A stretch of DNA of 64,000 bases from Bacteroides coprosuis DSM 18011 (GTDB taxonomy: Bacteria; Bacteroidota; Bacteroidia; Bacteroidales; Bacteroidaceae): positions 62,001 through 126,000 of the forward strand of contig CM001167.1 in assembly GCA_000212915.1 (NCBI GenBank). The letters are read 5' to 3'. This document shows, piece after piece, positions 1 through 64,000 of the stretch. Numbering within the stretch: the stretch's first letter is position 1; each line of letters starts with the position of its first letter. The notes under the pieces were generated by a model. The model worked only from the letters and a program-made list of their open reading frames with translations. It ran no database searches and was not told the origin of the DNA. The position numbers and the translations under genes are program-made.

Positions 1-592
1 GCAAAATTTAAACATCCCTGTTCCAAACGATTGGTTCCAGACACTCCTTAAAATGCCAGATGTTCTTACTAAACCAGAGATACAAGAGGTTAGCGAAGAA
101 GAATGGCAAATTGTTCTAAAAACAATTGAAGAGGCTATTGAGCACCTAAATACATTTAGAAACCAAGAAGGTGCTGCTCTTGAGAAAAAATTTGTACACA
201 ATATCGATACAATAGAATCTCTTCTAGCTACTATAGATCCTTACGAAAAAGAACGTGTAGAAAAAATCAGAGAACGCATTACTGATTCTCTTGAAAATGC
301 TCTTGACGTAGAATATGATAATAATCGCCTAGAGCAAGAACTGATTTTCTATATTGAGAAATTAGATGTTAACGAAGAAAAGCAACGTCTTAAAAACCAC
401 TTAACTTACTTTGTTACTACACTTAACAGCAAAGCTGGTCAAGGAAAGAAACTAGGTTTTATTGCTCAAGAAATTGGTCGTGAAATTAATACACTTGGCA
501 GTAAATCAAACCATGCAGAAATGCAACGTATCGTAGTTCAAATGAAAGACGAGCTAGAGCAAATCAAAGAACAAGTATTGAATGTATTATAA
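1..592 (+). CDS. YicC family protein, 3' part only
   Basis: This is the C-terminal two thirds or so of a YicC-family protein. The reading frame is open from the first base of the window, so the true start lies upstream; the ATG at 53 is internal. The last 60 residues carry the conserved C-terminal signature of the family (GKKLGFIAQEIGREINTLGS, then SNHAEMQ and a closing helix), and the middle is charged and coiled-coil-like. YicC proteins are widespread and have been linked to RNA turnover in Escherichia coli; the role here is inferred only from the family. The stop lies 3 bases before gmk, a common pairing, so the two are probably cotranscribed. Confidence 0.9.
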   Translation, partial: QNLNIPVPNDWFQTLLKMPDVLTKPEIQEVSEEEWQIVLKTIEEAIEHLNTFRNQEGAALEKKFVHNIDTIESLLATIDPYEKERVEKIRERITDSLENALDVEYDNNRLEQELIFYIEKLDVNEEKQRLKNHLTYFVTTLNSKAGQGKKLGFIAQEIGREINTLGSKSNHAEMQRIVVQMKDELEQIKEQVLNVL

Positions 593-595
593 ATA

Positions 596-1162
596 ATGGC
601 GGGAAAACTAATTATATTTTCGGCCCCATCGGGTTCGGGCAAATCAACAATAATCAACCATCTTCTTACTCAAAATTTAAATCTAGCCTTCTCTATATCT
701 GCTACTAGCAGACCTCCTCGTGGCTCAGAGAAGCATGGTATAGAATACTTCTTTTTAACTCCAGAAGAGTTTAAGAAAAGGATAGCGAATAATGAATTTT
801 TAGAATATGAAGAAGTTTATCCAGATCGCTTCTATGGCACTTTAAAAAATCAAGTTGAAAAGCAAACTGAAGCTGGTCAAAATGTTATTTTTGATGTAGA
901 TGTTGTGGGTGGATGCAACATCAAAAAATATTTCGGAGATAAAGCCCTTTCTATTTTTATTCAACCCCCTTCTATTGAAGAACTTCGCAAACGATTAGAA
1001 GGAAGAGCTACTGATTCCCATGAAGTTATTGAACAAAGAATCAGTAAAGCTGAATATGAACTAGGTTTTGCTTCAAAATTTGATTGTGTTATTATCAATG
1101 ATAATCTAGAGCATGCTTTAAATCAAGCAGAGAAGATTATCAAAGATTTTGTTGAAGCATAA
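596..1162 (+). CDS. gmk: Guanylate kinase
   Basis: Cytoplasmic enzyme that phosphorylates GMP to GDP with ATP, feeding GTP, dGTP and (p)ppGpp pools. The 188-residue length is normal for the family. A P-loop (APSGSGKS) lies at residues 10-17, and the GMP-binding segment with TSRPPRGSE and EYFF follows at about 37-52. The ATG at 596 follows the yicC stop by 3 bases and is the only start that keeps the P-loop at its usual position. A rho-independent terminator follows the gene, ending the yicC-gmk unit. Confidence 0.97.
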   Translation: MAGKLIIFSAPSGSGKSTIINHLLTQNLNLAFSISATSRPPRGSEKHGIEYFFLTPEEFKKRIANNEFLEYEEVYPDRFYGTLKNQVEKQTEAGQNVIFDVDVVGGCNIKKYFGDKALSIFIQPPSIEELRKRLEGRATDSHEVIEQRISKAEYELGFASKFDCVIINDNLEHALNQAEKIIKDFVEA

Positions 1163-1183
1163 AATATAATCCTCAAATACACT

Positions 1184-1230
1184 GAACCTCAATAAGCATA
1201 TATTTGTATACCTATTGAGGTTCTTTTTTT
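1184..1230 (+). terminator. Rho-independent terminator after gmk
   Basis: The arms GAACCTCAATA (1184-1194) and TATTGAGGTTC (1213-1223) are perfect complements and are followed by a run of seven T. This ends the yicC-gmk transcript just ahead of nadD. Confidence 0.9.
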
Positions 1231-1243
1231 ATACCCTATAGAG

Positions 1244-1828
1244 ATGAAGAAAAAAATTGCAATTTTTAGTGGATCTTTTAATCCGATACATATCGGACAC
1301 TTAGCACTAGCCAACTATATTTGTGAATCCAATTGGATTGATGAATTGTGGTTTATGGTAACACCTCATAATCCACTAAAGGAGGTAAGGGATCTAGAAT
1401 CCAACACTCTTCGTCTTGATATGGTACAACTAGCCATACAAGGTTATCCTAAATTCAAAGCATCTGATTTTGAGTTTGCTCTTCCCCAACCTTCGTATAC
1501 CATCAACACCTTAGATGCATTAAAAGAAAAGTACCCAGAATATGAGTTTTATCTTTTGATAGGTGCAGATAACTGGGACTTATTTGATAAATGGAAAGAT
1601 GCAGATAAATTGATTTCCAAATACAATTTATTAATTTATCCTCGCGTAGGACATACCATTAACAAAGAAAATCTTCCTGAACATGTATATTATATTGACT
1701 CTCCCGTTATAGAGGTTAGTTCGACATTTATTCGTGAGAATATAGAGAAAGGGAAAGATTTCAGATATTTTTTACATCCCAATGTTTATTCCTTTATCAA
1801 GGATAAAAAATTATATACTAACGAATAG
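1244..1828 (+). CDS. nadD: Nicotinate-nucleotide adenylyltransferase
   Basis: Converts nicotinate mononucleotide and ATP to deamido-NAD, the adenylation step of NAD synthesis. The protein has 194 residues, the usual size. It opens with the nucleotidylyltransferase signature [11 protein letters not shown] (about residues 10-20, HxGH at 16-19) and carries the second family motif SSTFIRENI near the C-terminus. The start sits 13 bases after the upstream terminator's T-run, so it needs its own promoter or some readthrough. The last 11 bases overlap the convergent phosphoesterase gene. Confidence 0.96.
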
Positions 1829-2711
1829 ATTTTAAGTGGATGAGTACTACCTCACTTGGAGCTCCTATTCTTATATTTTTATTAGACGTACCTATTCCAT
1901 TAGTTACAATCATTGGGATTCCTGCAGAATTATAGACCAACCCCGTTAGAAATTTCTGATCATATTTTGAAGGAACAATTGGTGCTACACCAAAGATTCT
2001 AACTTGTCCTCCATGAGTATGTCCAGCCAACACCAAATCAGAATTACGAATAACAACATCTTCGGCATAATCTGGAGTATGAGTTAGTAAAACCACAAAA
2101 TCTTTATCCGATAACCCCAAAGTCGGTGATATTCCATTTTTTGTCAGATTAAAAGGATTTTTAATTCCTACCACTTGAATAAAAGAACCTTTATACTTAA
2201 TTGTATCTACTTTATGCTCTAACAGCTGAATACCATTGCGCTGCATAGCCTTAGCTACAACATCATATCCACGTTCATAATCATTATTCCCCATTACTCC
2301 ATAAGCACCCATAGCAGGTTTTACTTCTCCTAATCTATCAAAAAGGGTATCAATTAAGCTGGTATTTTCATGATAATCGCCGCCAAGACACATAATATCA
2401 TAGTTCAATGTTTTTAAATAAGAGATCAGAGCATTCAGATCTTTAGTCTTAAAAAGACTCGGATAATGTGTGTCAGAAATAAACAAAATAGTCTTCCCAT
2501 CAAAAGATTTAGGAATATCGGTATGTACCACTGTATATTCTTTTAAGCGATCTATACCACACTCTGCCACATTTAGTCGAGTAGTGGTAGAACTAATACC
2601 AGGCTTTCTACTTACAGCTAAGCTATCTTTTGATGTACTACAAGAAGTTAGTATGAATAGTAGGCACGTTACAATGCCTAGCATATATAAGGAATGATTC
2701 TTTCTTTTCAT
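1818..2711 (-). CDS. Calcineurin-like metallophosphoesterase lipoprotein
   Basis: Predicted lipoprotein: residues 1-24 form a signal peptide ending in the lipobox LTSC, so it should be exported and lipid-anchored. The rest is a metallophosphoesterase with all the metal-binding blocks in order: [30 protein letters not shown] and GHTHGGQ. This arrangement is typical of the YaeI/YkuE subgroup of phosphodiesterases, some of which act on lipid-linked phosphates such as UDP-diacylglucosamine. The substrate is not evident here. The gene converges on nadD with an 11-base overlap. Confidence 0.88.
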
Positions 2712-2744
2712 GTTTTTATTCTAAACTATGTTATAAGCTTTTTA

Positions 2745-2752
2745 TATCTTTG
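2745..2752 (+). promoter_or_regulatory. -7 promoter box for menA
   Basis: TATCTTTG matches the Bacteroidetes -7 consensus TAnnTTTG. It lies 28 bases before the ATG at 2780 and overlaps an upstream in-frame TTG at 2750, which argues against that TTG being the start. Confidence 0.7.
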
Positions 2753-2779
2753 CAAAACGTATTCAAAACTACAGTATTA

Positions 2780-3679
2780 ATGGTTAATGTACAAACAAAC
2801 TCAATACGTGCTTGGATATTGGCGGCACGACCTAAAACTTTATCGGGGGCAATTGTTCCCGTAATTATAGGAGCTTCTCTGGCTTACTTGCACGATTCTT
2901 TTCAACTAATTCCAACTTTAATATGTATTGCTTTTGCTGGATTAATGCAAATTGCAGCCAACTTCATCAACGATCTATACGATTATCTCAAAGGAACAGA
3001 TAGAAAAGAAGATCGCTTAGGACCAGATAGAGCTTGTACTCAAGGATGGATTACTCCAAATGCGATGAAGAAAGGAATAGCTGTAGTTATAATAATCGCT
3101 TGTGCTATTGGTTCAACTCTCATCTATTATGGCGGCTGGACTTTAATTTTGATAGGTATCCTATGTGTTATCTTTGCCTTTGCTTACACCACTGGTCCTT
3201 ACCCTCTATCTTATCATGGCTATGGAGATATTCTTGTCCTTCTATTTTTTGGTTTTGTTCCTGTAGGCGGAACTTACTATGTTCAAGCGCTAGATTGGAA
3301 TATGGACGTAACCATGGCATCCATAGTGTGTGGATTAATTATTGACACTCTACTTGTAGTCAACAATTACAGAGATTATATTGCTGATTTTAGGAGTGGG
3401 AAAAAGACCCTTATTGTACGCTTTGGAAAAGATTTTGGAGCCTATTTATACCTAGGTTTAGGATTAGTAGCTTCAGTTATTAGTCTTACTTTTGTTTATA
3501 AAGGATATATATTTGCTGGTATTTTACCTCAATTTTACCTCATCCCTCATATAAAAACTTATGCAGAGATGAAGAAAATATATGAAGGAAAAAAGTTAAA
3601 CCTTATATTGGGTAAAACTTCTCAAAACATACTACTAATGGGTTTTCTACTTTCTTTAGGTTTTATTTTAAGTAGATAA
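2780..3679 (+). CDS. menA: 1,4-dihydroxy-2-naphthoate polyprenyltransferase
   Basis: Integral membrane enzyme that attaches the polyprenyl tail to 1,4-dihydroxy-2-naphthoate in menaquinone synthesis. The 299-residue product has the UbiA-family layout: the N-terminal motif ARPKTLSGAIVPV, the first Asp-rich motif NDLYDYLKGTD around residue 75, about eight or nine hydrophobic segments, and a second motif NNYRDYIADFRSGKKTL near residue 195. The ATG at 2780 is chosen because the upstream TTG lies inside the -7 box. The stop codon abuts the stop of the convergent phosphodiesterase gene. Confidence 0.93.
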   Translation: MVNVQTNSIRAWILAARPKTLSGAIVPVIIGASLAYLHDSFQLIPTLICIAFAGLMQIAANFINDLYDYLKGTDRKEDRLGPDRACTQGWITPNAMKKGIAVVIIIACAIGSTLIYYGGWTLILIGILCVIFAFAYTTGPYPLSYHGYGDILVLLFFGFVPVGGTYYVQALDWNMDVTMASIVCGLIIDTLLVVNNYRDYIADFRSGKKTLIVRFGKDFGAYLYLGLGLVASVISLTFVYKGYIFAGILPQFYLIPHIKTYAEMKKIYEGKKLNLILGKTSQNILLMGFLLSLGFILSR

Positions 3680-4171
3680 TTAGCCTGCTAATTCTATAAC
3701 TTCTAAATCTTTAAAAACACCTTTATCTATAGTAAAGCGCACCATTGTACGCACTTTGTGAAAACCCGAAATTCCTGCTGCTCCAGGATTGACATGTAAC
3801 ATATTTAATGTTTTATCATATTTTACTTTTAAAATATGAGAGTGTCCACTAATAAACAACTGAGGGGGATTAATAAATAGAGAGCTCTGAATTGAAGGGT
3901 CATATTTACCTGGATAGCCTCCGATGTGTTTTATAACCACTTCTGCACCATCTACTTTAAAACGATTTACCTGAGGATAAATCTTACGTATATCTTGTCC
4001 ATCAATATTTCCATAAACGGCTCTTACTTTCTTATACTCAGCTAGTTTTTGAATTAAAACGAGTGAACCTATATCTCCAGCATGCCATATTTCATCGCAA
4101 TCAGTAAAATAAGTTAAATACTTATCATCCCAATATCCATGAGTATCTGATAATAATCCAATTTTTGTCAT
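3680..4171 (-). CDS. YfcE/MJ0936-type metallophosphodiesterase
   Basis: Small cytoplasmic phosphoesterase of 163 residues. Metal-binding motifs in order are LLSDTHGYWDD (residues 5-15), WHAGDIGS, VYGNIDGQ, HIGGYPG and SGHSHILKV, followed by VNPGAAG; this is the normal order for the YfcE/MJ0936 family of phosphodiesterases. No signal peptide is present. The ATG at 4171 places the first motif five residues from the N-terminus; a TTG further upstream would add ten unconserved residues. The natural substrate is not evident. Its stop abuts the menA stop. Confidence 0.88.
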   Translation of the reverse strand: MTKIGLLSDTHGYWDDKYLTYFTDCDEIWHAGDIGSLVLIQKLAEYKKVRAVYGNIDGQDIRKIYPQVNRFKVDGAEVVIKHIGGYPGKYDPSIQSSLFINPPQLFISGHSHILKVKYDKTLNMLHVNPGAAGISGFHKVRTMVRFTIDKGVFKDLEVIELAG

Positions 4172-4301
4172 TCCTATTTCGTTTATTAAACGAAGGTACA
4201 ATCTTTAGAGAAAAACAACAATCAAACTTTAAAATAGTCCTTTTCTCATCTTCATATATTTCCTCGTACATAGATAGTTTAACGGATATCTATTATCATC
4301 A

Positions 4302-4360
4302 TGACACCGACAAGAGTAAACTTTGACACCGACATCGTAATGACATGTCGGTGTCAAAGT
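4302..4360. repeat. Dispersed intergenic repeat, copy 1 (TGACACCGACAT motifs)
   Basis: TGACACCGACA at 4302-4312, TGACACCGACAT at 4324-4335 and the inverted ATGTCGGTGTCA from 4345 are spaced 22 and 21 bp apart. The last two belong to a perfect 16-bp inverted repeat (4320-4335 and 4345-4360) with a 9-base loop. The same architecture recurs at 29352-29410 and, degenerate, at 50155-50227. The element lies between the divergent phosphodiesterase and ABC-F genes and has no T-run. Function unknown. Confidence 0.8.
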
Positions 4361-4413
4361 AAACCTACTCTTATTCCTAAAAGATCATTTATGACATGAG
4401 GCTCAATACTTTC

Positions 4414-4438
4414 AGTAGAGCTAGTACTCTACTTTTTC
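4414..4438 (+). terminator. Possible orphan terminator upstream of the ABC-F gene
   Basis: AGTAGAG (4414-4420) and CTCTACT (4427-4433) form a 7-bp stem followed by TTTTTC on the plus strand. No plus-strand gene ends here, so it is either fortuitous or ends a short untranslated transcript that includes repeat copy 1. Confidence 0.35.
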
Positions 4439-4550
4439 AAAATCGATTTTACAATTAGTAATATCATTAAATTTTAATATTCCCCTTTCCCTCTTCATTA
4501 TCTTCAATATATTTAAGAAATAGACTGATAGACAACTCGTAAATTAAGAG

Positions 4551-4558
4551 TATCTTTG
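4551..4558 (+). promoter_or_regulatory. -7 promoter box for the ABC-F gene
   Basis: TATCTTTG, 20 bases before the ATG at 4579, fits the Bacteroidetes -7 consensus. Confidence 0.7.
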
Positions 4559-4578
4559 CCGCTTCAATTAACACATTT

Positions 4579-6210
4579 ATGGTATCAGTAGACGGATTAA
4601 CAGTAGAATTTGGAGGTTCAGCCCTATTTAGTGATGTATCTTTTGTAATAAACCCTAGTGATAGAATAGCCCTAATGGGTAAAAACGGAGCAGGTAAATC
4701 TACTTTGCTTAAAATTTTATCAGGAAAAAGAGAAGCTACTCGAGGAAAGGTTGCTGCTCCAAAAGATTGTAAAATAGCTTATTTGCCTCAGCATTTAATG
4801 ACAGAAGATGGTAGAACTGTCTTTGAGGAAGCTGCTCAAGCTTTTTCTCACATCCACGATATGGAAAAAGAGATTGCTGATATCAATGAACAACTAGCTA
4901 CAAGAACAGATTATGAGAGCGATGAGTACATGCAGCTCATAGAACAAGTAGCTACATTAAGTGAAAAGTTTTATACTATTGAAGATATCAATTATGATGA
5001 GAATATAGAAAAGGCTTTACTGGGGCTAGGCTTTTCTAGAGCAGACTTTGATCAACCTACCAATAAGTTCAGTGGTGGCTGGCGTATGCGTATCGAATTA
5101 GCTAAACTATTACTCCAAGAACCTGATGTCCTTTTACTTGATGAGCCTACAAACCATTTAGATATTGAGTCTATTCAATGGCTTGAAGAGTTTTTAGTTG
5201 CCAACAATAAAGCAGTTGTAGTTATTAGCCACGATAGAAAATTTGTGGATAGCATTACTACTCGTACGATTGAAGTTACTATGGGTAGAATTTACGATTA
5301 CAAAGTAAACTATTCTAAGTACCTAGAGCTTCGAAAAGAAAGACGAGAACAACAATTAAAAGCATACGAAGAACAACAAAAGTTCATTTCTGATACTAAG
5401 GATTTTATAGAAAGATTCAAAGGAACTTATTCTAAAACTTTACAAGTACAAAGTAGAGTTAAGATGCTCGAAAAACTCGAAATTATACAAGTAGATGAAA
5501 TTGATACTTCAGCAATTCGACTACAGTTTCCTCCTGCACCTCGCTCAGGAAGTTATCCTGTTATCATGGAAGGCGTTGGCAAAACTTATGGAGATCATGT
5601 TGTATTCAAAGATGCCAACTTAGTAATTGAAAGAGGAGATAAATTAGCTTTCGTTGGAAAAAATGGTGAGGGAAAATCAACCCTAGTGAAATGTATCATG
5701 GAGGAAATCGAACATGATGGAGAGTTGAAAGTTGGTCATAACGTCAAAATAGGCTATTTTGCACAAAACCAAGCATCTCTACTCGATGAAGAGTTAACTG
5801 TATTCCAAACGATTGACGATGTAGCCGTAGGTGAAATAAGAAATAGGATAAAAGATTTATTGGGTGCCTTTATGTTTGGAGGAGAAGAATCAACAAAGAA
5901 GGTAAAAGTACTTTCGGGTGGAGAAAGAACTCGATTAGCTCTTCTTAAACTTTTATTGGAACCTGTAAACTTATTAATTCTCGATGAGCCTACCAATCAC
6001 CTAGATTTAGTCACTAAAGATATTTTAAAACAAGCACTGATTAAGTTTGATGGAACATTTATTGTTGTTTCTCATGATAGAGATTTCCTAGATGGACTAG
6101 TAGATAAAGTCTATGAGTTTGGTAATAAGAAGGTAAGAGAGCATCTAGGTGGAATCTACGATTTCTTGGAATCCAAGAAAATAGAATCACTTCAAGAATT
6201 AGAACATTAA
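4579..6210 (+). CDS. ABC-F family ATPase (ribosome-associated type)
   Basis: Soluble protein of 543 residues with two fused ATP-binding cassettes and no membrane segment, as in ABC-F translation factors. The first Walker A is GKNGAGKST (about residues 35-43), with signature SGGWRMR and Walker B LLLDEPTNHLD. The second has Walker A GKNGEGKST, signature LSGGERTRL and Walker B LILDEPTNHLD. The charged ABC-F linker, about residues 245-315, lies between them. ABC-F proteins act on the ribosome, some giving antibiotic protection; nothing here points to resistance, and the length fits the housekeeping YbiT-like branch. Confidence 0.93.
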   Translation: MVSVDGLTVEFGGSALFSDVSFVINPSDRIALMGKNGAGKSTLLKILSGKREATRGKVAAPKDCKIAYLPQHLMTEDGRTVFEEAAQAFSHIHDMEKEIADINEQLATRTDYESDEYMQLIEQVATLSEKFYTIEDINYDENIEKALLGLGFSRADFDQPTNKFSGGWRMRIELAKLLLQEPDVLLLDEPTNHLDIESIQWLEEFLVANNKAVVVISHDRKFVDSITTRTIEVTMGRIYDYKVNYSKYLELRKERREQQLKAYEEQQKFISDTKDFIERFKGTYSKTLQVQSRVKMLEKLEIIQVDEIDTSAIRLQFPPAPRSGSYPVIMEGVGKTYGDHVVFKDANLVIERGDKLAFVGKNGEGKSTLVKCIMEEIEHDGELKVGHNVKIGYFAQNQASLLDEELTVFQTIDDVAVGEIRNRIKDLLGAFMFGGEESTKKVKVLSGGERTRLALLKLLLEPVNLLILDEPTNHLDLVTKDILKQALIKFDGTFIVVSHDRDFLDGLVDKVYEFGNKKVREHLGGIYDFLESKKIESLQELEH

Positions 6211-6219
6211 AAAAAAGTT

Positions 6220-6227
6220 TATCTTTG
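6220..6227 (+). promoter_or_regulatory. -7 promoter box for the metal-efflux locus
   Basis: TATCTTTG lies 23 bases before the start of the small His/Cys-rich protein, and ten bases after the ABC-F stop. It gives the efflux genes their own promoter. Confidence 0.65.
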
Positions 6228-6249
6228 CCAATATACCCTATATAGATAA

Positions 6250-6696
6250 ATGCTTAAAAAGAAATTCATAGCGTGGACACTAGCTTGTATTGCTCTCCTC
6301 ATGATAGCGATACCTACTATTCCACACCATCATCATAAGGACATGTATACGATATGTCTCAACACCAGTGATGATGCTATGGATTCTTCTGGGCTTTGTG
6401 ATTGCGATCTAAAAGGGGATTGTCAACATCAACAAGGTCCTTCTTCTGATAAGAAAACATGTACCTCTGGCTGTATCACCAATATTAATGCTATCAAACT
6501 GGATATGAGTGATATTGATCACTTACAACCCTTTGATTTCCAACTTTTCAATATTCATATCTCTGAATTACTGATATCCTTTTTATGCCCTGATAAGCAT
6601 TTGGGGCATTGTGATACTTTATATATTGAAAAGGAACATTTCGTCCCCCTCATTGCTCCTTTTGGCAAACGAGCTCCCCCATTTTATAATGCATAA
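6250..6696 (+). CDS. Small exported His/Cys-rich protein at metal-efflux locus
   Basis: A 148-residue protein that I do not recognise as a named family. Residues 1-24 form a hydrophobic signal or anchor (AWTLACIALLMIAIP), followed at once by HHHHK and then Cys-containing segments (LCDCDLKGDC, then CTSGC), with another His/Cys patch further on (CPDKHLGHCD). Such a layout suggests metal binding on the periplasmic side. It is the first gene downstream of a promoter and 101 bases ahead of an RND adaptor with a His-rich N-terminus. I infer a metal sensor, chaperone or buffer for that pump; direct evidence is absent. Confidence 0.75.
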   Translation: MLKKKFIAWTLACIALLMIAIPTIPHHHHKDMYTICLNTSDDAMDSSGLCDCDLKGDCQHQQGPSSDKKTCTSGCITNINAIKLDMSDIDHLQPFDFQLFNIHISELLISFLCPDKHLGHCDTLYIEKEHFVPLIAPFGKRAPPFYNA

Positions 6697-6708
6697 ATAG
6701 AATAAGCG

Positions 6709-6732
6709 CTTCTTATCATACTAGATAAGAAG
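6709..6732 (+). promoter_or_regulatory. Hairpin between first two efflux genes
   Basis: CTTCTTATC (6709-6717) and GATAAGAAG (6724-6732) are perfect 9-bp arms with a 6-base loop and no following T-run. AAGTCGTT is then directly repeated. It may be an mRNA-stability or attenuation structure inside the operon. Confidence 0.4.
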
Positions 6733-6797
6733 TCGTTTATGAAGTCGTTATTGGACTTTAAACCCACAAATCTATCTATCATTATAAAAATCTCAAA

Positions 6798-7940
6798 ATG
6801 AACAAAATATTATATTTTGCACTTTGTAGTGCATTCTTATTAGGTGCTTGTAAAGCAAACACCTCAGAAAACCATGACCACGCCGAAGAAGCTCACGCAC
6901 ACGACCACGAACATGGAGAAAATGTAGTAGAACTCTCAAAAGAAAAAGCGAAAGCAGCAGGGGTCCTATCAGATATTATTAAAGTAGAGCCTTTTCAAAA
7001 TGTAATCAAAACAGGAGGTAAGATTCTAGCAGCACAAGGAGATGAGTCTGTTGTAGTAGCTACCATTCCAGGGATTGTTAGTTTACCTCACAAATTGGTT
7101 GAGGGATTAGCTATACAAAACGGACAAAGAGTCGCTTCATTATCTTCAAGAAATATTCAAGATGGTGACCCAGCACAACGTGCTCGCATCAATTTTGAAA
7201 TCGCAAAACAAGAGTATGAACGTGTATTACCACTAGTCGATAGCAAAATTATTACTCAAAAAGACTTTGCTAAAATCAAACAAGAATACGAAAATGCGCG
7301 TATCAGCTATGAAGCAAATGCTAAAGGACACACAGCCAACGGACAAGATATTAAATCTCCACTAGCTGGTTATGTGAAATCAATCTATGTAAAAGAGGGT
7401 GATTATGTTAATGTAGGGCAGCCACTAATGAGTATAACTAAAAACAAACGTCTGTACTTAAGAGCAGAGGTTTCTGAGCGATATTATACGCAATTAAAAG
7501 ATATTACGTCTGCACACTTTAAATCATCTTACTACGACCAAGTTTATAAACTGGATGACTTGCAGGGAGAAGTTCTTTCTTTTGGCAAAAACCCATCAGA
7601 AAATGGTTATTTATTACCAATTACCTTTGCTTTTAATAATATAGGAGATATTGTGCCAGACTCTTTTGTTGAAGTGTATCTCCTTTCTAAAAATAAAGAA
7701 GATGCAATAGCCCTACCCTACTCTGCAATTACTGAGGAACAGGGTTTGTACTTTGCATACAAGCAACTCTGTGAAGAGGAGTATGAGAAAGTAGAAATAA
7801 AATTAGGAGTTGATAATGGAGAAAAAGTAGAAATACTTTCTGGGATAAAAGAAGGCGATAGAATCGTACAAAAAGGTGCTCAGCAAATTAAATTAGCTTC
7901 AGCAACTAGTTCTATTCCAGCTCATACACACGAACACTAA
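6798..7940 (+). CDS. RND efflux periplasmic adaptor lipoprotein (CusB/CzcB type)
   Basis: Membrane-fusion component linking an inner-membrane RND pump to an outer-membrane channel. The 380-residue protein starts with a lipoprotein signal (lipobox LLGAC, about residues 14-18). A His/Asp/Glu-rich stretch follows (HDHAEEAHAHDHEHGE), a likely metal-binding patch. Then come barrel-sandwich and hairpin domains, including IKSPLAGYVKSIYVKEGDYV, and a C-terminal beta-barrel region with VQKGAQQIK. The C-terminus is again His-rich (HTHEH). The pump gene follows after 14 bases. The His-rich ends point to a heavy-metal substrate rather than drugs. Confidence 0.9.
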   Translation: MNKILYFALCSAFLLGACKANTSENHDHAEEAHAHDHEHGENVVELSKEKAKAAGVLSDIIKVEPFQNVIKTGGKILAAQGDESVVVATIPGIVSLPHKLVEGLAIQNGQRVASLSSRNIQDGDPAQRARINFEIAKQEYERVLPLVDSKIITQKDFAKIKQEYENARISYEANAKGHTANGQDIKSPLAGYVKSIYVKEGDYVNVGQPLMSITKNKRLYLRAEVSERYYTQLKDITSAHFKSSYYDQVYKLDDLQGEVLSFGKNPSENGYLLPITFAFNNIGDIVPDSFVEVYLLSKNKEDAIALPYSAITEEQGLYFAYKQLCEEEYEKVEIKLGVDNGEKVEILSGIKEGDRIVQKGAQQIKLASATSSIPAHTHEH

Positions 7941-7954
7941 AATAGAGTAGAACT

Positions 7955-10900
7955 ATGCTAAATAAAATAATACATTTTTCATTAAAGAATAGATTAGTAA
8001 TCTTATTCGCAGCTATTCTATTGATTATTGCTGGGACATACGTGACCAGTCATACAGAAGTAGACGTCTTTCCCGACCTCAATGCACCCACTGTTGTTGT
8101 GATGACAGAAGCTCATGGAATGGCAGCTGAAGAAGTAGAACAATTAGTTACATTTCCCGTAGAAACCTCTGTAAATGGAGCTACTGGGGTAAGGAGAGTA
8201 AGATCTTCATCCACTACAGGCTTCTCTGTCGTATGGGTAGAATTTGATTGGGATATGGACATTTACCTTGCCCGTCAGATTGTTTCTGAAAAACTCGCTA
8301 TTGTAAGTGAATCTTTACCAGACAACATAGGTAAGCCAACTCTTGGACCTCAATCATCTATTCTTGGAGAAATGCTGATCATTGGTATGACAGCAGATTC
8401 TACGTCAATGCTTGATTTGCGTACTTTAGCAGATTGGAGTATCCGTCCTCGATTACTTTCTACAGGAGGTGTTGCTCAAGTTTCTGTACTGGGTGGAGAT
8501 GTAAAAGAGTATCAAGTACTCATAGATCCCAATCGGATGAAACATTACGATGTCTCTTTAAATGAAGTTCTAGAAGCTACCAAGCAAATGAATCTGAACA
8601 CGAATGGTGGTGTTATCTATGAACATGGAAATGAATATATCGTGCGTGGTATTCTATCCACCAATGATGTTGAGCTTTTGGGTAAATCTGTTATCAAGAC
8701 CATAGACAATCATCCTATTTTATTAGAAGATGTAGCGAACGTTAAAGTTGGGGCGAAAGAACCCAAACTAGGAACTGCATCAGAAAAAGGAAAACCTGCT
8801 GTATTACTCACTGTCAACAAACAACCAGCAACGAGTACCATTGAGCTTACTGAAAAGATAGAAGAAGCCTTAGAAGATTTAAAACAAACTCTTCCGGCAG
8901 ATGTCAAGATTAGCACAGATATATTTCGCCAGAGTCATTTTATAGAAAACTCCATAGGAAATGTGGAACAAGCTATTATTGAAGGAGGTGTATTTGTAGT
9001 AATTGTACTCTTCCTTTTCTTAGCCAATATAAGAACTACTATTATTTCTCTAGTTACCATACCCATTTCCTTTGTATCAGCAATATTAGTTATGCACTAT
9101 ATGGGCTTAACTATAAACACAATGAGTTTAGGTGGTTTAGCCATAGCTATAGGTTCATTGGTAGATGACGCTATTGTTGACGTAGAAAATGTTTATAAAC
9201 GATTACGGGAAAACAAACTGAAACCTAAAGAAGAGAGATTGAATACTCTAGAGATAGTATTTAATGCTTCTAAAGAAGTGCGTATGCCTATATTAAACTC
9301 TACACTGATTATTGTAGCTAGTTTTGTTCCCCTCTTCTTTTTGAGTGGAATGGAAGGACGTATGCTAGTTCCTCTCGGCATCTCATTTATCACAGCCTTA
9401 TTTGCATCAACTCTTGTAGCTTTAACTTTAACTCCGGTATTATGTAGCTACTTATTAAATACCGACAACACCGATAAAGTACCTAAAGAAGCTTTCTTAG
9501 CTGTTTGGCTAAAAAAATATTATAAGATAAGTCTACACTGGGTACTAACCCATAAAAAAGTAACTGTTGGATCAACATTAGCTTTATTTGTAGCAGCATT
9601 AATCACATTCTTCACCCTAGGTAGAAGCTTCTTACCTCCTTTCAACGAGGGATCATTCACTATTAACATAAGCTCATTACCAGGTATTTCTTTAGAAGAA
9701 AGTGATGCAATGGGGCAACGTGCTGAAAAAATATTGATGAACATTCCCGAAATTCAAACTGTTGCTCGCAAAACTGGTCGTGCAGAGCTTGATGAACATG
9801 CATTGGGTGTAAATACATCTGAAATTGAAGCTCCTTTTGTTATTAAAGATAGAAGTAGAAGTGAATTAGTAGCTGATGTACGTGAAAAGCTATCAACAAT
9901 CAATGGTGCAATGATAGAGATTGGTCAGCCTATCAGTCATAGAATTGATGCTATGCTCTCGGGTACTCAAGCCAATATTGCTATTAAATTGTTTGGCGAT
10001 AATCTAAATCGTATGTTCCAAATAGGGAATGACATTAAATCTAAGATATCTGATATTGAAGGAATTGTCGATTTAAATGTGGAGCAGCAAATTGAGCGCC
10101 CTCAATTAAAAATTACTCCCAACAGAACTTTGCTTGCTAGGTATGGTGTTACAATGCCACAATTCGCAGAGTTTATCAATGCCAATCTAGCAGGAGAAGT
10201 AACATCTCAAGTTTATGAACAAGGTAAAACTTTTGATTTAACTGTGAAGGTGAAACAGGATGTCAAAGACACTATGGGAAAATTAAAAGATCTATTGATA
10301 GACACATCTGATGGAAAGAAAGTACCAATAGCTCAACTTGCTGAAATAGAATCGGCTATGGGTCCGAATACCATTAGCAGAGAAAACGTAAAAAGAAAGA
10401 TTGTCATTTCTGCCAATATCGCTGATAGAGATTTAAGAGGAGTGGTAAATGATATACAACAACGCATAAAAGATGATATTCAACTACCAGAAGGTTATCA
10501 TATTGAATATGGAGGACAGTTTGAAAGTGAACAGGCTGCCAGCAGAACTTTAGCCATAACTTCTATAATGTCTATTATGGTTATCTTCTTACTTTTATAC
10601 AATGAGTTCAAGAGTGCAAAAGAAGCTGGTGCAATCTTATTAAACTTACCTTTAGCTCTTATTGGTGGCGTGTTTGTTCTAGCTTGTACTACTGGAGAAT
10701 TAAGTATTCCAGCAATTATTGGATTCATTTCTCTATTTGGAATTGCCACACGTAACGGCATGCTTTTAATTAGCCACTACAATTATCTACAAGAGGTGGA
10801 TGGAATGGCGATAGAAGATAGCATTATCCAAGGATCATTAGATCGATTAAACCCTATTTTAATGACTGCTTTGACCTCTGCTTTAGCATTGGTTCCTCTT

Positions 10901-11038
10901 GCTATCAGTGGAGATTTACCAGGAAATGAAATTCAAAGTCCTATGGCTAAAGTTATTTTAGGGGGATTATTAACATCCACTTTATTAAATGGATTTATCA
11001 TTCCTATTGTCTATCAAAAAATGCATCAAAAGAAATAA
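7955..11038 (+). CDS. Heavy-metal efflux RND transporter (CusA/CzcA family)
   Basis: Inner-membrane proton-driven pump of 1027 residues, a normal length for the HME-RND group. The first membrane helix is at the N-terminus and is followed by the pore-domain opening TEVDVFPDLNAPTVVV, typical of CusA/CzcA. The helix-4 proton-relay region reads LAIAIGSLVDDAIVDVEN, with acidic residues retained. Two large periplasmic loops separate the helix blocks. With the adaptor upstream and the TolC-like gene four bases downstream it makes a complete tripartite exporter. The metal (Cu/Ag or Co/Zn/Cd) cannot be settled by eye. Confidence 0.94.
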   Translation: MLNKIIHFSLKNRLVILFAAILLIIAGTYVTSHTEVDVFPDLNAPTVVVMTEAHGMAAEEVEQLVTFPVETSVNGATGVRRVRSSSTTGFSVVWVEFDWDMDIYLARQIVSEKLAIVSESLPDNIGKPTLGPQSSILGEMLIIGMTADSTSMLDLRTLADWSIRPRLLSTGGVAQVSVLGGDVKEYQVLIDPNRMKHYDVSLNEVLEATKQMNLNTNGGVIYEHGNEYIVRGILSTNDVELLGKSVIKTIDNHPILLEDVANVKVGAKEPKLGTASEKGKPAVLLTVNKQPATSTIELTEKIEEALEDLKQTLPADVKISTDIFRQSHFIENSIGNVEQAIIEGGVFVVIVLFLFLANIRTTIISLVTIPISFVSAILVMHYMGLTINTMSLGGLAIAIGSLVDDAIVDVENVYKRLRENKLKPKEERLNTLEIVFNASKEVRMPILNSTLIIVASFVPLFFLSGMEGRMLVPLGISFITALFASTLVALTLTPVLCSYLLNTDNTDKVPKEAFLAVWLKKYYKISLHWVLTHKKVTVGSTLALFVAALITFFTLGRSFLPPFNEGSFTINISSLPGISLEESDAMGQRAEKILMNIPEIQTVARKTGRAELDEHALGVNTSEIEAPFVIKDRSRSELVADVREKLSTINGAMIEIGQPISHRIDAMLSGTQANIAIKLFGDNLNRMFQIGNDIKSKISDIEGIVDLNVEQQIERPQLKITPNRTLLARYGVTMPQFAEFINANLAGEVTSQVYEQGKTFDLTVKVKQDVKDTMGKLKDLLIDTSDGKKVPIAQLAEIESAMGPNTISRENVKRKIVISANIADRDLRGVVNDIQQRIKDDIQLPEGYHIEYGGQFESEQAASRTLAITSIMSIMVIFLLLYNEFKSAKEAGAILLNLPLALIGGVFVLACTTGELSIPAIIGFISLFGIATRNGMLLISHYNYLQEVDGMAIEDSIIQGSLDRLNPILMTALTSALALVPLAISGDLPGNEIQSPMAKVILGGLLTSTLLNGFIIPIVYQKMHQKK

Positions 11039-11042
11039 GTAT

Positions 11043-12218
11043 ATGAAAAGATATATCATTTTCGCCTTAAGTCTATGTACAGCATCGCTAGCATTTGCTC
11101 AATCTGATCTTCAAGTCATATTAAAACAAATAGAGGCGAATAATCCAGAGATTCAGGCGAATCAAAAATTAATGGAAGCACAGGTATGGGATACAAAATC
11201 TTCTAACAACCTAGATAACCCAACAGTATCTTATGCTCATGTATGGGATTCTAAAAACAAGAGTGAAACAGAAAGCGAACTAGAAATTACACAAGGGTTT
11301 GAGTTTCCAACAGCTTATATTCACAGAAACAAAGTAAACAAAAGAAAAATAAAGGCACTAGAAGCAACTTTCCTTTCCCAACGTCAGAATATATTACTTC
11401 AAGCAAAAGAAGTTTGTTTAGATTTGATTATGCTTCATCAACAAAAGACAATTTTAGATCAAAGACTAAACTATGCAGATAAGCTGTATGAAGCGTATCA
11501 AAAGATGCTCGAAGCAGGTGATGCTACAAGCATAGAAGTAAATAAGATTAAACTTGAGAAATTAAATATTCAAACGGAGTCAACTATCAATGCTTCTGAA
11601 TTAAAAAAGAAAGAAGCAGAGCTTGTTACTTTAAATGGGAACAAACCTATTTCTATACTTCATAGCGAATATCCATCAATTGATTTACCTGATTATAATT
11701 TAATTAAAGATGAAGCATTCGATTCTAGTTTTGACATCCAATATGCTCGTAGTGAATATGAGGCGGCTGTCAAACAAATAGCTGTAAATAAGGCTGGATG
11801 GTTTCCTCATTTAGAACTAGGTTATAAAAGGAATAGTGGTACAGGACACCATGCCAACGGACTTGTTGTTGGTTTTTCTATTCCACTATTTAATAATCGA
11901 GGAAAAGTAAGTAGTGCAAAGGCCAATGCAATAAGCAAAGCTTTCTCAGAAGATTTGGTAAAAAACAAGTTACAGTCAGAAATTTATCAATCGTATGAAG
12001 AAGCCAAAGCCATGAAAGAGCAAATTGACTCTTATGAAAAAACTCTAGATATTGAGGGAGCACTGAGTTTACTAGAAAAAGCCCTCCAAGGTGGAGAGCT
12101 TAGTATGACGGCCTATTTTGTTGAGATAGCCACAGTATATCAAAGTGCACAGAACTTAATACAAATACAGAATATGTATCAAAAACAAATAGCTAAACTA
12201 TATAAACACCGCTTATAA
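11043..12218 (+). CDS. TolC-family outer membrane efflux protein
   Basis: Outer-membrane channel partner of the RND pump, 391 residues. It has a Sec signal peptide (MKRYIIFALSLCTASLAFAQ) and then two long helical repeats typical of outer-membrane efflux proteins. The ATG at 11043 follows the pump stop by four bases; a frame extension into the pump gene is discarded because it would place the signal peptide internally. It is somewhat short for the family (CusC is about 450), as often seen in Bacteroidetes. The 3' end overlaps the convergent methyltransferase gene by six bases. Confidence 0.9.
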   Translation: MKRYIIFALSLCTASLAFAQSDLQVILKQIEANNPEIQANQKLMEAQVWDTKSSNNLDNPTVSYAHVWDSKNKSETESELEITQGFEFPTAYIHRNKVNKRKIKALEATFLSQRQNILLQAKEVCLDLIMLHQQKTILDQRLNYADKLYEAYQKMLEAGDATSIEVNKIKLEKLNIQTESTINASELKKKEAELVTLNGNKPISILHSEYPSIDLPDYNLIKDEAFDSSFDIQYARSEYEAAVKQIAVNKAGWFPHLELGYKRNSGTGHHANGLVVGFSIPLFNNRGKVSSAKANAISKAFSEDLVKNKLQSEIYQSYEEAKAMKEQIDSYEKTLDIEGALSLLEKALQGGELSMTAYFVEIATVYQSAQNLIQIQNMYQKQIAKLYKHRL

Positions 12219-13649
12219 AGTAAGAAGATGCTGGGGCATATAACCACTTCTTATCCTCCACTCAGTAGGATATAGATTATTTGATCGATTGCCCAAGCTC
12301 TTTACAAAGCCTAAAGGCATATTCTTATAAGTTAGAATAACAAAACCCTTAGAGGTCATTGCTGGTAAAGTAATGGCCTCTTTGCGTAAATAAGCAATAG
12401 CCTGTTCATAACTTATCTCTACTTTCTCAAAAGTATTTATTTGAAGTAAGTTACTTAAAGCCAAAGCATGATGAGGAATACAGGCTTTCCCTTTGATATA
12501 AGCAATAGGTGTACCCGCATGTACTATGCACATTTTCTCCTTTTGGTATAACTGCAAATAAGGCATATATAATTTAGGAAAAGCAAAAAGTGTATCATTA
12601 TATACCACGCTATCATAGACCTCATTGGAGTTGTTAATCCAATTTATTGACTCTTCAAATATTTTATTATTAATCGCTTCTTGGGCTGTAATGCGTTTTT
12701 TATTCTTACCTTTTTCTTTAGGAAAGCGAAACTCTACCACATCATCTTCCTCTAAAGGTTTCTGAATTATCGAAACAAAAAATCCCTCTCCCTTTGTTTT
12801 ATGAGGCATAAAACGATAGGTGTTGAGTGTTTTACTATACAATGATCGAGTGATATTCCAAGAATCTTCTATTTGAACAGGCAAAGATTGAGCACCATAG
12901 GTATCTAGTATCCAAGCCACATTTTCTTCATTCTCTTTTGTATTATAAGTACAAGTGCTATAGATTAATAATCCTCCTGGTTTTAAAGAATGCCAAATAG
13001 AGGAAATAATATCCCTCTGTCTCTTCCAACACACGTCAACATTCTCTACACTCCACTCAGCAATAGCTCCTTCATCTTTTCGAAACATCCCCTCGCCTGA
13101 ACAGGGCACATCTGCGACAATTAAATCAAACATATTAGTGTATTCACTAAAATCTTCTGAACTATTATTGGTGACAATAACATCGGGATGCCCCCACTTA
13201 AGCAAGTTTTCAGAGAGGATTTGTGCTCTTTTTCTAACTATCTCATTTGCTATTAAGAGGCTATTAGAAGGTAATAAACTTCTTAAAAGAGTTGTTTTAC
13301 CACCTGGAGCAGCACACAAATCCAAAGCAACAATATTCTTGTGCGGCAAGTGTTGTTTCACAATCTGTTCAATAAACATGGAGGAAGCTTCTTGCACATA
13401 ATAAGCTCCTGAATGAAATAACGGATCATAAGTAAAAGTAGGACGAGCACTTAAATAGAACCCTGATTCGCACCAAGGTATAGATTCGAAAATATCTTGA
13501 GACAAACAAATACCATATTTATCTATCTTATTTTGATTTAAACGAATGCTAATGGGTTGAGGCTCTTCTAAGGCTTCACTCAACTTTTGCCACTCAACAT
13601 CGCCTAATAAACTTTGGGTTTGAGTTATAAATTGTGGAGGTAAATTCAT
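12213..13649 (-). CDS. RsmB/RsmF (NOL1/NOP2/Sun) family RNA m5C methyltransferase
   Basis: SAM-dependent RNA cytosine-5 methyltransferase of 478 residues. Motifs include the SAM-binding DLCAAPGGKTTLLRSLL (about residues 110-126), VADVPCSGEGMFRKDEG with one catalytic Cys, and YSTCTYNTKENE with the second Cys, the two-cysteine mechanism of this family. A C-terminal extension of about 190 residues resembles the RNA-binding tail of RsmF/YebU, so the substrate is most likely 16S rRNA, although tRNA cannot be excluded. No promoter box was obvious upstream. Confidence 0.9.
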   Translation of the reverse strand: MNLPPQFITQTQSLLGDVEWQKLSEALEEPQPISIRLNQNKIDKYGICLSQDIFESIPWCESGFYLSARPTFTYDPLFHSGAYYVQEASSMFIEQIVKQHLPHKNIVALDLCAAPGGKTTLLRSLLPSNSLLIANEIVRKRAQILSENLLKWGHPDVIVTNNSSEDFSEYTNMFDLIVADVPCSGEGMFRKDEGAIAEWSVENVDVCWKRQRDIISSIWHSLKPGGLLIYSTCTYNTKENEENVAWILDTYGAQSLPVQIEDSWNITRSLYSKTLNTYRFMPHKTKGEGFFVSIIQKPLEEDDVVEFRFPKEKGKNKKRITAQEAINNKIFEESINWINNSNEVYDSVVYNDTLFAFPKLYMPYLQLYQKEKMCIVHAGTPIAYIKGKACIPHHALALSNLLQINTFEKVEISYEQAIAYLRKEAITLPAMTSKGFVILTYKNMPLGFVKSLGNRSNNLYPTEWRIRSGYMPQHLLTL

Positions 13650-13793
13650 ATTTTAAAAATAAAAACGTGCAAATATCCTTCTTTTTATCTTTCTATCCAA
13701 CACTAAACAGCCTAAAAAAACATTCTTATAAAACTCATTTAGACTCTTAACGTTTCTTTTAATATGGAAGTTATAAAAAAACGATATTAATTG

Positions 13794-13801
13794 TACCTTT
13801 G
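13794..13801 (+). promoter_or_regulatory. -7 promoter box for the secreted PLD-family gene
   Basis: TACCTTTG lies 27 bases before the TTG start at 13828. Its position supports translation beginning at that TTG rather than at any downstream ATG. Confidence 0.7.
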
Positions 13802-13827
13802 CCTATTCAACTTAAAAATAAAACATT

Positions 13828-15066
13828 TTGAGACAACGTATAGGAATATTAATACTCTCTATATTTTGCTTTCTTAACTTAAACGCCCAGACAGAACAAC
13901 CCAGTGATTCTATTTTTACAGAGTTCCTTAAAGAATATGGAATTCCTGTAACCAACAATAACGACGTTAAGTTACTACCAAACGGAAGAGAGAAGTTTGA
14001 AGACCTTTTTGCCCACATGAGAAAGGCCAAACACCACATTCATCTTGAATATTTTAACTTCAGAAATGACTCCATAGCTAAAGCTGTATTTGAGCTACTT
14101 GCTGAAAAAGTAAAAGAAGGAGTTGAAGTGCGTGCTCTCTTTGATGCCTTTGGGAATTGGTCAAATAATAAACCTTTGAAGAAAAAACATATTCAAGCCA
14201 TACACGATTTAGGTATTGAAATTGTAAAATTTGATCCAATTCGCTTCCCCTACATCAATCATGCAATGCATAGAGATCATCGTAAAATTGTTATTATTGA
14301 TGGTATAATAGGCTATACGGGTGGTATGAACATAGCAGATTATTACATTAATGGCTTGCCCAAAATAGGAAATTGGTATGATATGCACATGCGTATTGAA
14401 GGTAGTGCTGTAAAATACTTACAAGAAATATTTTTGAATACTTGGAACAGAGAAACAAAACAACATATTGGTGGTCCTAAATATTATCCCGACCCTATTC
14501 AAATAGATAAGAATATTCAAAAGCCAATAGCAATTGTTGATAGATGGCCCAAGCGAACTCCCAAAGCGATTAGAGATACCTATAAAGAAGCCATATTATC
14601 AGCTAAACATAATGTTCGCATTATTAATCCCTACTTTTTACCTACTAAATCTATTCGTAAGGCATTGCATAAGGCTATGAAGAAAGGGGTAAAAGTAGAA
14701 ATTATGATCCCTCTAAAATCGGATATTCCTTTTACACCTGAAGCCTCTTTTTATGTCGTAAATAAACTACGTAAAAAAGGAGCAGAGATATATCTTTTTA
14801 ATGAAGGCTTTCACCATACAAAGACCATGACTATTGATGACCATTTTTGTACTGTGGGCAGTGCCAACTTAAATAGCCGAAGCCTCAGATACGATTATGA
14901 AACAAATGCTTTCATAATGAATGAAGACGTCACTCATCAGCTAGATTCACTTTTCTTTAAAGATATGAGTAGAAGTACTAAATTAACAAAGGAAGGTTGG
15001 AAAAACCGATCGGGTTGGAAAAAATTTGTAGGCTGGTTTGGACACCTTCTTACTCCATTCTTATAA
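13828..15066 (+). CDS. Phospholipase D/cardiolipin synthase-like protein with signal peptide
   Basis: 412 residues with two HKD catalytic motifs of the phospholipase-D superfamily: HRKIVIIDG followed by YTGGMNIADYY near residue 150, and HTKTMTIDD followed by GSANLNSRS near residue 330. The C-terminus (FGHLLTPFL) resembles bacterial cardiolipin synthases. Unlike ClsA it lacks the two N-terminal membrane helices and instead begins with a cleavable-looking signal (RQRIGILILSIFCFLNLNAQ). The start is TTG; the next in-frame Met is inside the catalytic domain at about residue 63. Probably a periplasmic phosphatidyltransferase or phospholipase. Confidence 0.85.
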   Translation: MRQRIGILILSIFCFLNLNAQTEQPSDSIFTEFLKEYGIPVTNNNDVKLLPNGREKFEDLFAHMRKAKHHIHLEYFNFRNDSIAKAVFELLAEKVKEGVEVRALFDAFGNWSNNKPLKKKHIQAIHDLGIEIVKFDPIRFPYINHAMHRDHRKIVIIDGIIGYTGGMNIADYYINGLPKIGNWYDMHMRIEGSAVKYLQEIFLNTWNRETKQHIGGPKYYPDPIQIDKNIQKPIAIVDRWPKRTPKAIRDTYKEAILSAKHNVRIINPYFLPTKSIRKALHKAMKKGVKVEIMIPLKSDIPFTPEASFYVVNKLRKKGAEIYLFNEGFHHTKTMTIDDHFCTVGSANLNSRSLRYDYETNAFIMNEDVTHQLDSLFFKDMSRSTKLTKEGWKNRSGWKKFVGWFGHLLTPFL

Positions 15067-15139
15067 TTTAAGAGATTCAATCAAGCAGATAAATCTATCT
15101 AAGAAGTTAGAAGAAAGCAATAAGAATATTATTTTTTGA

Positions 15140-15147
15140 TACCTTTG
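15140..15147 (+). promoter_or_regulatory. -7 promoter box for thyA-folA
   Basis: TACCTTTG lies 33 bases before the thyA ATG and matches the Bacteroidetes -7 consensus. Confidence 0.7.
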
Positions 15148-15180
15148 TTATTTATAAGCGTAAATGACTAATATAATAAA

Positions 15181-15975
15181 ATGAAACAATATTTAGACTT
15201 ACTTCAAAGAGTTAAATCGGAAGGTGCAAAAAAAGAAGATAGAACTGGAACTGGTACTATAAGTGTCTTTGGGCACCAAATGCGATTTAATATGGCAGAT
15301 GGCTTTCCATGTCTTACAACAAAGAAATTACATCTGAAGTCTATTATTTACGAACTATTATGGTTTTTGAATGGGGATACCAATGTAACATACCTGCAAG
15401 ATCATGGAGTAAGAATTTGGAATGAATGGGCTGACTCTAATGGAAATCTAGGTCCTATTTATGGCTATCAATGGAGATCTTGGCCTGGCTACAATGGTGA
15501 AACTTTTGATCAAATAAAAGAAGCAATTCGTATGATCAAAGAAACCCCTGATTCAAGAAGAATTCTTGTCAGTGCTTGGAATGTAGGCTGCATATCTGAG
15601 ATGAAATTACCTCCATGTCACATTTTATTTCAGTTTTATGTTGCTAATGGTAAACTTAGTTTACAATTATACCAAAGAAGTGCTGATATATTTTTAGGTG
15701 TTCCTTTTAATATTGCATCTTATGCTCTACTGCTACAGATGGTAGCCCAAGTTACAGGGTTAGAAGCCGGTGAATTTATACACACTCTAGGTGATGCACA
15801 CATTTACAATAATCACCTAGAACAAGTTGACTTGCAACTTACCAGAGAACCTCGTAAGCTCCCTAAAATGCACATCAATCCAAGAGTAAAAGAGATTGAC
15901 CAATTTAAATTTGAAGATTTCGAATTAACTGATTATAATCCTTACCCACATATACCAGGAAAGGTATCTGTATAA
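15181..15975 (+). CDS. thyA: Thymidylate synthase
   Basis: Makes dTMP from dUMP with methylenetetrahydrofolate. At 264 residues it has the same length as E. coli ThyA. The N-terminus has [16 protein letters not shown]; the catalytic cysteine is in [11 protein letters not shown] (about residue 146), followed by [20 protein letters not shown] and the closing GDAHIYNNH. It is followed after 11 bases by folA, which regenerates tetrahydrofolate from the dihydrofolate it produces, so the two form a metabolic operon. Confidence 0.98.
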
Positions 15976-15986
15976 ATATTAATACT

Positions 15987-16481
15987 ATGCCTAAAATAAC
16001 ACTTATTGCTGCTATAGATAGAAACAATGCCATTGGGTATAAAAACCAATTACTATACAAACTACCCAATGACTTAAAACGCTTTAAAGAGTTGACGACA
16101 GGTCATACACTCATCATGGGCAGAAAAACTTTTGAATCTTTACCTAAAGGAGCTTTACCCAATAGACGAAATATTGTTCTTTCAAAGAGTGTGAGTACTC
16201 CCTACCCTAAAACTGAGGTTTTTGAATCTTTAGAAAAAGCTTTAGCTCAGTGCTCTGAGGATGAAAAAGTATTTATAATGGGTGGAGAAAAAGTGTATCA
16301 TCAAACACTTTCTATAGCAAATGTGTTAGAAATTACAGAAATAGATAGTGAAGTGAGTGAAGCTGATGCCTTTTTTCCTGAAATTAACAAAAATGTATGG
16401 ATAGAAAAAAAGCGTATTCCCCATCCTGCTGATGATAAACACGCTTTTGATTTTTATTATGTTACTTATATGAAAGAATAA
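15987..16481 (+). CDS. folA: Dihydrofolate reductase
   Basis: Reduces dihydrofolate to tetrahydrofolate with NADPH. The 164-residue protein has the family layout: IAAIDRNNAIGYKNQLLYKL at the N-terminus, the catalytic Asp in LPNDLKRFKELT (about residue 28), the NADPH segment IMGRKTFESLP, and the IMGGEKVYHQTL loop at about residue 97. It is the target of trimethoprim; no resistance feature is claimed from the sequence. Cotranscribed with thyA. It converges on the lrp gene with a single base between the stops. Confidence 0.97.
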   Translation: MPKITLIAAIDRNNAIGYKNQLLYKLPNDLKRFKELTTGHTLIMGRKTFESLPKGALPNRRNIVLSKSVSTPYPKTEVFESLEKALAQCSEDEKVFIMGGEKVYHQTLSIANVLEITEIDSEVSEADAFFPEINKNVWIEKKRIPHPADDKHAFDFYYVTYMKE

Positions 16482-16482
16482 A

Positions 16483-16959
16483 TTATTCTTCAGTAGGTAA
16501 TTCATCCAAAGGAATCTGTCTGTTTATGGCTTCATTGAACGATATAAGAGTTTCAGTTCGAGCTAAACCAAGAGGTTGAAGCTTTGTATGGATAATACTT
16601 AAAAGATGATTATTATTTCGTGCGTATATCTTAATAAAGATATCATAACGACCTGTAGTAAAGTGACATTCCACAACTTCAGGTATAGCACGAAGAGCTG
16701 CAATGGCCGACTCAAAGTTTTCACGTTCTTTTAGGAATAAACCCACATAGGCACAAGTTTGAAAACCAACTTTCTCAGGGTCCAATATATATTGAGAGCC
16801 TTTAATAACTCCAACATTAATCAACTTTTGTATTCGTTGATGAATAGCAGCACCAGAAACCTTGCATGCTCTAGCAACCTCTAAAAAAGGGATACGAGCA
16901 TTATCAGAAATCAATTGTAATATTTGTCTATCAAGGTCATCCAATTCATACTTACTCAT
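16483..16959 (-). CDS. Lrp/AsnC family transcriptional regulator
   Basis: 158-residue DNA-binding regulator. The N-terminal winged helix covers about residues 4-60 (DDLDRQILQLISDNARIPFL, then KVSGAAIHQRIQKL as recognition region). The C-terminal RAM/ligand-binding domain includes CHFTTGRYDIFIKIYA. The ATG at 16959 is chosen because it gives the standard family N-terminus and lies 30 bases downstream of a -7 box; an upstream in-frame start would run through that box. Likely responds to amino acids; targets are not evident. Confidence 0.92.
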   Translation of the reverse strand: MSKYELDDLDRQILQLISDNARIPFLEVARACKVSGAAIHQRIQKLINVGVIKGSQYILDPEKVGFQTCAYVGLFLKERENFESAIAALRAIPEVVECHFTTGRYDIFIKIYARNNNHLLSIIHTKLQPLGLARTETLISFNEAINRQIPLDELPTEE

Positions 16960-16989
16960 AATAGTCACTATTTGATTTATATTTATAAT

Positions 16990-16997
16990 CAAAGGTA
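16990..16997 (-). promoter_or_regulatory. -7 promoter box for the Lrp-family gene
   Basis: Read on the minus strand this is TACCTTTG, 30 bases before the regulator's ATG. Confidence 0.65.
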
Positions 16998-17097
16998 CGA
17001 TATAATAGTAAAATAATAACATTATTGACCATATAAACTTTAAATCTCAACCTAAGGATTTGACAGTAAATAACTAAATTATCAAAATCTAAATAAG

Positions 17098-18369
17098 ATG
17101 AAACAACTACTTTGGCTAATAGGTATATGCTTGACTTTACCACTGAATGCACAACATTTTGAGGAGTTCTTTGAACACCGAACATTACGTGTAGATTATA
17201 TTTTTAGTGGAGATAGTAAAAAACAACAAATAAGTGTAGATGGTTTATCTACCTATCCTATTTGGGCAGGTAAAACAAAGAAATTAGCCATTAATCCACT
17301 TAAAGGAAATGGATCAATTCGAGTTAATGATGAAACTACCGGAGAATTACTTTATACATATTCGTTTTCTTCTTTGTTTCAAGAATGGCTCGATACAGAT
17401 GAAGCAAACCATATACAAAGGGCATTTGAAAATACTTTTTTAGTACCTTTTCCAAAGAAAGATGTTATTATCACAATCAACTTATTTGATATTTCTCATA
17501 AACGAATAGCCAAACTATCTCATAAAGTGAGTCCTAATGATATATTAATAGAAAAGAAAGGATTCGAAGATATTACCCCATACCGCATTCTTCAAAGAGG
17601 AAACGTAAAGAATCCTATTGATGTGGCTATTTTAGCCGAAGGATATACAGCTCATGAGATGAATCGTTTTTACCAAGACGCAGAAAAAGCTATGGAAAGT
17701 ATTTTTAATCATGAACCGTTTAAAAGTAACAAGGAAAAATTCAACTTTATAGCAGTTGGAAGTATATCTAAAGACACAGGCGTAAGTATTCCTCATAAAG
17801 ATAGATGGCGAGCAACTGCTTTTGGAGCCCATTTCGACACTTTTTACTCAGAAAGATATCTAACTACAAGAAATGTAAAATCAATCCATGACGCATTAGC
17901 AGGTATACCTTATGAGCACATTATACTTCTTGCAAATACAGACCAATATGGTGGTGGGGGAATATACAATTCCTACACACTAACTTCTGCTCATCACGAG
18001 ATGTTTGAACCAGTTGTAGTGCATGAGTTCGGACATAGCTTTGGCGGATTAGCAGACGAGTATTTTTATGAACAAGACACAATGACTGATATTTACCCTT
18101 TAGATATTGAGCCTTGGGAGCCAAATATCACAACACTCGTTAATTTTGAATCAAAATGGAAATCAATGCTGAAAGAAGGCACTCCCATCCCTACATCTTC
18201 TAGTGATACTAAGAGTTATCCTTTAGGTGTATATGAGGGAGGAGGTTATTCTACTAAAGGCATTTATCGTCCTGCCTTCGACTGTAGAATGAGAACAAAT
18301 ACATTTGCTAATTTCTGCCCTGCATGTCAAGCAGCATTAACGAAACTGATCAACTTTTATACTGACTGA
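17098..18369 (+). CDS. Secreted M64-family zinc metallopeptidase
   Basis: 423-residue exported protein with a signal peptide (MKQLLWLIGICLTLPLNA). The N-terminal half is a beta-rich domain typical of M64 peptidases. The catalytic centre HEFGHSFGGLADEYFYEQD lies at about residues 308-326 and matches the HExGHxxxGLxDEY form of the family, which is named for an IgA-cleaving enzyme of Clostridium ramosum. Four Cys lie near the C-terminus (DCRMR, FCPACQ). The substrate in this organism is unknown and IgA cleavage should not be assumed. A GNAT gene follows after 24 bases. Confidence 0.88.
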   Translation: MKQLLWLIGICLTLPLNAQHFEEFFEHRTLRVDYIFSGDSKKQQISVDGLSTYPIWAGKTKKLAINPLKGNGSIRVNDETTGELLYTYSFSSLFQEWLDTDEANHIQRAFENTFLVPFPKKDVIITINLFDISHKRIAKLSHKVSPNDILIEKKGFEDITPYRILQRGNVKNPIDVAILAEGYTAHEMNRFYQDAEKAMESIFNHEPFKSNKEKFNFIAVGSISKDTGVSIPHKDRWRATAFGAHFDTFYSERYLTTRNVKSIHDALAGIPYEHIILLANTDQYGGGGIYNSYTLTSAHHEMFEPVVVHEFGHSFGGLADEYFYEQDTMTDIYPLDIEPWEPNITTLVNFESKWKSMLKEGTPIPTSSSDTKSYPLGVYEGGGYSTKGIYRPAFDCRMRTNTFANFCPACQAALTKLINFYTD

Positions 18370-18393
18370 AAATAAAACTTAATTAAGATATCA

Positions 18394-18927
18394 ATGATAG
18401 AATTAAAACGTATTACAACATCAGATACAGCTCACTACGAGTTTGTTGAACATCTGCTAACAACATCTTTTCCTTTGGAGGAATATAGACCCTTAAAACA
18501 ATGGATGACTCACACAGACTCAAATGACCTATTCCAAAACAATATCGTTTTAGATGAAGGTAAGCCTGTAGGGCTACTTACTTATTGGAACTTAGGCAAA
18601 TTCTATTACATAGAGCACTTTGCAATCTCAGAACCTCTAAGAAATAAAGGATATGGACAAAACGTTCTTGACCTACTAGAAAAAGAGGTAGATATGCCGT
18701 TAATTCTAGAAGTTGAAACTCCCGACAACGAAACAGCGAAAAGAAGAATCGAATTTTATAAACGATACAACTTTACATTATGGGCGAATGAATATACTCA
18801 GCCACCTTATAGACCTAATGGTATGGCTGTACCAATGCTATTGATGAGTAGAGGTGATCTTAATCCAGAAAGAGACTATGACGAGATATGCGAAAAGTTA
18901 TATCAGGAAGTATATAATATTGAATAA
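18394..18927 (+). CDS. GNAT family N-acetyltransferase
   Basis: 177-residue acetyltransferase. The acetyl-CoA loop reads RNKGYGQNVLDLL (about residues 76-88), preceded by the strand YIEHFAIS and followed by EVETPDNETAKRRIEFYKRY, the usual motif order A-B of GNAT enzymes. The tail contains NGMAVPMLLMSRG, seen in GNATs that act on small molecules or peptides, but the substrate is not identifiable. Probably cotranscribed with the M64 peptidase upstream; a strong hairpin terminator follows. Confidence 0.85.
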   Translation: MIELKRITTSDTAHYEFVEHLLTTSFPLEEYRPLKQWMTHTDSNDLFQNNIVLDEGKPVGLLTYWNLGKFYYIEHFAISEPLRNKGYGQNVLDLLEKEVDMPLILEVETPDNETAKRRIEFYKRYNFTLWANEYTQPPYRPNGMAVPMLLMSRGDLNPERDYDEICEKLYQEVYNIE

Positions 18928-18953
18928 TACAACATTATAAATTCAGAATATAT

Positions 18954-18990
18954 AAAGCTCCAATAGACATCACATCTATTGGAGCTTTAT
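18954..18990 (+). terminator. Terminator after the GNAT gene
   Basis: AAAGCTCCAATAGA (18954-18967) pairs perfectly with TCTATTGGAGCTTT (18975-18988) over a 7-base loop. The A-rich left side lets it act on both strands. Confidence 0.85.
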
Positions 18991-19053
18991 TTGTTATAAT
19001 AATTGTAAATGACAAGACTCTACATTTACTAAACACCCCAAAGCATTAAGAAA

Positions 19054-20124
19054 TCATTTATACCTTGCTTTTAATACAATGGGGCCTAATTCTTTTATTT
19101 CATCTTGATTAGTAAAAAACACTCTTCCATTTTTAGATAAAACCTCCCAAGCAATAGCACTAGTTATATCAGGCATTGTTGGATCATCAACAAACTCAAA
19201 AGTCTTCTCTCCAGTCATTTTTACGGGCTGTGAAAAATCCTCGTGAATAATAAGTACATCGCCACGACCACCTACTACAGCACGATACATTTCTTGTAAA
19301 TCTGTTATAACTAATCCCTCAGAAACAGACTCATTCATATCAACAATAGCCTTAGTTCTATTTTTAAACTGAATGTCTTTAAAGAGCTCCCAACCTTGTC
19401 TAATAATATCATGCTCACTAGCATTATTATAATTAATAAGTGAATGTCCTACATAAATTTCTGGCTTACTAGCTACCTGCTGTAAAAAACTATAGTTAGC
19501 AGCTGTAGAGATAACAAGAACATTCAACCCTTCTTCATTAAATATTTTCACAACAGATTGATCTACTTCTCTGAAAAACTTTCTTATCATATCATCTTGC
19601 AAATCTGGATCACTTTTTAAATCTAAATTCGTCACATAATATGGATTTTCAGTAAATGGAAAATTATCACGATGTATCTCTTGAGTGATAGTATCATTCA
19701 TAGCTTCATATAAATGTACTCCCCCTTGAGAAAGAACTAATATAAAATACTCCTCAACACGACTAAAAGATTTAATCACAGATCGTATATCAAACTTATC
19801 ACCAACAATCACTCAATCAGCATATGTAGGCCAAGTCAACCTTATATATTCTTTATTATTATTTGATAAGAAGATGTGCAAACTATCCAAATTAAGCCTT
19901 ACATCAATTTCCTTGCCCACATTAACAATATTAGCCAAAAGAGGTTCTATCGTACTTCTTTCATATTTATCTAATACTTGTTTTTCGGCTTCAGCTAACA
20001 GATTTTTCAGTTGAATAGAATCTTTAGTAGTATCAGGGTGAACTCTATGCGTATTCATTGAAATTGTTACACTAGGATTATTCCTTTCGTTTGCTAATTG
20101 TAGTATTTTATCCTTCGTCGCCAT
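19054..20124 (-). pseudogene. Hypothetical gene split by an in-frame TGA
   Basis: Reading down the minus strand, a 103-residue segment (20124-19813) starting MATKDKILQLANERNNPSVT ends in TGA at 19815-19813. The same frame continues immediately with GTG and a 252-residue segment (19812-19054). The two halves form one uninterrupted frame of about 356 codons apart from that TGA, and both look protein-like. The N-terminus (SVTISMNTHRVHPDT) and C-terminus (RGDVLIIHEDFSQPVK) remind me of baeRF-like proteins (bacterial relatives of archaeo-eukaryotic release factors); that is tentative. Nonsense mutation is likeliest; readthrough, a stop-start coupled pair or a base error are alternatives. Confidence 0.7.
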
Positions 20125-20559
20125 AAAATAGAATTTTTAAAATTTAGTATTTCACTGATTATATGGTACTCATTCTATATACCCAACACGAACTTAGGAT
20201 AAAATGTTCCTCATTTTTAAAAGTTACAATTAATCATATATAACCTGATAATCAATATATTAAAATGCAAAAAGGAAGAGAAAAATACATTTTAAAACAG
20301 TTGTTATATTAAAGAATGAAAAGAATAAGAGATAGATTAAGCTACTGTCGCAACTAATGAATTATATCTAAATATACAACATACAATTCTTGATTAATAA
20401 GTAAATTTTAGTTAAGGCCACAAGTAGATATTTAAAAGTAGGTATACCTAAATACATAAAAATATTTTTCAGACCAACCAAGCAGTTTTATTAGATATAA
20501 AGAAAAAACAATTGAAGTTTCAAATTATAGAAATCTTTAAAAATCAGCATAAAACAATC

Positions 20560-20627
20560 AATTTTATCGGATATTGCCGAATCTCATTCTTGCATAAACC
20601 TCTAGGTATAGGTAGCAAGATAAAATT
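20560..20627. ncRNA. Possible structured RNA element
   Basis: Outer helix 20560-20567/20620-20627 (8 bp) stacks directly on CTTGC/GCAAG (20589-20593/20615-20619) and an inner ACCT/AGGT. A 21-base single strand is left on the 5' side. No known RNA family is recognised and no promoter or terminator is assigned, so this is a weak candidate. Confidence 0.2.
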
Positions 20628-20654
20628 CAAAGGAAACTACTAGATATGAGTTGC

Positions 20655-20672
20655 ATCTATCTATCTATCTAT
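20655..20672. repeat. ATCT tetranucleotide repeat
   Basis: About four and a half tandem ATCT units in the gene-free region. No coding frame crosses it, so phase variation of a protein is not suggested. Confidence 0.7.
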
Positions 20673-20866
20673 CCATTACTAACTAAATCAAAAGATAAAC
20701 ATATACTAAAAGCCTAGTAAACTCTTTAAAGCCCGAGAGAGTTTCAAAATGAGATAAGAGGTATTGATTCTTTTAACCTCTCATATATTATGTGAATAGT
20801 TCCAATGACCATCTTAAACTTTAAATTAGTACCGATGGAATGTGAATATTTAGTGCCTAGATACCA

Positions 20867-20900
20867 AAAAGAGGGTATGTCGATCGACATACCCTCTTTT
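20867..20900 (-). terminator. Terminator of the ExbB/ExbD operon
   Basis: AAAAGAGGGTATGTCG (20867-20882) and CGACATACCCTCTTTT (20885-20900) are perfect 16-bp arms around AT. On the minus strand the hairpin is followed by a T-run, ending the operon 48 bases after the last ExbD stop. Confidence 0.9.
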
Positions 20901-20948
20901 AATATATTTAAATCTCGCAAACTAATAAAGTTTTATACGAGAGGTGAT

Positions 20949-21410
20949 TTATTCACCCTTTTTTCTAGCAGAATAAGTAATTTTCAATGCAGATGCCTGT
21001 CTTAATTCAGTCTTTACATCCGATACAATACCCATTTTTGTGTCTCCGTCAATTTTTAAAGATACACGCATAAGCGGTTTATCTTCTTCGTTCATAGATG
21101 CACGTTCTTGAGTTACAAACTCACGAATATCACCTTCTTGTGAAGCGAATGAATCATTGATTTGAACACGGCTAGCAGTACCACTTTTTCTATCAACTGG
21201 AGGTCCAATATAGATAAAAGTTACAAGTGATTTCTTTTCTAGCTTTTCTAGTTCTGTACCTTGAGGAACTTGAAATTTAACTTTTAAAGATACTTCACGC
21301 ATAGTAGTTACGATCATGAAGAAGAATAAAAGTGTAAAAATTAAGTCGGGTAAAGAAGAAGTATTCAGCGTAGGCATACCCCTTTTTCCGGTTTTATTAA
21401 ACTTTCCCAT
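20949..21410 (-). CDS. ExbD/TolR-family biopolymer transporter (second copy)
   Basis: 153-residue inner-membrane protein with one N-terminal helix (LPDLIFTLLFFFMIVTTM, about residues 19-36). It carries the essential membrane Asp (D20) and has a periplasmic domain. It is a stator part of the proton channel that energises TonB-dependent outer-membrane transport. The start codon overlaps the stop of the upstream exbD copy by one base (TAATG), indicating translational coupling. Two different ExbD proteins in one operon are common in Bacteroidales and may form a mixed complex. Confidence 0.92.
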   Translation of the reverse strand: MGKFNKTGKRGMPTLNTSSLPDLIFTLLFFFMIVTTMREVSLKVKFQVPQGTELEKLEKKSLVTFIYIGPPVDRKSGTASRVQINDSFASQEGDIREFVTQERASMNEEDKPLMRVSLKIDGDTKMGIVSDVKTELRQASALKITYSARKKGE

Positions 21411-22003
21411 TATTTTTTCCCTCCATAAGTTTTAGGCACAGCTTCTGAAATCTTCTGTGGATAAATCAAACGAACAGCTTTTTGCTGATCTTCAGATAAA
21501 GAAGCAAATGGTTTTTGCCACTTTTCTCTTGAGATTTGATCACGAAGTTCATTATAAGCAGCTACCAGCTCGTTTTGAACCTCAAAGTATACTTTATAAG
21601 AAGTATCACCATCATTTTGAACTGAGATAACATGGTTTTTAGTCACCACATAATCACCAAAATAAGGTATTTCCATTGTTACTTTTTCAGGTTTATTGCT
21701 ATCATTGCTCGGATTAGCAATAAATTCCTTTGCTCTTTCTCTTAGTCTACTAATAGGAATAACTTCACCATTACACATGAGTTCGTTATTTCTATTAATC
21801 ATAACTGCAAGAATATTTCTCTCCTTAATTTTAACGTCATCGTTAACTTGTTCATTCTCATCTGGCATTGGAGGAAGCTGTCTAGCTAGCCCCATATCAG
21901 TATCCATAGATGTAGTGATCAAGAAGAAAATTAGCAATAGGAACGCAATATCTGCTGTAGAACTTGAGTTAATCTCAGGAACCGATCTTTTTCCTTTTGC
22001 CAT
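21410..22003 (-). CDS. ExbD/TolR-family biopolymer transporter (first copy)
   Basis: 197-residue protein with the N-terminal membrane helix STADIAFLLLIFFLITTSM (about residues 14-32), which includes the key Asp of the ExbD proton path. A longer periplasmic domain than in the downstream copy follows. It works with the ExbB-like protein encoded two genes upstream to drive TonB. It is coupled by a one-base overlap to the next exbD. Confidence 0.92.
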   Translation of the reverse strand: MAKGKRSVPEINSSSTADIAFLLLIFFLITTSMDTDMGLARQLPPMPDENEQVNDDVKIKERNILAVMINRNNELMCNGEVIPISRLRERAKEFIANPSNDSNKPEKVTMEIPYFGDYVVTKNHVISVQNDGDTSYKVYFEVQNELVAAYNELRDQISREKWQKPFASLSEDQQKAVRLIYPQKISEAVPKTYGGKK

Positions 22004-22042
22004 AGTTATTACATTTTAAATTTAAGTGTATTCGTAAATAAA

Positions 22043-22510
22043 TTACGAGAATCTTCTTTTAACGCTACTAAAGATCATAGATGCAATAGTAACTACTAAT
22101 AAGAAGTAAATAGAGTATAAGAACATATCTGTTAGCTTTAACCAGAATGGAACATTATCTGTACCATCATAGCCCGGTAAAACTAAAGCTTCTTCACTAC
22201 CACTAAACCATGCAACAACTAAAACTGCAACTAGCAATAACACACCAATTAGTGATTTTATTGCTTTTACTGGATTTTCTTTTAAAGCTGCTCCAAATTG
22301 AAACACGAAAGCCAAAACAGTCACAGCAATAGCAGAACCAAGCAATACATACATCAGATATATCAATGCTTCAGTATTTGCTGGGTTAGAAAGTTCAGGA
22401 ACAACTGGCTCTGCCATCTCTCCACCAAAGTAGAACATTCCTAGAACGATCAAAATAACAGCAAACAATGCATATAAGATATAATATGATATTTTATATG
22501 ATAATTTCAT
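22043..22510 (-). CDS. Four-helix membrane protein of the ExbB/ExbD operon
   Basis: 155 residues with four hydrophobic segments (about 10-28, 50-70, 85-103 and 128-150). I do not recognise a named family. It lies between exbB and exbD (6 bases after the ExbB stop, 39 before the next start). A membrane protein at this spot is usual in Bacteroidales Exb operons, which suggests an accessory subunit of the energiser complex. That is inference from position only. Confidence 0.8.
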   Translation of the reverse strand: MKLSYKISYYILYALFAVILIVLGMFYFGGEMAEPVVPELSNPANTEALIYLMYVLLGSAIAVTVLAFVFQFGAALKENPVKAIKSLIGVLLLVAVLVVAWFSGSEEALVLPGYDGTDNVPFWLKLTDMFLYSIYFLLVVTIASMIFSSVKRRFS

Positions 22511-22516
22511 TGTTTA

Positions 22517-23323
22517 TTAGTTTTTGTATTTCAAGTTATATTTAATGATCAAATCAAGAAGTGTTACAGAAGAATCTTCCATTTCACTTGTAATAGATTC
22601 AATCTTAGCAAGAATATAGTTATAGAATACTTGTAAGATAAGAGCTACGATCAAACCAAAGATAGTTGTAATCAAAGCAACTTTCATACCACCAGCAACA
22701 ACTGTTGGAGAAATATCACCTACTTGTTGAATCTTATCAAACGCCATAACCATACCAAGTACTGTACCTAAGAAACCTAAAGATGGAGCCATCGCGATGA
22801 ATAGAGTAATCCATGAACAGCCTTTTTCTAGGTAACCAGCTTGTACACCACCGTAAGAAACAATTGATTTTTCTACTACGTCTATACCTTGATCAATTCT
22901 CATAAGACCTTGATAGTAAACAGAAGCTACTGGACCTCTAGTATCTCTAGCGATATTTTTTGCTTCTTCTACATCACCTTTTTCAAGTGCTGCTTCAATT
23001 GATTCAACGAATTTTTTTGTGTTGATTTCAGCTAAGCTTAGGTAAATGATTCTTTCAATACAGAAAGCTAAACCAATAACTAGAGCGATAGCTACTAAAC
23101 TCATAAAGAAAGCATCACCTTCAATAAACTTTGTTTTTAATTCTTTGTGAAGGCTACCTTCAACTACGAAATCATCAACAGCTGCGTCTGCTTGAGCAAC
23201 AGCATCATTTGAAGGAGTTGCTTGTTCAGTTTGAGCCTCTGCAGCATCTTGTGCTTGAGCTAGCTGAGAAGAGCCAAAAGCCATAGCTCCAACAACAGCA
23301 ACAATTGCAAATAACTTTTTCAT
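22517..23323 (-). CDS. ExbB/TolQ/MotA-family proton channel protein
   Basis: 268-residue inner-membrane channel subunit. It begins with a signal-like segment (LFAIVAVVGAMAFGSSQLAQA) and an acidic, Ala/Gln-rich spacer. Three membrane segments then form the family core: AFFMSLVAIALVIGLAFCIE at about 75, APSLGFLGTVLGMVMAF at about 190, and LITTIFGLIVALILQVFYNY at about 225. The second contains the conserved GFLGTVxGM motif. It is the first gene of a four-gene operon with the two ExbD proteins and should supply proton-motive energy to the TonB encoded nearby. Confidence 0.93.
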   Translation of the reverse strand: MKKLFAIVAVVGAMAFGSSQLAQAQDAAEAQTEQATPSNDAVAQADAAVDDFVVEGSLHKELKTKFIEGDAFFMSLVAIALVIGLAFCIERIIYLSLAEINTKKFVESIEAALEKGDVEEAKNIARDTRGPVASVYYQGLMRIDQGIDVVEKSIVSYGGVQAGYLEKGCSWITLFIAMAPSLGFLGTVLGMVMAFDKIQQVGDISPTVVAGGMKVALITTIFGLIVALILQVFYNYILAKIESITSEMEDSSVTLLDLIIKYNLKYKN

Positions 23324-23399
23324 TGTGTGTCTAATTTTTAAGATTAATTAATTAATTTAATATTTACTTTTTGTTGATTTAATTTAGTTATCTAATTCG

Positions 23400-23487
23400 C
23401 GGAGAGAGCGGGATTCGAACCCGCGATACACTTTTGGCGTATACACGCTTTCCAGGCGTGCCTCTTCAGCCACTCGAGCATCTCTCC
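23400..23487 (-). tRNA. tRNA-Ser (anticodon GGA)
   Basis: On the minus strand the 88-nt sequence has a 7-bp acceptor stem (GGAGAGA/TCTCTCC), G as discriminator, and the T-arm GGGTTCGAATCCC. A long variable arm is present, as expected for class II tRNA. The anticodon stem CACGC/GCGTG closes the loop CTGGAAA, so the anticodon is GGA, reading UCC and UCU serine codons. CCA is not encoded. Confidence 0.97.
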
Positions 23488-23653
23488 TCTCTTCTGTTTT
23501 TCAAAAATTCAATATCCTAAGAGGAAAATGCCCAGCTTAAAATATATTTTAGTTACAAATGTATTCTTTTTTTTTATCATCTCCCTATTATTAGGAGATA
23601 TTATATAGCTACTGTTCTATAAATTAATAAACTTTAAAAACTTTCTTGCCGAT

Positions 23654-24430
23654 TTATAATGCAAACAGATTAAAGGTATTCATTTTTGTTTGATCTGCCA
23701 TTCTTTCTAGTGAAATATTATAAATTTCAGCTAATTTTCTAATTACATGAAAAACATACGCACTCTCATTTCTACGACCTCTAAAGGGAACTGGAGCTAA
23801 ATAAGGTGAATCTGTTTCAATCAACAATCTATCTAAGGGTATTTTTTTTATAAATTTAGAAAGATTAGAGTTTTTAAAAGTTACTATTCCATTAATCCCA
23901 ATCATCCAATTTTTAAGAGGTAAAAATCGATCTAAGTCTTTTTCCTCTCCTGAAAAACTATGAATAACACCTCTCGTATTTTCAAACTCAGGTTTATTCA
24001 AAATTTCTTCTATTTCTGAATAAGCATTACGAGCATGAATAACGACCGGTAAATCTTCTTCTAAAGACCAGTTTAATTGTTTTTCAAAAGCAAGTATTTG
24101 CTCTTTTTTAAAGCTTATATCCCAATAAAAATCTAGTCCTACTTCTCCTATTGCAATAAATCGACTCCTATCTAAAGTCAATTCTTTATGAATTAGCTCT
24201 AGCTCTTCTTGGTAGTTCTCTTTAACAGATGTTGGGTGCAAACCCATCATTGGTTTTAAATAATCGGGATAACGATCGCACACACGCAACAACCTATCTA
24301 TAGACAAAGAATCAATGTTTGGTAATAAAACCTGAGAAACTCCTATTTCTTGAGCATTACTTATCACTGTTTCTAAATCCGAATCAAAATCTTCTTGATA
24401 AAGATGAGCATGAGAGTCTATAAAATCCAT
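23654..24430 (-). CDS. TatD family metal-dependent hydrolase/DNase
   Basis: 258-residue TIM-barrel hydrolase. It has the N-terminal metal motif FIDSHAHLYQEDFD, then GLHPTSVKEN, AIGEVGLDFYWD, VVIHARNAY, GVIHSFSGEE and LLIETDSPYLAPVPFRGRRN, the complete TatD motif series. Family members are 3'-5' exonucleases acting on DNA or RNA or D-aminoacyl-tRNA-related deacylases, so a housekeeping nuclease is most likely. It starts 35 bases after the polyprenyl synthetase stop and is probably cotranscribed with it. Confidence 0.93.
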   Translation of the reverse strand: MDFIDSHAHLYQEDFDSDLETVISNAQEIGVSQVLLPNIDSLSIDRLLRVCDRYPDYLKPMMGLHPTSVKENYQEELELIHKELTLDRSRFIAIGEVGLDFYWDISFKKEQILAFEKQLNWSLEEDLPVVIHARNAYSEIEEILNKPEFENTRGVIHSFSGEEKDLDRFLPLKNWMIGINGIVTFKNSNLSKFIKKIPLDRLLIETDSPYLAPVPFRGRRNESAYVFHVIRKLAEIYNISLERMADQTKMNTFNLFAL

Positions 24431-24465
24431 AATCTTCCTAAAATAATAATTTTGTCAAAATATTA

Positions 24466-25440
24466 TCAAATATTTCTAATCATTAATTTAGCAGCAAGAT
24501 CTTGGAGTAGCTTTTTCTTATCATCAGAAACTGATACTAAAGATAAAGAATTTAATGCTTTATCATAATATTCATTCATTTTCTGCTTACAAATCTCATC
24601 TATTCCCAATTCATTATAAATCTCTGTAATGGCTTTAATCTTCTTCTCTGAATTAAATTCTTTGGTATCAATCCATATTTCCAAGTCTTCTTTGACTTTA
24701 CCGGTAGCCCTATTACATGCTTGAATAAGCATATATGTTTTTTTATTACTTACAATATCATCTCCTGTCTGTTTTCCAAAAACTTTAGGATCACCATATA
24801 CATCTAAGTAATCATCTTGAAGTTGGAATGCTAAACCTACATTTAGTCCAAAATCATACAATAGATTCGTATCTTCATCAGATGCTCCTGCTATAATAGC
24901 ACCCATTTTAATGCTACTTGCTAATAATACAGCTGTTTTCAATCGAATCATATCTAAATAATCTTCAGCTTTTACACTGTTTTTAGTTTCAAATTCAATA
25001 TCATACTGCTGACCTTCGCATATTTCTAATGTAACCTTATTAAATTCATTTAAAACAGCGGACAAGTTTTCTTGAGGAGCTTTTGCCAATAAATGATAGG
25101 ATAAAATAAGCATAGCATCTCCTGATAGAATAGCTGTATTGGCATTCCAAACATTATGCACTGTTGGCTTATTTCTTCTTAAATCAGATTTATCCATTAA
25201 ATCATCATGTAGCAATGTGAAGTTATGATAAACCTCTATTGCACAAGCAGCAGGAAGAGTCTTTTCTAAATCATCTTTATACAACTGATAAGCCAATAGC
25301 ATAAGAATAGGACGAATTCTCTTCCCTCCTATTGACAATACATAATGTATTGGCTCATAAAGATTTTTAGGATCTTTCTTTTCGTTAAGAGACTTTAAGT
25401 AATTGTTTACTAATGATTTTAAATCAGATGTAGTTTTCAT
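24466..25440 (-). CDS. Trans-polyprenyl diphosphate synthase
   Basis: Prenyltransferase of 324 residues making a linear isoprenoid diphosphate for quinones or the cell-wall carrier. It has the first Asp-rich motif in LLHDDLMDKSDLRR (about residue 80) and the second in LAFQLQDDYLDVYGD (about residue 205). GGKRIRPILMLL and GKQTGDDIVSNKKTYMLI are also conserved. Product length (C15 to C40) is not readable by eye. It lies just after the tonB terminator and before tatD. Confidence 0.92.
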   Translation of the reverse strand: MKTTSDLKSLVNNYLKSLNEKKDPKNLYEPIHYVLSIGGKRIRPILMLLAYQLYKDDLEKTLPAACAIEVYHNFTLLHDDLMDKSDLRRNKPTVHNVWNANTAILSGDAMLILSYHLLAKAPQENLSAVLNEFNKVTLEICEGQQYDIEFETKNSVKAEDYLDMIRLKTAVLLASSIKMGAIIAGASDEDTNLLYDFGLNVGLAFQLQDDYLDVYGDPKVFGKQTGDDIVSNKKTYMLIQACNRATGKVKEDLEIWIDTKEFNSEKKIKAITEIYNELGIDEICKQKMNEYYDKALNSLSLVSVSDDKKKLLQDLAAKLMIRNI

Positions 25441-25454
25441 AAGTATCGTACTTC

Positions 25455-25487
25455 AAAAAAAAAGGCTGCAGCTAGGCAGCCTTTTTT
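25455..25487 (-). terminator. Terminator of tonB
   Basis: AAAAGGCTGC and GCAGCCTTTT (stem cores 25464-25469 and 25476-25481) are flanked by A and T runs, so the hairpin can end minus-strand transcription 12 bases after tonB. Confidence 0.88.
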
Positions 25488-25499
25488 ATCTATATAAGA

Positions 25500-26198
25500 T
25501 TATTTTAATCTAAATGTTACTGGTACTGTATATTTAACACGTACTGTTTTACCACCTTGTTTACCTGGTTTCCACTTAGGCATAGACATGATCACACGGA
25601 TAGCTTCTTTGTCTAATGAAGGGTCAACCCCACGCACAACTTTAGGATCCACAATTGTTCCGTCTCTATTAACGACGAACTCTACAACTACACGTCCTTG
25701 AATACCATTTTCCTGAGCAATAGTTGGGTATTTAATATTCTTACCCAAGAATTTCATCAGCTCTGCAATACCTCCTGGAGGTTCGGGCATTTCTTCAACC
25801 ACAACGAAGATTTCTTCTTCTTGAGGTGCTGCTTCTTCAATGACTGTAGGAGCTACGAATTGTTTCACTTCCACTTTTTGACCTAAATCCTCATTTGTTG
25901 CGATTTGTACATCAGCAACATCTTCATCGTCATCAACAACGTTAAGGATTTCTGTCACCTGTGGCGGTACTTCCGCTGGTGGTGGTGGTGGAGGAGGGGT
26001 ATTATCTTGCTCTGTAATAGGCATGATATCCTCCTCGAACGAGATGTCTGCTACGGCCTGGCTTGTATCGATCTTTATATCGCGTTTAGACCACTCGAAA
26101 GAAACGAATAGCAACGCAAGAACGATAACATAACCTAGAATGTGCCAAGTTGATTTTCTTGGCTCCAAGTCCGCTTTAGGGGATTTTTTTACTTCCAT
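25500..26198 (-). CDS. tonB: TonB-family energy transducer
   Basis: 232-residue protein with one N-terminal membrane anchor (WHILGYVIVLALLFVSFEW, about residues 18-36) and a Pro-rich stretch (PPPPPPPAEVPP). An acidic periplasmic spacer follows, then a C-terminal TonB domain with YPTIAQENGIQGRVVVEF, NRDGTIVDPKVVRGVDPSLD and MPKWKPGKQGGKTVRV. This domain contacts TonB boxes of outer-membrane receptors. It is separate from but close to the ExbB/ExbD operon, which should energise it. It has its own promoter and terminator. Confidence 0.95.
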   Translation of the reverse strand: MEVKKSPKADLEPRKSTWHILGYVIVLALLFVSFEWSKRDIKIDTSQAVADISFEEDIMPITEQDNTPPPPPPPAEVPPQVTEILNVVDDDEDVADVQIATNEDLGQKVEVKQFVAPTVIEEAAPQEEEIFVVVEEMPEPPGGIAELMKFLGKNIKYPTIAQENGIQGRVVVEFVVNRDGTIVDPKVVRGVDPSLDKEAIRVIMSMPKWKPGKQGGKTVRVKYTVPVTFRLK

Positions 26199-26239
26199 AT
26201 TATGTTTGTTAATAAAATGTGATCAACTTTATGTATTCG

Positions 26240-26247
26240 CAAATATA
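26240..26247 (-). promoter_or_regulatory. -7 promoter box for tonB
   Basis: TATATTTG on the minus strand, 41 bases before the tonB start. Confidence 0.55.
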
Positions 26248-26396
26248 GGATTATTTCATTTATATGTCATTTTTATATTGTAGATTATCTTATTAATAGC
26301 TCTATTTTTACATTTATTAAGAAATAAACTGATATAGTTTTCCGTTATTTAGAATGTCTATAAGCTATTAAAATTAAATATTACTGTATCTTTGGA

Positions 26397-26404
26397 CATA
26401 TATT
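26397..26404 (+). promoter_or_regulatory. -7 promoter box for cmk-ispH
   Basis: TATCTTTG lies 46 bases before the cmk ATG. Confidence 0.65.
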
Positions 26405-26450
26405 CGAAGTAAAACAGATATATTTTACGCTAATCCAAACATAATCAATT

Positions 26451-27146
26451 ATGAAGAAGATAACTATTGCTGTAGATGGATTTTCATCATGCGGTAAAAG
26501 TACGATGGCTAAAGATTTAGCTCGAGAAATAGGTTATATCTATATAGATAGTGGCGCAATGTACAGAGCTACCACATTGTTTGCTCTTCAAAATAACATA
26601 TTCGATAGTAATAATGAAATAGATACTTCTCTATTAAAAGAATTACTTCCATCAATGATAATTAGTTTTAAACTAAACCCCGAAACAAAAACTCCTGAAA
26701 CTTACTTAAACAACCAGTTAGTAGAGAAAGAAATTCGCTCTATGGAAGTTTCTCAACGAGTAAGTCCTATTGCTGCAATAGACTTTGTGAGAGAGGAGAT
26801 GGTGAAGCAACAGCAGGCTATGGGTAAGAATAAAGGAATTGTCATGGATGGAAGAGATATAGGAACAACTGTTTTTCCTAATGCCGAACTTAAAATATTT
26901 GTAACTGCTACACCACAAGTGAGAGCTCAACGCAGATACGATGAAATGATAGCAAAAACAGGGAAGGCTGATTTTAATGAAATATTAAAAAACATTGAAG
27001 AAAGAGACTATATCGACCAAAATAGAAAAGTGAGTCCACTTAAACAAGCAGACGACGCACTTGTTCTAGACAATAGCAGTTTAACAATTGCCGAACAAAA
27101 AGAGTGGTTACTTCAACAATTTGCACGAGTAGCTTCTCAAAGTTAA
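26451..27146 (+). CDS. cmk: Cytidylate kinase
   Basis: Phosphorylates CMP and dCMP. The 231-residue protein opens with [17 protein letters not shown] (P-loop at about residues 9-17), followed by [12 protein letters not shown], where CMP-binding residues lie. The middle carries [19 protein letters not shown] and the C-terminal part [20 protein letters not shown], all canonical. ispH follows after 22 bases, the same order seen in many Bacteroidales. Confidence 0.96.
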
Positions 27147-27168
27147 CAACATTATTACTTAATATTTT

Positions 27169-28032
27169 ATGGCACAAATAGAAATAGATAAAGGCTCTGG
27201 CTTCTGTTTTGGAGTTGTCACAGCCATCACTAAAGCAGAACAGGTTCTAGCTGAAGGTAATAAGCTATACTGTCTAGGAGATATCGTCCATAATAGCAAA
27301 GAGGTAGAGCGCCTAAAAAAAATGGGATTAATATCGATAGACCACAGTCAATTCGAAAAATTAAAAGATGCGACAGTACTTTTAAGAGCACATGGCGAAC
27401 CACCATCAACTTATGAGTTGGCTAAAAAAAATAATATTACAATAATTGACGCTACTTGCCCTGTTGTTCTAAGACTTCAGAAAAAAATAAAGAAAGAGAA
27501 TGATACAGAAGAAGAAAAAGACAAACAAATTGTAATTTATGGGAAAAATGGTCACGCTGAAGTTTTAGGTCTAGTAGGGCAAACAGAAGGAGAAGCCATC
27601 GTCATAGAAAGTTTAGAAGAAGCCAAACAACTTAATTTCAATAGAGATATTCGCCTTTATTCTCAGACGACGAAATCTCTTGATGAATTCCAAAAAATTG
27701 TAGCCTATATTGAAGAGCATATTTCTCCAAATGCTACATTTAAATTCTTTGATACAATCTGTAGGCAGGTAGCAAACCGAATTCCTAATATTAAGAACTT
27801 TGCATCTTCACATGATCTTATTTTCTTTGTTAGTGGTAAAAAAAGCTCCAATGGGAAAATACTATTCAATGAATGTAAAAAGATGAATGAAAATACTCAT
27901 TTTATAGATGGGGTTGAGGAAATCAATTTAGATTTACTTAAAGATGCAAAATCTATTGGTATTTGCGGGGCAACTTCTACACCAAAATGGCTAATGGAAG
28001 AGGTTTTAAATTTTATCCAAAATAAAGAGTAA
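27169..28032 (+). CDS. ispH: 4-hydroxy-3-methylbut-2-enyl diphosphate reductase
   Basis: Last enzyme of the non-mevalonate isoprenoid route, making IPP and DMAPP. The 287-residue protein keeps the three cluster-binding cysteines: GFCFGV (C13), DATCPVV (about C98) and DTICRQVANR (about C198). It also has RAHGEPPSTYE and the C-terminal GATSTPKWLMEEV. It shares a transcript with cmk and supplies precursors to the polyprenyl synthase and menaquinone genes elsewhere in the window. Confidence 0.96.
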   Translation: MAQIEIDKGSGFCFGVVTAITKAEQVLAEGNKLYCLGDIVHNSKEVERLKKMGLISIDHSQFEKLKDATVLLRAHGEPPSTYELAKKNNITIIDATCPVVLRLQKKIKKENDTEEEKDKQIVIYGKNGHAEVLGLVGQTEGEAIVIESLEEAKQLNFNRDIRLYSQTTKSLDEFQKIVAYIEEHISPNATFKFFDTICRQVANRIPNIKNFASSHDLIFFVSGKKSSNGKILFNECKKMNENTHFIDGVEEINLDLLKDAKSIGICGATSTPKWLMEEVLNFIQNKE

Positions 28033-28076
28033 TAGATTTTAACTTTATTTATTATTTAAGACGTTTGATTTTTATC

Positions 28077-28103
28077 AAAAAAGGAGAATTAACCCCCTTT
28101 TTT
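28077..28103 (+). terminator. Terminator after ispH
   Basis: AAAAAAGG (28077-28084) pairs with CCTTTTTT (28096-28103). The pfkA -7 box begins two bases later, so termination and initiation are packed together. Confidence 0.7.
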
Positions 28104-28104
28104 C

Positions 28105-28112
28105 TATCTTTG
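28105..28112 (+). promoter_or_regulatory. -7 promoter box for pfkA
   Basis: TATCTTTG lies 28 bases before the pfkA ATG, directly behind the ispH terminator. Confidence 0.7.
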
Positions 28113-28140
28113 TAGGAACTACTTTAAAAAGCAAATCGTA

Positions 28141-29121
28141 ATGAAAACTATTCAGTGTGTAGGGATACTAACCTCTGGTGGTGATGCACCAGGAATGAAT
28201 GCAGCTATACGTGCTATTACCCGTGCAGCTGTATATAAAGGGCTCAAAGTCAAAGGGATATATAGAGGATACAAAGGTCTGGTTACCGGAGAAATCAAAG
28301 AATTCAAGAGTGAAGATGTTAGTAACATCATCCAAATGGGTGGAACTATCCTTAAAACAGCAAGATGCAAGGAGTTCAAAACCGAAGAAGGAAGAAAACA
28401 AGCTTATGAAAACATTCAAAAAGAAGGCATCGATGCTCTTATTGTAATCGGTGGTGATGGTTCTCTTAGCGGAGCTAGAATTTTTGCTCAGGAATACAAT
28501 CTGCCTTGCATCGGACTACCTGGCACTATTGATAACGACTTATTTGGTACAGATATTACCATAGGTTATGATACAGCCTTGAATACTATACTTGATGCTG
28601 TGGATAAAATTAGAGATACAGCCTCATCTCACGAAAGACTATTCTTTGTTGAAGTGATGGGACGTGACGCAGGTTTCTTAGCTCTCAATGGAGCTATTGC
28701 TGCTGGAGCAGAAGCTGCTATTATACCAGAATTCAGCACAAAAGATGACCAATTAGAAGCTTTAATTAGTCGTGGATTTAGAAAATCTAAAACAAGTAGT
28801 ATCGTACTTGTAGCAGAAAGCGAACTAACAGGTGGAGCAATGCACTTAGCTGAACGCGTTAAAAATGAATATCCTCAATATGATGTACGTGTTACTATTC
28901 TGGGCCACTTACAACGTGGTGGTAGTCCAAGTGCCAACGATCGTATCTTAGCTAGTCGCTTGGGTGTAGCAGCTATTGATGCCCTTATGGAAGGTTATCA
29001 CAATGTAATGATTGGTATAGAAAATGATGAAGTAGTTTATGTTCCTTTTAGAAAAGCTATAAAGAATGATAAACCGATAAAAGAAGAGTTAGTGCAAGTA
29101 CTTGCTGAACTTTCTATCTAA
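28141..29121 (+). CDS. pfkA: 6-phosphofructokinase, ATP-dependent type
   Basis: Phosphorylates fructose 6-phosphate in glycolysis. At 326 residues it fits the short bacterial PfkA. The N-terminus has [20 protein letters not shown]; the ATP site reads [12 protein letters not shown], with Gly after GGD as in ATP-users rather than the Asp of PPi-users. The catalytic [20 protein letters not shown] follows, then [12 protein letters not shown] and [15 protein letters not shown]. It is monocistronic between a promoter and a terminator. Confidence 0.96.
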
Positions 29122-29150
29122 TCATACTGAATCAAATATTATAATATGAT

Positions 29151-29190
29151 AAGGACTTGTCTTTTAATAGATGAGTCCTTTTTCTTTTTT
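29151..29190 (+). terminator. Terminator after pfkA
   Basis: AAGGACT (29151-29157) and AGTCCTT (29174-29180) form a stem followed by a T-rich tract. Confidence 0.75.
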
Positions 29191-29347
29191 AAATTTTAAT
29201 CAAGACTGATTTATCGAAGTCTATACTTACAGAAAACAAGAGGTATTACTCTAATAGGTAAGAATACACTAATATCGCCTTATGTACTCTTAATTTGTAG
29301 AAGAAAGACAAGGCATTGCGGGGTTATTTCACCCCTTTAAGAATATG

Positions 29348-29410
29348 ACTTTGACACCGACATGAGAACACTCTGACACCGACATGACGATTACATGTCG
29401 GTGTCAAAGT
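29348..29410. repeat. Dispersed intergenic repeat, copy 2 (TGACACCGACAT motifs)
   Basis: Between the convergent pfkA and gltA genes, ACTTTGACACCGACAT (29348-29363) is followed by TGACACCGACAT (29374-29385) and the inverted ATGTCGGTGTCAAAGT (29395-29410). Motif spacing is 22 and 21 bp, as in copy 1. This is the best-preserved copy. The remaining sequence of the 29191-29538 gap shows no gene. Confidence 0.85.
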
Positions 29411-29484
29411 ATACTATCTTTCCTCTTAAAATACGCCATCTCGCTAACAGTTTAAAAGAGGTTTGCTCATTAACAGAAATATAA

Positions 29485-29515
29485 AATGGGCTACCTAAAA
29501 AATAGATAGCCCATT
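29485..29515 (-). terminator. Terminator of the gltA-icd-acnA cluster
   Basis: AATGGGCTA (29485-29493) and TAGCCCATT (29507-29515) are perfect arms just after the gltA stop on the minus strand. The following tract is only weakly T-rich. Confidence 0.65.
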
Positions 29516-29538
29516 GTTGAGAGAGAGTATAAAAAAAC

Positions 29539-30882
29539 TTATCTCCTACTTAAAGGAACATAATCTTGATCAGTAACAACTGTCTTATAAGCAGGACGGA
29601 TAATACGTTTACCTTGGAAGTTTAATTCTTCATTTCTATGAGCACACCATCCTACGATACGAGCCATAGCAAATAATGGAGTATAGATTTCATGAGGTAA
29701 TCCTATCATTTCATATACGAAACCTGAATAGAAGTCCACATTACTTGAAACTGTCTTTCCATTTGCTTTTACTCTAGCAAAAGTCTTAATCGCTCGATCT
29801 TCAAGCAGCTCAAGGAATGCAAATTCTTTTTCTCTTCCTTTTTCCTTAGCCAAATCTCTAGCCAATTCTCTTAACAATAAAGCTCTTGGATCTGAAATGG
29901 TATACACAGCATGGCCAATACCGTAAATAAGACCACTCTTATTGTATACTTCTTTACGCAACATGCGTTCAAAGTATGCATCAATTTCTTTGATATCCGA
30001 CCAGTTGGTTATGTTTTCTTGTAAGTGATGGAACATATCCACAACTTGTATATTGGCACCACCATGAAGAGGTCCTTTTAAGGAGCCTATACCAGCAGCA
30101 ATAGCAGAGTAAGTATCTGTACCCGTTGATGATGTTACACGTACTGAGAATGTAGAGTTGTTACCACCACCGTGTTCAGCGTGCAACATGAGTAATAAAT
30201 CTAATGTACGAGCATCCAACTCAGTGAAGTCTTTCATTAGCATATACAAAAAGTTTGCTGCTAAACTTAATTCTTCTCTAGGGTGCCTTACGTGTAATGA
30301 ACGACCAAAGGTAGCGTGTCTCAACATATTATAGGCATATGCTATAATGGTGGGGAATTTAGCTATCAAGTTAATACTTTGGCGCATCAAGTTATCACGA
30401 GAAGTATCATCAGGATTTTCATCAAACGTATATAATTCGAGAACACTACGAGCCAAAATATTCATAATATTAGAGCCTTCTAGTTCTAATATGTTCATAA
30501 ATGTTTTATGCTCCAAAGCTGTATTATCTACCAATAGCTTTCTAAAATCTTCCAATTCATCTCTATCAGGCAAATCTCCCGATAAGAGCAAATAAGCTAC
30601 CTCCTCAAACCCAAAGCGCTTATCAGCCATCACCCCATGTGCTAAATCTTCAACATCATATCCTCTATAGAAAAGCTTTCCAGGAATAGGCTTCATGCCT
30701 CCCCCTTCAATCCTTTCATAACCTACAACATTACCTATTCTGGTTAATCCAACTAAGACTCCTGTACCGTCATCGTTACGTAAGCCTCGTTTTACATCAT
30801 ATTTTTTGAATAGGTCATTATCAATCTTGGCACAATCTTTCATCTTTTCTGAAAGCTTGTAAATTAAAAATTCATCTTTCAT
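29539..30882 (-). CDS. gltA: Citrate synthase
   Basis: Condenses oxaloacetate and acetyl-CoA. The 447-residue protein carries the active-site segments LMLHAEHGGGNNSTF, GIGHAVYTISDPRA and NVDFYSGFVYEMIGLP, with catalytic His and Asp retained. YRGYDVEDLAHG near residue 70 is also typical. It is the last gene of the acnA-icd-gltA cluster (21 bases after icd). In anaerobic Bacteroidales this oxidative branch mainly supplies 2-oxoglutarate for glutamate rather than a full TCA cycle; that part is family knowledge. Confidence 0.95.
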   Translation of the reverse strand: MKDEFLIYKLSEKMKDCAKIDNDLFKKYDVKRGLRNDDGTGVLVGLTRIGNVVGYERIEGGGMKPIPGKLFYRGYDVEDLAHGVMADKRFGFEEVAYLLLSGDLPDRDELEDFRKLLVDNTALEHKTFMNILELEGSNIMNILARSVLELYTFDENPDDTSRDNLMRQSINLIAKFPTIIAYAYNMLRHATFGRSLHVRHPREELSLAANFLYMLMKDFTELDARTLDLLLMLHAEHGGGNNSTFSVRVTSSTGTDTYSAIAAGIGSLKGPLHGGANIQVVDMFHHLQENITNWSDIKEIDAYFERMLRKEVYNKSGLIYGIGHAVYTISDPRALLLRELARDLAKEKGREKEFAFLELLEDRAIKTFARVKANGKTVSSNVDFYSGFVYEMIGLPHEIYTPLFAMARIVGWCAHRNEELNFQGKRIIRPAYKTVVTDQDYVPLSRR

Positions 30883-30902
30883 AGTTACCAGTTTAAATTA
30901 AA

Positions 30903-32096
30903 TTACAAATCCTTGATTCGTTTAACTAACTCGTCACCGAAATCCGTTGTAGTTAATTGAACGCTATTTTCCATAAATCGAGCTAAGTCATAGGTTGCTC
31001 TACTTGCTTCAAAACTTTGTTCAAGTACTTTAACAACTAAGTCTGCGGCTTCTTGCCATCCCATATATTCAAGCATCATCACTGCTGATAAAATAATAGA
31101 ACATGGATTCACCTTATTTTGACCAGCAATGGCTGGAGCAGTACCATGGGTTGCTTCAAAAATAGCATAACCAGTATCGTAATTTATATTTGCACCTGGA
31201 GCGATACCTATACCTCCTACCATCGCAGCCAATTGATCGGATATATAGTCACCGTTTAGGTTTAATGTAGCAATAACACTATAGTTTTTAGGCTTAGTTA
31301 AAGTGTTTTGCAAAAATGCATCTGCGATATTATCATTAATAGTGAGTTTACCTGAAGCAATAGCATCACCAAATTCTCTTTCGGCTAACTCATAACCCCA
31401 TTTACGGAATCCACCTTCAGTAAACTTCATTATATTCCCTTTGTGTACTAAAGTAACAGTTGGTAATTCATGATCAATAGCATATTGACAAGCTGCTCTC
31501 ACTAAGCGTTCTGTTCCTTCTTTTGAAACAGGTTTTATACCAAAAGAGGAAGTCTCTGGAAAACGCACTTTGGTTACACCCATTTCATTGTGAATGAAAT
31601 CATAAAACTTCTTTGCTTCTGGAGTGCCTGCCTCCCACTCAATACCAGCATAGATATCTTCTGTATTTTCTCTGAAGATATGCATATCTACAAGCCAAGG
31701 AGCCTTAACTGGAGATTCAATACCCTTAAACCACCTTACTGGGCGTAAGCAAACATATAAGTCGAGAGTTTGTCTTAATGCCACATTTAGTGAACGAATA
31801 CCTCCACCGATAGGAGTGGTTAAAGGTCCCTTAATACCCACTAAATACTCCCTAAAAGCATCTAATGTTTCATCAGGTAACCAAGATTCAGTTTGGTTAA
31901 AAGCTTTTTCTCCAGCAAGTACTTCTTTCCACTCAATAGCACGTTTGTTGCTATAAGCTTTTTGAATGGCTGCATCAATTACTTTTTGCATTACTGGAGT
32001 TATCTCTGCTCCTACTCCATCTCCCATTATAAAGGGAATAATTGGTTTATCAGGAACAATAAGTTTCCCTTTTTTATCTTTAGTTATTTTATTCAT
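30903..32096 (-). CDS. icd: Isocitrate dehydrogenase (probably NADP-dependent)
   Basis: Oxidatively decarboxylates isocitrate to 2-oxoglutarate. The 397-residue protein has [14 protein letters not shown] at the N-terminus and the substrate loop [20 protein letters not shown], where the serine equals the regulatory phospho-site of E. coli Icd. Other motifs are [27 protein letters not shown], and the dinucleotide loop [19 protein letters not shown]. The latter favours NADP by resemblance, without proof. It starts two bases after the acnA stop, so the genes are tightly coupled. Confidence 0.94.
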
Positions 32097-32098
32097 AG

Positions 32099-34342
32099 TT
32101 ATCTAGCGTTTAATGCAGATCCAGCACGGAACCATTCAATCTGCTGTTGGTTATAGGTATGTTGAACTTCAAATTCATCTTTTGAACCATCTGTATGAGT
32201 TACCACTACTTTCAGATTCTTATTAGGAGCGAAATCTTTTAATCCGATAATAGACAATTTGTCTTTTTCTTGAATCTTATTATAATCTGCAGGATTTATA
32301 AATGTAATAGCAAGCATCCCCTGTTTCTTTAAGTTGGTTTCGTGAATACGAGCAAAACTCTTAGCTAGAATAGCTTTTACATTTAAGAAACGAGGTTCCA
32401 TAGCAGCATGCTCTCTACTTGAGCCTTCACCATAGTTATCTTCGGCTACAACAATTGAAGAAATCTCTTTAGCCTTGTATTGTTTCGCAGTACCCGAAAC
32501 TGTCTCATAAGTAGAGGTTAGTTGATTCCATACTTTATTAGCTTCATCATTGAATGCATTTATAGCACCCATAAGCATGTTATCAGATATATTTTCAAGA
32601 TGTCCTCTAAATCTTAACCAAGGACCAGCCATAGAAATATGGTCTGTAGTACATTTTCCTTTTGCTTTAATAAGAAGAGGCATATCTACCAAATCGCCAC
32701 CATTCCATTTAGGGAAAGGTTGAAGCAACTGTAAACGTTGAGAATCCGAAGCCACATTAATTTCTTTTTTAGCTCCTGTGGGCGCAGTATAACCAGCACT
32801 ACCATCTTCAAATCCTTTTGGAGGCAATTCGTATCCACTAGGTTCTTCTAGTTTCACCAATTCTCCTTTATCGTTTTTCAATTTATCAGTAAGAGGATTA
32901 AAACATAAATCACCAGCAATCGTCAATGCAGTAACTAGCTCTGGTGAAGCAACAAAAGCATGAGTATTTGGATTGCCATCTGCACGTTTAGCAAAATTTC
33001 TATTGAAAGAAGTTACTATAGAGTTTTTGCGTGTAGGGTCATCAGTATGACGTTTCCACTGACCAATACAAGGTCCACAAGCATTTGCCATTATTGTAGC
33101 TCCCACTTTATCAAAAACATCCAGCATTCCATCTCGCTCGATAGTAGCTCTAATCTTTTCAGACCCTGGATTTACAATAAATGGAGAAGCCACCTTAATT
33201 CCTTTGTTTACAGCTTGTTTAGCAACCGATACAGCTCTTGTAATATCTTCATAAGAAGAGTTAGTACAAGAACCTATCAAACCCACTTCCATCTTTCGAG
33301 GATAATCATTTTTCTTTACTTTTTCTGCAAACTCAGATATTGGAGTAGCAGCATCTGGTGTAAATGGACCATTTATATAAGGTTCTAATTGAGATAAATC
33401 TATCTCTATAACTCGATCATAATATTTTTCAGGATCAGCCTCAACTTCTGGATCTGGACGAAGATCTTTTTCTACAGTATTAGCAAGCTTAGCTACTTCT
33501 TCTCTATTAGTAGCATTCAAATACACACCCATTCTATCATCATAGGGGAATAAAGATGTAGTTGCGCCTACTTCAGCACCCATATTACAAATTGTGCCTT
33601 TACCAGTACCAGACAAGGATTTAGTGCCTTCACCAAAATATTCTATAATGGCATTGGTTCCTCCTTTAACAGTAAGTATCCCAGCTAGTTTCAGAATAAC
33701 ATCTTTTGGAGCAGCCCAACCATTCAGTTTGCCTATTAGCTTAACCCCAATAAGTTTTGGCATTTTTAATTCCCATTCCATACCAGTCATTACATCAACA
33801 GCATCTGCACCACCCACACCAATGGCAACCATCCCTAGACCTCCAGCATTGGGAGTATGAGAGTCTGTTCCAACCATCATTCCACCTGGGAAAGCGTAGT
33901 TTTCAAGTACAATTTGGTGTATAATACCCGAACCAGGCTCCCAAAAGCCAATATTATAGCGAGAAGAAACATCACGTAAGAAATCATACACTTCTCCATT
34001 TGTCTTATTCGCTATCTGTAAATCTTTTTTGGAACCTTGATAAGCCTGAATCAAGTGGTCACAATGTACCGTTGAGGGAACTGCCACTTTCTCTTTGCCA
34101 GCATTCATAAATTGGAGAAGAGCCATCTGAGCAGTAGCATCTTGCATAGCAACTCTATCAGGTCTAAAGTTCACGTAATCCACTCCCCTCTCATAATTCT
34201 TAAGATCTTCATCTTTAAAGAGATGAACATAAATTATTTTCTCAGCCAAGGTTAAAGGTCTATTCAAAACCGATCTTACTTTGGCAATTTTACTGGGATA
34301 CGCTTTATAGAAGTTGCGTATCATTTCAATATCATGTACCAT
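32099..34342 (-). CDS. acnA: Aconitate hydratase
   Basis: Isomerises citrate to isocitrate using a 4Fe-4S cluster. The 747-residue protein resembles the mitochondrial aconitase branch. It has [20 protein letters not shown], the cluster cysteines in [10 protein letters not shown] and [11 protein letters not shown], and the swivel-domain motif [18 protein letters not shown]. The ATG at 34342 gives the usual N-terminus [15 protein letters not shown]; an in-frame extension of 39 residues upstream has no family character. It is the first gene of the acnA-icd-gltA cluster. Confidence 0.94.
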
Positions 34343-34460
34343 ACTTAAGGTTTTTATATCGTTGTTCAGTTTATTAACACTTGCTATTTGATTTATGTTT
34401 AAGCATTTAAGGCTTTTGTAAGTTGTAATTATTTGCCAAATTCTTTTTTTATTACACAAA

Positions 34461-34492
34461 AAAAGCAGATAAGCCCATTTAAGCTTATCTGC
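34461..34492 (-). terminator. Terminator of the acyl-ACP thioesterase gene
   Basis: GCAGATAAGC (34465-34474) and GCTTATCTGC (34483-34492) are perfect arms. On the minus strand the stem is followed by seven T, upstream of the acnA start. Confidence 0.88.
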
Positions 34493-34520
34493 CCTATTTA
34501 AATCTATAAATTTTTCTCTA

Positions 34521-35276
34521 TTATTTTTTAGTGTTAAAAATAATTTTAGATCGACAAACTACTTGTTCGTCATTTCGTTTTACTTCAATATGATATTCTA
34601 TCTCATCTACAGCATCAACATAAAAGCTTAGCTTATCACCATAATAACTTTCTGCCACGTATGCCATTTCAAATCTCTTCACACCTTGATATTTGAATTT
34701 TTCCAGAGGAAACAGGTCTAATATATGTTCGATATAACATACACTATTTACATGTCCATTTATATCTATGTCCGTATATTTCGCTTCTAAGTGAGTTATG
34801 GGTGTAGTCGTAGATACTTTTATTCGAGAAGGCTTATCAATAGGACAAGGCTTATCTACTATATATTGACTAATATCACCACCGTGAAGTTCTATTAAAT
34901 TAGCTGGTTTACGAGTATTTAGATTAATCATTGCCCACACAGAGCGTGCATAGCCAATACATTTATCGTCTTTATCATATATCGCATAATTTCTATCTGT
35001 AAATAAGCGATAAACATTCTCTACCCATGTCTGTATTGTGAAATTCTCATATTGATAAGGCAAATCATCCAACTCAATTGCTAACCGTGAAAGTACCCAA
35101 GTATAGTTATCTTCGTTTAGCTTAGCTATACCAAAACCTCTTTCTGAGGAGTGAAAGCCTGCACAGTTTAATAAATGATTCCCCAATACTCCTAACGTTA
35201 ACTTGCCTGAGAAGTCAACATGAAATGGTTCGGCAACATATTTGTATGAACCTATTTTCTTATCATTATCCATCAT
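34521..35276 (-). CDS. Acyl-ACP thioesterase
   Basis: Releases free fatty acids from acyl-carrier protein. The 251-residue protein has two hot-dog domains. The N-terminal domain covers about residues 10-140 ([31 protein letters not shown]) and the C-terminal domain carries the catalytic cluster [19 protein letters not shown] with Asn, His and Glu of FatA-type enzymes. Translation may start at residue 1 or at the adjacent second Met. It has its own promoter and terminator. Confidence 0.9.
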
Positions 35277-35302
35277 AGTTCATTTAGTCCATTAAGAATT
35301 GG

Positions 35303-35310
35303 CAAAGATA
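35303..35310 (-). promoter_or_regulatory. -7 promoter box for the acyl-ACP thioesterase
   Basis: TATCTTTG on the minus strand, 26 bases before the gene start. Confidence 0.7.
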
Positions 35311-35437
35311 CTCTAAATAGAAGTTATCGACTTACTGCCGCTCGATAAATTTTGTTTCTATTTATTTTAAAAGACTAATACTTCTACTTTAAATCGTTAA
35401 ATGTACTACTCAGAAGAAAGAAACTTAAATTTATTCC

Positions 35438-35445
35438 TATCTTTG
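35438..35445 (+). promoter_or_regulatory. -7 promoter box for the SlyD-type gene
   Basis: TATCTTTG lies 60 bases before the ATG at 35506. Confidence 0.6.
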
Positions 35446-35505
35446 CCAAACTTTATACGTACTACTCTGTTAGTACTCTATTCTTTAACTTAAAAATTGA
35501 TTTCA

Positions 35506-36117
35506 ATGGCTATTACTGATAATAAGTATATTGCAGTAGCATACAAATTATATGCACTAGAAGATGGTAATAAAGAGATGATTGAAGAGGCGACAATTGA
35601 CCGCCCATTCCAGTTTATCTCTGATTTAGGAACAACTCTTCCAGCATTTGAACTTGGAGTAAAAGATTTGAAAAAAGGAGAAAGCTTTTCTCTTACTTTG
35701 ACTAAAGATCAAGCTTATGGTGACTATAACGAAGAACATGTTCTTGAATTACCAAAACATATCTTTGAAGTAGATGGAAAGTTTGACAACGAACACATCT
35801 TCCCAGGTAACATTGTTCCTCTTATGGATGAAGATGGTCGTACTCTAAACGGTGCTGTACTTGAAGTAAAAGACGATATCGTTGTTATGGATATGAATCA
35901 CCCACTAGCTGGTAGTGACATCGTATTCGAAGGTAGCGTTGTTGAAACAAGACCTGCTACTACAGAAGAAATTCAAGGTATGGTTAATATGATCACTGGC
36001 GAAGGCGGTGGTTGTGGTTGTGGCTGTGGTTCATCGGACGATTGTGGATGTGGCTCTTCAGATAATGAAGGAGGCTGTGGATGCAATAGTGGTGGTTGCG
36101 GTAGCGGCTGTTGCTAA
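35506..36117 (+). CDS. SlyD-type FKBP peptidyl-prolyl isomerase
   Basis: 203-residue cytoplasmic prolyl isomerase and chaperone. The split FKBP domain flanks an inserted IF flap: LGTTLPAFELGVKDLKKGES, then DQAYGDYNEEHVLELPKHIF, then NHPLAGSDIVFEGSVV. The last 35 or so residues form a Gly/Cys-rich tail with more than a dozen Cys (GCGCGCGSS, GGCGCNSGGCGSGCC), analogous to the metal-binding tail of E. coli SlyD but richer in Cys than in His. The ATG at 35506 is used instead of an upstream TTG. Confidence 0.92.
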   Translation: MAITDNKYIAVAYKLYALEDGNKEMIEEATIDRPFQFISDLGTTLPAFELGVKDLKKGESFSLTLTKDQAYGDYNEEHVLELPKHIFEVDGKFDNEHIFPGNIVPLMDEDGRTLNGAVLEVKDDIVVMDMNHPLAGSDIVFEGSVVETRPATTEEIQGMVNMITGEGGGCGCGCGSSDDCGCGSSDNEGGCGCNSGGCGSGCC

Positions 36118-36138
36118 TATTAATTGACTTTAATCAGC

Positions 36139-36178
36139 AAAATAAAAGGAGAGATTTTTCAATCTCTCCTTTTATTTT
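36139..36178. terminator. Bidirectional terminator between SlyD-type and desulfidase genes
   Basis: AAAATAAAAGGAGAGATT (36139-36156) and AATCTCTCCTTTTATTTT (36161-36178) are perfect 18-bp arms around a 4-base loop, and serve both convergent genes. Confidence 0.92.
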
Positions 36179-36195
36179 TATCCTATCGACGTTCA

Positions 36196-37476
36196 TTATT
36201 TATTCGTCATAATATCTAGAACAATCTTATCTGTTTCGAGCATTCCAGATGAACCAATGCGAGTTAAATTTCGTATTGTTTTATCCACATCTTCATCAAC
36301 AATACCTTCTGCAGAGGTTACATATTTACCATCCATAGCCATCATCGCAGAGAGCATTGCAGTAGAAACACCTGTTGCCACTTTTAAGGAGCAACTAGGC
36401 TTAGCACCATCACAAAGCATCCCTGTTATGTTTGCAATCATATTTTGAATGGAATAACATACTTCTTTATAACCACCTCCCATTAGATAAGTTATACCAC
36501 AACTCGACCCAGTACCGGAGACAACACACCCACATAGTGCTGATAATCTACCCAAACTTTGTTTGATATAAATTGCAGTAAGATGGCTCAAGATTAATGC
36601 CCTAGCTAAGTCTTCTTCCGATTTACCCATTTCTTCTGCATAAACTACTACAGGTAGAGTAGCAGAAATACCTTGATTGCCACTGCCCGAATTACTCATC
36701 ACTTTCACCATAGCTCCAGCCATACGAGCATCACATGCAGCAGAGGTATAAGATAGCACCTTAGTGTACACACTCTCGCCTATTAGATTGCTCTTACTGC
36801 CTGTTAGTAGCATACGCCCAATGGAGTGACCATAATTCTTATCAAAGGCAAATTCAGCTGCGGCTTTATTCACTTTGCCAGCTTCTAAAATAAAACGGAT
36901 ATTCTCAAAGGATTCAGTAGTTGCAAAATCATAAATGCAACGAAGGTTAAGTTTTACATCCTCCTCATTTTCTTGTGCAGAACTTGAACTTTCAGCATTG
37001 AAAAGTACTTCTGCATTCTTTGATAAGTAAACGAAATGCGTATGATTGCCTGAAATAATAGCCTTTGCAGATTCATCTCCATTATAGGCCCTCACTTCAA
37101 TATATAGCTTATCACAGCTTTCTTTTTTTAACTCGATGTTTATATCGGTATCTTTAATGTACTGACTTGCTTCTGCCACGGCTTCGGGGGTACTATCTTT
37201 AAGTACTTCAAGCCCGTATTCGGACTTACCTATAATTACCCCTAAAGCAATAGAAATTGGAAGACCTATCTCGTGAGTACTAGGAATACCCACGCCCATA
37301 GCATTTTTCAACATGTTTGCACTAAGAAACACTTCGATTTTGTTAGGTTTAGTCCCCAAAATTTCTTTCGCTTTTGCTACACATAAGGCTACAGCAATCG
37401 GCTCAGTACAACCAATCGCTGGAACTACCTCCCTTTTAATAAGTTCGATAATTTTGATCCTATCTAAGTTCGTCAT
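36196..37476 (-). CDS. L-cysteine desulfidase / UPF0597-type serine dehydratase alpha-like protein
   Basis: 426-residue enzyme of the CyuA/UPF0597 family, which degrade L-cysteine to pyruvate, ammonia and sulfide with a 4Fe-4S cluster. Conserved blocks are REVVPAIGCTEPIAVALC at the N-terminus, SNSGSGNQGISATLPVVVYA in the middle, and CGCVVSGTGSSCGITYLMGG plus NITGMLCDGAKPSCSLK near the C-terminus. The Cys residues expected to bind the cluster are all there. A promoter-like TACATTTG lies at 37499-37506 on the minus strand. Whether cysteine or serine is the main substrate cannot be read off. Confidence 0.87.
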   Translation of the reverse strand: MTNLDRIKIIELIKREVVPAIGCTEPIAVALCVAKAKEILGTKPNKIEVFLSANMLKNAMGVGIPSTHEIGLPISIALGVIIGKSEYGLEVLKDSTPEAVAEASQYIKDTDINIELKKESCDKLYIEVRAYNGDESAKAIISGNHTHFVYLSKNAEVLFNAESSSSAQENEEDVKLNLRCIYDFATTESFENIRFILEAGKVNKAAAEFAFDKNYGHSIGRMLLTGSKSNLIGESVYTKVLSYTSAACDARMAGAMVKVMSNSGSGNQGISATLPVVVYAEEMGKSEEDLARALILSHLTAIYIKQSLGRLSALCGCVVSGTGSSCGITYLMGGGYKEVCYSIQNMIANITGMLCDGAKPSCSLKVATGVSTAMLSAMMAMDGKYVTSAEGIVDEDVDKTIRNLTRIGSSGMLETDKIVLDIMTNK

Positions 37477-37656
37477 AACTACCTGATTTTGGTTAAAGCA
37501 AATGTAATCATTATTATCATATTATATCAATTTTTATACCTCATTCCTTGAGCAAAAATCATTCAGATTAGAACATTCAAAGGTCTGTATTTTAGGCATT
37601 AAGATATTAAACGTTACTTTTATCTACCGTATTTATGTTTATAAAAAAAGGAACAT

Positions 37657-37664
37657 TACCTTTG
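37657..37664 (+). promoter_or_regulatory. -7 promoter box for the lipoprotein/beta-barrel pair
   Basis: TACCTTTG lies 29 bases before the ATG at 37694. Confidence 0.7.
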
Positions 37665-37693
37665 TATGGTATTAACATTAATAATTGTCTAAA

Positions 37694-38812
37694 ATGAAAT
37701 TATTCCGAACCCTGCTTTGCTTATCTTTTGTACTGATTGTCAGTGCATGTATAAAAAGTGAAGAACCTAATGCTGAAGCAGATATCACAGCATGTACGAT
37801 AAGAGAACCTGATATTTTAAAAACTGCTCTTGTTAACAACGACGAAATAGGAAAATACAGTGTGATGATTATGGTTCATAAACATGCTGATATTACTAAA
37901 ATCACTCCAGAATTTACTCTTACTCCTGGTGCTACCATTGAACCAGCTAGTGGGATTACTCAAGATTTTACAAATCCTATTACCTACACGGTTACATCAG
38001 AAGACAAAAACTGGAATAAGAACTATATAATTTCAGTAATAAAAACTGATTTACCCACTAAATATTCTTTCGAAACTCTTTCTTCAGACGATGGAAAAGG
38101 GAAATATCATACCTTCATTGAAGTTTTCAAAGGGCAAGAGGTTTTAAGATGGGCTAGTGGAAATAGTGGATATTCGCTGACTGGTATGCCCAAAACACCA
38201 GAAGACTTCCCGACAGTACAAGTAGCTCAGGGCTATACAAATAACTGTGCAAAATTAACCACTAGAGATACAGGATTCTTTGGTAGTATAAACAAGATGC
38301 CAATTGCTGCAGGAAACTTATTCTTAGGTCAATTCAATGTGCTTGAAGCCGTAGGCAAACCACTTGAGGCTACTAAGTTTGGCCTACCATTTAATCAAAA
38401 GCCTCTCCAACTAAAAGGATGGTATCAATATACCCCAGGTGAAACGTACAAGGACGATGGCAAACCCGTTGCAGGTAAGATAGACGAAGCAGACATCTAT
38501 GGCGTATTCTATGAAACAGATGACAATTTAGAAACATTAGATGGCAGCAATTCACTTGATTATATTCATGTTCCAAATATTATAGCTATAGCTAGAGAAG
38601 ATCTTCCTGCTACAACTAAAAACATGTGGACTGAATTCAACTTTGATTTCAAATATATAGAAGGCAGAACAATTGATCCTCAAAAGCTAAAAGAAGGAAA
38701 ATATAAAATAGCAATTGTATTTACCTCTAGCAAAAATGGTGCACACTTTAGTGGTGCTGTAGGAAGTACTCTTTATGTAGATGAAGTAGAATTAATTGCT
38801 GAAGAATATTAA
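37694..38812 (+). CDS. PCMD-domain-like surface lipoprotein
   Basis: 372-residue predicted lipoprotein (signal with lipobox VSAC at about residues 16-19). An N-terminal Ig-like domain with ITPEFTLTPGATIEP and YTVTSEDKNWNKNYIISV resembles DUF5018-type modules. The C-terminal domain (GWYQYTPGE, ADIYGVFYETDD, KIAIVFTSSKNGAHFSGAVG, LYVDEVEL) matches the Bacteroidetes putative carbohydrate metabolism domain (PCMD). The ATG at 37694 is preferred over a TTG three codons upstream. It is paired with an outer-membrane beta-barrel gene 11 bases downstream; a carbohydrate-related surface role is only suggested by the family name. Confidence 0.8.
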   Translation: MKLFRTLLCLSFVLIVSACIKSEEPNAEADITACTIREPDILKTALVNNDEIGKYSVMIMVHKHADITKITPEFTLTPGATIEPASGITQDFTNPITYTVTSEDKNWNKNYIISVIKTDLPTKYSFETLSSDDGKGKYHTFIEVFKGQEVLRWASGNSGYSLTGMPKTPEDFPTVQVAQGYTNNCAKLTTRDTGFFGSINKMPIAAGNLFLGQFNVLEAVGKPLEATKFGLPFNQKPLQLKGWYQYTPGETYKDDGKPVAGKIDEADIYGVFYETDDNLETLDGSNSLDYIHVPNIIAIAREDLPATTKNMWTEFNFDFKYIEGRTIDPQKLKEGKYKIAIVFTSSKNGAHFSGAVGSTLYVDEVELIAEEY

Positions 38813-38823
38813 ATTTTAGAGTC

Positions 38824-39609
38824 ATGAAAAGATATTATAAACATATATTGCTTTTACTAGCTGTTTTTAGCTCGGTAAATATCTATGCACAAAAGGACCG
38901 TAACTGGGGTATCATATGGTCTGCCTTAAAAGGATTAGAATACGAAGTTAAAGGAGGTATTAACATTGGGGGGACATCTCCTCTTCCTTTGCCTTCCGAA
39001 ATTAGAGAAATAAATAGCTACAGACCAGACTTAGCTCTATCTCTTGGTACAGAAATCTCCAAATGGTTTGGACAAAATGATAGATGGGGATTTATCTTTG
39101 GTCTAACTCTAGATACTAAAGCCATGAAAACTGATGCTACGGTAAAAAACTATGGTATGGAAATCATTGGTGACGGTGGAGAAGAAATAAAAGGACAATG
39201 GACAGGTAATGTGAAAACAAAGTTCAGAAACTCATATATCACGCTACCTCTATTGGCAGGATATAAAGTATCAAAACGTGTGAACCTTAAATTAGGACCT
39301 TACTTCTCTTACGTATTAGAAAGAGATTTCTCAGGTCATGTTTACGATGGCTATTTGAGAGAAGATGACCCTACTGGCCCAAAAGTGGAATTTAAAGACG
39401 GTAGTACGGCTACATACGATTTCTCTGACGATTTAAGAAGATTTCAATGGGGATTGCAGTTTGGTGCTGAGTGGAGAGCATTCAGACATCTCAATGTATA
39501 TGCCGACCTTAATTGGGGATTAAACAATATCTTTAAGAAGGATTTTGATACTGTCACCTTCAATATGTATCCCATCTATCTGAATATGGGTTTTGGATAT
39601 GCCTTCTAA
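38824..39609 (+). CDS. PorT-like outer membrane beta-barrel protein
   Basis: 261-residue protein with a signal peptide (HILLLLAVFSSVNIYAQ). Alternating beta-strand segments follow, such as YEVKGGINIGGTSPL, LALSLGTEISKWFG, RWGFIFGLTLDTKAM, YITLPLLAGYKV and NLKLGPYFSYVLERDF. It ends in an aromatic residue (GFGYAF), the usual outer-membrane assembly signal. It belongs with the PorT/OmpW-like barrels of Bacteroidetes; function unknown. Likely cotranscribed with the lipoprotein gene upstream, so the two may form a surface pair. Confidence 0.8.
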   Translation: MKRYYKHILLLLAVFSSVNIYAQKDRNWGIIWSALKGLEYEVKGGINIGGTSPLPLPSEIREINSYRPDLALSLGTEISKWFGQNDRWGFIFGLTLDTKAMKTDATVKNYGMEIIGDGGEEIKGQWTGNVKTKFRNSYITLPLLAGYKVSKRVNLKLGPYFSYVLERDFSGHVYDGYLREDDPTGPKVEFKDGSTATYDFSDDLRRFQWGLQFGAEWRAFRHLNVYADLNWGLNNIFKKDFDTVTFNMYPIYLNMGFGYAF

Positions 39610-39636
39610 ACAAAAAAGAATAACAATATTAAAAAG

Positions 39637-39668
39637 CAGAAAGAACTAACCTCTTTCTGTTTTTTTTG
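39637..39668 (+). terminator. Terminator after the beta-barrel gene
   Basis: CAGAAAGA (39637-39644) and TCTTTCTG (39652-39659) form a stem followed by nine T. This is the last clear chromosomal feature before the island. Confidence 0.88.
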
Positions 39669-40157
39669 TATAGTCATTATCCACTTAGCCACACCCTCTT
39701 TTATAACGATACAACTAAGTATCTTCATTTAAATAAATTCAGAAAACCACATTAAATTCTTAAATCAATAGAATAAAACTTTTATTTAGAATCTGCTTCC
39801 GAATTGTAAAGTGCTGAATATCAACACTCCCAAAAAGCAAAAAGTACCAAAAGAAACAAACTGGAAACAAAAATTTCAAAAACCCCAAAATGAAAACATC
39901 TGCTTAACATATCTTAACACGGAAATGAACGGAAATTTTCATTTTCTATCATTTTGTGCTGCGTTCCTGAAGGTGCAAAATCAGGTATTGTGAACCTTAT
40001 TGTCGTTTCAGCAATCAGGTTGAAAAAATGGCTTTAGTTGGAAAAATGTGCACGAAAAGTGGGCTTTTCAGGTGGCATTTTATAGTATTTTCTGCGAAAA
40101 TACAGTTGTATGTTTAACTTTCTACGTATAAGTCTCTTTAGTCTCACGGAATTTTAT
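39669..40157. other. Gene-free left end of the integrated island
   Basis: About 490 bases without a convincing gene. They include the candidate left attachment repeat (39852-39874) and a perfect inverted repeat GTATTTTC/GAAAATAC (40085-40103). The chromosomal junction probably lies near 39850, judged by the repeat shared with the right end. Confidence 0.5.
39852..39874 (+). repeat. Candidate left attachment repeat
   Basis: AGAAACAAA, three bases, then GAAACAAAAAT. It matches 49984-50006 in 20 of 23 positions, the three differences all being central. Heterology in the crossover region is known for CTnDOT-type integrases; A-rich composition weakens the case. Confidence 0.35.
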
Positions 40158-40165
40158 TAACTTTG
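40158..40165 (+). promoter_or_regulatory. -7 promoter box for the island cargo genes
   Basis: TAACTTTG lies 28 bases before the nucleotidyltransferase ATG. Confidence 0.65.
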
Positions 40166-40193
40166 CACCAAAGTTTATTTTAATTGCAATTTT

Positions 40194-40694
40194 ATGGTCA
40201 CTTATTTTGATGCATGTGAGATTCTTGAAATGCTGTCTGAAGCATCTGTAAAGGTGTTTCTGGACGGCGGTTGGGGTGTCGATGCACTTATAGGCAGAGA
40301 AACAAGAATACATAACGACATCGATCTGTTCGTAGAGAAGAAAGACTATGGTAAGGCCATATCCGTGATTACCTGGAAGGGATACAGAGAAGTTGTAATG
40401 GACTATACGACCGATAGCCATACTGTCTGGAAAGATGACAACGGAAGAATAATCGATCTGCATTGTTTCGAATATGTCGAAGATGGAATTCTATATGACG
40501 GATACACTTTCCCAAGCGAAACTTTCTCAGGTAAAGGAAATATCGGGAATATTGAGGTAACATGCATAAACCCGGAGGCACAGGTACAGTTCCATCTTGG
40601 ATATGAATACGATGAAAATGATGTCCACGACGTCCTGTTATTATGCAGAACTTTCAATCTTGAGATACCGGAGCAATATAAAACTCACATCTGA
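40194..40694 (+). CDS. Lincosamide nucleotidyltransferase-like protein (Lnu/AadB-type)
   Basis: 166-residue nucleotidyltransferase. The core LDGGWGVDALIGRETRIHND followed by IDLFVEKKDY (about residues 23-53) matches the catalytic segment of small lincosamide and 2''-aminoglycoside nucleotidyltransferases, with the Asp pair retained. EAQVQFHLGYEYDENDVHD in the C-terminal part corresponds to the Lnu motif QLLFHSGY...DHFD. Length fits LnuA/C/D (about 160). Likely product: modification of lincomycin or clindamycin, but substrate must be tested. Its own promoter precedes it and a phosphorylase-like gene follows 11 bases downstream. Confidence 0.8.
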   Translation: MVTYFDACEILEMLSEASVKVFLDGGWGVDALIGRETRIHNDIDLFVEKKDYGKAISVITWKGYREVVMDYTTDSHTVWKDDNGRIIDLHCFEYVEDGILYDGYTFPSETFSGKGNIGNIEVTCINPEAQVQFHLGYEYDENDVHDVLLLCRTFNLEIPEQYKTHI

Positions 40695-40705
40695 TTCAAT
40701 ATGCT

Positions 40706-41455
40706 ATGATTACTGATAGTTATGATATTGAAACTGAACCAATGATCAATCTGTTTGATTTCTACGGCAGACGTGGAGATTTTGCAGATATATGCCTGAT
40801 AATATTCTCGAAGGAGATTCATCGGCATTTACTTGATTCCTACGAATCTGAAATTATTGCAACTATGCCGGCTTGCAATGGCGATACGCATATCTATAAA
40901 ACAACTTATAAAGGAGTTACGATAACTTTCTACCTGTCAGGAATAGGTTCAGCAGTAGCATCCTCTCAATGTCATCTTGCAAGCTGGCTAACTGGAGCAT
41001 CAAAGTTCATTATGTTCGGTTCCTGTGGCAGTCTTGACCGTACAACCACACAAGGTAGATTTATCATACCGACACAAAGTTACAGAGGGGACGGGTGTTC
41101 ATATTATTTTGCAGCACCATCCGACTATATTGATATAGCCGCAAGCAAGGAACTTTCCATAATTTTCGACAAATTATCTGTACCATATATTACAGGTAAA
41201 ATATGGACGACAGATTCGATGATCAGAGAAACAAAAGGACTTGTACGCAAACGTATGGAAGAAGGGTGCATCGCTGTAGAAATGGAATTGGCTGGAGTTC
41301 AATCTGTGTGCGACTTCTACAATTTGAAGTTGTATGCTTTTTTTGAAACAGGTGACATTTTGGATACAAATGGATATGAAGCCAAAGGCTTGAACAATGC
41401 CAACCATAGTTTAAACAAACTTTATATTGCTTTAGAAACGGCAACCTACATCTGA
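40706..41455 (+). CDS. Nucleoside phosphorylase-like protein
   Basis: 249-residue protein of the nucleoside phosphorylase (uridine/purine, PNP-UDP) superfamily. Visible motifs are MFGSCGSLDRTTTQG (the phosphate/Gly loop region), WTTDSMIRETKG, CIAVEMELAGV (the EME ribose-binding motif) and FFETGDILDTNG (base-site Asp loop). The residues needed for activity therefore appear intact. Its place beside an antibiotic nucleotidyltransferase on a mobile island is unusual; possible roles are nucleoside salvage, antibiotic or nucleoside-analogue processing, or an antiphage NTase/phosphorylase pair. None is established. Confidence 0.8.
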   Translation: MITDSYDIETEPMINLFDFYGRRGDFADICLIIFSKEIHRHLLDSYESEIIATMPACNGDTHIYKTTYKGVTITFYLSGIGSAVASSQCHLASWLTGASKFIMFGSCGSLDRTTTQGRFIIPTQSYRGDGCSYYFAAPSDYIDIAASKELSIIFDKLSVPYITGKIWTTDSMIRETKGLVRKRMEEGCIAVEMELAGVQSVCDFYNLKLYAFFETGDILDTNGYEAKGLNNANHSLNKLYIALETATYI

Positions 41456-41650
41456 AGTATATCAGAATTGTAAATTCCCATTTAGCGGACTATATAAAAA
41501 GTATTCCATAACCATCTATACGTGGTTTACGGAATGCTTACTTTATAACAATTAGGTTTACACTCGTTTATTTTGACGGTGCAAAGTTACTCATGCTATC
41601 TGGCTCCCACAACGGGCAATAGTGCACATTTTCAAGAAAATGACGTTTTC

Positions 41651-41704
41651 AAGAAAAAAAATATCCCTACAAACTTAGACTATGCCAAGTTTCGTAGGGA
41701 TTTT
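41651..41704 (-). terminator. Terminator of the mobilization operon
   Basis: ATCCCTAC (41663-41670) and GTAGGGAT (41694-41701), extended by AAACTT/AAGTTT, form a long stem. On the minus strand it is followed by a T-run. TTTTCAAGAAAA is directly repeated just outside (41629-41640, 41646-41657). Confidence 0.8.
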
Positions 41705-41723
41705 GGAGGGTATAAACATTAGA

Positions 41724-42341
41724 TTACTTCGTCCAGTGGTAGTGACTGTCGAGCATCAGGAAGATAGCCAAGCCGAAAATAACGAGTCCAAGGACAAAGA
41801 AGAACCAGAAGAAATACTGCACATAGTGTCCGAGGTAGGTTCCGTCGTACTCCTTGTACCTTTCCTGAACCCTTCTACGTTCTTCATAAAACATTTGATT
41901 GACCTCACGGATATGCTTCTGCATCTGAGTGGTCATCCATTCATGTTGTTTGTCGAACATGTCCTGAATCTTCTTCCAGTCAACATCATCGACTCTGACT
42001 GAAACCTTCAACTTGGTTGGGGCATCCTTCAGAACATTGTCAATGTGGGTATTGATGGTGTCAACCTTACCACTGATAGTGTCAACGGCATTGCCAAGAG
42101 CAGTCTGAGCTGAATTGTACTTACGGATGGCAGACTCCAGTTGAAGAGTTGCATTGATCCAAGTGTTGGTCGCTTTGTCAATGTTCTCACTCAACTGCCT
42201 GAGTTCAGGCGCACGACTGACAACAGCATCCTCGGCATCATGCTCTTCAATCTCTTCCTGGACTTCGTTCATCATGTCATCGAAGTCAGGCTTCTGCTCG
42301 TCATCTTCGATGAGTTCTTCTACATGTTTTGTTCTTCTCAT
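41724..42341 (-). CDS. Coiled-coil protein with C-terminal membrane anchor, mobilization operon
   Basis: 205 residues from the ATG at 42341 (MRRTKHVEELIED). An acidic N-terminal part is followed by long heptad-like helices (about residues 50-160) with a spaced-glycine hinge. A single membrane segment (VQYFFWFFFVLGLVIFGLAI, about 175-195) closes it with a short tail. I do not recognise a family. It is the last gene of the relaxase operon, 17 bases downstream of the relaxase stop. A membrane-anchored helper that presents the relaxosome to a helper secretion channel is plausible but unproven. Confidence 0.75.
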   Translation of the reverse strand: MRRTKHVEELIEDDEQKPDFDDMMNEVQEEIEEHDAEDAVVSRAPELRQLSENIDKATNTWINATLQLESAIRKYNSAQTALGNAVDTISGKVDTINTHIDNVLKDAPTKLKVSVRVDDVDWKKIQDMFDKQHEWMTTQMQKHIREVNQMFYEERRRVQERYKEYDGTYLGHYVQYFFWFFFVLGLVIFGLAIFLMLDSHYHWTK

Positions 42342-42358
42342 TGATATGTAGGATTTGT

Positions 42359-43597
42359 CTAACGGTGGAATGAACGTCTTTTCTGCGGTGGCTTGCACAT
42401 GGCATGAGCCATCTGGAGGCAACGGCGAGCCCGCTCACGCTCGTCTTCGTCATCATCCTTACCCCAACCAGAGGAAGGAGCAGAACCACCACCGCCACAA
42501 GATTCGGACACGGTTGTTGCTGCATCAATCATATCAAGGAAGAGAAGCATACCTACATGAGAAATGTCCTCTCTTGATGCAGTCATATCAGAATCAGGAA
42601 CCTGAACCTCATTGAGGAAGATGTCCTTGACCGTGTTCGGAATATAGATTCTCTTCATTTCACCGCTAACATTGACATTGAAGGCAGTCTTGGTAGCAAC
42701 TGGCAATGGCTTAGAATTGGACTGGGTAGGTTTCGTTGTCTGAGCAACATGGCGAGCAGGGCGAGCCGGTGAAACGGAAGGTGAAGCAGGTCGCATCTTG
42801 ACCTGAGTAGGCTTAGGATGCATCTTCTTCCATGTGGCTTCAAGCTGTGATACCATGAACTTTCGACCGATGGCAGAAGCCTTGAACACTGAGGCATTCT
42901 TGCCGATGGTGTAGCCCACAAGTTTGCAGTTAGTAGTGTCATACCTTGGATTGACCTCATAGCCTCTCATGCGAAGCATATCAAAGTAACGGTCAATGTC
43001 GAAACTATCCATCTTCTGAAGGGTATATTCGCAAAACTCCGCTATATCTTGTTGGCGCATTTCACGAACCTCCTGAGGTTGCTCCCAACCATGCCTTGCG
43101 TTGATAATTTCCGCAGCCCTTATTGCTCTGATGTGAACATCGTGAACATCGTTGGTCTTGCCGTCATTATCCACACGGCAACAGTCAAGATGCAGGTGAA
43201 GGGTTCCAGACTTGGAATCCCGATGCAAGGCAGCAACACTCATAGAATTGCGGAAATTGGTCTTGACCTTCTCCTTAAAGCCTTTGGGTAAAAGTCCGAC
43301 TGAATCCAAAGCTTCCAATCCTTCATCAGCGAGGTTTGCCCAGTCATCCAAGGTATAGTTCTCTGACTCTTCCTTGGATGGGGAGAGTACAAACGTGGTC
43401 ATGAAGCGTTCCAACTTTCGCCCAACAGTCCTGTCCTGTTGATGCAACTGGCAGTGATGCTTCATCCGATACCAGATTTCGGTGGCATCGAGATAGTCAG
43501 GCATGTGGTTCACCTTGACCACGGTTGCATCCTCCTTCTCCATTGCGTACCTTGCGGCATTGCCGCCATAGGCTACTGGTCTTGCGAGTATAATCAT
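42359..43597 (-). CDS. Relaxase / mobilization protein (MobA-VirD2-like)
   Basis: 412-residue relaxase. The N-terminal MIILARPVAYGGNAARYAME resembles the opening segment of Bacteroides MOBP-like relaxases. The metal-binding His motif appears as GTLHLHLDCCRVDNDGK (about residues 128-144), the motif III of the family. The C-terminal third is Pro/Ser/Lys-rich. It would nick at oriT and pilot the strand into a helper conjugation system. The start codon overlaps the stop of the MobC-like gene by four bases (ATGA), so the two are coupled. Confidence 0.85.
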   Translation of the reverse strand: MIILARPVAYGGNAARYAMEKEDATVVKVNHMPDYLDATEIWYRMKHHCQLHQQDRTVGRKLERFMTTFVLSPSKEESENYTLDDWANLADEGLEALDSVGLLPKGFKEKVKTNFRNSMSVAALHRDSKSGTLHLHLDCCRVDNDGKTNDVHDVHIRAIRAAEIINARHGWEQPQEVREMRQQDIAEFCEYTLQKMDSFDIDRYFDMLRMRGYEVNPRYDTTNCKLVGYTIGKNASVFKASAIGRKFMVSQLEATWKKMHPKPTQVKMRPASPSVSPARPARHVAQTTKPTQSNSKPLPVATKTAFNVNVSGEMKRIYIPNTVKDIFLNEVQVPDSDMTASREDISHVGMLLFLDMIDAATTVSESCGGGGSAPSSGWGKDDDEDERERARRCLQMAHAMCKPPQKRRSFHR

Positions 43598-43992
43598 TCG
43601 TCTTCTTGAACTTTGGTCAGTACAGGAGAAGTAAGGTTGTCTTCAATGCTATACCAGTGTTTGATGAGTCGTTCAACGGCTTCAATCCACCACTTCATGA
43701 ACTTTGGAGATCTGAACATCTTCTGCTTTTCCTCGGGTGAAGCATCGTGCAACTTACTGCGGACTTTTATCAAGTCGGTACGTGCCTCAGTCAGAGAGTT
43801 CAGGGCTTTGCTTTCCTCTGGAGTGAGTCGCTGACGTGGGTGATGCTTCTTGCCAGTCTCAACGAGATACTTGCCTATGCTCATACCACATTCCTTAGCG
43901 AGTTTTTTCAGTTCCTTCCAGTCCTTATCGGTACAGCGGAAGGAATGCACCCTTGTGGGTGTCTTCTTGATAATCTTCTTTTTCTTAGCCAT
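43594..43992 (-). CDS. MobC-like relaxosome accessory protein
   Basis: 132-residue basic protein (MAKKKKIIKKTPTRVHSFRC) with a ribbon-helix-helix-like segment FRCTDKDWKELKKLAKECGM, then SIGKYLVETGKKH at about residues 18-50. A helical C-terminus follows. This matches plasmid MobC/MobB-type relaxosome proteins that bind near oriT. It lies directly upstream of, and overlapping, the relaxase gene and directly downstream of the candidate oriT region. Confidence 0.8.
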   Translation of the reverse strand: MAKKKKIIKKTPTRVHSFRCTDKDWKELKKLAKECGMSIGKYLVETGKKHHPRQRLTPEESKALNSLTEARTDLIKVRSKLHDASPEEKQKMFRSPKFMKWWIEAVERLIKHWYSIEDNLTSPVLTKVQEDE

Positions 43993-44280
43993 ATCTTTGA
44001 ATATGATTAAAGGGATGAATATAAATCAGTAAAAAAGAAGGACATAGGTCTGCGAGCCTGCGAGTAGCCCGAGAAACTTTTAGGACTGCATAAATTTGGT
44101 CACAAATAATGTAGTACAAAAGGATTTCTCGAAAAGTACCTCTTAAAAATCGGTCCTTTTACCTGCTAAGTTCCCGTCAGGGCTTAGAAAGTCGTTTCGG
44201 CTTGCCGTGTTGTCCTGTATCGGTAAACGTCCTTTGGGATGGTTTGGCGGTGCAGGTCGCATTCCTGAGTCCTCAGACGG
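43993..44280. other. Candidate oriT region
   Basis: 288 bases without a gene, upstream of the MobC-like and relaxase genes. It contains CTGCGAG twice (44050-44064), and inverted pairs CGAGAAA/TTTCTCG (44070-44076, 44125-44131) and AAAAGGA/TCCTTTT (about 44117-44123, 44154-44160). Position and repeats fit a transfer origin; no nic site could be matched by eye. Confidence 0.4.
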
Positions 44281-45108
44281 CTATTTGTTGCCGTTCTGGT
44301 TGTAGTAGCCGTTAGGCTTCTGATAGCCGTTGAAAGGCGGTCTTTGATTGCCGTTAGGCTGTTGTGGCTGCTGTCCTCCTTGCTGAGAAGGTATCTGCTC
44401 ATGCTGCTTCCCTTCATTCTGCTTGCCATCGGCTTCACCTTGGGGAGAAGGGCTGTCAGCAGACTGCGGGGAATTGTTTTCAGGAGGTGATGGTGACTTG
44501 TTGCCATCTGCTCCAGACTTACCCACATTGCCACTATCATTAGATTGTGGTGATTGGTGCGACACATTGCCAGTTGTCTGAGGATTGTTGCCCTCGGCAG
44601 AGTCATTGGATTTGTCATCGGCAGAAGCAGAACCTTCCTTGTCCTTCTTCTTGTCATCAGGATCCTCAGTGATGATGACCTTGGAGGCAGGAACTTCCGC
44701 ATGGATGATTGCCGTACTGTCGTTATTGCGCTTTAAGGCAAAGGCATTCGACACGAACTTGGCATCAACATACCAGCCTGAGAGACAATGAAGGGTGTAG
44801 ATGCGGTTATCTTCCACTTCCTGAGAAGAGAAAATGCCCACAGCCTCCATAGCATCCAACAGCTTTGGAACCGTCTTGCGGTCTTTGTCCCAGAGTTTGG
44901 CAAGTTGGGTATTGTCAACCATAACTTGACCTGCCAAGATTTCTACTTGCTTGGTCTTGCTGATTTGCACAAGTTTTGGAACTGGCTCGGCAAGATCCAC
45001 AAGCGACATGAAGCATTCCATACGGTCAATCTTGTACTTCTTGCTTCGAAGATGCTTCAACTGCTCTTCAGAGAAAGTGAAGCAACGATGTAATTTTTTA
45101 TCGTCCAT
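44281..45108 (-). CDS. Island protein with helix-turn-helix-like N-terminus and low-complexity tail
   Basis: 275 residues. About 150 N-terminal residues look folded (LHRCFTFSEEQLKHLRSKKY, LAKLWDKDRKTVPKLLDAME), with a helix-turn-helix-like segment that suggests DNA binding. From about residue 150 onward the protein is Asp/Ser/Asn/Gln/Pro-rich low-complexity sequence ending NGYYNQNGNK. I recognise the arrangement as common beside mobilization genes of Bacteroides mobile units but no named family. It could regulate the island or assist replication or transfer. Confidence 0.7.
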   Translation of the reverse strand: MDDKKLHRCFTFSEEQLKHLRSKKYKIDRMECFMSLVDLAEPVPKLVQISKTKQVEILAGQVMVDNTQLAKLWDKDRKTVPKLLDAMEAVGIFSSQEVEDNRIYTLHCLSGWYVDAKFVSNAFALKRNNDSTAIIHAEVPASKVIITEDPDDKKKDKEGSASADDKSNDSAEGNNPQTTGNVSHQSPQSNDSGNVGKSGADGNKSPSPPENNSPQSADSPSPQGEADGKQNEGKQHEQIPSQQGGQQPQQPNGNQRPPFNGYQKPNGYYNQNGNK

Positions 45109-45175
45109 AGTCTATGATATTATTGAAATGTAACCGAATAAAGGGAAAAGGAATATGCCATCAAAAAGAAGAGAA

Positions 45176-46426
45176 TCACTGGATAAGTTCAACCAGGGAT
45201 TTCTTCATGTCATCATCAATGACTCGGTATCGGGCAAAAGCAACGCTGCCTTTGGCATGACCAGACATAGAAGCAACCAAATCAGGGTCTTTGACCATGC
45301 GGTAAAGATTACCGATAAAAGTCCTTCGTGCAAGATGAGAGGTAGCCACATCTGAGATTGGCTTCTTCTCTTCAAGCCGTGTCTTAGGGTTAATCACAGT
45401 GACAACACGATTTACCTTGGCACGCTTCAAGATTCTACGGATAGCATCGTTGAACTTGAAGTTATAATGCTTGGGGAAGATTGGTTCATCATCACCATGG
45501 TCATGGCCATCAAGGATAGCCATAGCCTTGGGGATAAGAGGAACCCTTACAACGTCACCTAACTTGCCCTTGGTCTTGATGGGGATATATTCCAGAACAC
45601 CGTCAATAATGTTCTTGGGGGTGAAGGTCACAAGATCACTATGACGGCATCCGACCATACACTGAAACACGAACATATCACGATACTCAGCAAGTTCTGC
45701 ATCATCCGTTAGGTCTGCATCCAGAACTTGGTCACGCTCCTGAATGGTCAGGAAATATGGAGTGCCATAGAGTGCCTTGGGCATGTCATAGCCAAAGAAG
45801 GGGTCATTGTTTGTGACTCCCTGCTTTCGTACCCAGTTGCAGACGGTACGCATCAAGGTCATGTTAGTGACGATGGTATTCATAGATATGTCATAGTCAG
45901 AAGACAGGAAATCCGCAAACACACGAAGATCATCGGCAGTCATGCTGTCAATGTTCATCGGGTGTTTGTGTTCATCCTCAAAACGAGTAACCTTGTCAAT
46001 CAGGCATCGGGTGTTGCACTCCTGATGCTTGCCGAAATGCTTGTTCTGAAGGTACCTCTCTGCCCAGATGACAAAGGATTTGCTTACCGCCATGCCACTG
46101 CCCATGCAATAGGCATTGGGGTGGTGATAGGCAAATATCAGTCGTCTTAGCCAGTCGGAGTTTGCTCCGATATAGTATTCCCTGGTTATGATACCTGTAA
46201 TCTCCTTGACCTGTGAGTCAAAGAGGTTTCTGGTATCGTCATCCACAAGATTGACACGGCTCTTGTAGCCCTGTCGTTCTTGGCTCCAGTGATTGGGATT
46301 GATCTGAAGTTCGCTTGCGCACTTGACATCAAGCCCTTTGTCACGGACACGGAAGTACACCGAAGCACGGCTGTCAAGGTCGTTCTTCGATGTATCTTTC
46401 TGACGTATGTAAGCGGTAACTCTCAT
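45176..46426 (-). CDS. Tyrosine recombinase 1 (site-specific integrase)
   Basis: 416 residues from the ATG at 46426. An N-terminal arm-binding domain (MRVTAYIRQKDTSKND) and SAM-like core-binding domain precede the catalytic domain. Catalytic residues are visible: Arg in QCMVGCRHSDLV, HLARRTFIGNLY (HxxR), SGHAKGSVAFARY (His and the Tyr nucleophile). It is distinct in sequence from the two tandem recombinases on the right. A 107-residue protein and an HTH protein sit directly upstream on the same strand. Confidence 0.92.
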   Translation of the reverse strand: MRVTAYIRQKDTSKNDLDSRASVYFRVRDKGLDVKCASELQINPNHWSQERQGYKSRVNLVDDDTRNLFDSQVKEITGIITREYYIGANSDWLRRLIFAYHHPNAYCMGSGMAVSKSFVIWAERYLQNKHFGKHQECNTRCLIDKVTRFEDEHKHPMNIDSMTADDLRVFADFLSSDYDISMNTIVTNMTLMRTVCNWVRKQGVTNNDPFFGYDMPKALYGTPYFLTIQERDQVLDADLTDDAELAEYRDMFVFQCMVGCRHSDLVTFTPKNIIDGVLEYIPIKTKGKLGDVVRVPLIPKAMAILDGHDHGDDEPIFPKHYNFKFNDAIRRILKRAKVNRVVTVINPKTRLEEKKPISDVATSHLARRTFIGNLYRMVKDPDLVASMSGHAKGSVAFARYRVIDDDMKKSLVELIQ

Positions 46427-46463
46427 TGATATGTCTATGATATGACAAAAGGGAAAGAAGAAA

Positions 46464-46787
46464 CTATCTGCGGAAATGCAGGTGACGATGCTCGGGATAG
46501 TCCGAAGCAATGTCCTTCAGCTGCTGTTCAAGTCGCTCGTTCTGGTATGGAGTGAGCGCATGGATAGCCTTGATGCAGACACTCTGCACAAGCAGGGTTC
46601 GTCTGCCGATAGTGTTTTCTTGGTCAATGCCCTTGTTGGCATGTGAAATCTCGCACAGTTCATTGAAGGCATCCTTCATACTGTGATAGCCTGTGCCATC
46701 CTTGGCATAGGTAACGGCAAGGCTGGCTACCTGAGCCAGTTTGTCGTTGTACTGCTGTTGATTGAAATCCTGATTCATAATACTCAT
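46464..46787 (-). CDS. Small island protein of unknown function
   Basis: 107-residue helical, polar protein (MSIMNQDFNQQQYNDKLAQV). No domain recognised. It lies 3 bases downstream of the HTH gene and 37 bases upstream of recombinase 1, so the three are probably an operon and it may assist excision or its control. Confidence 0.65.
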   Translation of the reverse strand: MSIMNQDFNQQQYNDKLAQVASLAVTYAKDGTGYHSMKDAFNELCEISHANKGIDQENTIGRRTLLVQSVCIKAIHALTPYQNERLEQQLKDIASDYPEHRHLHFRR

Positions 46788-46790
46788 TGA

Positions 46791-47111
46791 TTAGTGGTTG
46801 GCAAGTTCATTCAGCTTCTGGGCTGCTGCCTCCTTGGTCTCAGCCTCAGACATGCTGCGGTTCTGACGCATCCACTTCAGAAGTTCAGCCTTCTCAAAGT
46901 AGATGAGTTTGCCGTTTGGACGGAAGAAAGGAAGCTCATGACGATGGGTCATCTTGTAGAGACTGCTCTTTGATATACCCATGAAAAGGGCTGCTTCTTC
47001 AAGTGTCAATACCTCCTTGGCTGCGCTGAGAGTGTTCTCCAGAACCTCGATGCGATGCTCAAATGACTCTACCTTCAAAAGAAGAGTCTCGTTGTCAATA
47101 GTCTTATTCAT
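46791..47111 (-). CDS. Excisionase-like helix-turn-helix protein
   Basis: 106-residue DNA-binding protein. A heptad-like N-terminal helix (KVESFEHRIEVLENTLSAAK) precedes a winged-helix domain of the HTH_17/excisionase type: LTLEEAALFMGISKSSLYKM, then LPFFRPNGKLIYFEKAELLK. This is the normal form of directionality factors in Bacteroides mobile elements. It is first in an apparent operon with the 107-residue protein and recombinase 1. Three GTTATCCTG-type motifs lie just upstream and are candidate binding sites. Confidence 0.85.
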   Translation of the reverse strand: MNKTIDNETLLLKVESFEHRIEVLENTLSAAKEVLTLEEAALFMGISKSSLYKMTHRHELPFFRPNGKLIYFEKAELLKWMRQNRSMSEAETKEAAAQKLNELANH

Positions 47112-47134
47112 AATCTTGATATTTAGTTGTTTAC

Positions 47135-47277
47135 GTTATCCTGAATGCTTGGTTTTGAGATAGCAAGCCCCTAAGGGTAGCGGAAACCACTACCTTGAAT
47201 CAGGGCACTGCTTTTGATGAAATGAAACTGGTTGTTATCCTGAATCGGCTCGTTAGCCGTTATTCGTTATCCTGTAT
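47135..47277. repeat. Iterated GTTATCCTG(A/T)AT motifs and a hairpin
   Basis: GTTATCCTGAAT occurs at 47135-47146 and 47234-47245, and GTTATCCTGTAT at 47266-47277, all in the same orientation. A hairpin (AAGGGTAG 47173-47180, CTACCTT 47190-47196) lies between the first two. They sit between the excisionase-like gene and recombinase 2, where recombination or regulatory proteins would bind. Confidence 0.55.
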
Positions 47278-48522
47278 ATCTATGACCTTGCGAGGGTGCG
47301 TGTTGGTCGCTGCCGTTCGCTTGGTTCGTGGAATCTTCTTGTTCTCGGTGTGTGGCTTGCGACTCCTGAATACCGTCTTGGTATTGGAGATAGCCTTGAC
47401 CTTTTCCTCAGTCAGCACGTCTGCATAGACTGCGGTTGATTTGAGCGACTTGTGACCCATGAGTTTCTTGGTGGTCTCGATGTCACCAGTAGCCGCTTGG
47501 ATCAATGTGCCAAAGGTATGTCGGGAGGTATGGAAGGAGATTGTCTTCGTGATACCTACCTTCTTGGCTATTCGTTTGAGAGCTGCATCCACATTGGCAT
47601 GGGCAGGAAGGTGGAAAACCTTGTCATCCTTCTTGGGTGGCATCCATGCTTCTGCGGTTGAGCAGATTGGGACGGCATTGAGTTCCTTGGTCTTCTTCTG
47701 GACGATTACAAGTGTGTTCGTTACCTCGTTCCTCATGATGTTTGACCATCGCAAAGCCCTTATGTCGCTGATGCGTAGTCCTGTAAGGCAAGCGAAGCCA
47801 AATGCCAACTGGGTTTCCCTGACTCCGTTAGTCTCTTCGGATGCCATGAAGAGTTTGAGTTCATCGGGTGTAAGGTACAGCTTGTGACCAGACTTTGGCT
47901 TGGAGATTGTGTCTTCCTTCTCCAACTGATAGAAGGGGTTTGCCTTCAACTTGCCAGTCTTGACTGCCTTGTTGAATACTGCGACAATGCGTTGCTGCAT
48001 GTTCCGCAAACTGGCATTACTCAACGGCTTTGCCTTGACTCTCACATACTTCTGAGGTACATAGTCATTCTTCAGCCAAAGAAAGAATGCCTTGAACCAT
48101 GTCTTATCGAACTTCATCAGAGTGATGTGCGGTCTGCGTTTGGCTTTCAGAAACTCCTTCATGCGTTCTTGAAGGTATTGAGTCTGCTCGACAGTCCTCT
48201 TGGAATATTCGGGATTGCCGTCCATCCACTCCATGTAAGTCTGGATCCAGTCAATGACTTCGGGTGAGTCATCGTTGGGAATGTCGGGTACAACCATCAA
48301 GTGACCTTTCTCGGGAATGGTCTCGGGATGAAGGACGCGCTCGGCACGAATCTCCTGCGCACGTTTCAAGGTAGCCTCGTTGCGTTCCTTTGTCTCTTGG
48401 TTAATCTCAGGGATTAGGTAGAGGGAAAGGAACTCAAACTTGCGCTTGCCATTCTCATAGATGTCAAGATACAGGCTCTTGTTGTCGTTTTCAAGGTCTT
48501 TTTGTCGAAGTGTGATGGTCAT
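47260..48522 (-). CDS. Tyrosine recombinase 2 (tandem pair, downstream member)
   Basis: 420-residue integrase. The N-terminal arm domain (SLYLDIYENGKRKFEFLSLY) is clearly related to that of recombinase 3. The catalytic domain has Arg in ACLTGLRISDIRALRW, HTSRHTFGTLIQAATGD (HxxR), LMGHKSLKSTAVYADV with the Tyr nucleophile, and a basic C-terminal tail. It lies about 125 bases after recombinase 3 on the same strand, separated by a cluster of hairpins. Tandem recombinases of this sort are known from other Bacteroides elements. Confidence 0.92.
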   Translation of the reverse strand: MTITLRQKDLENDNKSLYLDIYENGKRKFEFLSLYLIPEINQETKERNEATLKRAQEIRAERVLHPETIPEKGHLMVVPDIPNDDSPEVIDWIQTYMEWMDGNPEYSKRTVEQTQYLQERMKEFLKAKRRPHITLMKFDKTWFKAFFLWLKNDYVPQKYVRVKAKPLSNASLRNMQQRIVAVFNKAVKTGKLKANPFYQLEKEDTISKPKSGHKLYLTPDELKLFMASEETNGVRETQLAFGFACLTGLRISDIRALRWSNIMRNEVTNTLVIVQKKTKELNAVPICSTAEAWMPPKKDDKVFHLPAHANVDAALKRIAKKVGITKTISFHTSRHTFGTLIQAATGDIETTKKLMGHKSLKSTAVYADVLTEEKVKAISNTKTVFRSRKPHTENKKIPRTKRTAATNTHPRKVIDIQDNE

Positions 48523-48554
48523 ATCAATGATTGTTATAATTGGTTATACCACTG

Positions 48555-48641
48555 GGGTGAAACACCACCCTGGTTTATCAAAGGGGGTGATTTCAAGTCA
48601 CCTCCCTTAACTCTTTGAAGGGGGGGGTACTTTCAAAGTAC
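48555..48641. other. Cluster of hairpins between tandem recombinase genes
   Basis: Three stems follow each other: GGTG/CACC (48556-48566), AAGGGGGTGA with TCACCTCCCTT (48581-48608), and GTACTTT/AAAGTAC around a single C (48627-48641). A run of eight G (48620-48627) adjoins the last. They may terminate or regulate transcription between recombinases 3 and 2. Confidence 0.55.
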
Positions 48642-48646
48642 ATCCT

Positions 48647-49819
48647 TTACTTGAACATTCCATCAATGAGGTTGATGGCTTCCTCCTTCTTCTTATCTAC
48701 GATTTTCGCATAGATTTCAGTGGTCTGAATGTTGGTGTGACCCATCAACTTGCTTGTGGTGAACAGGTCTGCGCCAAGTGTCAGCATCATTGTGCCGAAG
48801 GTGTGACGTGAACAGTGGAAACTGATGTGCTTCTCTACACCTGCTGCCTCTGCCCATTTGCGAAGGGCTCTGCCTATGACGGTCTGAGTAGTTGGTATAT
48901 CAAAGAAGGGAGTTGTTATTCCCTTTGGTTTTGGTAACCAACGCTTTGCCTCTTCAGAGAGTGGGATGATGACAGGCTTCTCCGTCTTCTGCATTTCCAT
49001 GTCAATATACTCGCCCTTGCCGTCAGGAGTCTTGAAAATGTGAATCGGTGCAAGTTTGTACATATCACTGAGTCGCAATCCAGTGAAACAAGCAAAGATG
49101 AAGGCTTGCTTGACCTCTGGGCGGTAACTGTCGGTTGCCATGAGGGCTTTAAGTTCCTCAATGGTAAGGTATTCCTTCTTGCCATCCTTTGGCTGAATGC
49201 GCTCCTTGGCATCCAGTTCCTTCATTGGATTGTTTCGGATAATACCTTGACGGACAGCATTGTTGAGAGTAGTCGAGAACATGCCGAGGTAACGGCTTGC
49301 CGTGTTCTGGCTGATAGGTCTTGGCTCAATGTACTTGCAGTGTGAGTTTGGGAAGGTGCGAAGGAACTTCACATACCCACGGCAGAAATCAGCATTGACC
49401 TCTTCAAGGGTGATGAAGGTCTGATTGGACTCTTCAAGATATTTCTCCACGGTGTGAAGCATTTCAACACGACAATGGAGGGTTGACTTCTTGGTGCTGA
49501 CTCCACCTTCACAATACTTCTTGATCCATCCTGTCAAGAGTTGTGAACCCTGCTTGACGGTTTCCCAGTCTTGCACTCCGTGACCATGGAGAGCCTTGAT
49601 GCGCTCTGCCTTGATACGTTCTGCGAGTGCCATCGTTTCCTTGTTCTGCTCCTTGCAGAGTGGATTGACCTCAGGAATGATATAGAGTTTCAGATACTCA
49701 TACTTTCTGACTCCCTTCCAGTAGATGTCAAGATAGATACTCTTGTTGCCATCTGCGAGAGGTTTGAGACGAATCTTAATCGGCTCCTTCAGTTTGACTT
49801 GTTTCTTTGGTCTTGCCAT
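48647..49819 (-). CDS. Tyrosine recombinase 3 (tandem pair, upstream member)
   Basis: 390-residue integrase next to the right end of the island. The arm domain has KSIYLDIYWKGVRKYEYLKL, parallel to recombinase 2. The catalytic domain has ACFTGLRLSDMYKL (Arg), HCSRHTFGTMMLTLGAD (HxxR) and LMGHTNIQTTEIYAKI with the Tyr nucleophile. Being nearest the island end it is a good candidate for the integrase acting on the att sites. A -7 box lies 137 bases upstream. Confidence 0.92.
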   Translation of the reverse strand: MARPKKQVKLKEPIKIRLKPLADGNKSIYLDIYWKGVRKYEYLKLYIIPEVNPLCKEQNKETMALAERIKAERIKALHGHGVQDWETVKQGSQLLTGWIKKYCEGGVSTKKSTLHCRVEMLHTVEKYLEESNQTFITLEEVNADFCRGYVKFLRTFPNSHCKYIEPRPISQNTASRYLGMFSTTLNNAVRQGIIRNNPMKELDAKERIQPKDGKKEYLTIEELKALMATDSYRPEVKQAFIFACFTGLRLSDMYKLAPIHIFKTPDGKGEYIDMEMQKTEKPVIIPLSEEAKRWLPKPKGITTPFFDIPTTQTVIGRALRKWAEAAGVEKHISFHCSRHTFGTMMLTLGADLFTTSKLMGHTNIQTTEIYAKIVDKKKEEAINLIDGMFK

Positions 49820-49955
49820 GCTTGTTTATATTTTATTTTGGTAATTTACTCCCGAAAGAAGGGAAAATGAATTTTGCAGAGGGTCTGCGAGGGTTGGGCT
49901 TTTCGGATGCTGATATATCGTTTCTGCATCGTGATTATGCCTTTGAAAGCATGTG

Positions 49956-49963
49956 CAAAGATA
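49956..49963 (-). promoter_or_regulatory. -7 promoter box for recombinase 3
   Basis: TATCTTTG on the minus strand, 137 bases ahead of the recombinase 3 start. The 49820-50154 stretch shows no convincing gene; its open frames overlap this promoter. Confidence 0.5.
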
Positions 49964-49983
49964 TGAAAATCAAGCCATATATG

Positions 49984-50006
49984 AGAAACAAATCAGAAAC
50001 AAAAAT
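49984..50006 (+). repeat. Candidate right attachment repeat
   Basis: AGAAACAAA, TCA, GAAACAAAAAT; direct repeat of 39852-39874 with three central differences. It lies about 165 bases beyond recombinase 3. Confidence 0.35.
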
Positions 50007-50154
50007 CATTTTATTATATCTTTTTAAGAGTCGGTTGAGCAAGAATCGGAAAAATCAAAAAATCGCTTATTCGCTTGATACTAAGCACTTTATTTGTCAC
50101 TTCCTTTCTTATCCTTTCCAACCAATTTTGGAGGACTAAGATATTTTTCACATC

Positions 50155-50227
50155 CTAGTCAAGAGATCATCATGTCGGTGTCATGATGTTCTCTTGACTA
50201 AGGCAAACCTTTATCATATCGGTGTCA
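50155..50227. repeat. Dispersed intergenic repeat, copy 3 (degenerate)
   Basis: ATGTCGGTGTCA (50172-50183) and ATATCGGTGTCA (50216-50227) lie 44 bp apart, twice the 22-bp spacing of copies 1 and 2. The spacer GAGAACA seen in copy 2 is shared on the opposite strand. The middle motif is decayed. A separate long hairpin (CTAGTCAAGAGA... 50155-50174 with 50182-50200, one mismatch) is centred on the first motif. Confidence 0.65.
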
Positions 50228-50275
50228 TATCAGATACCTTTATAAACATAAAGCATACCCCAAACGACATAAAAA

Positions 50276-50300
50276 AAGCCCACCTACATGAGATGGGCTT
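50276..50300 (-). terminator. Terminator of the lipoprotein gene at 50321
   Basis: AAGCCCA (50276-50282) and TGGGCTT (50294-50300); on the minus strand a T-run follows. Confidence 0.8.
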
Positions 50301-50320
50301 CCATTTTATTATTATGAAAA

Positions 50321-51061
50321 TTAATGCTTGTTCATATTTAAACCTAGTTCAAACTCTTCTGTTTTCCCAAATAAATCATCTACTTGCTCAAAAATAGATT
50401 TAATATCAGGTTGTAAGCTCTCTGGTATGACACCTGATTCTAAAATATTTGGAACCATCTTCATATACTTCTTAACAAACTCTAAATCTACATAGCATTC
50501 TAGTTCTGTATCATTTTTATCTAAATCATAAGAGATCACAAAAGGTTCTTTCATATATTTTGTCATCATTTCGATAGACATCTCATCTGTTACCTTAGCT
50601 TCTTTAATAATAGCATCGGCATGCAACTGTACTGATAACTTTTCTTTAGGAAGAACTTTATAAGTAGCTAATCCTTTTACAGATTCTGTAAATTCTGTAG
50701 CTTGTTGATCTTTATAGGAAGCTGTAATATGACCATCTTTATGAAAAGTAACAGTCTCTATAACACCTTTCAACATAGGGCTACCAAACATCTGAGCTAA
50801 ACTAATCAAATTGCTTATTTCCATATCTTGCTCTTCCTCAGTAACACCAGGAATAACAGGCAAAACAATTTTAAAATCTTTTACCCCCTCTTTGGCTTCC
50901 CATTCAAAAATCAAAGGTGAAGTTGAATCTAAATTCCAGGTTCCAACAAGCTTACTAGTTTCTTCTTCTGGATTTTTATTATCATCATCGTCACTACTAC
51001 ATGCCGAGAACAATCCGATTACGCCAAATAGCATTAAAAGTGTAAATAAATTTTTCTTCAT
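50321..51061 (-). CDS. Lipocalin-like lipoprotein of unknown function
   Basis: 246-residue predicted lipoprotein (signal LFTLLMLFGVIGLFSACSS with lipobox FSAC). An acidic SSDDDDNKNPEEE linker follows, and then the segment KLVGTWNLDS, typical of lipocalin-like and DUF4925-type Bacteroidetes lipoproteins. The rest is beta-rich with VETVTFHKDGHITASYKD. The acidic stretch after the Cys resembles the Bacteroidetes lipoprotein export signal for surface exposure. It is monocistronic and flanks the right end of the island. Function unknown. Confidence 0.78.
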   Translation of the reverse strand: MKKNLFTLLMLFGVIGLFSACSSDDDDNKNPEEETSKLVGTWNLDSTSPLIFEWEAKEGVKDFKIVLPVIPGVTEEEQDMEISNLISLAQMFGSPMLKGVIETVTFHKDGHITASYKDQQATEFTESVKGLATYKVLPKEKLSVQLHADAIIKEAKVTDEMSIEMMTKYMKEPFVISYDLDKNDTELECYVDLEFVKKYMKMVPNILESGVIPESLQPDIKSIFEQVDDLFGKTEEFELGLNMNKH

Positions 51062-51099
51062 TTTATTCTTATTTTAATAATTACAATTTGTATTAAACA

Positions 51100-51107
51100 C
51101 AAAGATA
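51100..51107 (-). promoter_or_regulatory. -7 promoter box for the lipoprotein gene
   Basis: TATCTTTG on the minus strand, 38 bases before the lipoprotein ATG. Confidence 0.65.
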
Positions 51108-51228
51108 GTTAAGATAACACCAGTCAAACAAGGTTTAGAAAGATAAATTGATGTTCTTTTCTTAATAACAGGAGATTTATATAGATTTATTCTAAACAAT
51201 ATGCCTATCTTGGGTCTATATATTTTAT

Positions 51229-51236
51229 TATATTTG
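51229..51236 (+). promoter_or_regulatory. -7 promoter box for aroC
   Basis: TATATTTG lies 38 bases before the aroC ATG. Confidence 0.55.
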
Positions 51237-51274
51237 TAATAAACACATAGTTAAAAACTAATATCGAGCTAAAT

Positions 51275-52351
51275 ATGTTCAACTCATTTGGTAATATATT
51301 GAGATTAACCAGCTTTGGGGAATCTCACGGAAAAGGTATAGGTGGTGTAATCGATGGTTTTCCTGCAGGGATTACTATAGATGAAGAGTTTATACAAAAT
51401 GAGCTCGATCGCCGAAAACCAGGTCAATCTAGATTAACCACAGCACGGAAAGAATCTGATAAAGTTGAGTTTCTATCGGGTATCTTCGAAGGGAAAACAA
51501 CCGGATGCCCTATCGGTTTTATAGTGTGGAACACCAATCAGCATTCCAATGACTACAATAATTTAAAAGAGGTCTTCAGACCCTCTCATGCCGATTTTAC
51601 ATATCACAATAAATATGGAGTAAGAGATCATCGAGGTGGAGGAAGATCTTCAGCTAGAGAAACTGTATCTCGTGTGGTAGCTGGTTCATTAGCAAAACTC
51701 GCATTAAAACAATTGGGCATTGAAATAACAGCTTATACATCTCAAGTAGGTCCTATCAAACTAGATAAATCTTATTCAGAATACGATTTCTCTGAAATTG
51801 AAAAGAATGATGTACGATGTCCTGATCCTCAAAAAGCAGAAGAGATGGATGCTCTTATTTATAAAATCAAAGGAGAAGGTAATACAATTGGAGGTACAGT
51901 ATCTTGTGTTGTAAAAGGTACTCCTATTGGATTGGGTGAACCCGTATTTGGTAAATTGCATGCTGCACTAGGCAATGCTATGCTATCCATAAATGCAGTG
52001 AAAGGGTTTGAGTATGGACAAGGTTTCAGAAACCTAGAACAAACGGGTAAAGAGCAAAATGATATTTTCTTTGAAAACCAAGGCAAAATAGACTTCAAAA
52101 GTAATAATTCGGGTGGCATACAAGGAGGCATCAGTAATGGTCAAGACATTTATTTTCGAGTAGCCTTTAAACCTGTAGCTACTATTTTAATGGAACAAGA
52201 AACGGTAACTGTTGAAGGAAAAGACACCGTATTAAAAGCGAGAGGTAGACACGACTCTTGCGTTCTACCTAGGGCTGTACCTATAGTAGAAGCCATGACA
52301 GCACTCACAATTTTAGACTTTTATTTAATCAATAAAACTACATATCTATGA
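51275..52351 (+). CDS. aroC: Chorismate synthase
   Basis: Converts EPSP to chorismate using reduced FMN, the last step of the shikimate pathway. The 358-residue protein has the three signatures: [19 protein letters not shown] (about residues 13-31), [20 protein letters not shown] (about 112-131), and [19 protein letters not shown] near the C-terminus. The stop overlaps the start of the M20 peptidase gene by four bases (ATGA), so these are cotranscribed despite unrelated functions. Confidence 0.97.
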
Positions 52352-53712
52352 ATGAAATCAAATCTTACATTAAAGACAATGAAAAAAGAATGCTAGAAGA
52401 GCTATTCAGCTTAATTCGCATTCCGAGTATCAGTGCAAAACCAGAGCACAAAGAAGACATGATCAAATGTGCCAATCGCTGGAAAGAACTCTTATTAGCT
52501 GCAGGTGTTGACAAAGTAGATATTATGCCCACAAAAGGTCACCCCATACTCTACGCTGAAAAAATGGTAGACCCTAAAGCTAAGACAGTACTTATCTATG
52601 GACACTACGATGTTATGCCAGCCGAACCATTAGAATTATGGAAAAGCAATCCTTTTGAACCCGAGATCAGAGATGAACACATCTGGGCAAGAGGTGCTGA
52701 CGACGATAAAGGACAATCATTTATTCAAGCAAAAGCTTTTGAATACCTAAATAAGAACGGATTACTTCAAAATAACATCAAGTTTATACTTGAAGGTGAA
52801 GAAGAAATCGGTTCACCCAACCTTGAAGCATTCTGCAAAGAACATAAAGAACTATTGAAATCGGATATTATATTAGTATCAGATACTAGTATGCTAAGTG
52901 CAGAATTGCCTTCATTGACCACAGGACTACGTGGTTTAGCTTATTGGCAATTAGAAGTTACAGGACCAAATAGGGACTTGCATTCGGGTCACTTTGGTGG
53001 AGCAGTAGCTAATCCAATTAATGCTCTATGCGGTATCATCAGTAAAATGGTAGATGAAGATGGTAGAATTACAATTCCTGGTTTCTACGACAAAGTAGCA
53101 GATATTCCTGCTGAAGAACGCCAAATGATTGCTCAAATACCTTTTGACGAAGAGAAATACAAAAAAGCAATTGATGTTGCTGAAGTAGCTGGAGAAAAAG
53201 GATATAGTACTATTGAAAGAAATAGCTGTCGCCCATCATTCGACGTTTGTGGTATCTGGGGTGGATATACTGGAGAGGGTTCCAAAACCGTTTTACCTTC
53301 TAAAGCCTATGCTAAAGTATCAACTCGACTAGTTGCTCATCAAGACTACGAAGAAATACTTCAACTTTTTGAAGATTATGTACAGCAAATTGCTCCAAAA
53401 TCGGTAAAAGTAAAAGTAATACCTAGCCATGGTGGACAAGGTTATCTATGCCCTATAGACCTTCCAGCCTACCAAGCTGCTGAAAGAGGTTTTGAAAAAG
53501 CATTTGGTAAAAAACCTCTACCAGTAAGGAGAGGTGGAAGTATTCCTATCATTGCTACATTTGAAGAAGTATTGGGGGTTAAGACAATCTTAATGGGCTT
53601 TGGATTGGAAAGTAATGCAATCCACTCACCAAACGAAAACTTTCCTCTAGACATGTTTAGAAAAGGTATTGAAGCTGTAATAGGCTTCCATAAAGAATAT
53701 GCTAAATTATAA
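52348..53712 (+). CDS. M20-family dipeptidase
   Basis: 454-residue zinc peptidase of the ArgE/DapE/CNDP group. Metal ligands are visible in [40 protein letters not shown] and the C-terminal AIHSPNENF. The dimerisation domain lies in between (about residues 190-330, with [17 protein letters not shown]). No signal peptide is present, so it acts on peptides in the cytoplasm. Substrate specificity is not readable. It is coupled to aroC and followed by a strong terminator. Confidence 0.92.
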
Positions 53713-53731
53713 CTTATCTATTTAGCTCATA

Positions 53732-53765
53732 AAAAAAGCGAGATCGTACATGATCTCGCTTTTTT
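53732..53765. terminator. Bidirectional terminator between the M20 peptidase and mgsA
   Basis: AAAAAAGCGAGATC (53732-53745) and GATCTCGCTTTTTT (53752-53765) are perfect 14-bp arms with a 6-base loop, serving both convergent transcripts. Confidence 0.92.
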
Positions 53766-53779
53766 AGATAGGTATTATT

Positions 53780-54304
53780 TTATTCTTTTAATCTCTTTTC
53801 AACAGATTCCACAGCTTCATCTACCACGTTCTTATCTTCGAAACGCTTAGTATAAGTAGTGTAATCTGGATGGGTACGAACATACTCAGGATCTTCAAAC
53901 AACGGACTACTAATAATGTGGTCGGCAGTTGAACGATTGCAGCAGAATATGATATTTTCTACGCCTGCTAGTCTAGTCAAAGCTTTAACGTCAGTATCAT
54001 GAGGTTGCAACGTCATTGGGTCTGTAAAGAAGAATAAGTAATCTATCTCTCCTTCTACTATGCGTGAACCCATTTGTTGATCACCGCCAAGTGGACCTGA
54101 TTTTAATATCGTAATATCCCACTCTTCTTCAGGATGCTTATTTTTTAAGGCTTGCTTAATTAATGTACCAGTCGTTCCTGTACAGAAAAAAGTATGACCT
54201 TTTAATATTTCAGAGTTCCATAAAACCCATTCTATCATATCTTTCTTCATTGCATCGTGAGCAACCAACCCTATTTTTCTAACTAATCTACGTGTTTTTT
54301 CCAT
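53780..54304 (-). CDS. mgsA: Methylglyoxal synthase
   Basis: Turns dihydroxyacetone phosphate into methylglyoxal and phosphate, a glycolytic overflow bypass. The 174-residue protein has the family motifs KIGLVAHDAMKKDMIEW (about residues 10-26), FCTGTTGTLI (phosphate loop), SGPLGGDQQMGSRI with the catalytic Asp, and FFTDPMTLQPHDTDVKAL. It closes the minus-strand cluster headed by mtaB, starting four bases after the glycosyltransferase stop. Confidence 0.95.
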   Translation of the reverse strand: MEKTRRLVRKIGLVAHDAMKKDMIEWVLWNSEILKGHTFFCTGTTGTLIKQALKNKHPEEEWDITILKSGPLGGDQQMGSRIVEGEIDYLFFFTDPMTLQPHDTDVKALTRLAGVENIIFCCNRSTADHIISSPLFEDPEYVRTHPDYTTYTKRFEDKNVVDEAVESVEKRLKE

Positions 54305-54308
54305 ATCG

Positions 54309-55334
54309 TTATTTTATTCTTATCAGTGAAAACTTCTTTACACCTCTAATATAATAATCAAATATTATAGATTTTCTATATATTCCATTAAGTTTCTGTT
54401 TAGAATACTTTAGGTTTTCTTCCCTAGACGCAGCAAACTCATGCTTCATCTGATAGAACTCTCTCCTAGCACTATAAACAGCTTTGGCATTCTTAAGTTC
54501 TCCTTTTAATATGAAAAACAAGATAGCGATATAATCTAATATTCTTCGAACTTGTAAAACTTTATTTAACTCAGAACTAGAGATATTCTTGTAAATCATT
54601 ACAAGATTATTTCTAAAGTTGAGAAAAGTCTTTTTGGGATTATTATAGCTCAGAGTAGCACCACCAACATGATATACTATGCTTTGGGGTATAACAACAA
54701 TTTGATGACCTCTAGCATTGATTCTCCAACAGAGATCTATCTCCTCCATGTGTGCAAAGAAACGAGAGTCTAATCCTCCTACCTCTAAATACACATTTCT
54801 TCGGATAAATAAAGCAGCTCCTGTAGCCCAAAAGATAGGAATAACAGACTCGTATTGATTTTCATCCTTTTCTAGAGTATTCATAATTCTTCCTCTACAA
54901 AAAGGATATCCATATTTATCTATAAATCCGCCACAAGCACCTGCGTATTCAAAAGACAACTTATCCCTCCAGCTTCTGATTTTTGGTTGGCAAGCTGCTA
55001 CCTCTGGATGAGCATCCAAATACTCCACCATGGGTTCTAACCAATTTGGAGCAACCTCAACATCAGAGTTTAAGAGAACGATATATTCAGCTTCGATAGA
55101 TTGTATTGCTCTATTATATCCTTCTGCAAAGCCATAATTTTGATCGAGTACGAGTAGCTGAACTTCTGGATACTTTTGTTGTACTAACTCAACAGAAGTG
55201 TCTGTAGAGCCATTATCAGCAACATAAACCACAGCCCCCTCACAAGACAAACTATTTTGAACAACAAAAGGTAAAAACTGATCGAGCATCTCAGCTCCAT
55301 TCCAATTTAGTATAACAACTGCTACCTTATTCAT
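54309..55334 (-). CDS. Family 2 glycosyltransferase (rhamnosyltransferase-like)
   Basis: 341-residue GT-A enzyme from the ATG at 55334 (MNKVAVVILNWNGAEML). The nucleotide-sugar site shows VADNGSTDTS and LLNSDVEVAPNWLEP. The acceptor-side acidic motif is HMEEIDLCWRI, and two aromatic-rich segments follow. This pattern resembles dTDP-rhamnosyltransferases and other envelope polysaccharide enzymes. An extension of 37 residues upstream overlaps the acyltransferase gene and is rejected. The 5' end overlaps that gene by eight bases, supporting an envelope-assembly operon. Confidence 0.88.
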   Translation of the reverse strand: MNKVAVVILNWNGAEMLDQFLPFVVQNSLSCEGAVVYVADNGSTDTSVELVQQKYPEVQLLVLDQNYGFAEGYNRAIQSIEAEYIVLLNSDVEVAPNWLEPMVEYLDAHPEVAACQPKIRSWRDKLSFEYAGACGGFIDKYGYPFCRGRIMNTLEKDENQYESVIPIFWATGAALFIRRNVYLEVGGLDSRFFAHMEEIDLCWRINARGHQIVVIPQSIVYHVGGATLSYNNPKKTFLNFRNNLVMIYKNISSSELNKVLQVRRILDYIAILFFILKGELKNAKAVYSARREFYQMKHEFAASREENLKYSKQKLNGIYRKSIIFDYYIRGVKKFSLIRIK

Positions 55335-56220
55335 CTTGATGCTCCCTTTTTCGTTTCCAACGTTTATGAGACCAGAACCAAAATGCAGGCTCTCTATGAA
55401 TAGTTTCTTCGATATGTCGAGCAAAAGCTTCTGTAATTTCTCCATCAGCTGTTGCTTTAGGCTCTTTGGTAACTAACCTAAACGTCATCTTGCAATAACC
55501 TCTTTTTATTCTTTCCAAATCACAATATAAAACAGGGAAACGCATCATTTTGGCAATACGTTCTGCCCCATCCATAAAAACAGTATCTTGATTCAAAAAA
55601 GTGGTCCAATAACGAGCATCATTACTACTCGGATTCTGATCGGCAATTAAACCGACAGCCATTTTAATGCCATCGCGTTTTAACCGAACAAGCTCTCTAA
55701 CTGTGGAATGCTTTTTAACATTATATCCTCCGAAACGAGAACGGATATAATTAAACAACTTATCAAAGTATTGATTTCGAAGAGGTTTATAAATTTGAAC
55801 GGGAAGATCACCTTCTTTCATAATTGCTCCCATTCCTATAATCCATTCAAAATTAGCATAATGAGGAATAAGAAGAACGACTCCACCATATTCCTCAATA
55901 CAATCTAAAAAAAGCTTTTGATTATGATAAGACATTCTCTTTAAGAGCTGTTTATGTGAAAGACGCATAATCTTAATCTCCTCCACAAAATAATCGGCTA
56001 TATAATGATAGAACTTTCTCTCTATTTTCTTTATTTCATCGAGACTCTTATCAGGGAAAGAATTAGTTAAATTCGTTCTCACTACTTTTCTTCTATATCC
56101 GACAACTCGATAAAGTATAAATGATAACAGATCCGATATTAGATATAACGTCCAAAAAGGTAAGCAAGCTAATAACCAAAAGAAACCAAAGACTAAACCA
56201 TATAGAATTTTATCTTTCAT
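55327..56220 (-). CDS. Lipid A/lysophospholipid acyltransferase (LpxL/HtrB-like)
   Basis: 297-residue inner-membrane acyltransferase. An N-terminal membrane anchor (LVFGFFWLLACLPFWTLYLI) precedes the catalytic site HYANFEWIIG (the HxxxxD/E motif, here Glu, about residues 120-129). GLIADQNPS and a basic C-terminus (FWFWSHKRWKRKR) are also typical of late lipid A acyltransferases. It probably adds a secondary acyl chain to lipid A; ornithine-lipid or other acyltransferases are alternatives. It starts at the last base of mtaB. Confidence 0.88.
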   Translation of the reverse strand: MKDKILYGLVFGFFWLLACLPFWTLYLISDLLSFILYRVVGYRRKVVRTNLTNSFPDKSLDEIKKIERKFYHYIADYFVEEIKIMRLSHKQLLKRMSYHNQKLFLDCIEEYGGVVLLIPHYANFEWIIGMGAIMKEGDLPVQIYKPLRNQYFDKLFNYIRSRFGGYNVKKHSTVRELVRLKRDGIKMAVGLIADQNPSSNDARYWTTFLNQDTVFMDGAERIAKMMRFPVLYCDLERIKRGYCKMTFRLVTKEPKATADGEITEAFARHIEETIHREPAFWFWSHKRWKRKREHQDE

Positions 56221-57536
56221 TAGATTAATTCTCCTTTCAGTGCAGTTCTTGACTCATTAAATTCTCCTAATTTCACACTTCTTATTTCATTGTCCAACTC
56301 AGGATGATTGGGTATTTCTACACGAATATAATTGGGCGTAAAGCCATGCATCACGTCAGAATTATGAGCTTTTTCGAAAAGGACAGGCATCTCTTGACCA
56401 ATAAACTGCTCATAAAAAGCTTCTGTCTTCTTATCCGAAATAGCAAGTAAACGTTGACTACGTTCATGTTTCTCTTGAGGAGATACTTCATGGTCTATTT
56501 TCAAGGCCATTGTTCCAGGACGTTCGGAATAACTAAACACATGAAGTTGAGTAATATCAAGTGATTCAATAAAATCTAAACTCTTATCAAAAAAAGTTTG
56601 TGTCTCTCCACGTGTCCCCACAATTACATCTACGCCAATAAATGCATGAGGTACTAAAGCTTTTATTTTTTCAACCTTATGAGCAAATAAAGCCGTATCA
56701 TAACGTCTATGCATAAGCTTTAACACATCATCACTTCCTGATTGAAGAGGAATATGGAAATGAGGCATAAATCGTTTAGACTGAGCTACAAACTCAATAA
56801 TCTCATCTGTCAACAAATTAGGTTCTATCGATGAAATCCTAAAACGTTCAATACCTTCAACTTCATCAAGTAATTTAACTAAGTCTATAAATGTTTCATT
56901 GGTTGTCTTACCAAAATCTCCTGTATTAACTCCCGTAATAACTATTTCCTTTCCACCATCACGAGCAGCCTGCTTAGCTTGATTTACAATCGATTCAATA
57001 GATCCATTTCTACTAAACCCTCTAGCAAATGGTATTGTACAATAAGTACAGAAATAGTCACAACCATCCTGAACCTTCAAGAAAAATCTAGTTCTGTTCC
57101 CTCTCGAGCAAGAAGGAGAAAAAGTTTTTATATCAGTCAACTTAGTAGTATAGGCTTGAGCTCCATCCTTCTTCTCTAAATTACCTAAAAACTTAATAAA
57201 ATCTTTCTTTTGCTCCGAACCTAGTACAATGTCAACCCCCTCAATTTCAGTAATTTCATCGGGTTTAAGCTGAGCATAACATCCAGTAACAACGATAAAA
57301 GCTCCTGGATGCTCTCTATGCATCCTCTTTATAGCTTGTCTACACTTTTTATCAGCCATTTCAGTAACAGAGCAAGTGTTAATTATACAGATATCGGCTA
57401 TTTCATTTTTTCGTGCAGTACGTACACCATACTCTCTTAATATTTTACCAAAAGTAGATGTTTCTGAGAAGTTTAACTTGCAGCCTAGAGTGTAATAGGC
57501 CGCTTTTTTATTTTGGAAAATAGTATTATCAATCAT
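56220..57536 (-). CDS. mtaB: tRNA t6A37 methylthiotransferase
   Basis: Radical-SAM enzyme that adds a methylthio group to t6A37 of tRNA. The 438-residue protein has the N-terminal cluster-binding domain with TLGCKLNFSETST, INTCSVTEMADKKCRQ and VTGCYAQLKP, then the radical-SAM motif CDYFCTYCTIPFARG. A C-terminal TRAM-like region (MPVLFEKAHNSDVMHGF) closes it. The combination without a long N-terminal extension fits MtaB rather than MiaB or RimO. It is the first gene of a four-gene minus-strand cluster. Confidence 0.93.
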   Translation of the reverse strand: MIDNTIFQNKKAAYYTLGCKLNFSETSTFGKILREYGVRTARKNEIADICIINTCSVTEMADKKCRQAIKRMHREHPGAFIVVTGCYAQLKPDEITEIEGVDIVLGSEQKKDFIKFLGNLEKKDGAQAYTTKLTDIKTFSPSCSRGNRTRFFLKVQDGCDYFCTYCTIPFARGFSRNGSIESIVNQAKQAARDGGKEIVITGVNTGDFGKTTNETFIDLVKLLDEVEGIERFRISSIEPNLLTDEIIEFVAQSKRFMPHFHIPLQSGSDDVLKLMHRRYDTALFAHKVEKIKALVPHAFIGVDVIVGTRGETQTFFDKSLDFIESLDITQLHVFSYSERPGTMALKIDHEVSPQEKHERSQRLLAISDKKTEAFYEQFIGQEMPVLFEKAHNSDVMHGFTPNYIRVEIPNHPELDNEIRSVKLGEFNESRTALKGELI

Positions 57537-57560
57537 TGTCTATAAAACTAACTTTTGCCC

Positions 57561-57568
57561 CAAAGTTA
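57561..57568 (-). promoter_or_regulatory. -7 promoter box for mtaB
   Basis: TAACTTTG on the minus strand, 24 bases before the mtaB start. Confidence 0.6.
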
Positions 57569-57645
57569 CATATTATTATGCTTAAAAGATGTTATACCAA
57601 AGAGTTGTTATTTGCTAAAAGCCTTAAAACTATCAATATTATTCC

Positions 57646-57653
57646 TACTTTTG
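57646..57653 (+). promoter_or_regulatory. -7 promoter box for the acyl-CoA synthetase
   Basis: TACTTTTG lies 23 bases before the ATG at 57677 and supports that start over an upstream in-frame one. Confidence 0.55.
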
Positions 57654-57676
57654 CTCAAAACAACACGTTTCGTGCA

Positions 57677-59341
57677 ATGATAAAAGAAAACTTTATAAAG
57701 TTATATGAACACAGTTTCCGAGATAACTGGGATTTACCATGTTATACCGATTATGGTCAGAACACTAGTTTTACCTACGGAGAAGTTGCTAAAGAAATAG
57801 CTAAACTACATCTTTTATTTGAACATTGTAAACTTCGCCGAGGAGATAAAATAGCTTTAATAGGGAAAAACAACTCTAAATGGTGTATTGCTTATATGGC
57901 TTCTATCACCTACGGAGCAATTATTGTTCCTATTTTACAAGATTTTAACCCCAATGACGTTCATCACATTGTTAACCACTCTGAATCTATCTTCCTATTC
58001 ACAAGTGATACCATTTGGGATACACTAGAAGAAGAGAAACTACCTAATATCAGAGGTGTATTTTCCTTAACAGACTTTAGATGCCTTCACCAAAGAGATG
58101 GTGAAACCGTTCAAAAGTTTATGAAATACATTAATCAGAAAATGAAAACAGCTTATCCTCATGGCTTTAGTCCTGACGATATTGTTTATACCGATTTATC
58201 TAATGATAAGGTAATGCTTCTTAATTATACATCAGGAACTACAGGATTCAGTAAAGGTGTAATGCTAACAGGCAATAACTTAGCAGGAAATGTAACTTTT
58301 GGTATACGTACAGAGCTACTTAAAAAAGGAGATAATGTACTTTCGTTTCTCCCCCTAGCTCATGCTTATGGATGTGCCTTCGACTTTTTAACAGCTACTG
58401 CTGTAGGTACACATGTTACCCTTTTAGGAAAAGTTCCTTCTCCTAAAATTATCATAAAAGCTTTTGAAGAAGTAAAGCCAAACCTTATTATAACTGTTCC
58501 TCTTGTTATAGAGAAGATATATACCAATGTTATTCAGCCCATGTTGAGCAAGAAAGGGATGAAATGGGCACTTAGTATTCCCGTTTTAGACTCCCAGATC
58601 TATGCTCAAATACGAAAGAAACTTATCGACTCACTGGGAGGCAGATTTAAAGAAATCATTATTGGAGGTGCAGCAATGAACCCAGAAGTAGAAGATTTCT
58701 TTTATAAAATAAAATTCCCTTTTACCATTGGTTATGGCATGACAGAGTGTGGTCCACTGATTAGTTACGCTCCTTGGGATGAATTTGTTCCTGGTTCTTC
58801 GGGTAAGACTCTCGATATTATGGAAGCCCGTGTATATAAGGAAAATACAAGTGATAAGTTAGGAGAAATACAAATACGTGGTGAAAATGTTATGGTAGGC
58901 TACTACAAAAATGAAGAAGCAACCAAAGATGTGTTTACTAAAGATGGCTGGTTGAGAACTGGAGACTTAGGGACAATTGATGAAAATAATAATATCTTCA
59001 TTCGTGGAAGAAGTAAAACGATGATTCTTACATCTAGTGGGCAAAATATATTCCCAGAAGAGATTGAAACTCGTTTAAACAACTTACCATTTGTAGTTGA
59101 AAGTATAGTTGTCGAACGCAATAAAAAACTTGTAGCACTTGTATATGCTGACTATGAATCTCTAGGTTCTCTAGGCTTAGATAATCCTGAAAGTTTAAAA
59201 ACGATAATGGATGAAAATTTGAAGAATCTAAACAAAGCAGTTGCAGCATACGAAAAGGTAAGTCAGATACAACTCTACCCTACCGAGTTCGAAAAAACTC
59301 CGAAGAAGAGCATCAAAAGATATCTATACGATAATATTTAA
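57677..59341 (+). CDS. AMP-forming long-chain acyl-CoA synthetase-like enzyme
   Basis: 554-residue enzyme of the adenylate-forming family, activating a fatty acid as acyl-AMP and then acyl-CoA. Motifs are LNYTSGTTGFSKGVMLTG (P-loop-like A3), IGYGMTECGPLISYAP (A5), WLRTGDLGTIDENN (A7), RGRSKTMILTSSGQNI (A8) and a C-terminal Lys in KTPKKSIKRYLY (A10). The start at 57677 fits the promoter and the family N-terminus. Its terminator, 24 bases downstream, is interrupted by an insertion sequence. Confidence 0.92.
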   Translation: MIKENFIKLYEHSFRDNWDLPCYTDYGQNTSFTYGEVAKEIAKLHLLFEHCKLRRGDKIALIGKNNSKWCIAYMASITYGAIIVPILQDFNPNDVHHIVNHSESIFLFTSDTIWDTLEEEKLPNIRGVFSLTDFRCLHQRDGETVQKFMKYINQKMKTAYPHGFSPDDIVYTDLSNDKVMLLNYTSGTTGFSKGVMLTGNNLAGNVTFGIRTELLKKGDNVLSFLPLAHAYGCAFDFLTATAVGTHVTLLGKVPSPKIIIKAFEEVKPNLIITVPLVIEKIYTNVIQPMLSKKGMKWALSIPVLDSQIYAQIRKKLIDSLGGRFKEIIIGGAAMNPEVEDFFYKIKFPFTIGYGMTECGPLISYAPWDEFVPGSSGKTLDIMEARVYKENTSDKLGEIQIRGENVMVGYYKNEEATKDVFTKDGWLRTGDLGTIDENNNIFIRGRSKTMILTSSGQNIFPEEIETRLNNLPFVVESIVVERNKKLVALVYADYESLGSLGLDNPESLKTIMDENLKNLNKAVAAYEKVSQIQLYPTEFEKTPKKSIKRYLYDNI

Positions 59342-59422
59342 GCGATATAGCAAATATAAAACACAAAAAAGCCTATCCAAAATGAATGAGGGCACTGAAA
59401 AAGTCCTTATGAATTAAGTCTT

Positions 59423-59474
59423 AAAAAAAGCAGCAAATACATTGGTTTGATTACCAGTTATCTGCTGTTTTTTT
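59423..59474 (+). terminator. Hairpin with T-run upstream of the transposase
   Basis: AAAAAAAGCAG (59423-59433) with CTGCT (59462-59466) and a run of seven or eight T, between the left end and the transposase start. It would block readthrough from outside into the transposase. Confidence 0.65.
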
Positions 59475-59505
59475 GTATCTTTAAGTGTAATATTCAAGCA
59501 CTTAT

Positions 59506-60957
59506 ATGTTAGTACAACAACAAAAACTTCAGCTAAGCTCATATTCAGATTTGTACGATTTAGTAATTCCTAAAGACAATTTACTTCGTAAAATAAATGA
59601 GCTAATCGATTTTACTTTTGTTTATGATGAGCTAGTCGAAAAGTATTGCCATAATAATGGTAGAAATGCGGAAAGTCCCATCCGTATGTTCAAATACTTA
59701 CTACTCAAAACTATCTATAATATCTCTGATGTCGATGTAGTAGAGCGCTCTGGTTATGATATGTCCTTTAAATACTTTCTAGAAATGACTCCAGAGGATG
59801 AAGTTATCAATCCCAGCTCGCTTACTAAATTTAGGAAGCTTCGTTTAAAAGATATAGACCTACTCAATTTATTGATAAGCAAGACTGTTTCCATAGCTAT
59901 TGAAAAAGGTATTATTCAATCTAAGTCCATTATTGTAGACGCTACCCATACACTTTCCCGCTCCAATCCAATCTCACCAATAGATGTTCTTAAAGAACGA
60001 GCTAAACAAGTTCGCAAGGTCGTTTATTCCGTAAATCAAGTAAAGCAAGGAAGTTTACCCCCAAAGAATGAAAACAATGATTTATCAAGTGAACTTGATT
60101 ATTGTGATAAGCTTGAAAAGGAAATAGGATCAGATCTTGCATTGAGCTCATTGCCCAAGGTTAAGGAGAAGCTCAATCTATTAAAAGAAGCAATTGAAGA
60201 CACAAAAGATCATTATACGTTATCTAAAGATACTGATGCACGGACAGGTCATAAAAGTTCTGACTCCTCATTCTTTGGATTCAAAACTCATATAGCCATA
60301 ACAGAAGAACGAATTATTACGGCAGCAACCATCACCTCAGCAGAAAAGGGAGATGGTCCCCAGCTTCCAGAATTATTAAAGATAAGCAAGCAAAATGGAA
60401 TTCAAGTCAACACAATTATTGGTGATACCGCATATTCAGGAAAGGAAAATTTAAAATTAGCAAATGAACAAGGTATAAAAGTTGTTGCCAAATTGAATCC
60501 AGGGATTACTCAAGGTCATAGGAAGCAAGAAGATAAGTTTGACTACAATAAGGATGCAGGAATGTTCGTATGCCCAGCTGGTCACTTAGCTATTAGAAAA
60601 GCACGTCAAGGGAAAAAGAACAGTGGTAAAAATCAAACTTATACATACCTTTTTGATATTGAAAAATGTAAAACTTGTGCTCTTAAAGATGGTTGTTATA
60701 AGCCTGGGGCAAAGTCTAAAACTTATGCTGTAACCATTAAATCTGATGAGCACAGAGATCAAATGACTTTTCAGGAATCAGATTACTTTAGAGAGAAGTC
60801 AAAACACAGATATAAAATTGAAGCTAAGAATAGTGAACTGAAAAATGTACACGGATATGGCAGAGCCTCTTCCTATGGCATTAAAAATATGCAAATGCAA
60901 GGAGCGATGGCTATTTTCGTTGTGAATTTAAAGCGAATACTCAAATTGAATATGTGA
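59506..60957 (+). CDS. IS1182-family DDE transposase
   Basis: 483 residues, full length. An N-terminal DUF772-like domain (NAESPIRMFKYLLLKTIYNI, SSLTKFRKLRL) precedes the catalytic core: SIIVDATHT (first Asp), NTIIGDTAYSGKENL (second Asp) and HRYKIEAKNSELKNVHGYGR (Glu). A Cys cluster (CKTCALKDGC, with FVCPAGH before it) is typical of the IS1182 group. All catalytic residues are present and there is no frameshift, so the enzyme should be active. Confidence 0.93.
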   Translation: MLVQQQKLQLSSYSDLYDLVIPKDNLLRKINELIDFTFVYDELVEKYCHNNGRNAESPIRMFKYLLLKTIYNISDVDVVERSGYDMSFKYFLEMTPEDEVINPSSLTKFRKLRLKDIDLLNLLISKTVSIAIEKGIIQSKSIIVDATHTLSRSNPISPIDVLKERAKQVRKVVYSVNQVKQGSLPPKNENNDLSSELDYCDKLEKEIGSDLALSSLPKVKEKLNLLKEAIEDTKDHYTLSKDTDARTGHKSSDSSFFGFKTHIAITEERIITAATITSAEKGDGPQLPELLKISKQNGIQVNTIIGDTAYSGKENLKLANEQGIKVVAKLNPGITQGHRKQEDKFDYNKDAGMFVCPAGHLAIRKARQGKKNSGKNQTYTYLFDIEKCKTCALKDGCYKPGAKSKTYAVTIKSDEHRDQMTFQESDYFREKSKHRYKIEAKNSELKNVHGYGRASSYGIKNMQMQGAMAIFVVNLKRILKLNM

Positions 60958-61052
60958 TTTACTAAGGAGTAGTGCTTTTTTATCGTAAATAGAACCTATT
61001 ATAGCCTAAATAAAAGACTGTTTTGTGTTCCAAAAACAATCCGTGAGCTTTT

Positions 61053-61105
61053 AAAAGAAAATCTGGCAAAAGAAAGTATATTTTCTTTTACCAGATTATT
61101 CTTTT
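61053..61105 (+). terminator. Hairpin at the right end of the IS
   Basis: AATCTGG (61060-61066) pairs with CCAGATT (61091-61097), with inner CAAAAGAAA/TTTCTTTT and outer AAAAGAA/TTCTTTT. This long stem lies between the transposase stop and the right terminal repeat and probably ends its transcript. Confidence 0.6.
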
Positions 61106-61257
61106 GTTAGTACCCATCTAAAACGGAGACTTTTTCAGTGCCCTCAAATGAATTGGATAGGCTTTTTTATCATATTACTAGTTGTCCCTATCAGCTATCA
61201 ATAAAAAAGAGTTCTCTCTACTAGACAACCCTTTATCTTCTGTTAGAATAGGAAAAC

Positions 61258-61285
61258 AAAAAAAGAGGAGCGAACTCCTCTTCTT
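61258..61285 (-). terminator. Terminator of the rpsF-rpsR-rplI operon
   Basis: AAGAGGAG (61263-61270) and CTCCTCTT (61275-61282) around the tetraloop CGAA. On the minus strand the stem is followed by a T-run. Confidence 0.85.
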
Positions 61286-61313
61286 TCTATTTTTCTCTTT
61301 GTAGAAAACTATA

Positions 61314-61757
61314 TTATTCAGCAACTACTTCGAAAGGAATTTCAACAGAAACTTCCTTGTGTAATTTAGCGATAGCTACGTAGTGACCAACTTCTTTTAC
61401 ACTGTCTTTTACTACGATAAGTTTTCTATCAACTTGTTTGCCTAGTTTTTCTAGTTCTTCTGCAATTTGAATGTTAGTTACAGAACCAAAGATTGTACCT
61501 GTTGCACTTACTTTAGTAGCAATAGTCAAAGATACACCTTCAAGGCTTTCAGCTAGTGCTAATGCATCATTCTTGATCTTTTCAAGTTTGTGCGCACGTT
61601 GCTTAAGTTCTTCATCTAACATTTTTTTCGCAGCAGGAGTAGCGATTATAGCTTGACCTGTTGGGATTAAAAAGTTACGAGCGTAACCTGGTTTAACATC
61701 TATGATGTCACCTTTATATCCTAAGTTATTAACGTCTTCTTTTAAAATTACTTGCAT
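61314..61757 (-). CDS. rplI: 50S ribosomal protein L9
   Basis: 147 residues, normal length. The N-terminal rRNA-binding domain carries the L9 signature (GYKGDIIDVKPGYARNFLIP at about residues 14-33), a connecting helix follows (LDEELKQRAHKLEKIKND) and the C-terminal domain closes it. It is the last gene of the rpsF-rpsR-rplI operon, 18 bases after rpsR. Confidence 0.97.
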   Translation of the reverse strand: MQVILKEDVNNLGYKGDIIDVKPGYARNFLIPTGQAIIATPAAKKMLDEELKQRAHKLEKIKNDALALAESLEGVSLTIATKVSATGTIFGSVTNIQIAEELEKLGKQVDRKLIVVKDSVKEVGHYVAIAKLHKEVSVEIPFEVVAE

Positions 61758-61775
61758 ACTAATTTTCCTCCTTAA

Positions 61776-62048
61776 TTATTTCATCATATCAGTTACGTAT
61801 GGGAGTAACGCTAAGTGACGCGCTCTCTTCACTGCTTGTGCAACTCTGCGTTGGAACTTCAATGAAGTACCAGTAATACGACGAGGAAGAATCTTACCTT
61901 GCTCGTTTAAGAATTTCTTCAAGAATTCAGGATCCTTGTAATCGATGTACTTAATACCATTCTTTTTGAAACGGCAATATTTCTTCTTTTTAACGTCTAC
62001 TGAAGGTGGAGTTAAGTATCTGATTTCTGATTGACTTTTCTGTGCCAT
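61776..62048 (-). CDS. rpsR: 30S ribosomal protein S18
   Basis: 90 residues. The signature [19 protein letters not shown] and the following [13 protein letters not shown] (about residues 54-86) are diagnostic of S18, which pairs with S6 on the 30S platform. It starts two bases after the rpsF stop. The N-terminus ([16 protein letters not shown]) has a single Cys, so a zinc-ribbon form is not indicated. Confidence 0.97.
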
Positions 62049-62050
62049 AA

Positions 62051-62398
62051 TTATTTACCCTCCTTTTTAGATGATTTAATATTTCTTCTCTTAGCAGCGT
62101 ATTCTGCAGCGTATTTGTCCATCTTAAATGTAAGGAAACGGATAACACGTTCGTCACGACGGAAACTTACTTCCAATTTTTCGATAACAGCAGGATCTGC
62201 GTTAAACTCTAACAACTGATAGAAACCAGTTGATTTTTTTTGGATAGGATAAGCCAATTTTTTTAGGCCCCAATTTTCTTCATTGACGATCTCAGCACCT
62301 TCAGCTTGAAGAACATCTTTGAATTTCTCTACCGCTTCCTTCATCTGAACATCAGATAAAACGGGAGTTAAAATGAAAACGGTTTCGTATTGATTCAT
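62051..62398 (-). CDS. rpsF: 30S ribosomal protein S6
   Basis: 115 residues. [16 protein letters not shown] at the N-terminus and [20 protein letters not shown], followed by [15 protein letters not shown], are the family signatures. It heads the S6-S18-L9 operon and forms a heterodimer with S18. In many bacteria the S6-S18 complex binds its own leader RNA; the short leader here (43 bases from the -7 box to the ATG) leaves little room for such a structure, so autoregulation is not claimed. Confidence 0.97.
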
Positions 62399-62441
62399 AC
62401 TTACTTAAAAATTATTTAATAAAAAATCTTTTATTGCGGTG

Positions 62442-62449
62442 CAAAGATA
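62442..62449 (-). promoter_or_regulatory. -7 promoter box for the rpsF operon
   Basis: TATCTTTG on the minus strand, 43 bases before the rpsF ATG. Confidence 0.75.
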
Positions 62450-62525
62450 GTTATTATAACTTCTCACGCAAAAGGTTTCATTAAATTTCTACCTTTTTTA
62501 ACTAGGTTTTCCAAGTTAAGAAATT

Positions 62526-62533
62526 TATCTTTG
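62526..62533 (+). promoter_or_regulatory. -7 promoter box for the MarR-family gene
   Basis: TATCTTTG lies 30 bases before the ATG at 62564, and overlaps an in-frame TTG that therefore is not the start. Confidence 0.7.
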
Positions 62534-62563
62534 TGTAATAAGTTGTTTAAACAAATATTTAGG

Positions 62564-63022
62564 ATGACTGATCAATTTGAATTCGACATTAGACTAATCT
62601 TTGCCATATTAAACGGCAAAGTGTCGGCTGCGATATATCGCAAGCTTTATAGAAATTTTAAGAAGAACGGGCTAGATATTACGCCCGAACAGTGGACTGT
62701 CCTCATTTATTTATGGGAGAAAGACGGTGTCAAACAGCAAGATTTATGCGATGCTACGTTCAAAGACAAACCCAGCATGACGAGATTACTCGACAATATG
62801 GAGCGCCAACACTTAGTAGTTCGCATATCTCAAGAACAAGATAGGAGGACAAATCTTATTTACTTGACTAAAACTGGTAAAGATTTAGAGGAATCTGCAC
62901 ATCAGATTACTATTCAAACTTTAAATGAAGCTTTGGAAGGTATATCAGCAGAGGAACTAGAAATCTGTCAGGTAGTTATGAAGCAAATCTTCAGAAATAC
63001 AACGGAAATAAAAGACATCTAA
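62564..63022 (+). CDS. MarR-family transcriptional regulator
   Basis: 152-residue winged-helix regulator from the ATG at 62564 (MTDQFEFDIRLIF). The DNA-binding core reads LDITPEQWTVLIYLWEKDGV, then KQQDLCDATFKDKPSMTRLL, with the wing VVRISQEQDRRTNLIYLTKTG, the DxRxxxxxLT motif of MarR proteins. Dimerisation helices lie at both ends. The signal is unknown. It stands between the divergent ribosomal operon and a small membrane protein gene, with no obvious efflux partner. Confidence 0.92.
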   Translation: MTDQFEFDIRLIFAILNGKVSAAIYRKLYRNFKKNGLDITPEQWTVLIYLWEKDGVKQQDLCDATFKDKPSMTRLLDNMERQHLVVRISQEQDRRTNLIYLTKTGKDLEESAHQITIQTLNEALEGISAEELEICQVVMKQIFRNTTEIKDI

Positions 63023-63151
63023 CGTAAAATTGAAAAGAAGCCGTGTATAACAGTAAAAATAAGAGTGTTTTATGAACAATTATTTTTAGGATTAGATAAT
63101 AATGCTTTAATTTGTGATAGAATATAAATAATCTACATAAATCACACGCAA

Positions 63152-63328
63152 ATGAAAGGCTTATTAAAAAACTTAGGAATACTTATTATACTTATTGGTG
63201 TAGGTATTCTTGTAGGTAGTGCAATAACTCACAACCTAGACAACAATACTATCCTTGGTAGTTCTATATCTTTAATCATTATTGGTTTTATAGCTTATAT
63301 TATTATCAATAAAAAGATTGTTGACTAA
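63152..63328 (+). CDS. Small two-helix membrane protein (58 residues)
   Basis: MKGLLKNLGILIILIGVGIL begins a product with two hydrophobic helices (about residues 7-25 and 36-53). A short polar loop with THNLDNNTILG joins them and the tail NKKIVD is charged. The start follows a purine-poor leader 129 bases after the MarR stop. I recall similar short proteins in other Bacteroidales, which favours a real gene; function unknown. A perfect terminator follows 32 bases later. Confidence 0.7.
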   Translation: MKGLLKNLGILIILIGVGILVGSAITHNLDNNTILGSSISLIIIGFIAYIIINKKIVD

Positions 63329-63360
63329 TTCAACAACAAGTATAGTTTAAGAAGAAATTA

Positions 63361-63392
63361 AAAAAGCGAGTGTTATAACACTCGCTTTTTTA
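63361..63392. terminator. Bidirectional terminator before the response regulator
   Basis: AAAAAAGCGAGTGTT (63361-63375) and AACACTCGCTTTTTT (63378-63392) are perfect 15-bp arms with a two-base loop. It serves the small membrane protein gene and the convergent response regulator. Confidence 0.92.
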
Positions 63393-63408
63393 ATTTGTAT
63401 ATCAGAAG

Positions 63409-64000
63409 TTACTCTTCACTAGGAGTAATTAATTTATAACCTTTTCCGTGAATATTAATAATTTCAACTTCTGGATCTGGTTTCAAATGTTTACGTAGTT
63501 TAGTGATATATACATCCATACTACGAGCATTGAAATAATTATCATCAATCCAAATTGTTTTAAGAGCAAAGTCTCTTTGAAGAATTTCATTTGCATGAGC
63601 ACATAATAGACTCAACAATTCTGATTCTTTAGTTGTAAGTTTGGTTTGGTCTTCACCCATTGTCAACACTTGCTTTTGGGTATCAAATATAAATTTACCA
63701 ATCTTATAAACATTCTTTTCCTTGTTCTTTTTGCCTCTAACTCTTCTAAGGATAGCTTCAATTCTGAATGTAAGCTCTTCCATACTAAATGGCTTGGTGA
63801 TATAATCATCAGCACCAATCTTAAATCCTTCTAGGATATCATCCTTAAGAGTCTTAGCTGTTAAAAAGATAATAGGAATTTCTGCATTCACAGCACGAAC
63901 TTCTTGTGCTAATGTAAATCCGTCCTTTTTAGGCATCATCACATCAAATACACACAGATCGTACTTATTTTTCAAGAATGCTTTGTAACCTTCTTCTCCA
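63409..64000 (-). CDS. rprY: OmpR/PhoB-type response regulator RprY, 5' end missing
   Basis: The minus-strand frame stays open to the end of the window, so the N-terminus lies outside. Present are most of the receiver domain, with the phospho-Asp in LCVFDVMMPKKDG, the Thr in IIFLTAKTLKDD, and the Lys in DDYITKPFSMEEL. The complete winged-helix output domain follows (KLTTKESELLSLLCAHANEI, ARSMDVYITKLRKHL, NIHGKGYKLI). The sequence closely resembles Bacteroides RprY as I remember it. The cognate RprX kinase is not in the window. Confidence 0.9.
   Translation of the reverse strand, partial: GEEGYKAFLKNKYDLCVFDVMMPKKDGFTLAQEVRAVNAEIPIIFLTAKTLKDDILEGFKIGADDYITKPFSMEELTFRIEAILRRVRGKKNKEKNVYKIGKFIFDTQKQVLTMGEDQTKLTTKESELLSLLCAHANEILQRDFALKTIWIDDNYFNARSMDVYITKLRKHLKPDPEVEIINIHGKGYKLITPSEE

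Follow-up and report, generated by a model that had tools for sequence, protein, structure and literature searches.

Arrays in the window

The window analysed here, i.e., the whole 64,000-nucleotide stretch of the chromosome of Bacteroides coprosuis, a bacterium of swine manure, contains three arrays of a conserved 11-bp core. The first lies between a metallophosphoesterase gene and an ABC-F gene, which are divergent, and the second between the convergent genes pfkA and gltA. The features are as follows, in window coordinates.

3680-4201, minus strand: metallophosphoesterase gene
4302-4356: array 1 (++-), with cores at 4302-4312 (+), 4324-4334 (+) and 4346-4356 (-) and spacers at 4313-4323 and 4335-4345
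4579-6210, plus strand: ABC-F gene
28141-29121, plus strand: pfkA
29352-29406: array 2 (++-), with cores at 29352-29362 (+), 29374-29384 (+) and 29396-29406 (-) and spacers at 29363-29373 and 29385-29395
29539-30882, minus strand: gltA
50173-50227, minus strand: array 3, with cores at 50173-50183 (-) and, 44 bp on, at 50217-50227 (-, one mismatch)
50195-50205: degenerate core TGACTAAGGCA within array 3, in the frame TRWCNNNGWYA and on the common 22-bp grid

The first-pass annotation had reported two copies of a dispersed element, at 4302 and 29352; the observation is real and both positions are confirmed, while the third array, at 50173-50227, had been overlooked. The first motif of copy 1 ends in A rather than T, so that it departs from the 12-mer TGACACCGACAT at one position and is an exact copy of the 11-mer TGACACCGACA. 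The spacing of 22 and 21 bp given at that time is a product of the choice of the 12-mer, both steps being 22 bp with the 11-mer, and the GAG-rich spacer that was noted is one version of a degenerate 11-bp spacer pattern. With up to two mismatches allowed, the window has 11 matches, whereas 100 shuffled versions average 2.81 and none of them reached 11. Arrays 1 and 2 have folding z-scores of -4.06 and -6.19, respectively, and array 3, with -1.62, folds poorly. That no known repeat family was recognised before agrees with our searches: Rfam at gathering scores matched only a tRNA in the window, leaving the arrays without a match to a structured RNA family, and the literature searched by motif (two orientations) or by topic gave no such array family, the motif matches being unrelated by title. 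It is also noted that a tyrosine integrase gene (48647-49819; Arm-DNA-bind_5, Phage_int_SAM_5 and Phage_integrase domains) lies near array 3 and perhaps marks the end of an integrated element.

Occurrence in the genome and the 22-bp lattice

The genome of B. coprosuis PC139T has 2,991,798 bp according to PMC3111995. In the one contig of this length the exact 12-mer occurs 266 times (150 forward and 116 reverse), with the reversed 12-mer, taken as the control, occurring 0 times forward and once in reverse, and thus an absence of further copies is excluded. We sampled 1.70 Mb (57% of the genome) in three blocks, A (62,001-526,000, which includes the window), B (1,460,001-1,860,000) and C (2,100,001-2,932,000). 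The predictions for block C were fixed beforehand, with about 40 kb round the longest array already read and the exact motifs of the reverse strand likewise known as far as 2.69 Mb. A cluster is defined as at least two cores, each with no more than one mismatch, that lie within 120 bp of one another, or as a single exact core, which gives 82 clusters, 20 in A, 25 in B and 37 in C. Under this rule 4 of the 49 groups in A and B were left out, all of them lone cores with one mismatch, and the same rule gives the 37 in C; one of the lone cores left out, at genome position 520,744, may be real. By extrapolation from the sample the genome has roughly 145 arrays.

The spacings between adjacent cores in the 82 clusters are 22 bp in 128 cases, 44 bp in four and 66 bp in one, so that all 133 are multiples of 22 bp and none is off the grid, whatever the orientation of the cores; the 72 spacings of block C, taken separately, all fall on the grid. 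The earlier proposal that a protein binds cooperatively along a single DNA face is compatible with this grid. The most frequent orientation patterns are ++- (21 clusters), ++ (12), -- (10), +-- (9), +++ (8) and +- (6), besides others, with an inverted pair of cores present in 45 of the 82 clusters and all cores in one orientation in the other 37. Moreover, the grid continues beyond the outermost cores. When a degenerate core is defined by at least seven of the eight positions of the frame TRWCNNNGWYA, it is found 22 bp past the outermost core in 45 of the 116 flanks of 58 clusters and at 44 bp in 13 of 116, whereas eight off-grid shifts give 0-2 of 116 each.

The largest arrays have 11 units (at 2,251,892) and 8 units (at 2,369,872). 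The 11-unit array (genome 2,251,892-2,252,122) consists of direct units of a nearly identical 22-mer, and just downstream of it lie two genes, one with a WYL_2 and one with a Lin1244_N domain; the proteins adjoining the longest arrays show nothing beyond weak HTH matches.

Sequence of the cores and spacers

Among the on-grid cores with at most two mismatches, 166 of 229 are exact, and 61 of the 77 core substitutions are G2>A or C10>T, two positions that are symmetric in the box. The core identity of 94.5% and the information of 21.3 bits are both inflated by the selection for at most two mismatches, which leaves the concentration of changes at the two positions uninflated. A further 70 on-grid units belong mostly to other classes (TAACCCTGATA, TGACTAAGTCA, TGACCTAGTCA and their relatives). 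The 11-bp spacers, with a pairwise identity of 50.2% and 8.1 bits, are diverse and not random, having roughly the consensus W-S-R-Y-R-W-Y-R-Y-S-W. For the 42 pairs of opposed cores that are 22 bp apart, the complementarity of the spacer halves is 0.40 compared with 0.52 after shuffling (2000 of 2000 shuffles reaching at least the observed value). The spacers are thus anti-complementary, which argues against selection for a hairpin and in favour of the DNA being read as a series of boxes. A covariation of the spacers in ++- arrays, which had been suspected by eye, fails over all pairs.

Only 14.5 bits are needed to find 266 sites, and the 21.3 bits of the core, being larger, hint at spread via copying. 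Among the matches listed, arrays at unlinked loci are up to 96% identical over about 55 bp and the similarity between loci mostly stops at the array edges; one 34-mer is identical at six places. Longer similarities also appear among the matches listed. The loci at genome 236,518, 854,141 and 2,818,971 have about 285-305 bp in common at 92-95% identity, including a -+ array, which exceeds the usual similarity restricted to the array. Repeats adjoining arrays share 196 bp at 97% between 323,090 and 347,479, another such repeat matches 677,717 over 107 bp at 97%, and 126 bp are identical between 399,147 and 677,717. In block C a putative insertion sequence with two transposase ORFs (genome 2,714,233 and 2,715,729) seems to interrupt one array, its terminal 246 bp being identical, among the matches listed, to a copy at 538,186.

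Placement relative to genes

All 82 clusters lie outside predicted ORFs, which, together with the 266 exact copies, bears out the earlier description of a dispersed intergenic family. The gene contexts are from our own ORF caller, whose omissions include at least the short 117-aa WYL_2 ORF adjoining the longest array. Among intergenic regions of at least 140 bp, an array is present in 34 of the 83 that are convergent, in 39 of the 280 tandem ones and in 9 of the 139 divergent ones, array 1 of the window being one of these nine (Fisher test, convergent versus tandem, p = 5e-7; divergent versus tandem, p = 0.02). The preference for convergent regions is found in all three blocks (p = 0.0001, 0.03 and 0.007 in A, B and C). 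The avoidance of divergent regions is weak (p = 0.16, 0.04 and 0.64, respectively) and is absent in block C, where 6 of 62 divergent and 18 of 145 tandem regions have an array. In tandem regions the upstream stop codon is the closer one in 34 of 39 cases, with a median distance of 163 bp. The orientation of the cores is unbiased to transcription (48 versus 59, p = 0.33), which favours action as DNA over action as RNA. The genes next to the loci that were read are varied, so that these copies are not confined to one known family of mobile elements, an outcome that the first-pass annotation had considered.

Distribution along the chromosome

Arrays seldom have close neighbours. Gaps below 8 kb number 4, compared with 24.5 expected from type-matched random intergenic regions (0 of 10,000 simulations gave as few), and in block C they number 2, compared with 10.9 expected (0 of 10,000). 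The exact 12-mers up to 2.10 Mb form 106 clusters with a mean gap of 19.8 kb and a coefficient of variation (CV) of 0.529; uniform placement gives 0.986 for this set, with 0 of 20,000 simulations as low as observed. In blocks A and B the CV of the spacing is 0.377, while type-matched intergenic regions give 0.88 (none of 10,000 simulations as low); averaged by block, the two values are 0.335 and 0.836. The CV of block C, 0.811, is unremarkable, with 1505 of 10,000 simulations as low, and that of the three blocks together is 0.644 (1 of 10,000 as low). The prediction of a low CV failed in block C, where the lattice, the convergent preference and the shortage of close neighbours all held. Post hoc removal of two islands that lie in long gaps of C lowers the CV to 0.544. 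Judged from protein starts, these two gaps contain an apparent conjugative element and an apparent polysaccharide gene cluster, respectively; the former (about 2,548,000-2,613,000) has tra-like genes and an Erm-like rRNA methylase, and no array was found inside it. In the 12-mer data up to 2.10 Mb the density rises from the presumed origin, placed at the flip of the GC skew, towards the presumed terminus; the prediction that this gradient is continued in block C failed.

As a control we used 400 kb of E. coli K-12 with 18 REP clusters. Gaps below 0.4 of the mean are 5 of 16 for the REP clusters and 4 of 79 for the B. coprosuis arrays (p = 0.006), with CVs of 0.692 and 0.644, respectively. Since the CVs are alike, it is the shortage of short gaps and not the CV that distinguishes the array family in this small control.

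Species range

The 12-mer was scanned in 60 relatives, 398 other genomes of the family and 394 other genomes of the phylum, the last two sets being drawn from larger groups; four genomes are common to the sets of 398 and 394, giving 788 in total, and many of the 60 relatives are inside the 398. The exact 12-mer is at background level in the 788 other phylum genomes, with 0-5 copies in the family genomes except for 11 in one, where there is a repeat of 348-bp period, and at most 3 in each of the 394. Both same-genus genomes have 0 exact 12-mers, which would be odd if the arrays served a core chromosome function. In one of the two, the genome of the sister species, the order pfkA-gltA is kept, with an 88-bp spacer in which the motif is absent, and 400 kb of that genome have no comparable enriched word and no 22-bp signal. 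Moreover, 59 places at home match a profile built on the 55-bp array, with E down to 2.8e-17, compared with a best E of 0.002 in 100 relatives. There is no match in viral contigs, plasmids and phages.

Two matches were found in other genome contigs, one in a Klebsiella-labelled record and one in a Draconibacterium contig, and both were set aside as coincidence. In the former (7858-7890) the same 11-mer stands three times in tandem with an 11-bp period, equal to the proposed box length, which is probably chance. The latter (1900-2700) carries Cas1 and Cas2 together with a weak match to Y1_Tnp, and it has two TGACACCGACA-like copies in inverted arrangement, followed 22 bp on by another.

Discussion

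We propose that the arrays are clustered sites for one sequence-specific, oligomeric DNA-binding protein, probably with a structural role, a reading that we favour tentatively and with confidence just short of even. In the proposed model an array would be a lattice of abutting 11-bp boxes, in which the strong boxes are the cores, TRACACCGAYA, and the boxes between them, i.e., the spacers, are weaker and degenerate, and in which the outer boxes would often be of the other, degenerate classes. The strong sites, recurring every 22 bp or two helical turns, would be presented on one face of the DNA in either direction of the core, and the bound protein would probably be dimeric and assemble cooperatively. 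Changes at two core positions, free spacers, phasing that is blind to orientation and continuation by weak boxes are together as expected from a cooperative DNA-binding oligomer. Note also that the placement at gene 3' ends, the lack of strand bias and the mutual avoidance fit a structural role in the chromosome better than gene control. With about 145 arrays between genes, mostly past stop codons, often in convergent regions and seldom less than 8 kb apart, the protein would likely have a chromosome-wide structural job, the arrays serving, e.g., as points at which a protein of the nucleoid, of domain boundaries or of segregation starts to assemble, rather than as elements that control single promoters. 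The interpretation given by the first-pass annotation is, as a whole, partly supported.

The strongest rival, which we regard as possible although somewhat doubtful, is that the arrays are a miniature non-autonomous mobile repeat of the REP/REPIN/BIME kind, whose transposase is lost or unrecognised and whose placement downstream of genes reflects mere selection against harmful insertions. Like the REPs and BIMEs of Enterobacteria and Pseudomonas, the arrays have more than 100 extragenic copies, species-specific in the sample, in mosaic clusters with units both ways, and the suggested role in the chromosome is also alike, since gyrase, IHF and Pol I are bound by BIMEs and REPs, for which a part in chromosome organisation has been suggested (PMC2817692); however, each unit here is a core of 11 bp, set on a rigid 22-bp grid, rather than a stem-loop of 20-40 bp with a GTAG or CGTC tag. 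Either tag, which a REP has at one end according to PMC3733652, is found within 8 bp of the array ends in 6 of 164 cases, while a control position 60 bp away from the array gives 12 of 164. PMC3733652 also describes CGTC-tagged REPs that have no dedicated transposase in five phyla including Bacteroidetes, which would suit a mobile repeat in a genome where, unlike in REP/BIME systems, no RAYT was found: PF01797 (Y1_Tnp) has 0 genomic matches up to E 0.1, with a control search positive in 8 of 14 genomes, and the Y1_Tnp-like protein of Draconibacterium, as a protein query, has 0 at E up to 1 in a search run without a positive control. The inverted layouts that are common here (++- 21 and +-- 9 of 82), and the inverted pairs with short spacers in 45 of 82 arrays, resemble REPINs, but in 37 of 82 clusters all cores point the same way and there is hence no such pair, the spacers between opposed cores are anti-complementary, and the substitutions are almost restricted to two core positions. 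A mobile repeat would be consistent with the similarity that, among the matches listed, mostly ends at the array edges and reaches 96% over about 55 bp, with the identical 34-mer at six places, with the core information beyond that needed for finding the sites and with the CV resembling that of the E. coli REPs; it is at odds with the deficit of close neighbours (4 versus 24.5 gaps below 8 kb), since REPIN doublets are randomly distributed over extragenic space according to PMC3116915 and the E. coli REPs of the 400-kb control do not share this deficit. If the arrays are of this kind, the genome would have a dispersed repeat that obeys a rigid 22-bp grammar although no transposase is visible, and a different cause, e.g., insertion immunity, would have to account for the shortage of close neighbours. 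Both readings can be partly true, with a repeat that spread by copying being retained later for binding.

Helically phased arrays of multiple sites are typical of cooperative repressors and activators, and nine arrays do lie in divergent regions, so that the arrays could be operators of a large regulon, with a transcription factor controlling the adjacent genes; but divergent regions, which have two promoters, are the least used (9 of 139) and convergent ones the most (34 of 83), the tandem arrays have a median distance of 163 bp to the upstream stop codon and the genes near the loci read are varied, which makes this explanation improbable. The position near gene 3' ends and the good folding of the two copies reported first (z of -4.06 and -6.19) would be expected from an RNA element, i.e., a hairpin or terminator that is formed in transcripts of either direction where convergent genes end. 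The hairpin that the first-pass annotation had considered is not sustained as a general function, because an inverted core pair is lacking from 37 of 82 clusters, the inner spacers avoid complementarity and array 3 folds poorly (z of -1.62); there is moreover no strand bias and, by eye, no T-run after the stems in the window, and we consider an RNA element very improbable. A DNA uptake signal for natural transformation would likewise be over-represented, intergenic and not seen in the sampled relatives, but uptake does not need a multi-unit 22-bp lattice, and 266 exact copies in 3 Mb are far below the numbers of known uptake words, so that we give this explanation hardly any weight.

Returning to the binding of an oligomeric protein, the arrays, read as abutting, helically phased short boxes, resemble parC/ParR with its 11-bp direct repeats, the omega heptads and the MetJ-type boxes, where abutting short boxes with helical phasing are bound by cooperative dimers. 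Those systems have one or a few plasmid or promoter loci and a known protein, whereas there are about 145 chromosomal loci here by extrapolation. Like matS/MatP and parS/ParB, the family has short conserved sites scattered along the chromosome, but those are single sites in a macrodomain or in the origin region, and here there are arrays, in both orientations, in all three blocks. The search for a cognate protein covered ParB_N and RHH_1. The genome has one ParB_N, as in 5 of 5 relatives checked, and no RHH_1 at E up to 0.05, so that among these two families neither a cognate protein, which counts against the proposed model, nor the additional ParB or RHH protein expected of a ParB/parS or RHH partition array was found. 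The arrays also differ from an iteron-type origin array, which is a single locus beside a Rep gene, there being 82 loci in 1.70 Mb, with the 11-unit array near a Lin1244_N-domain gene.

An extension of the proposed model, which we consider rather unlikely in its full form, is that of a lineage-specific system for addressing the chromosome, in which about 145 phased arrays near gene 3' ends, usually 10-30 kb apart, would be used by a putative protein to partition domains, the system having been acquired or evolved since the split from the sister species. To our knowledge, little is known about the chromosome-organising factors of the Bacteroidetes phylum, and if a protein does coat the arrays, they would be a natural and countable set of domain markers in this phylum. 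Finally, we note that dnaA lies at position 441, yet the sign of the GC skew flips at about 0.35-0.4 Mb; given this flip, the origin may be far from dnaA.
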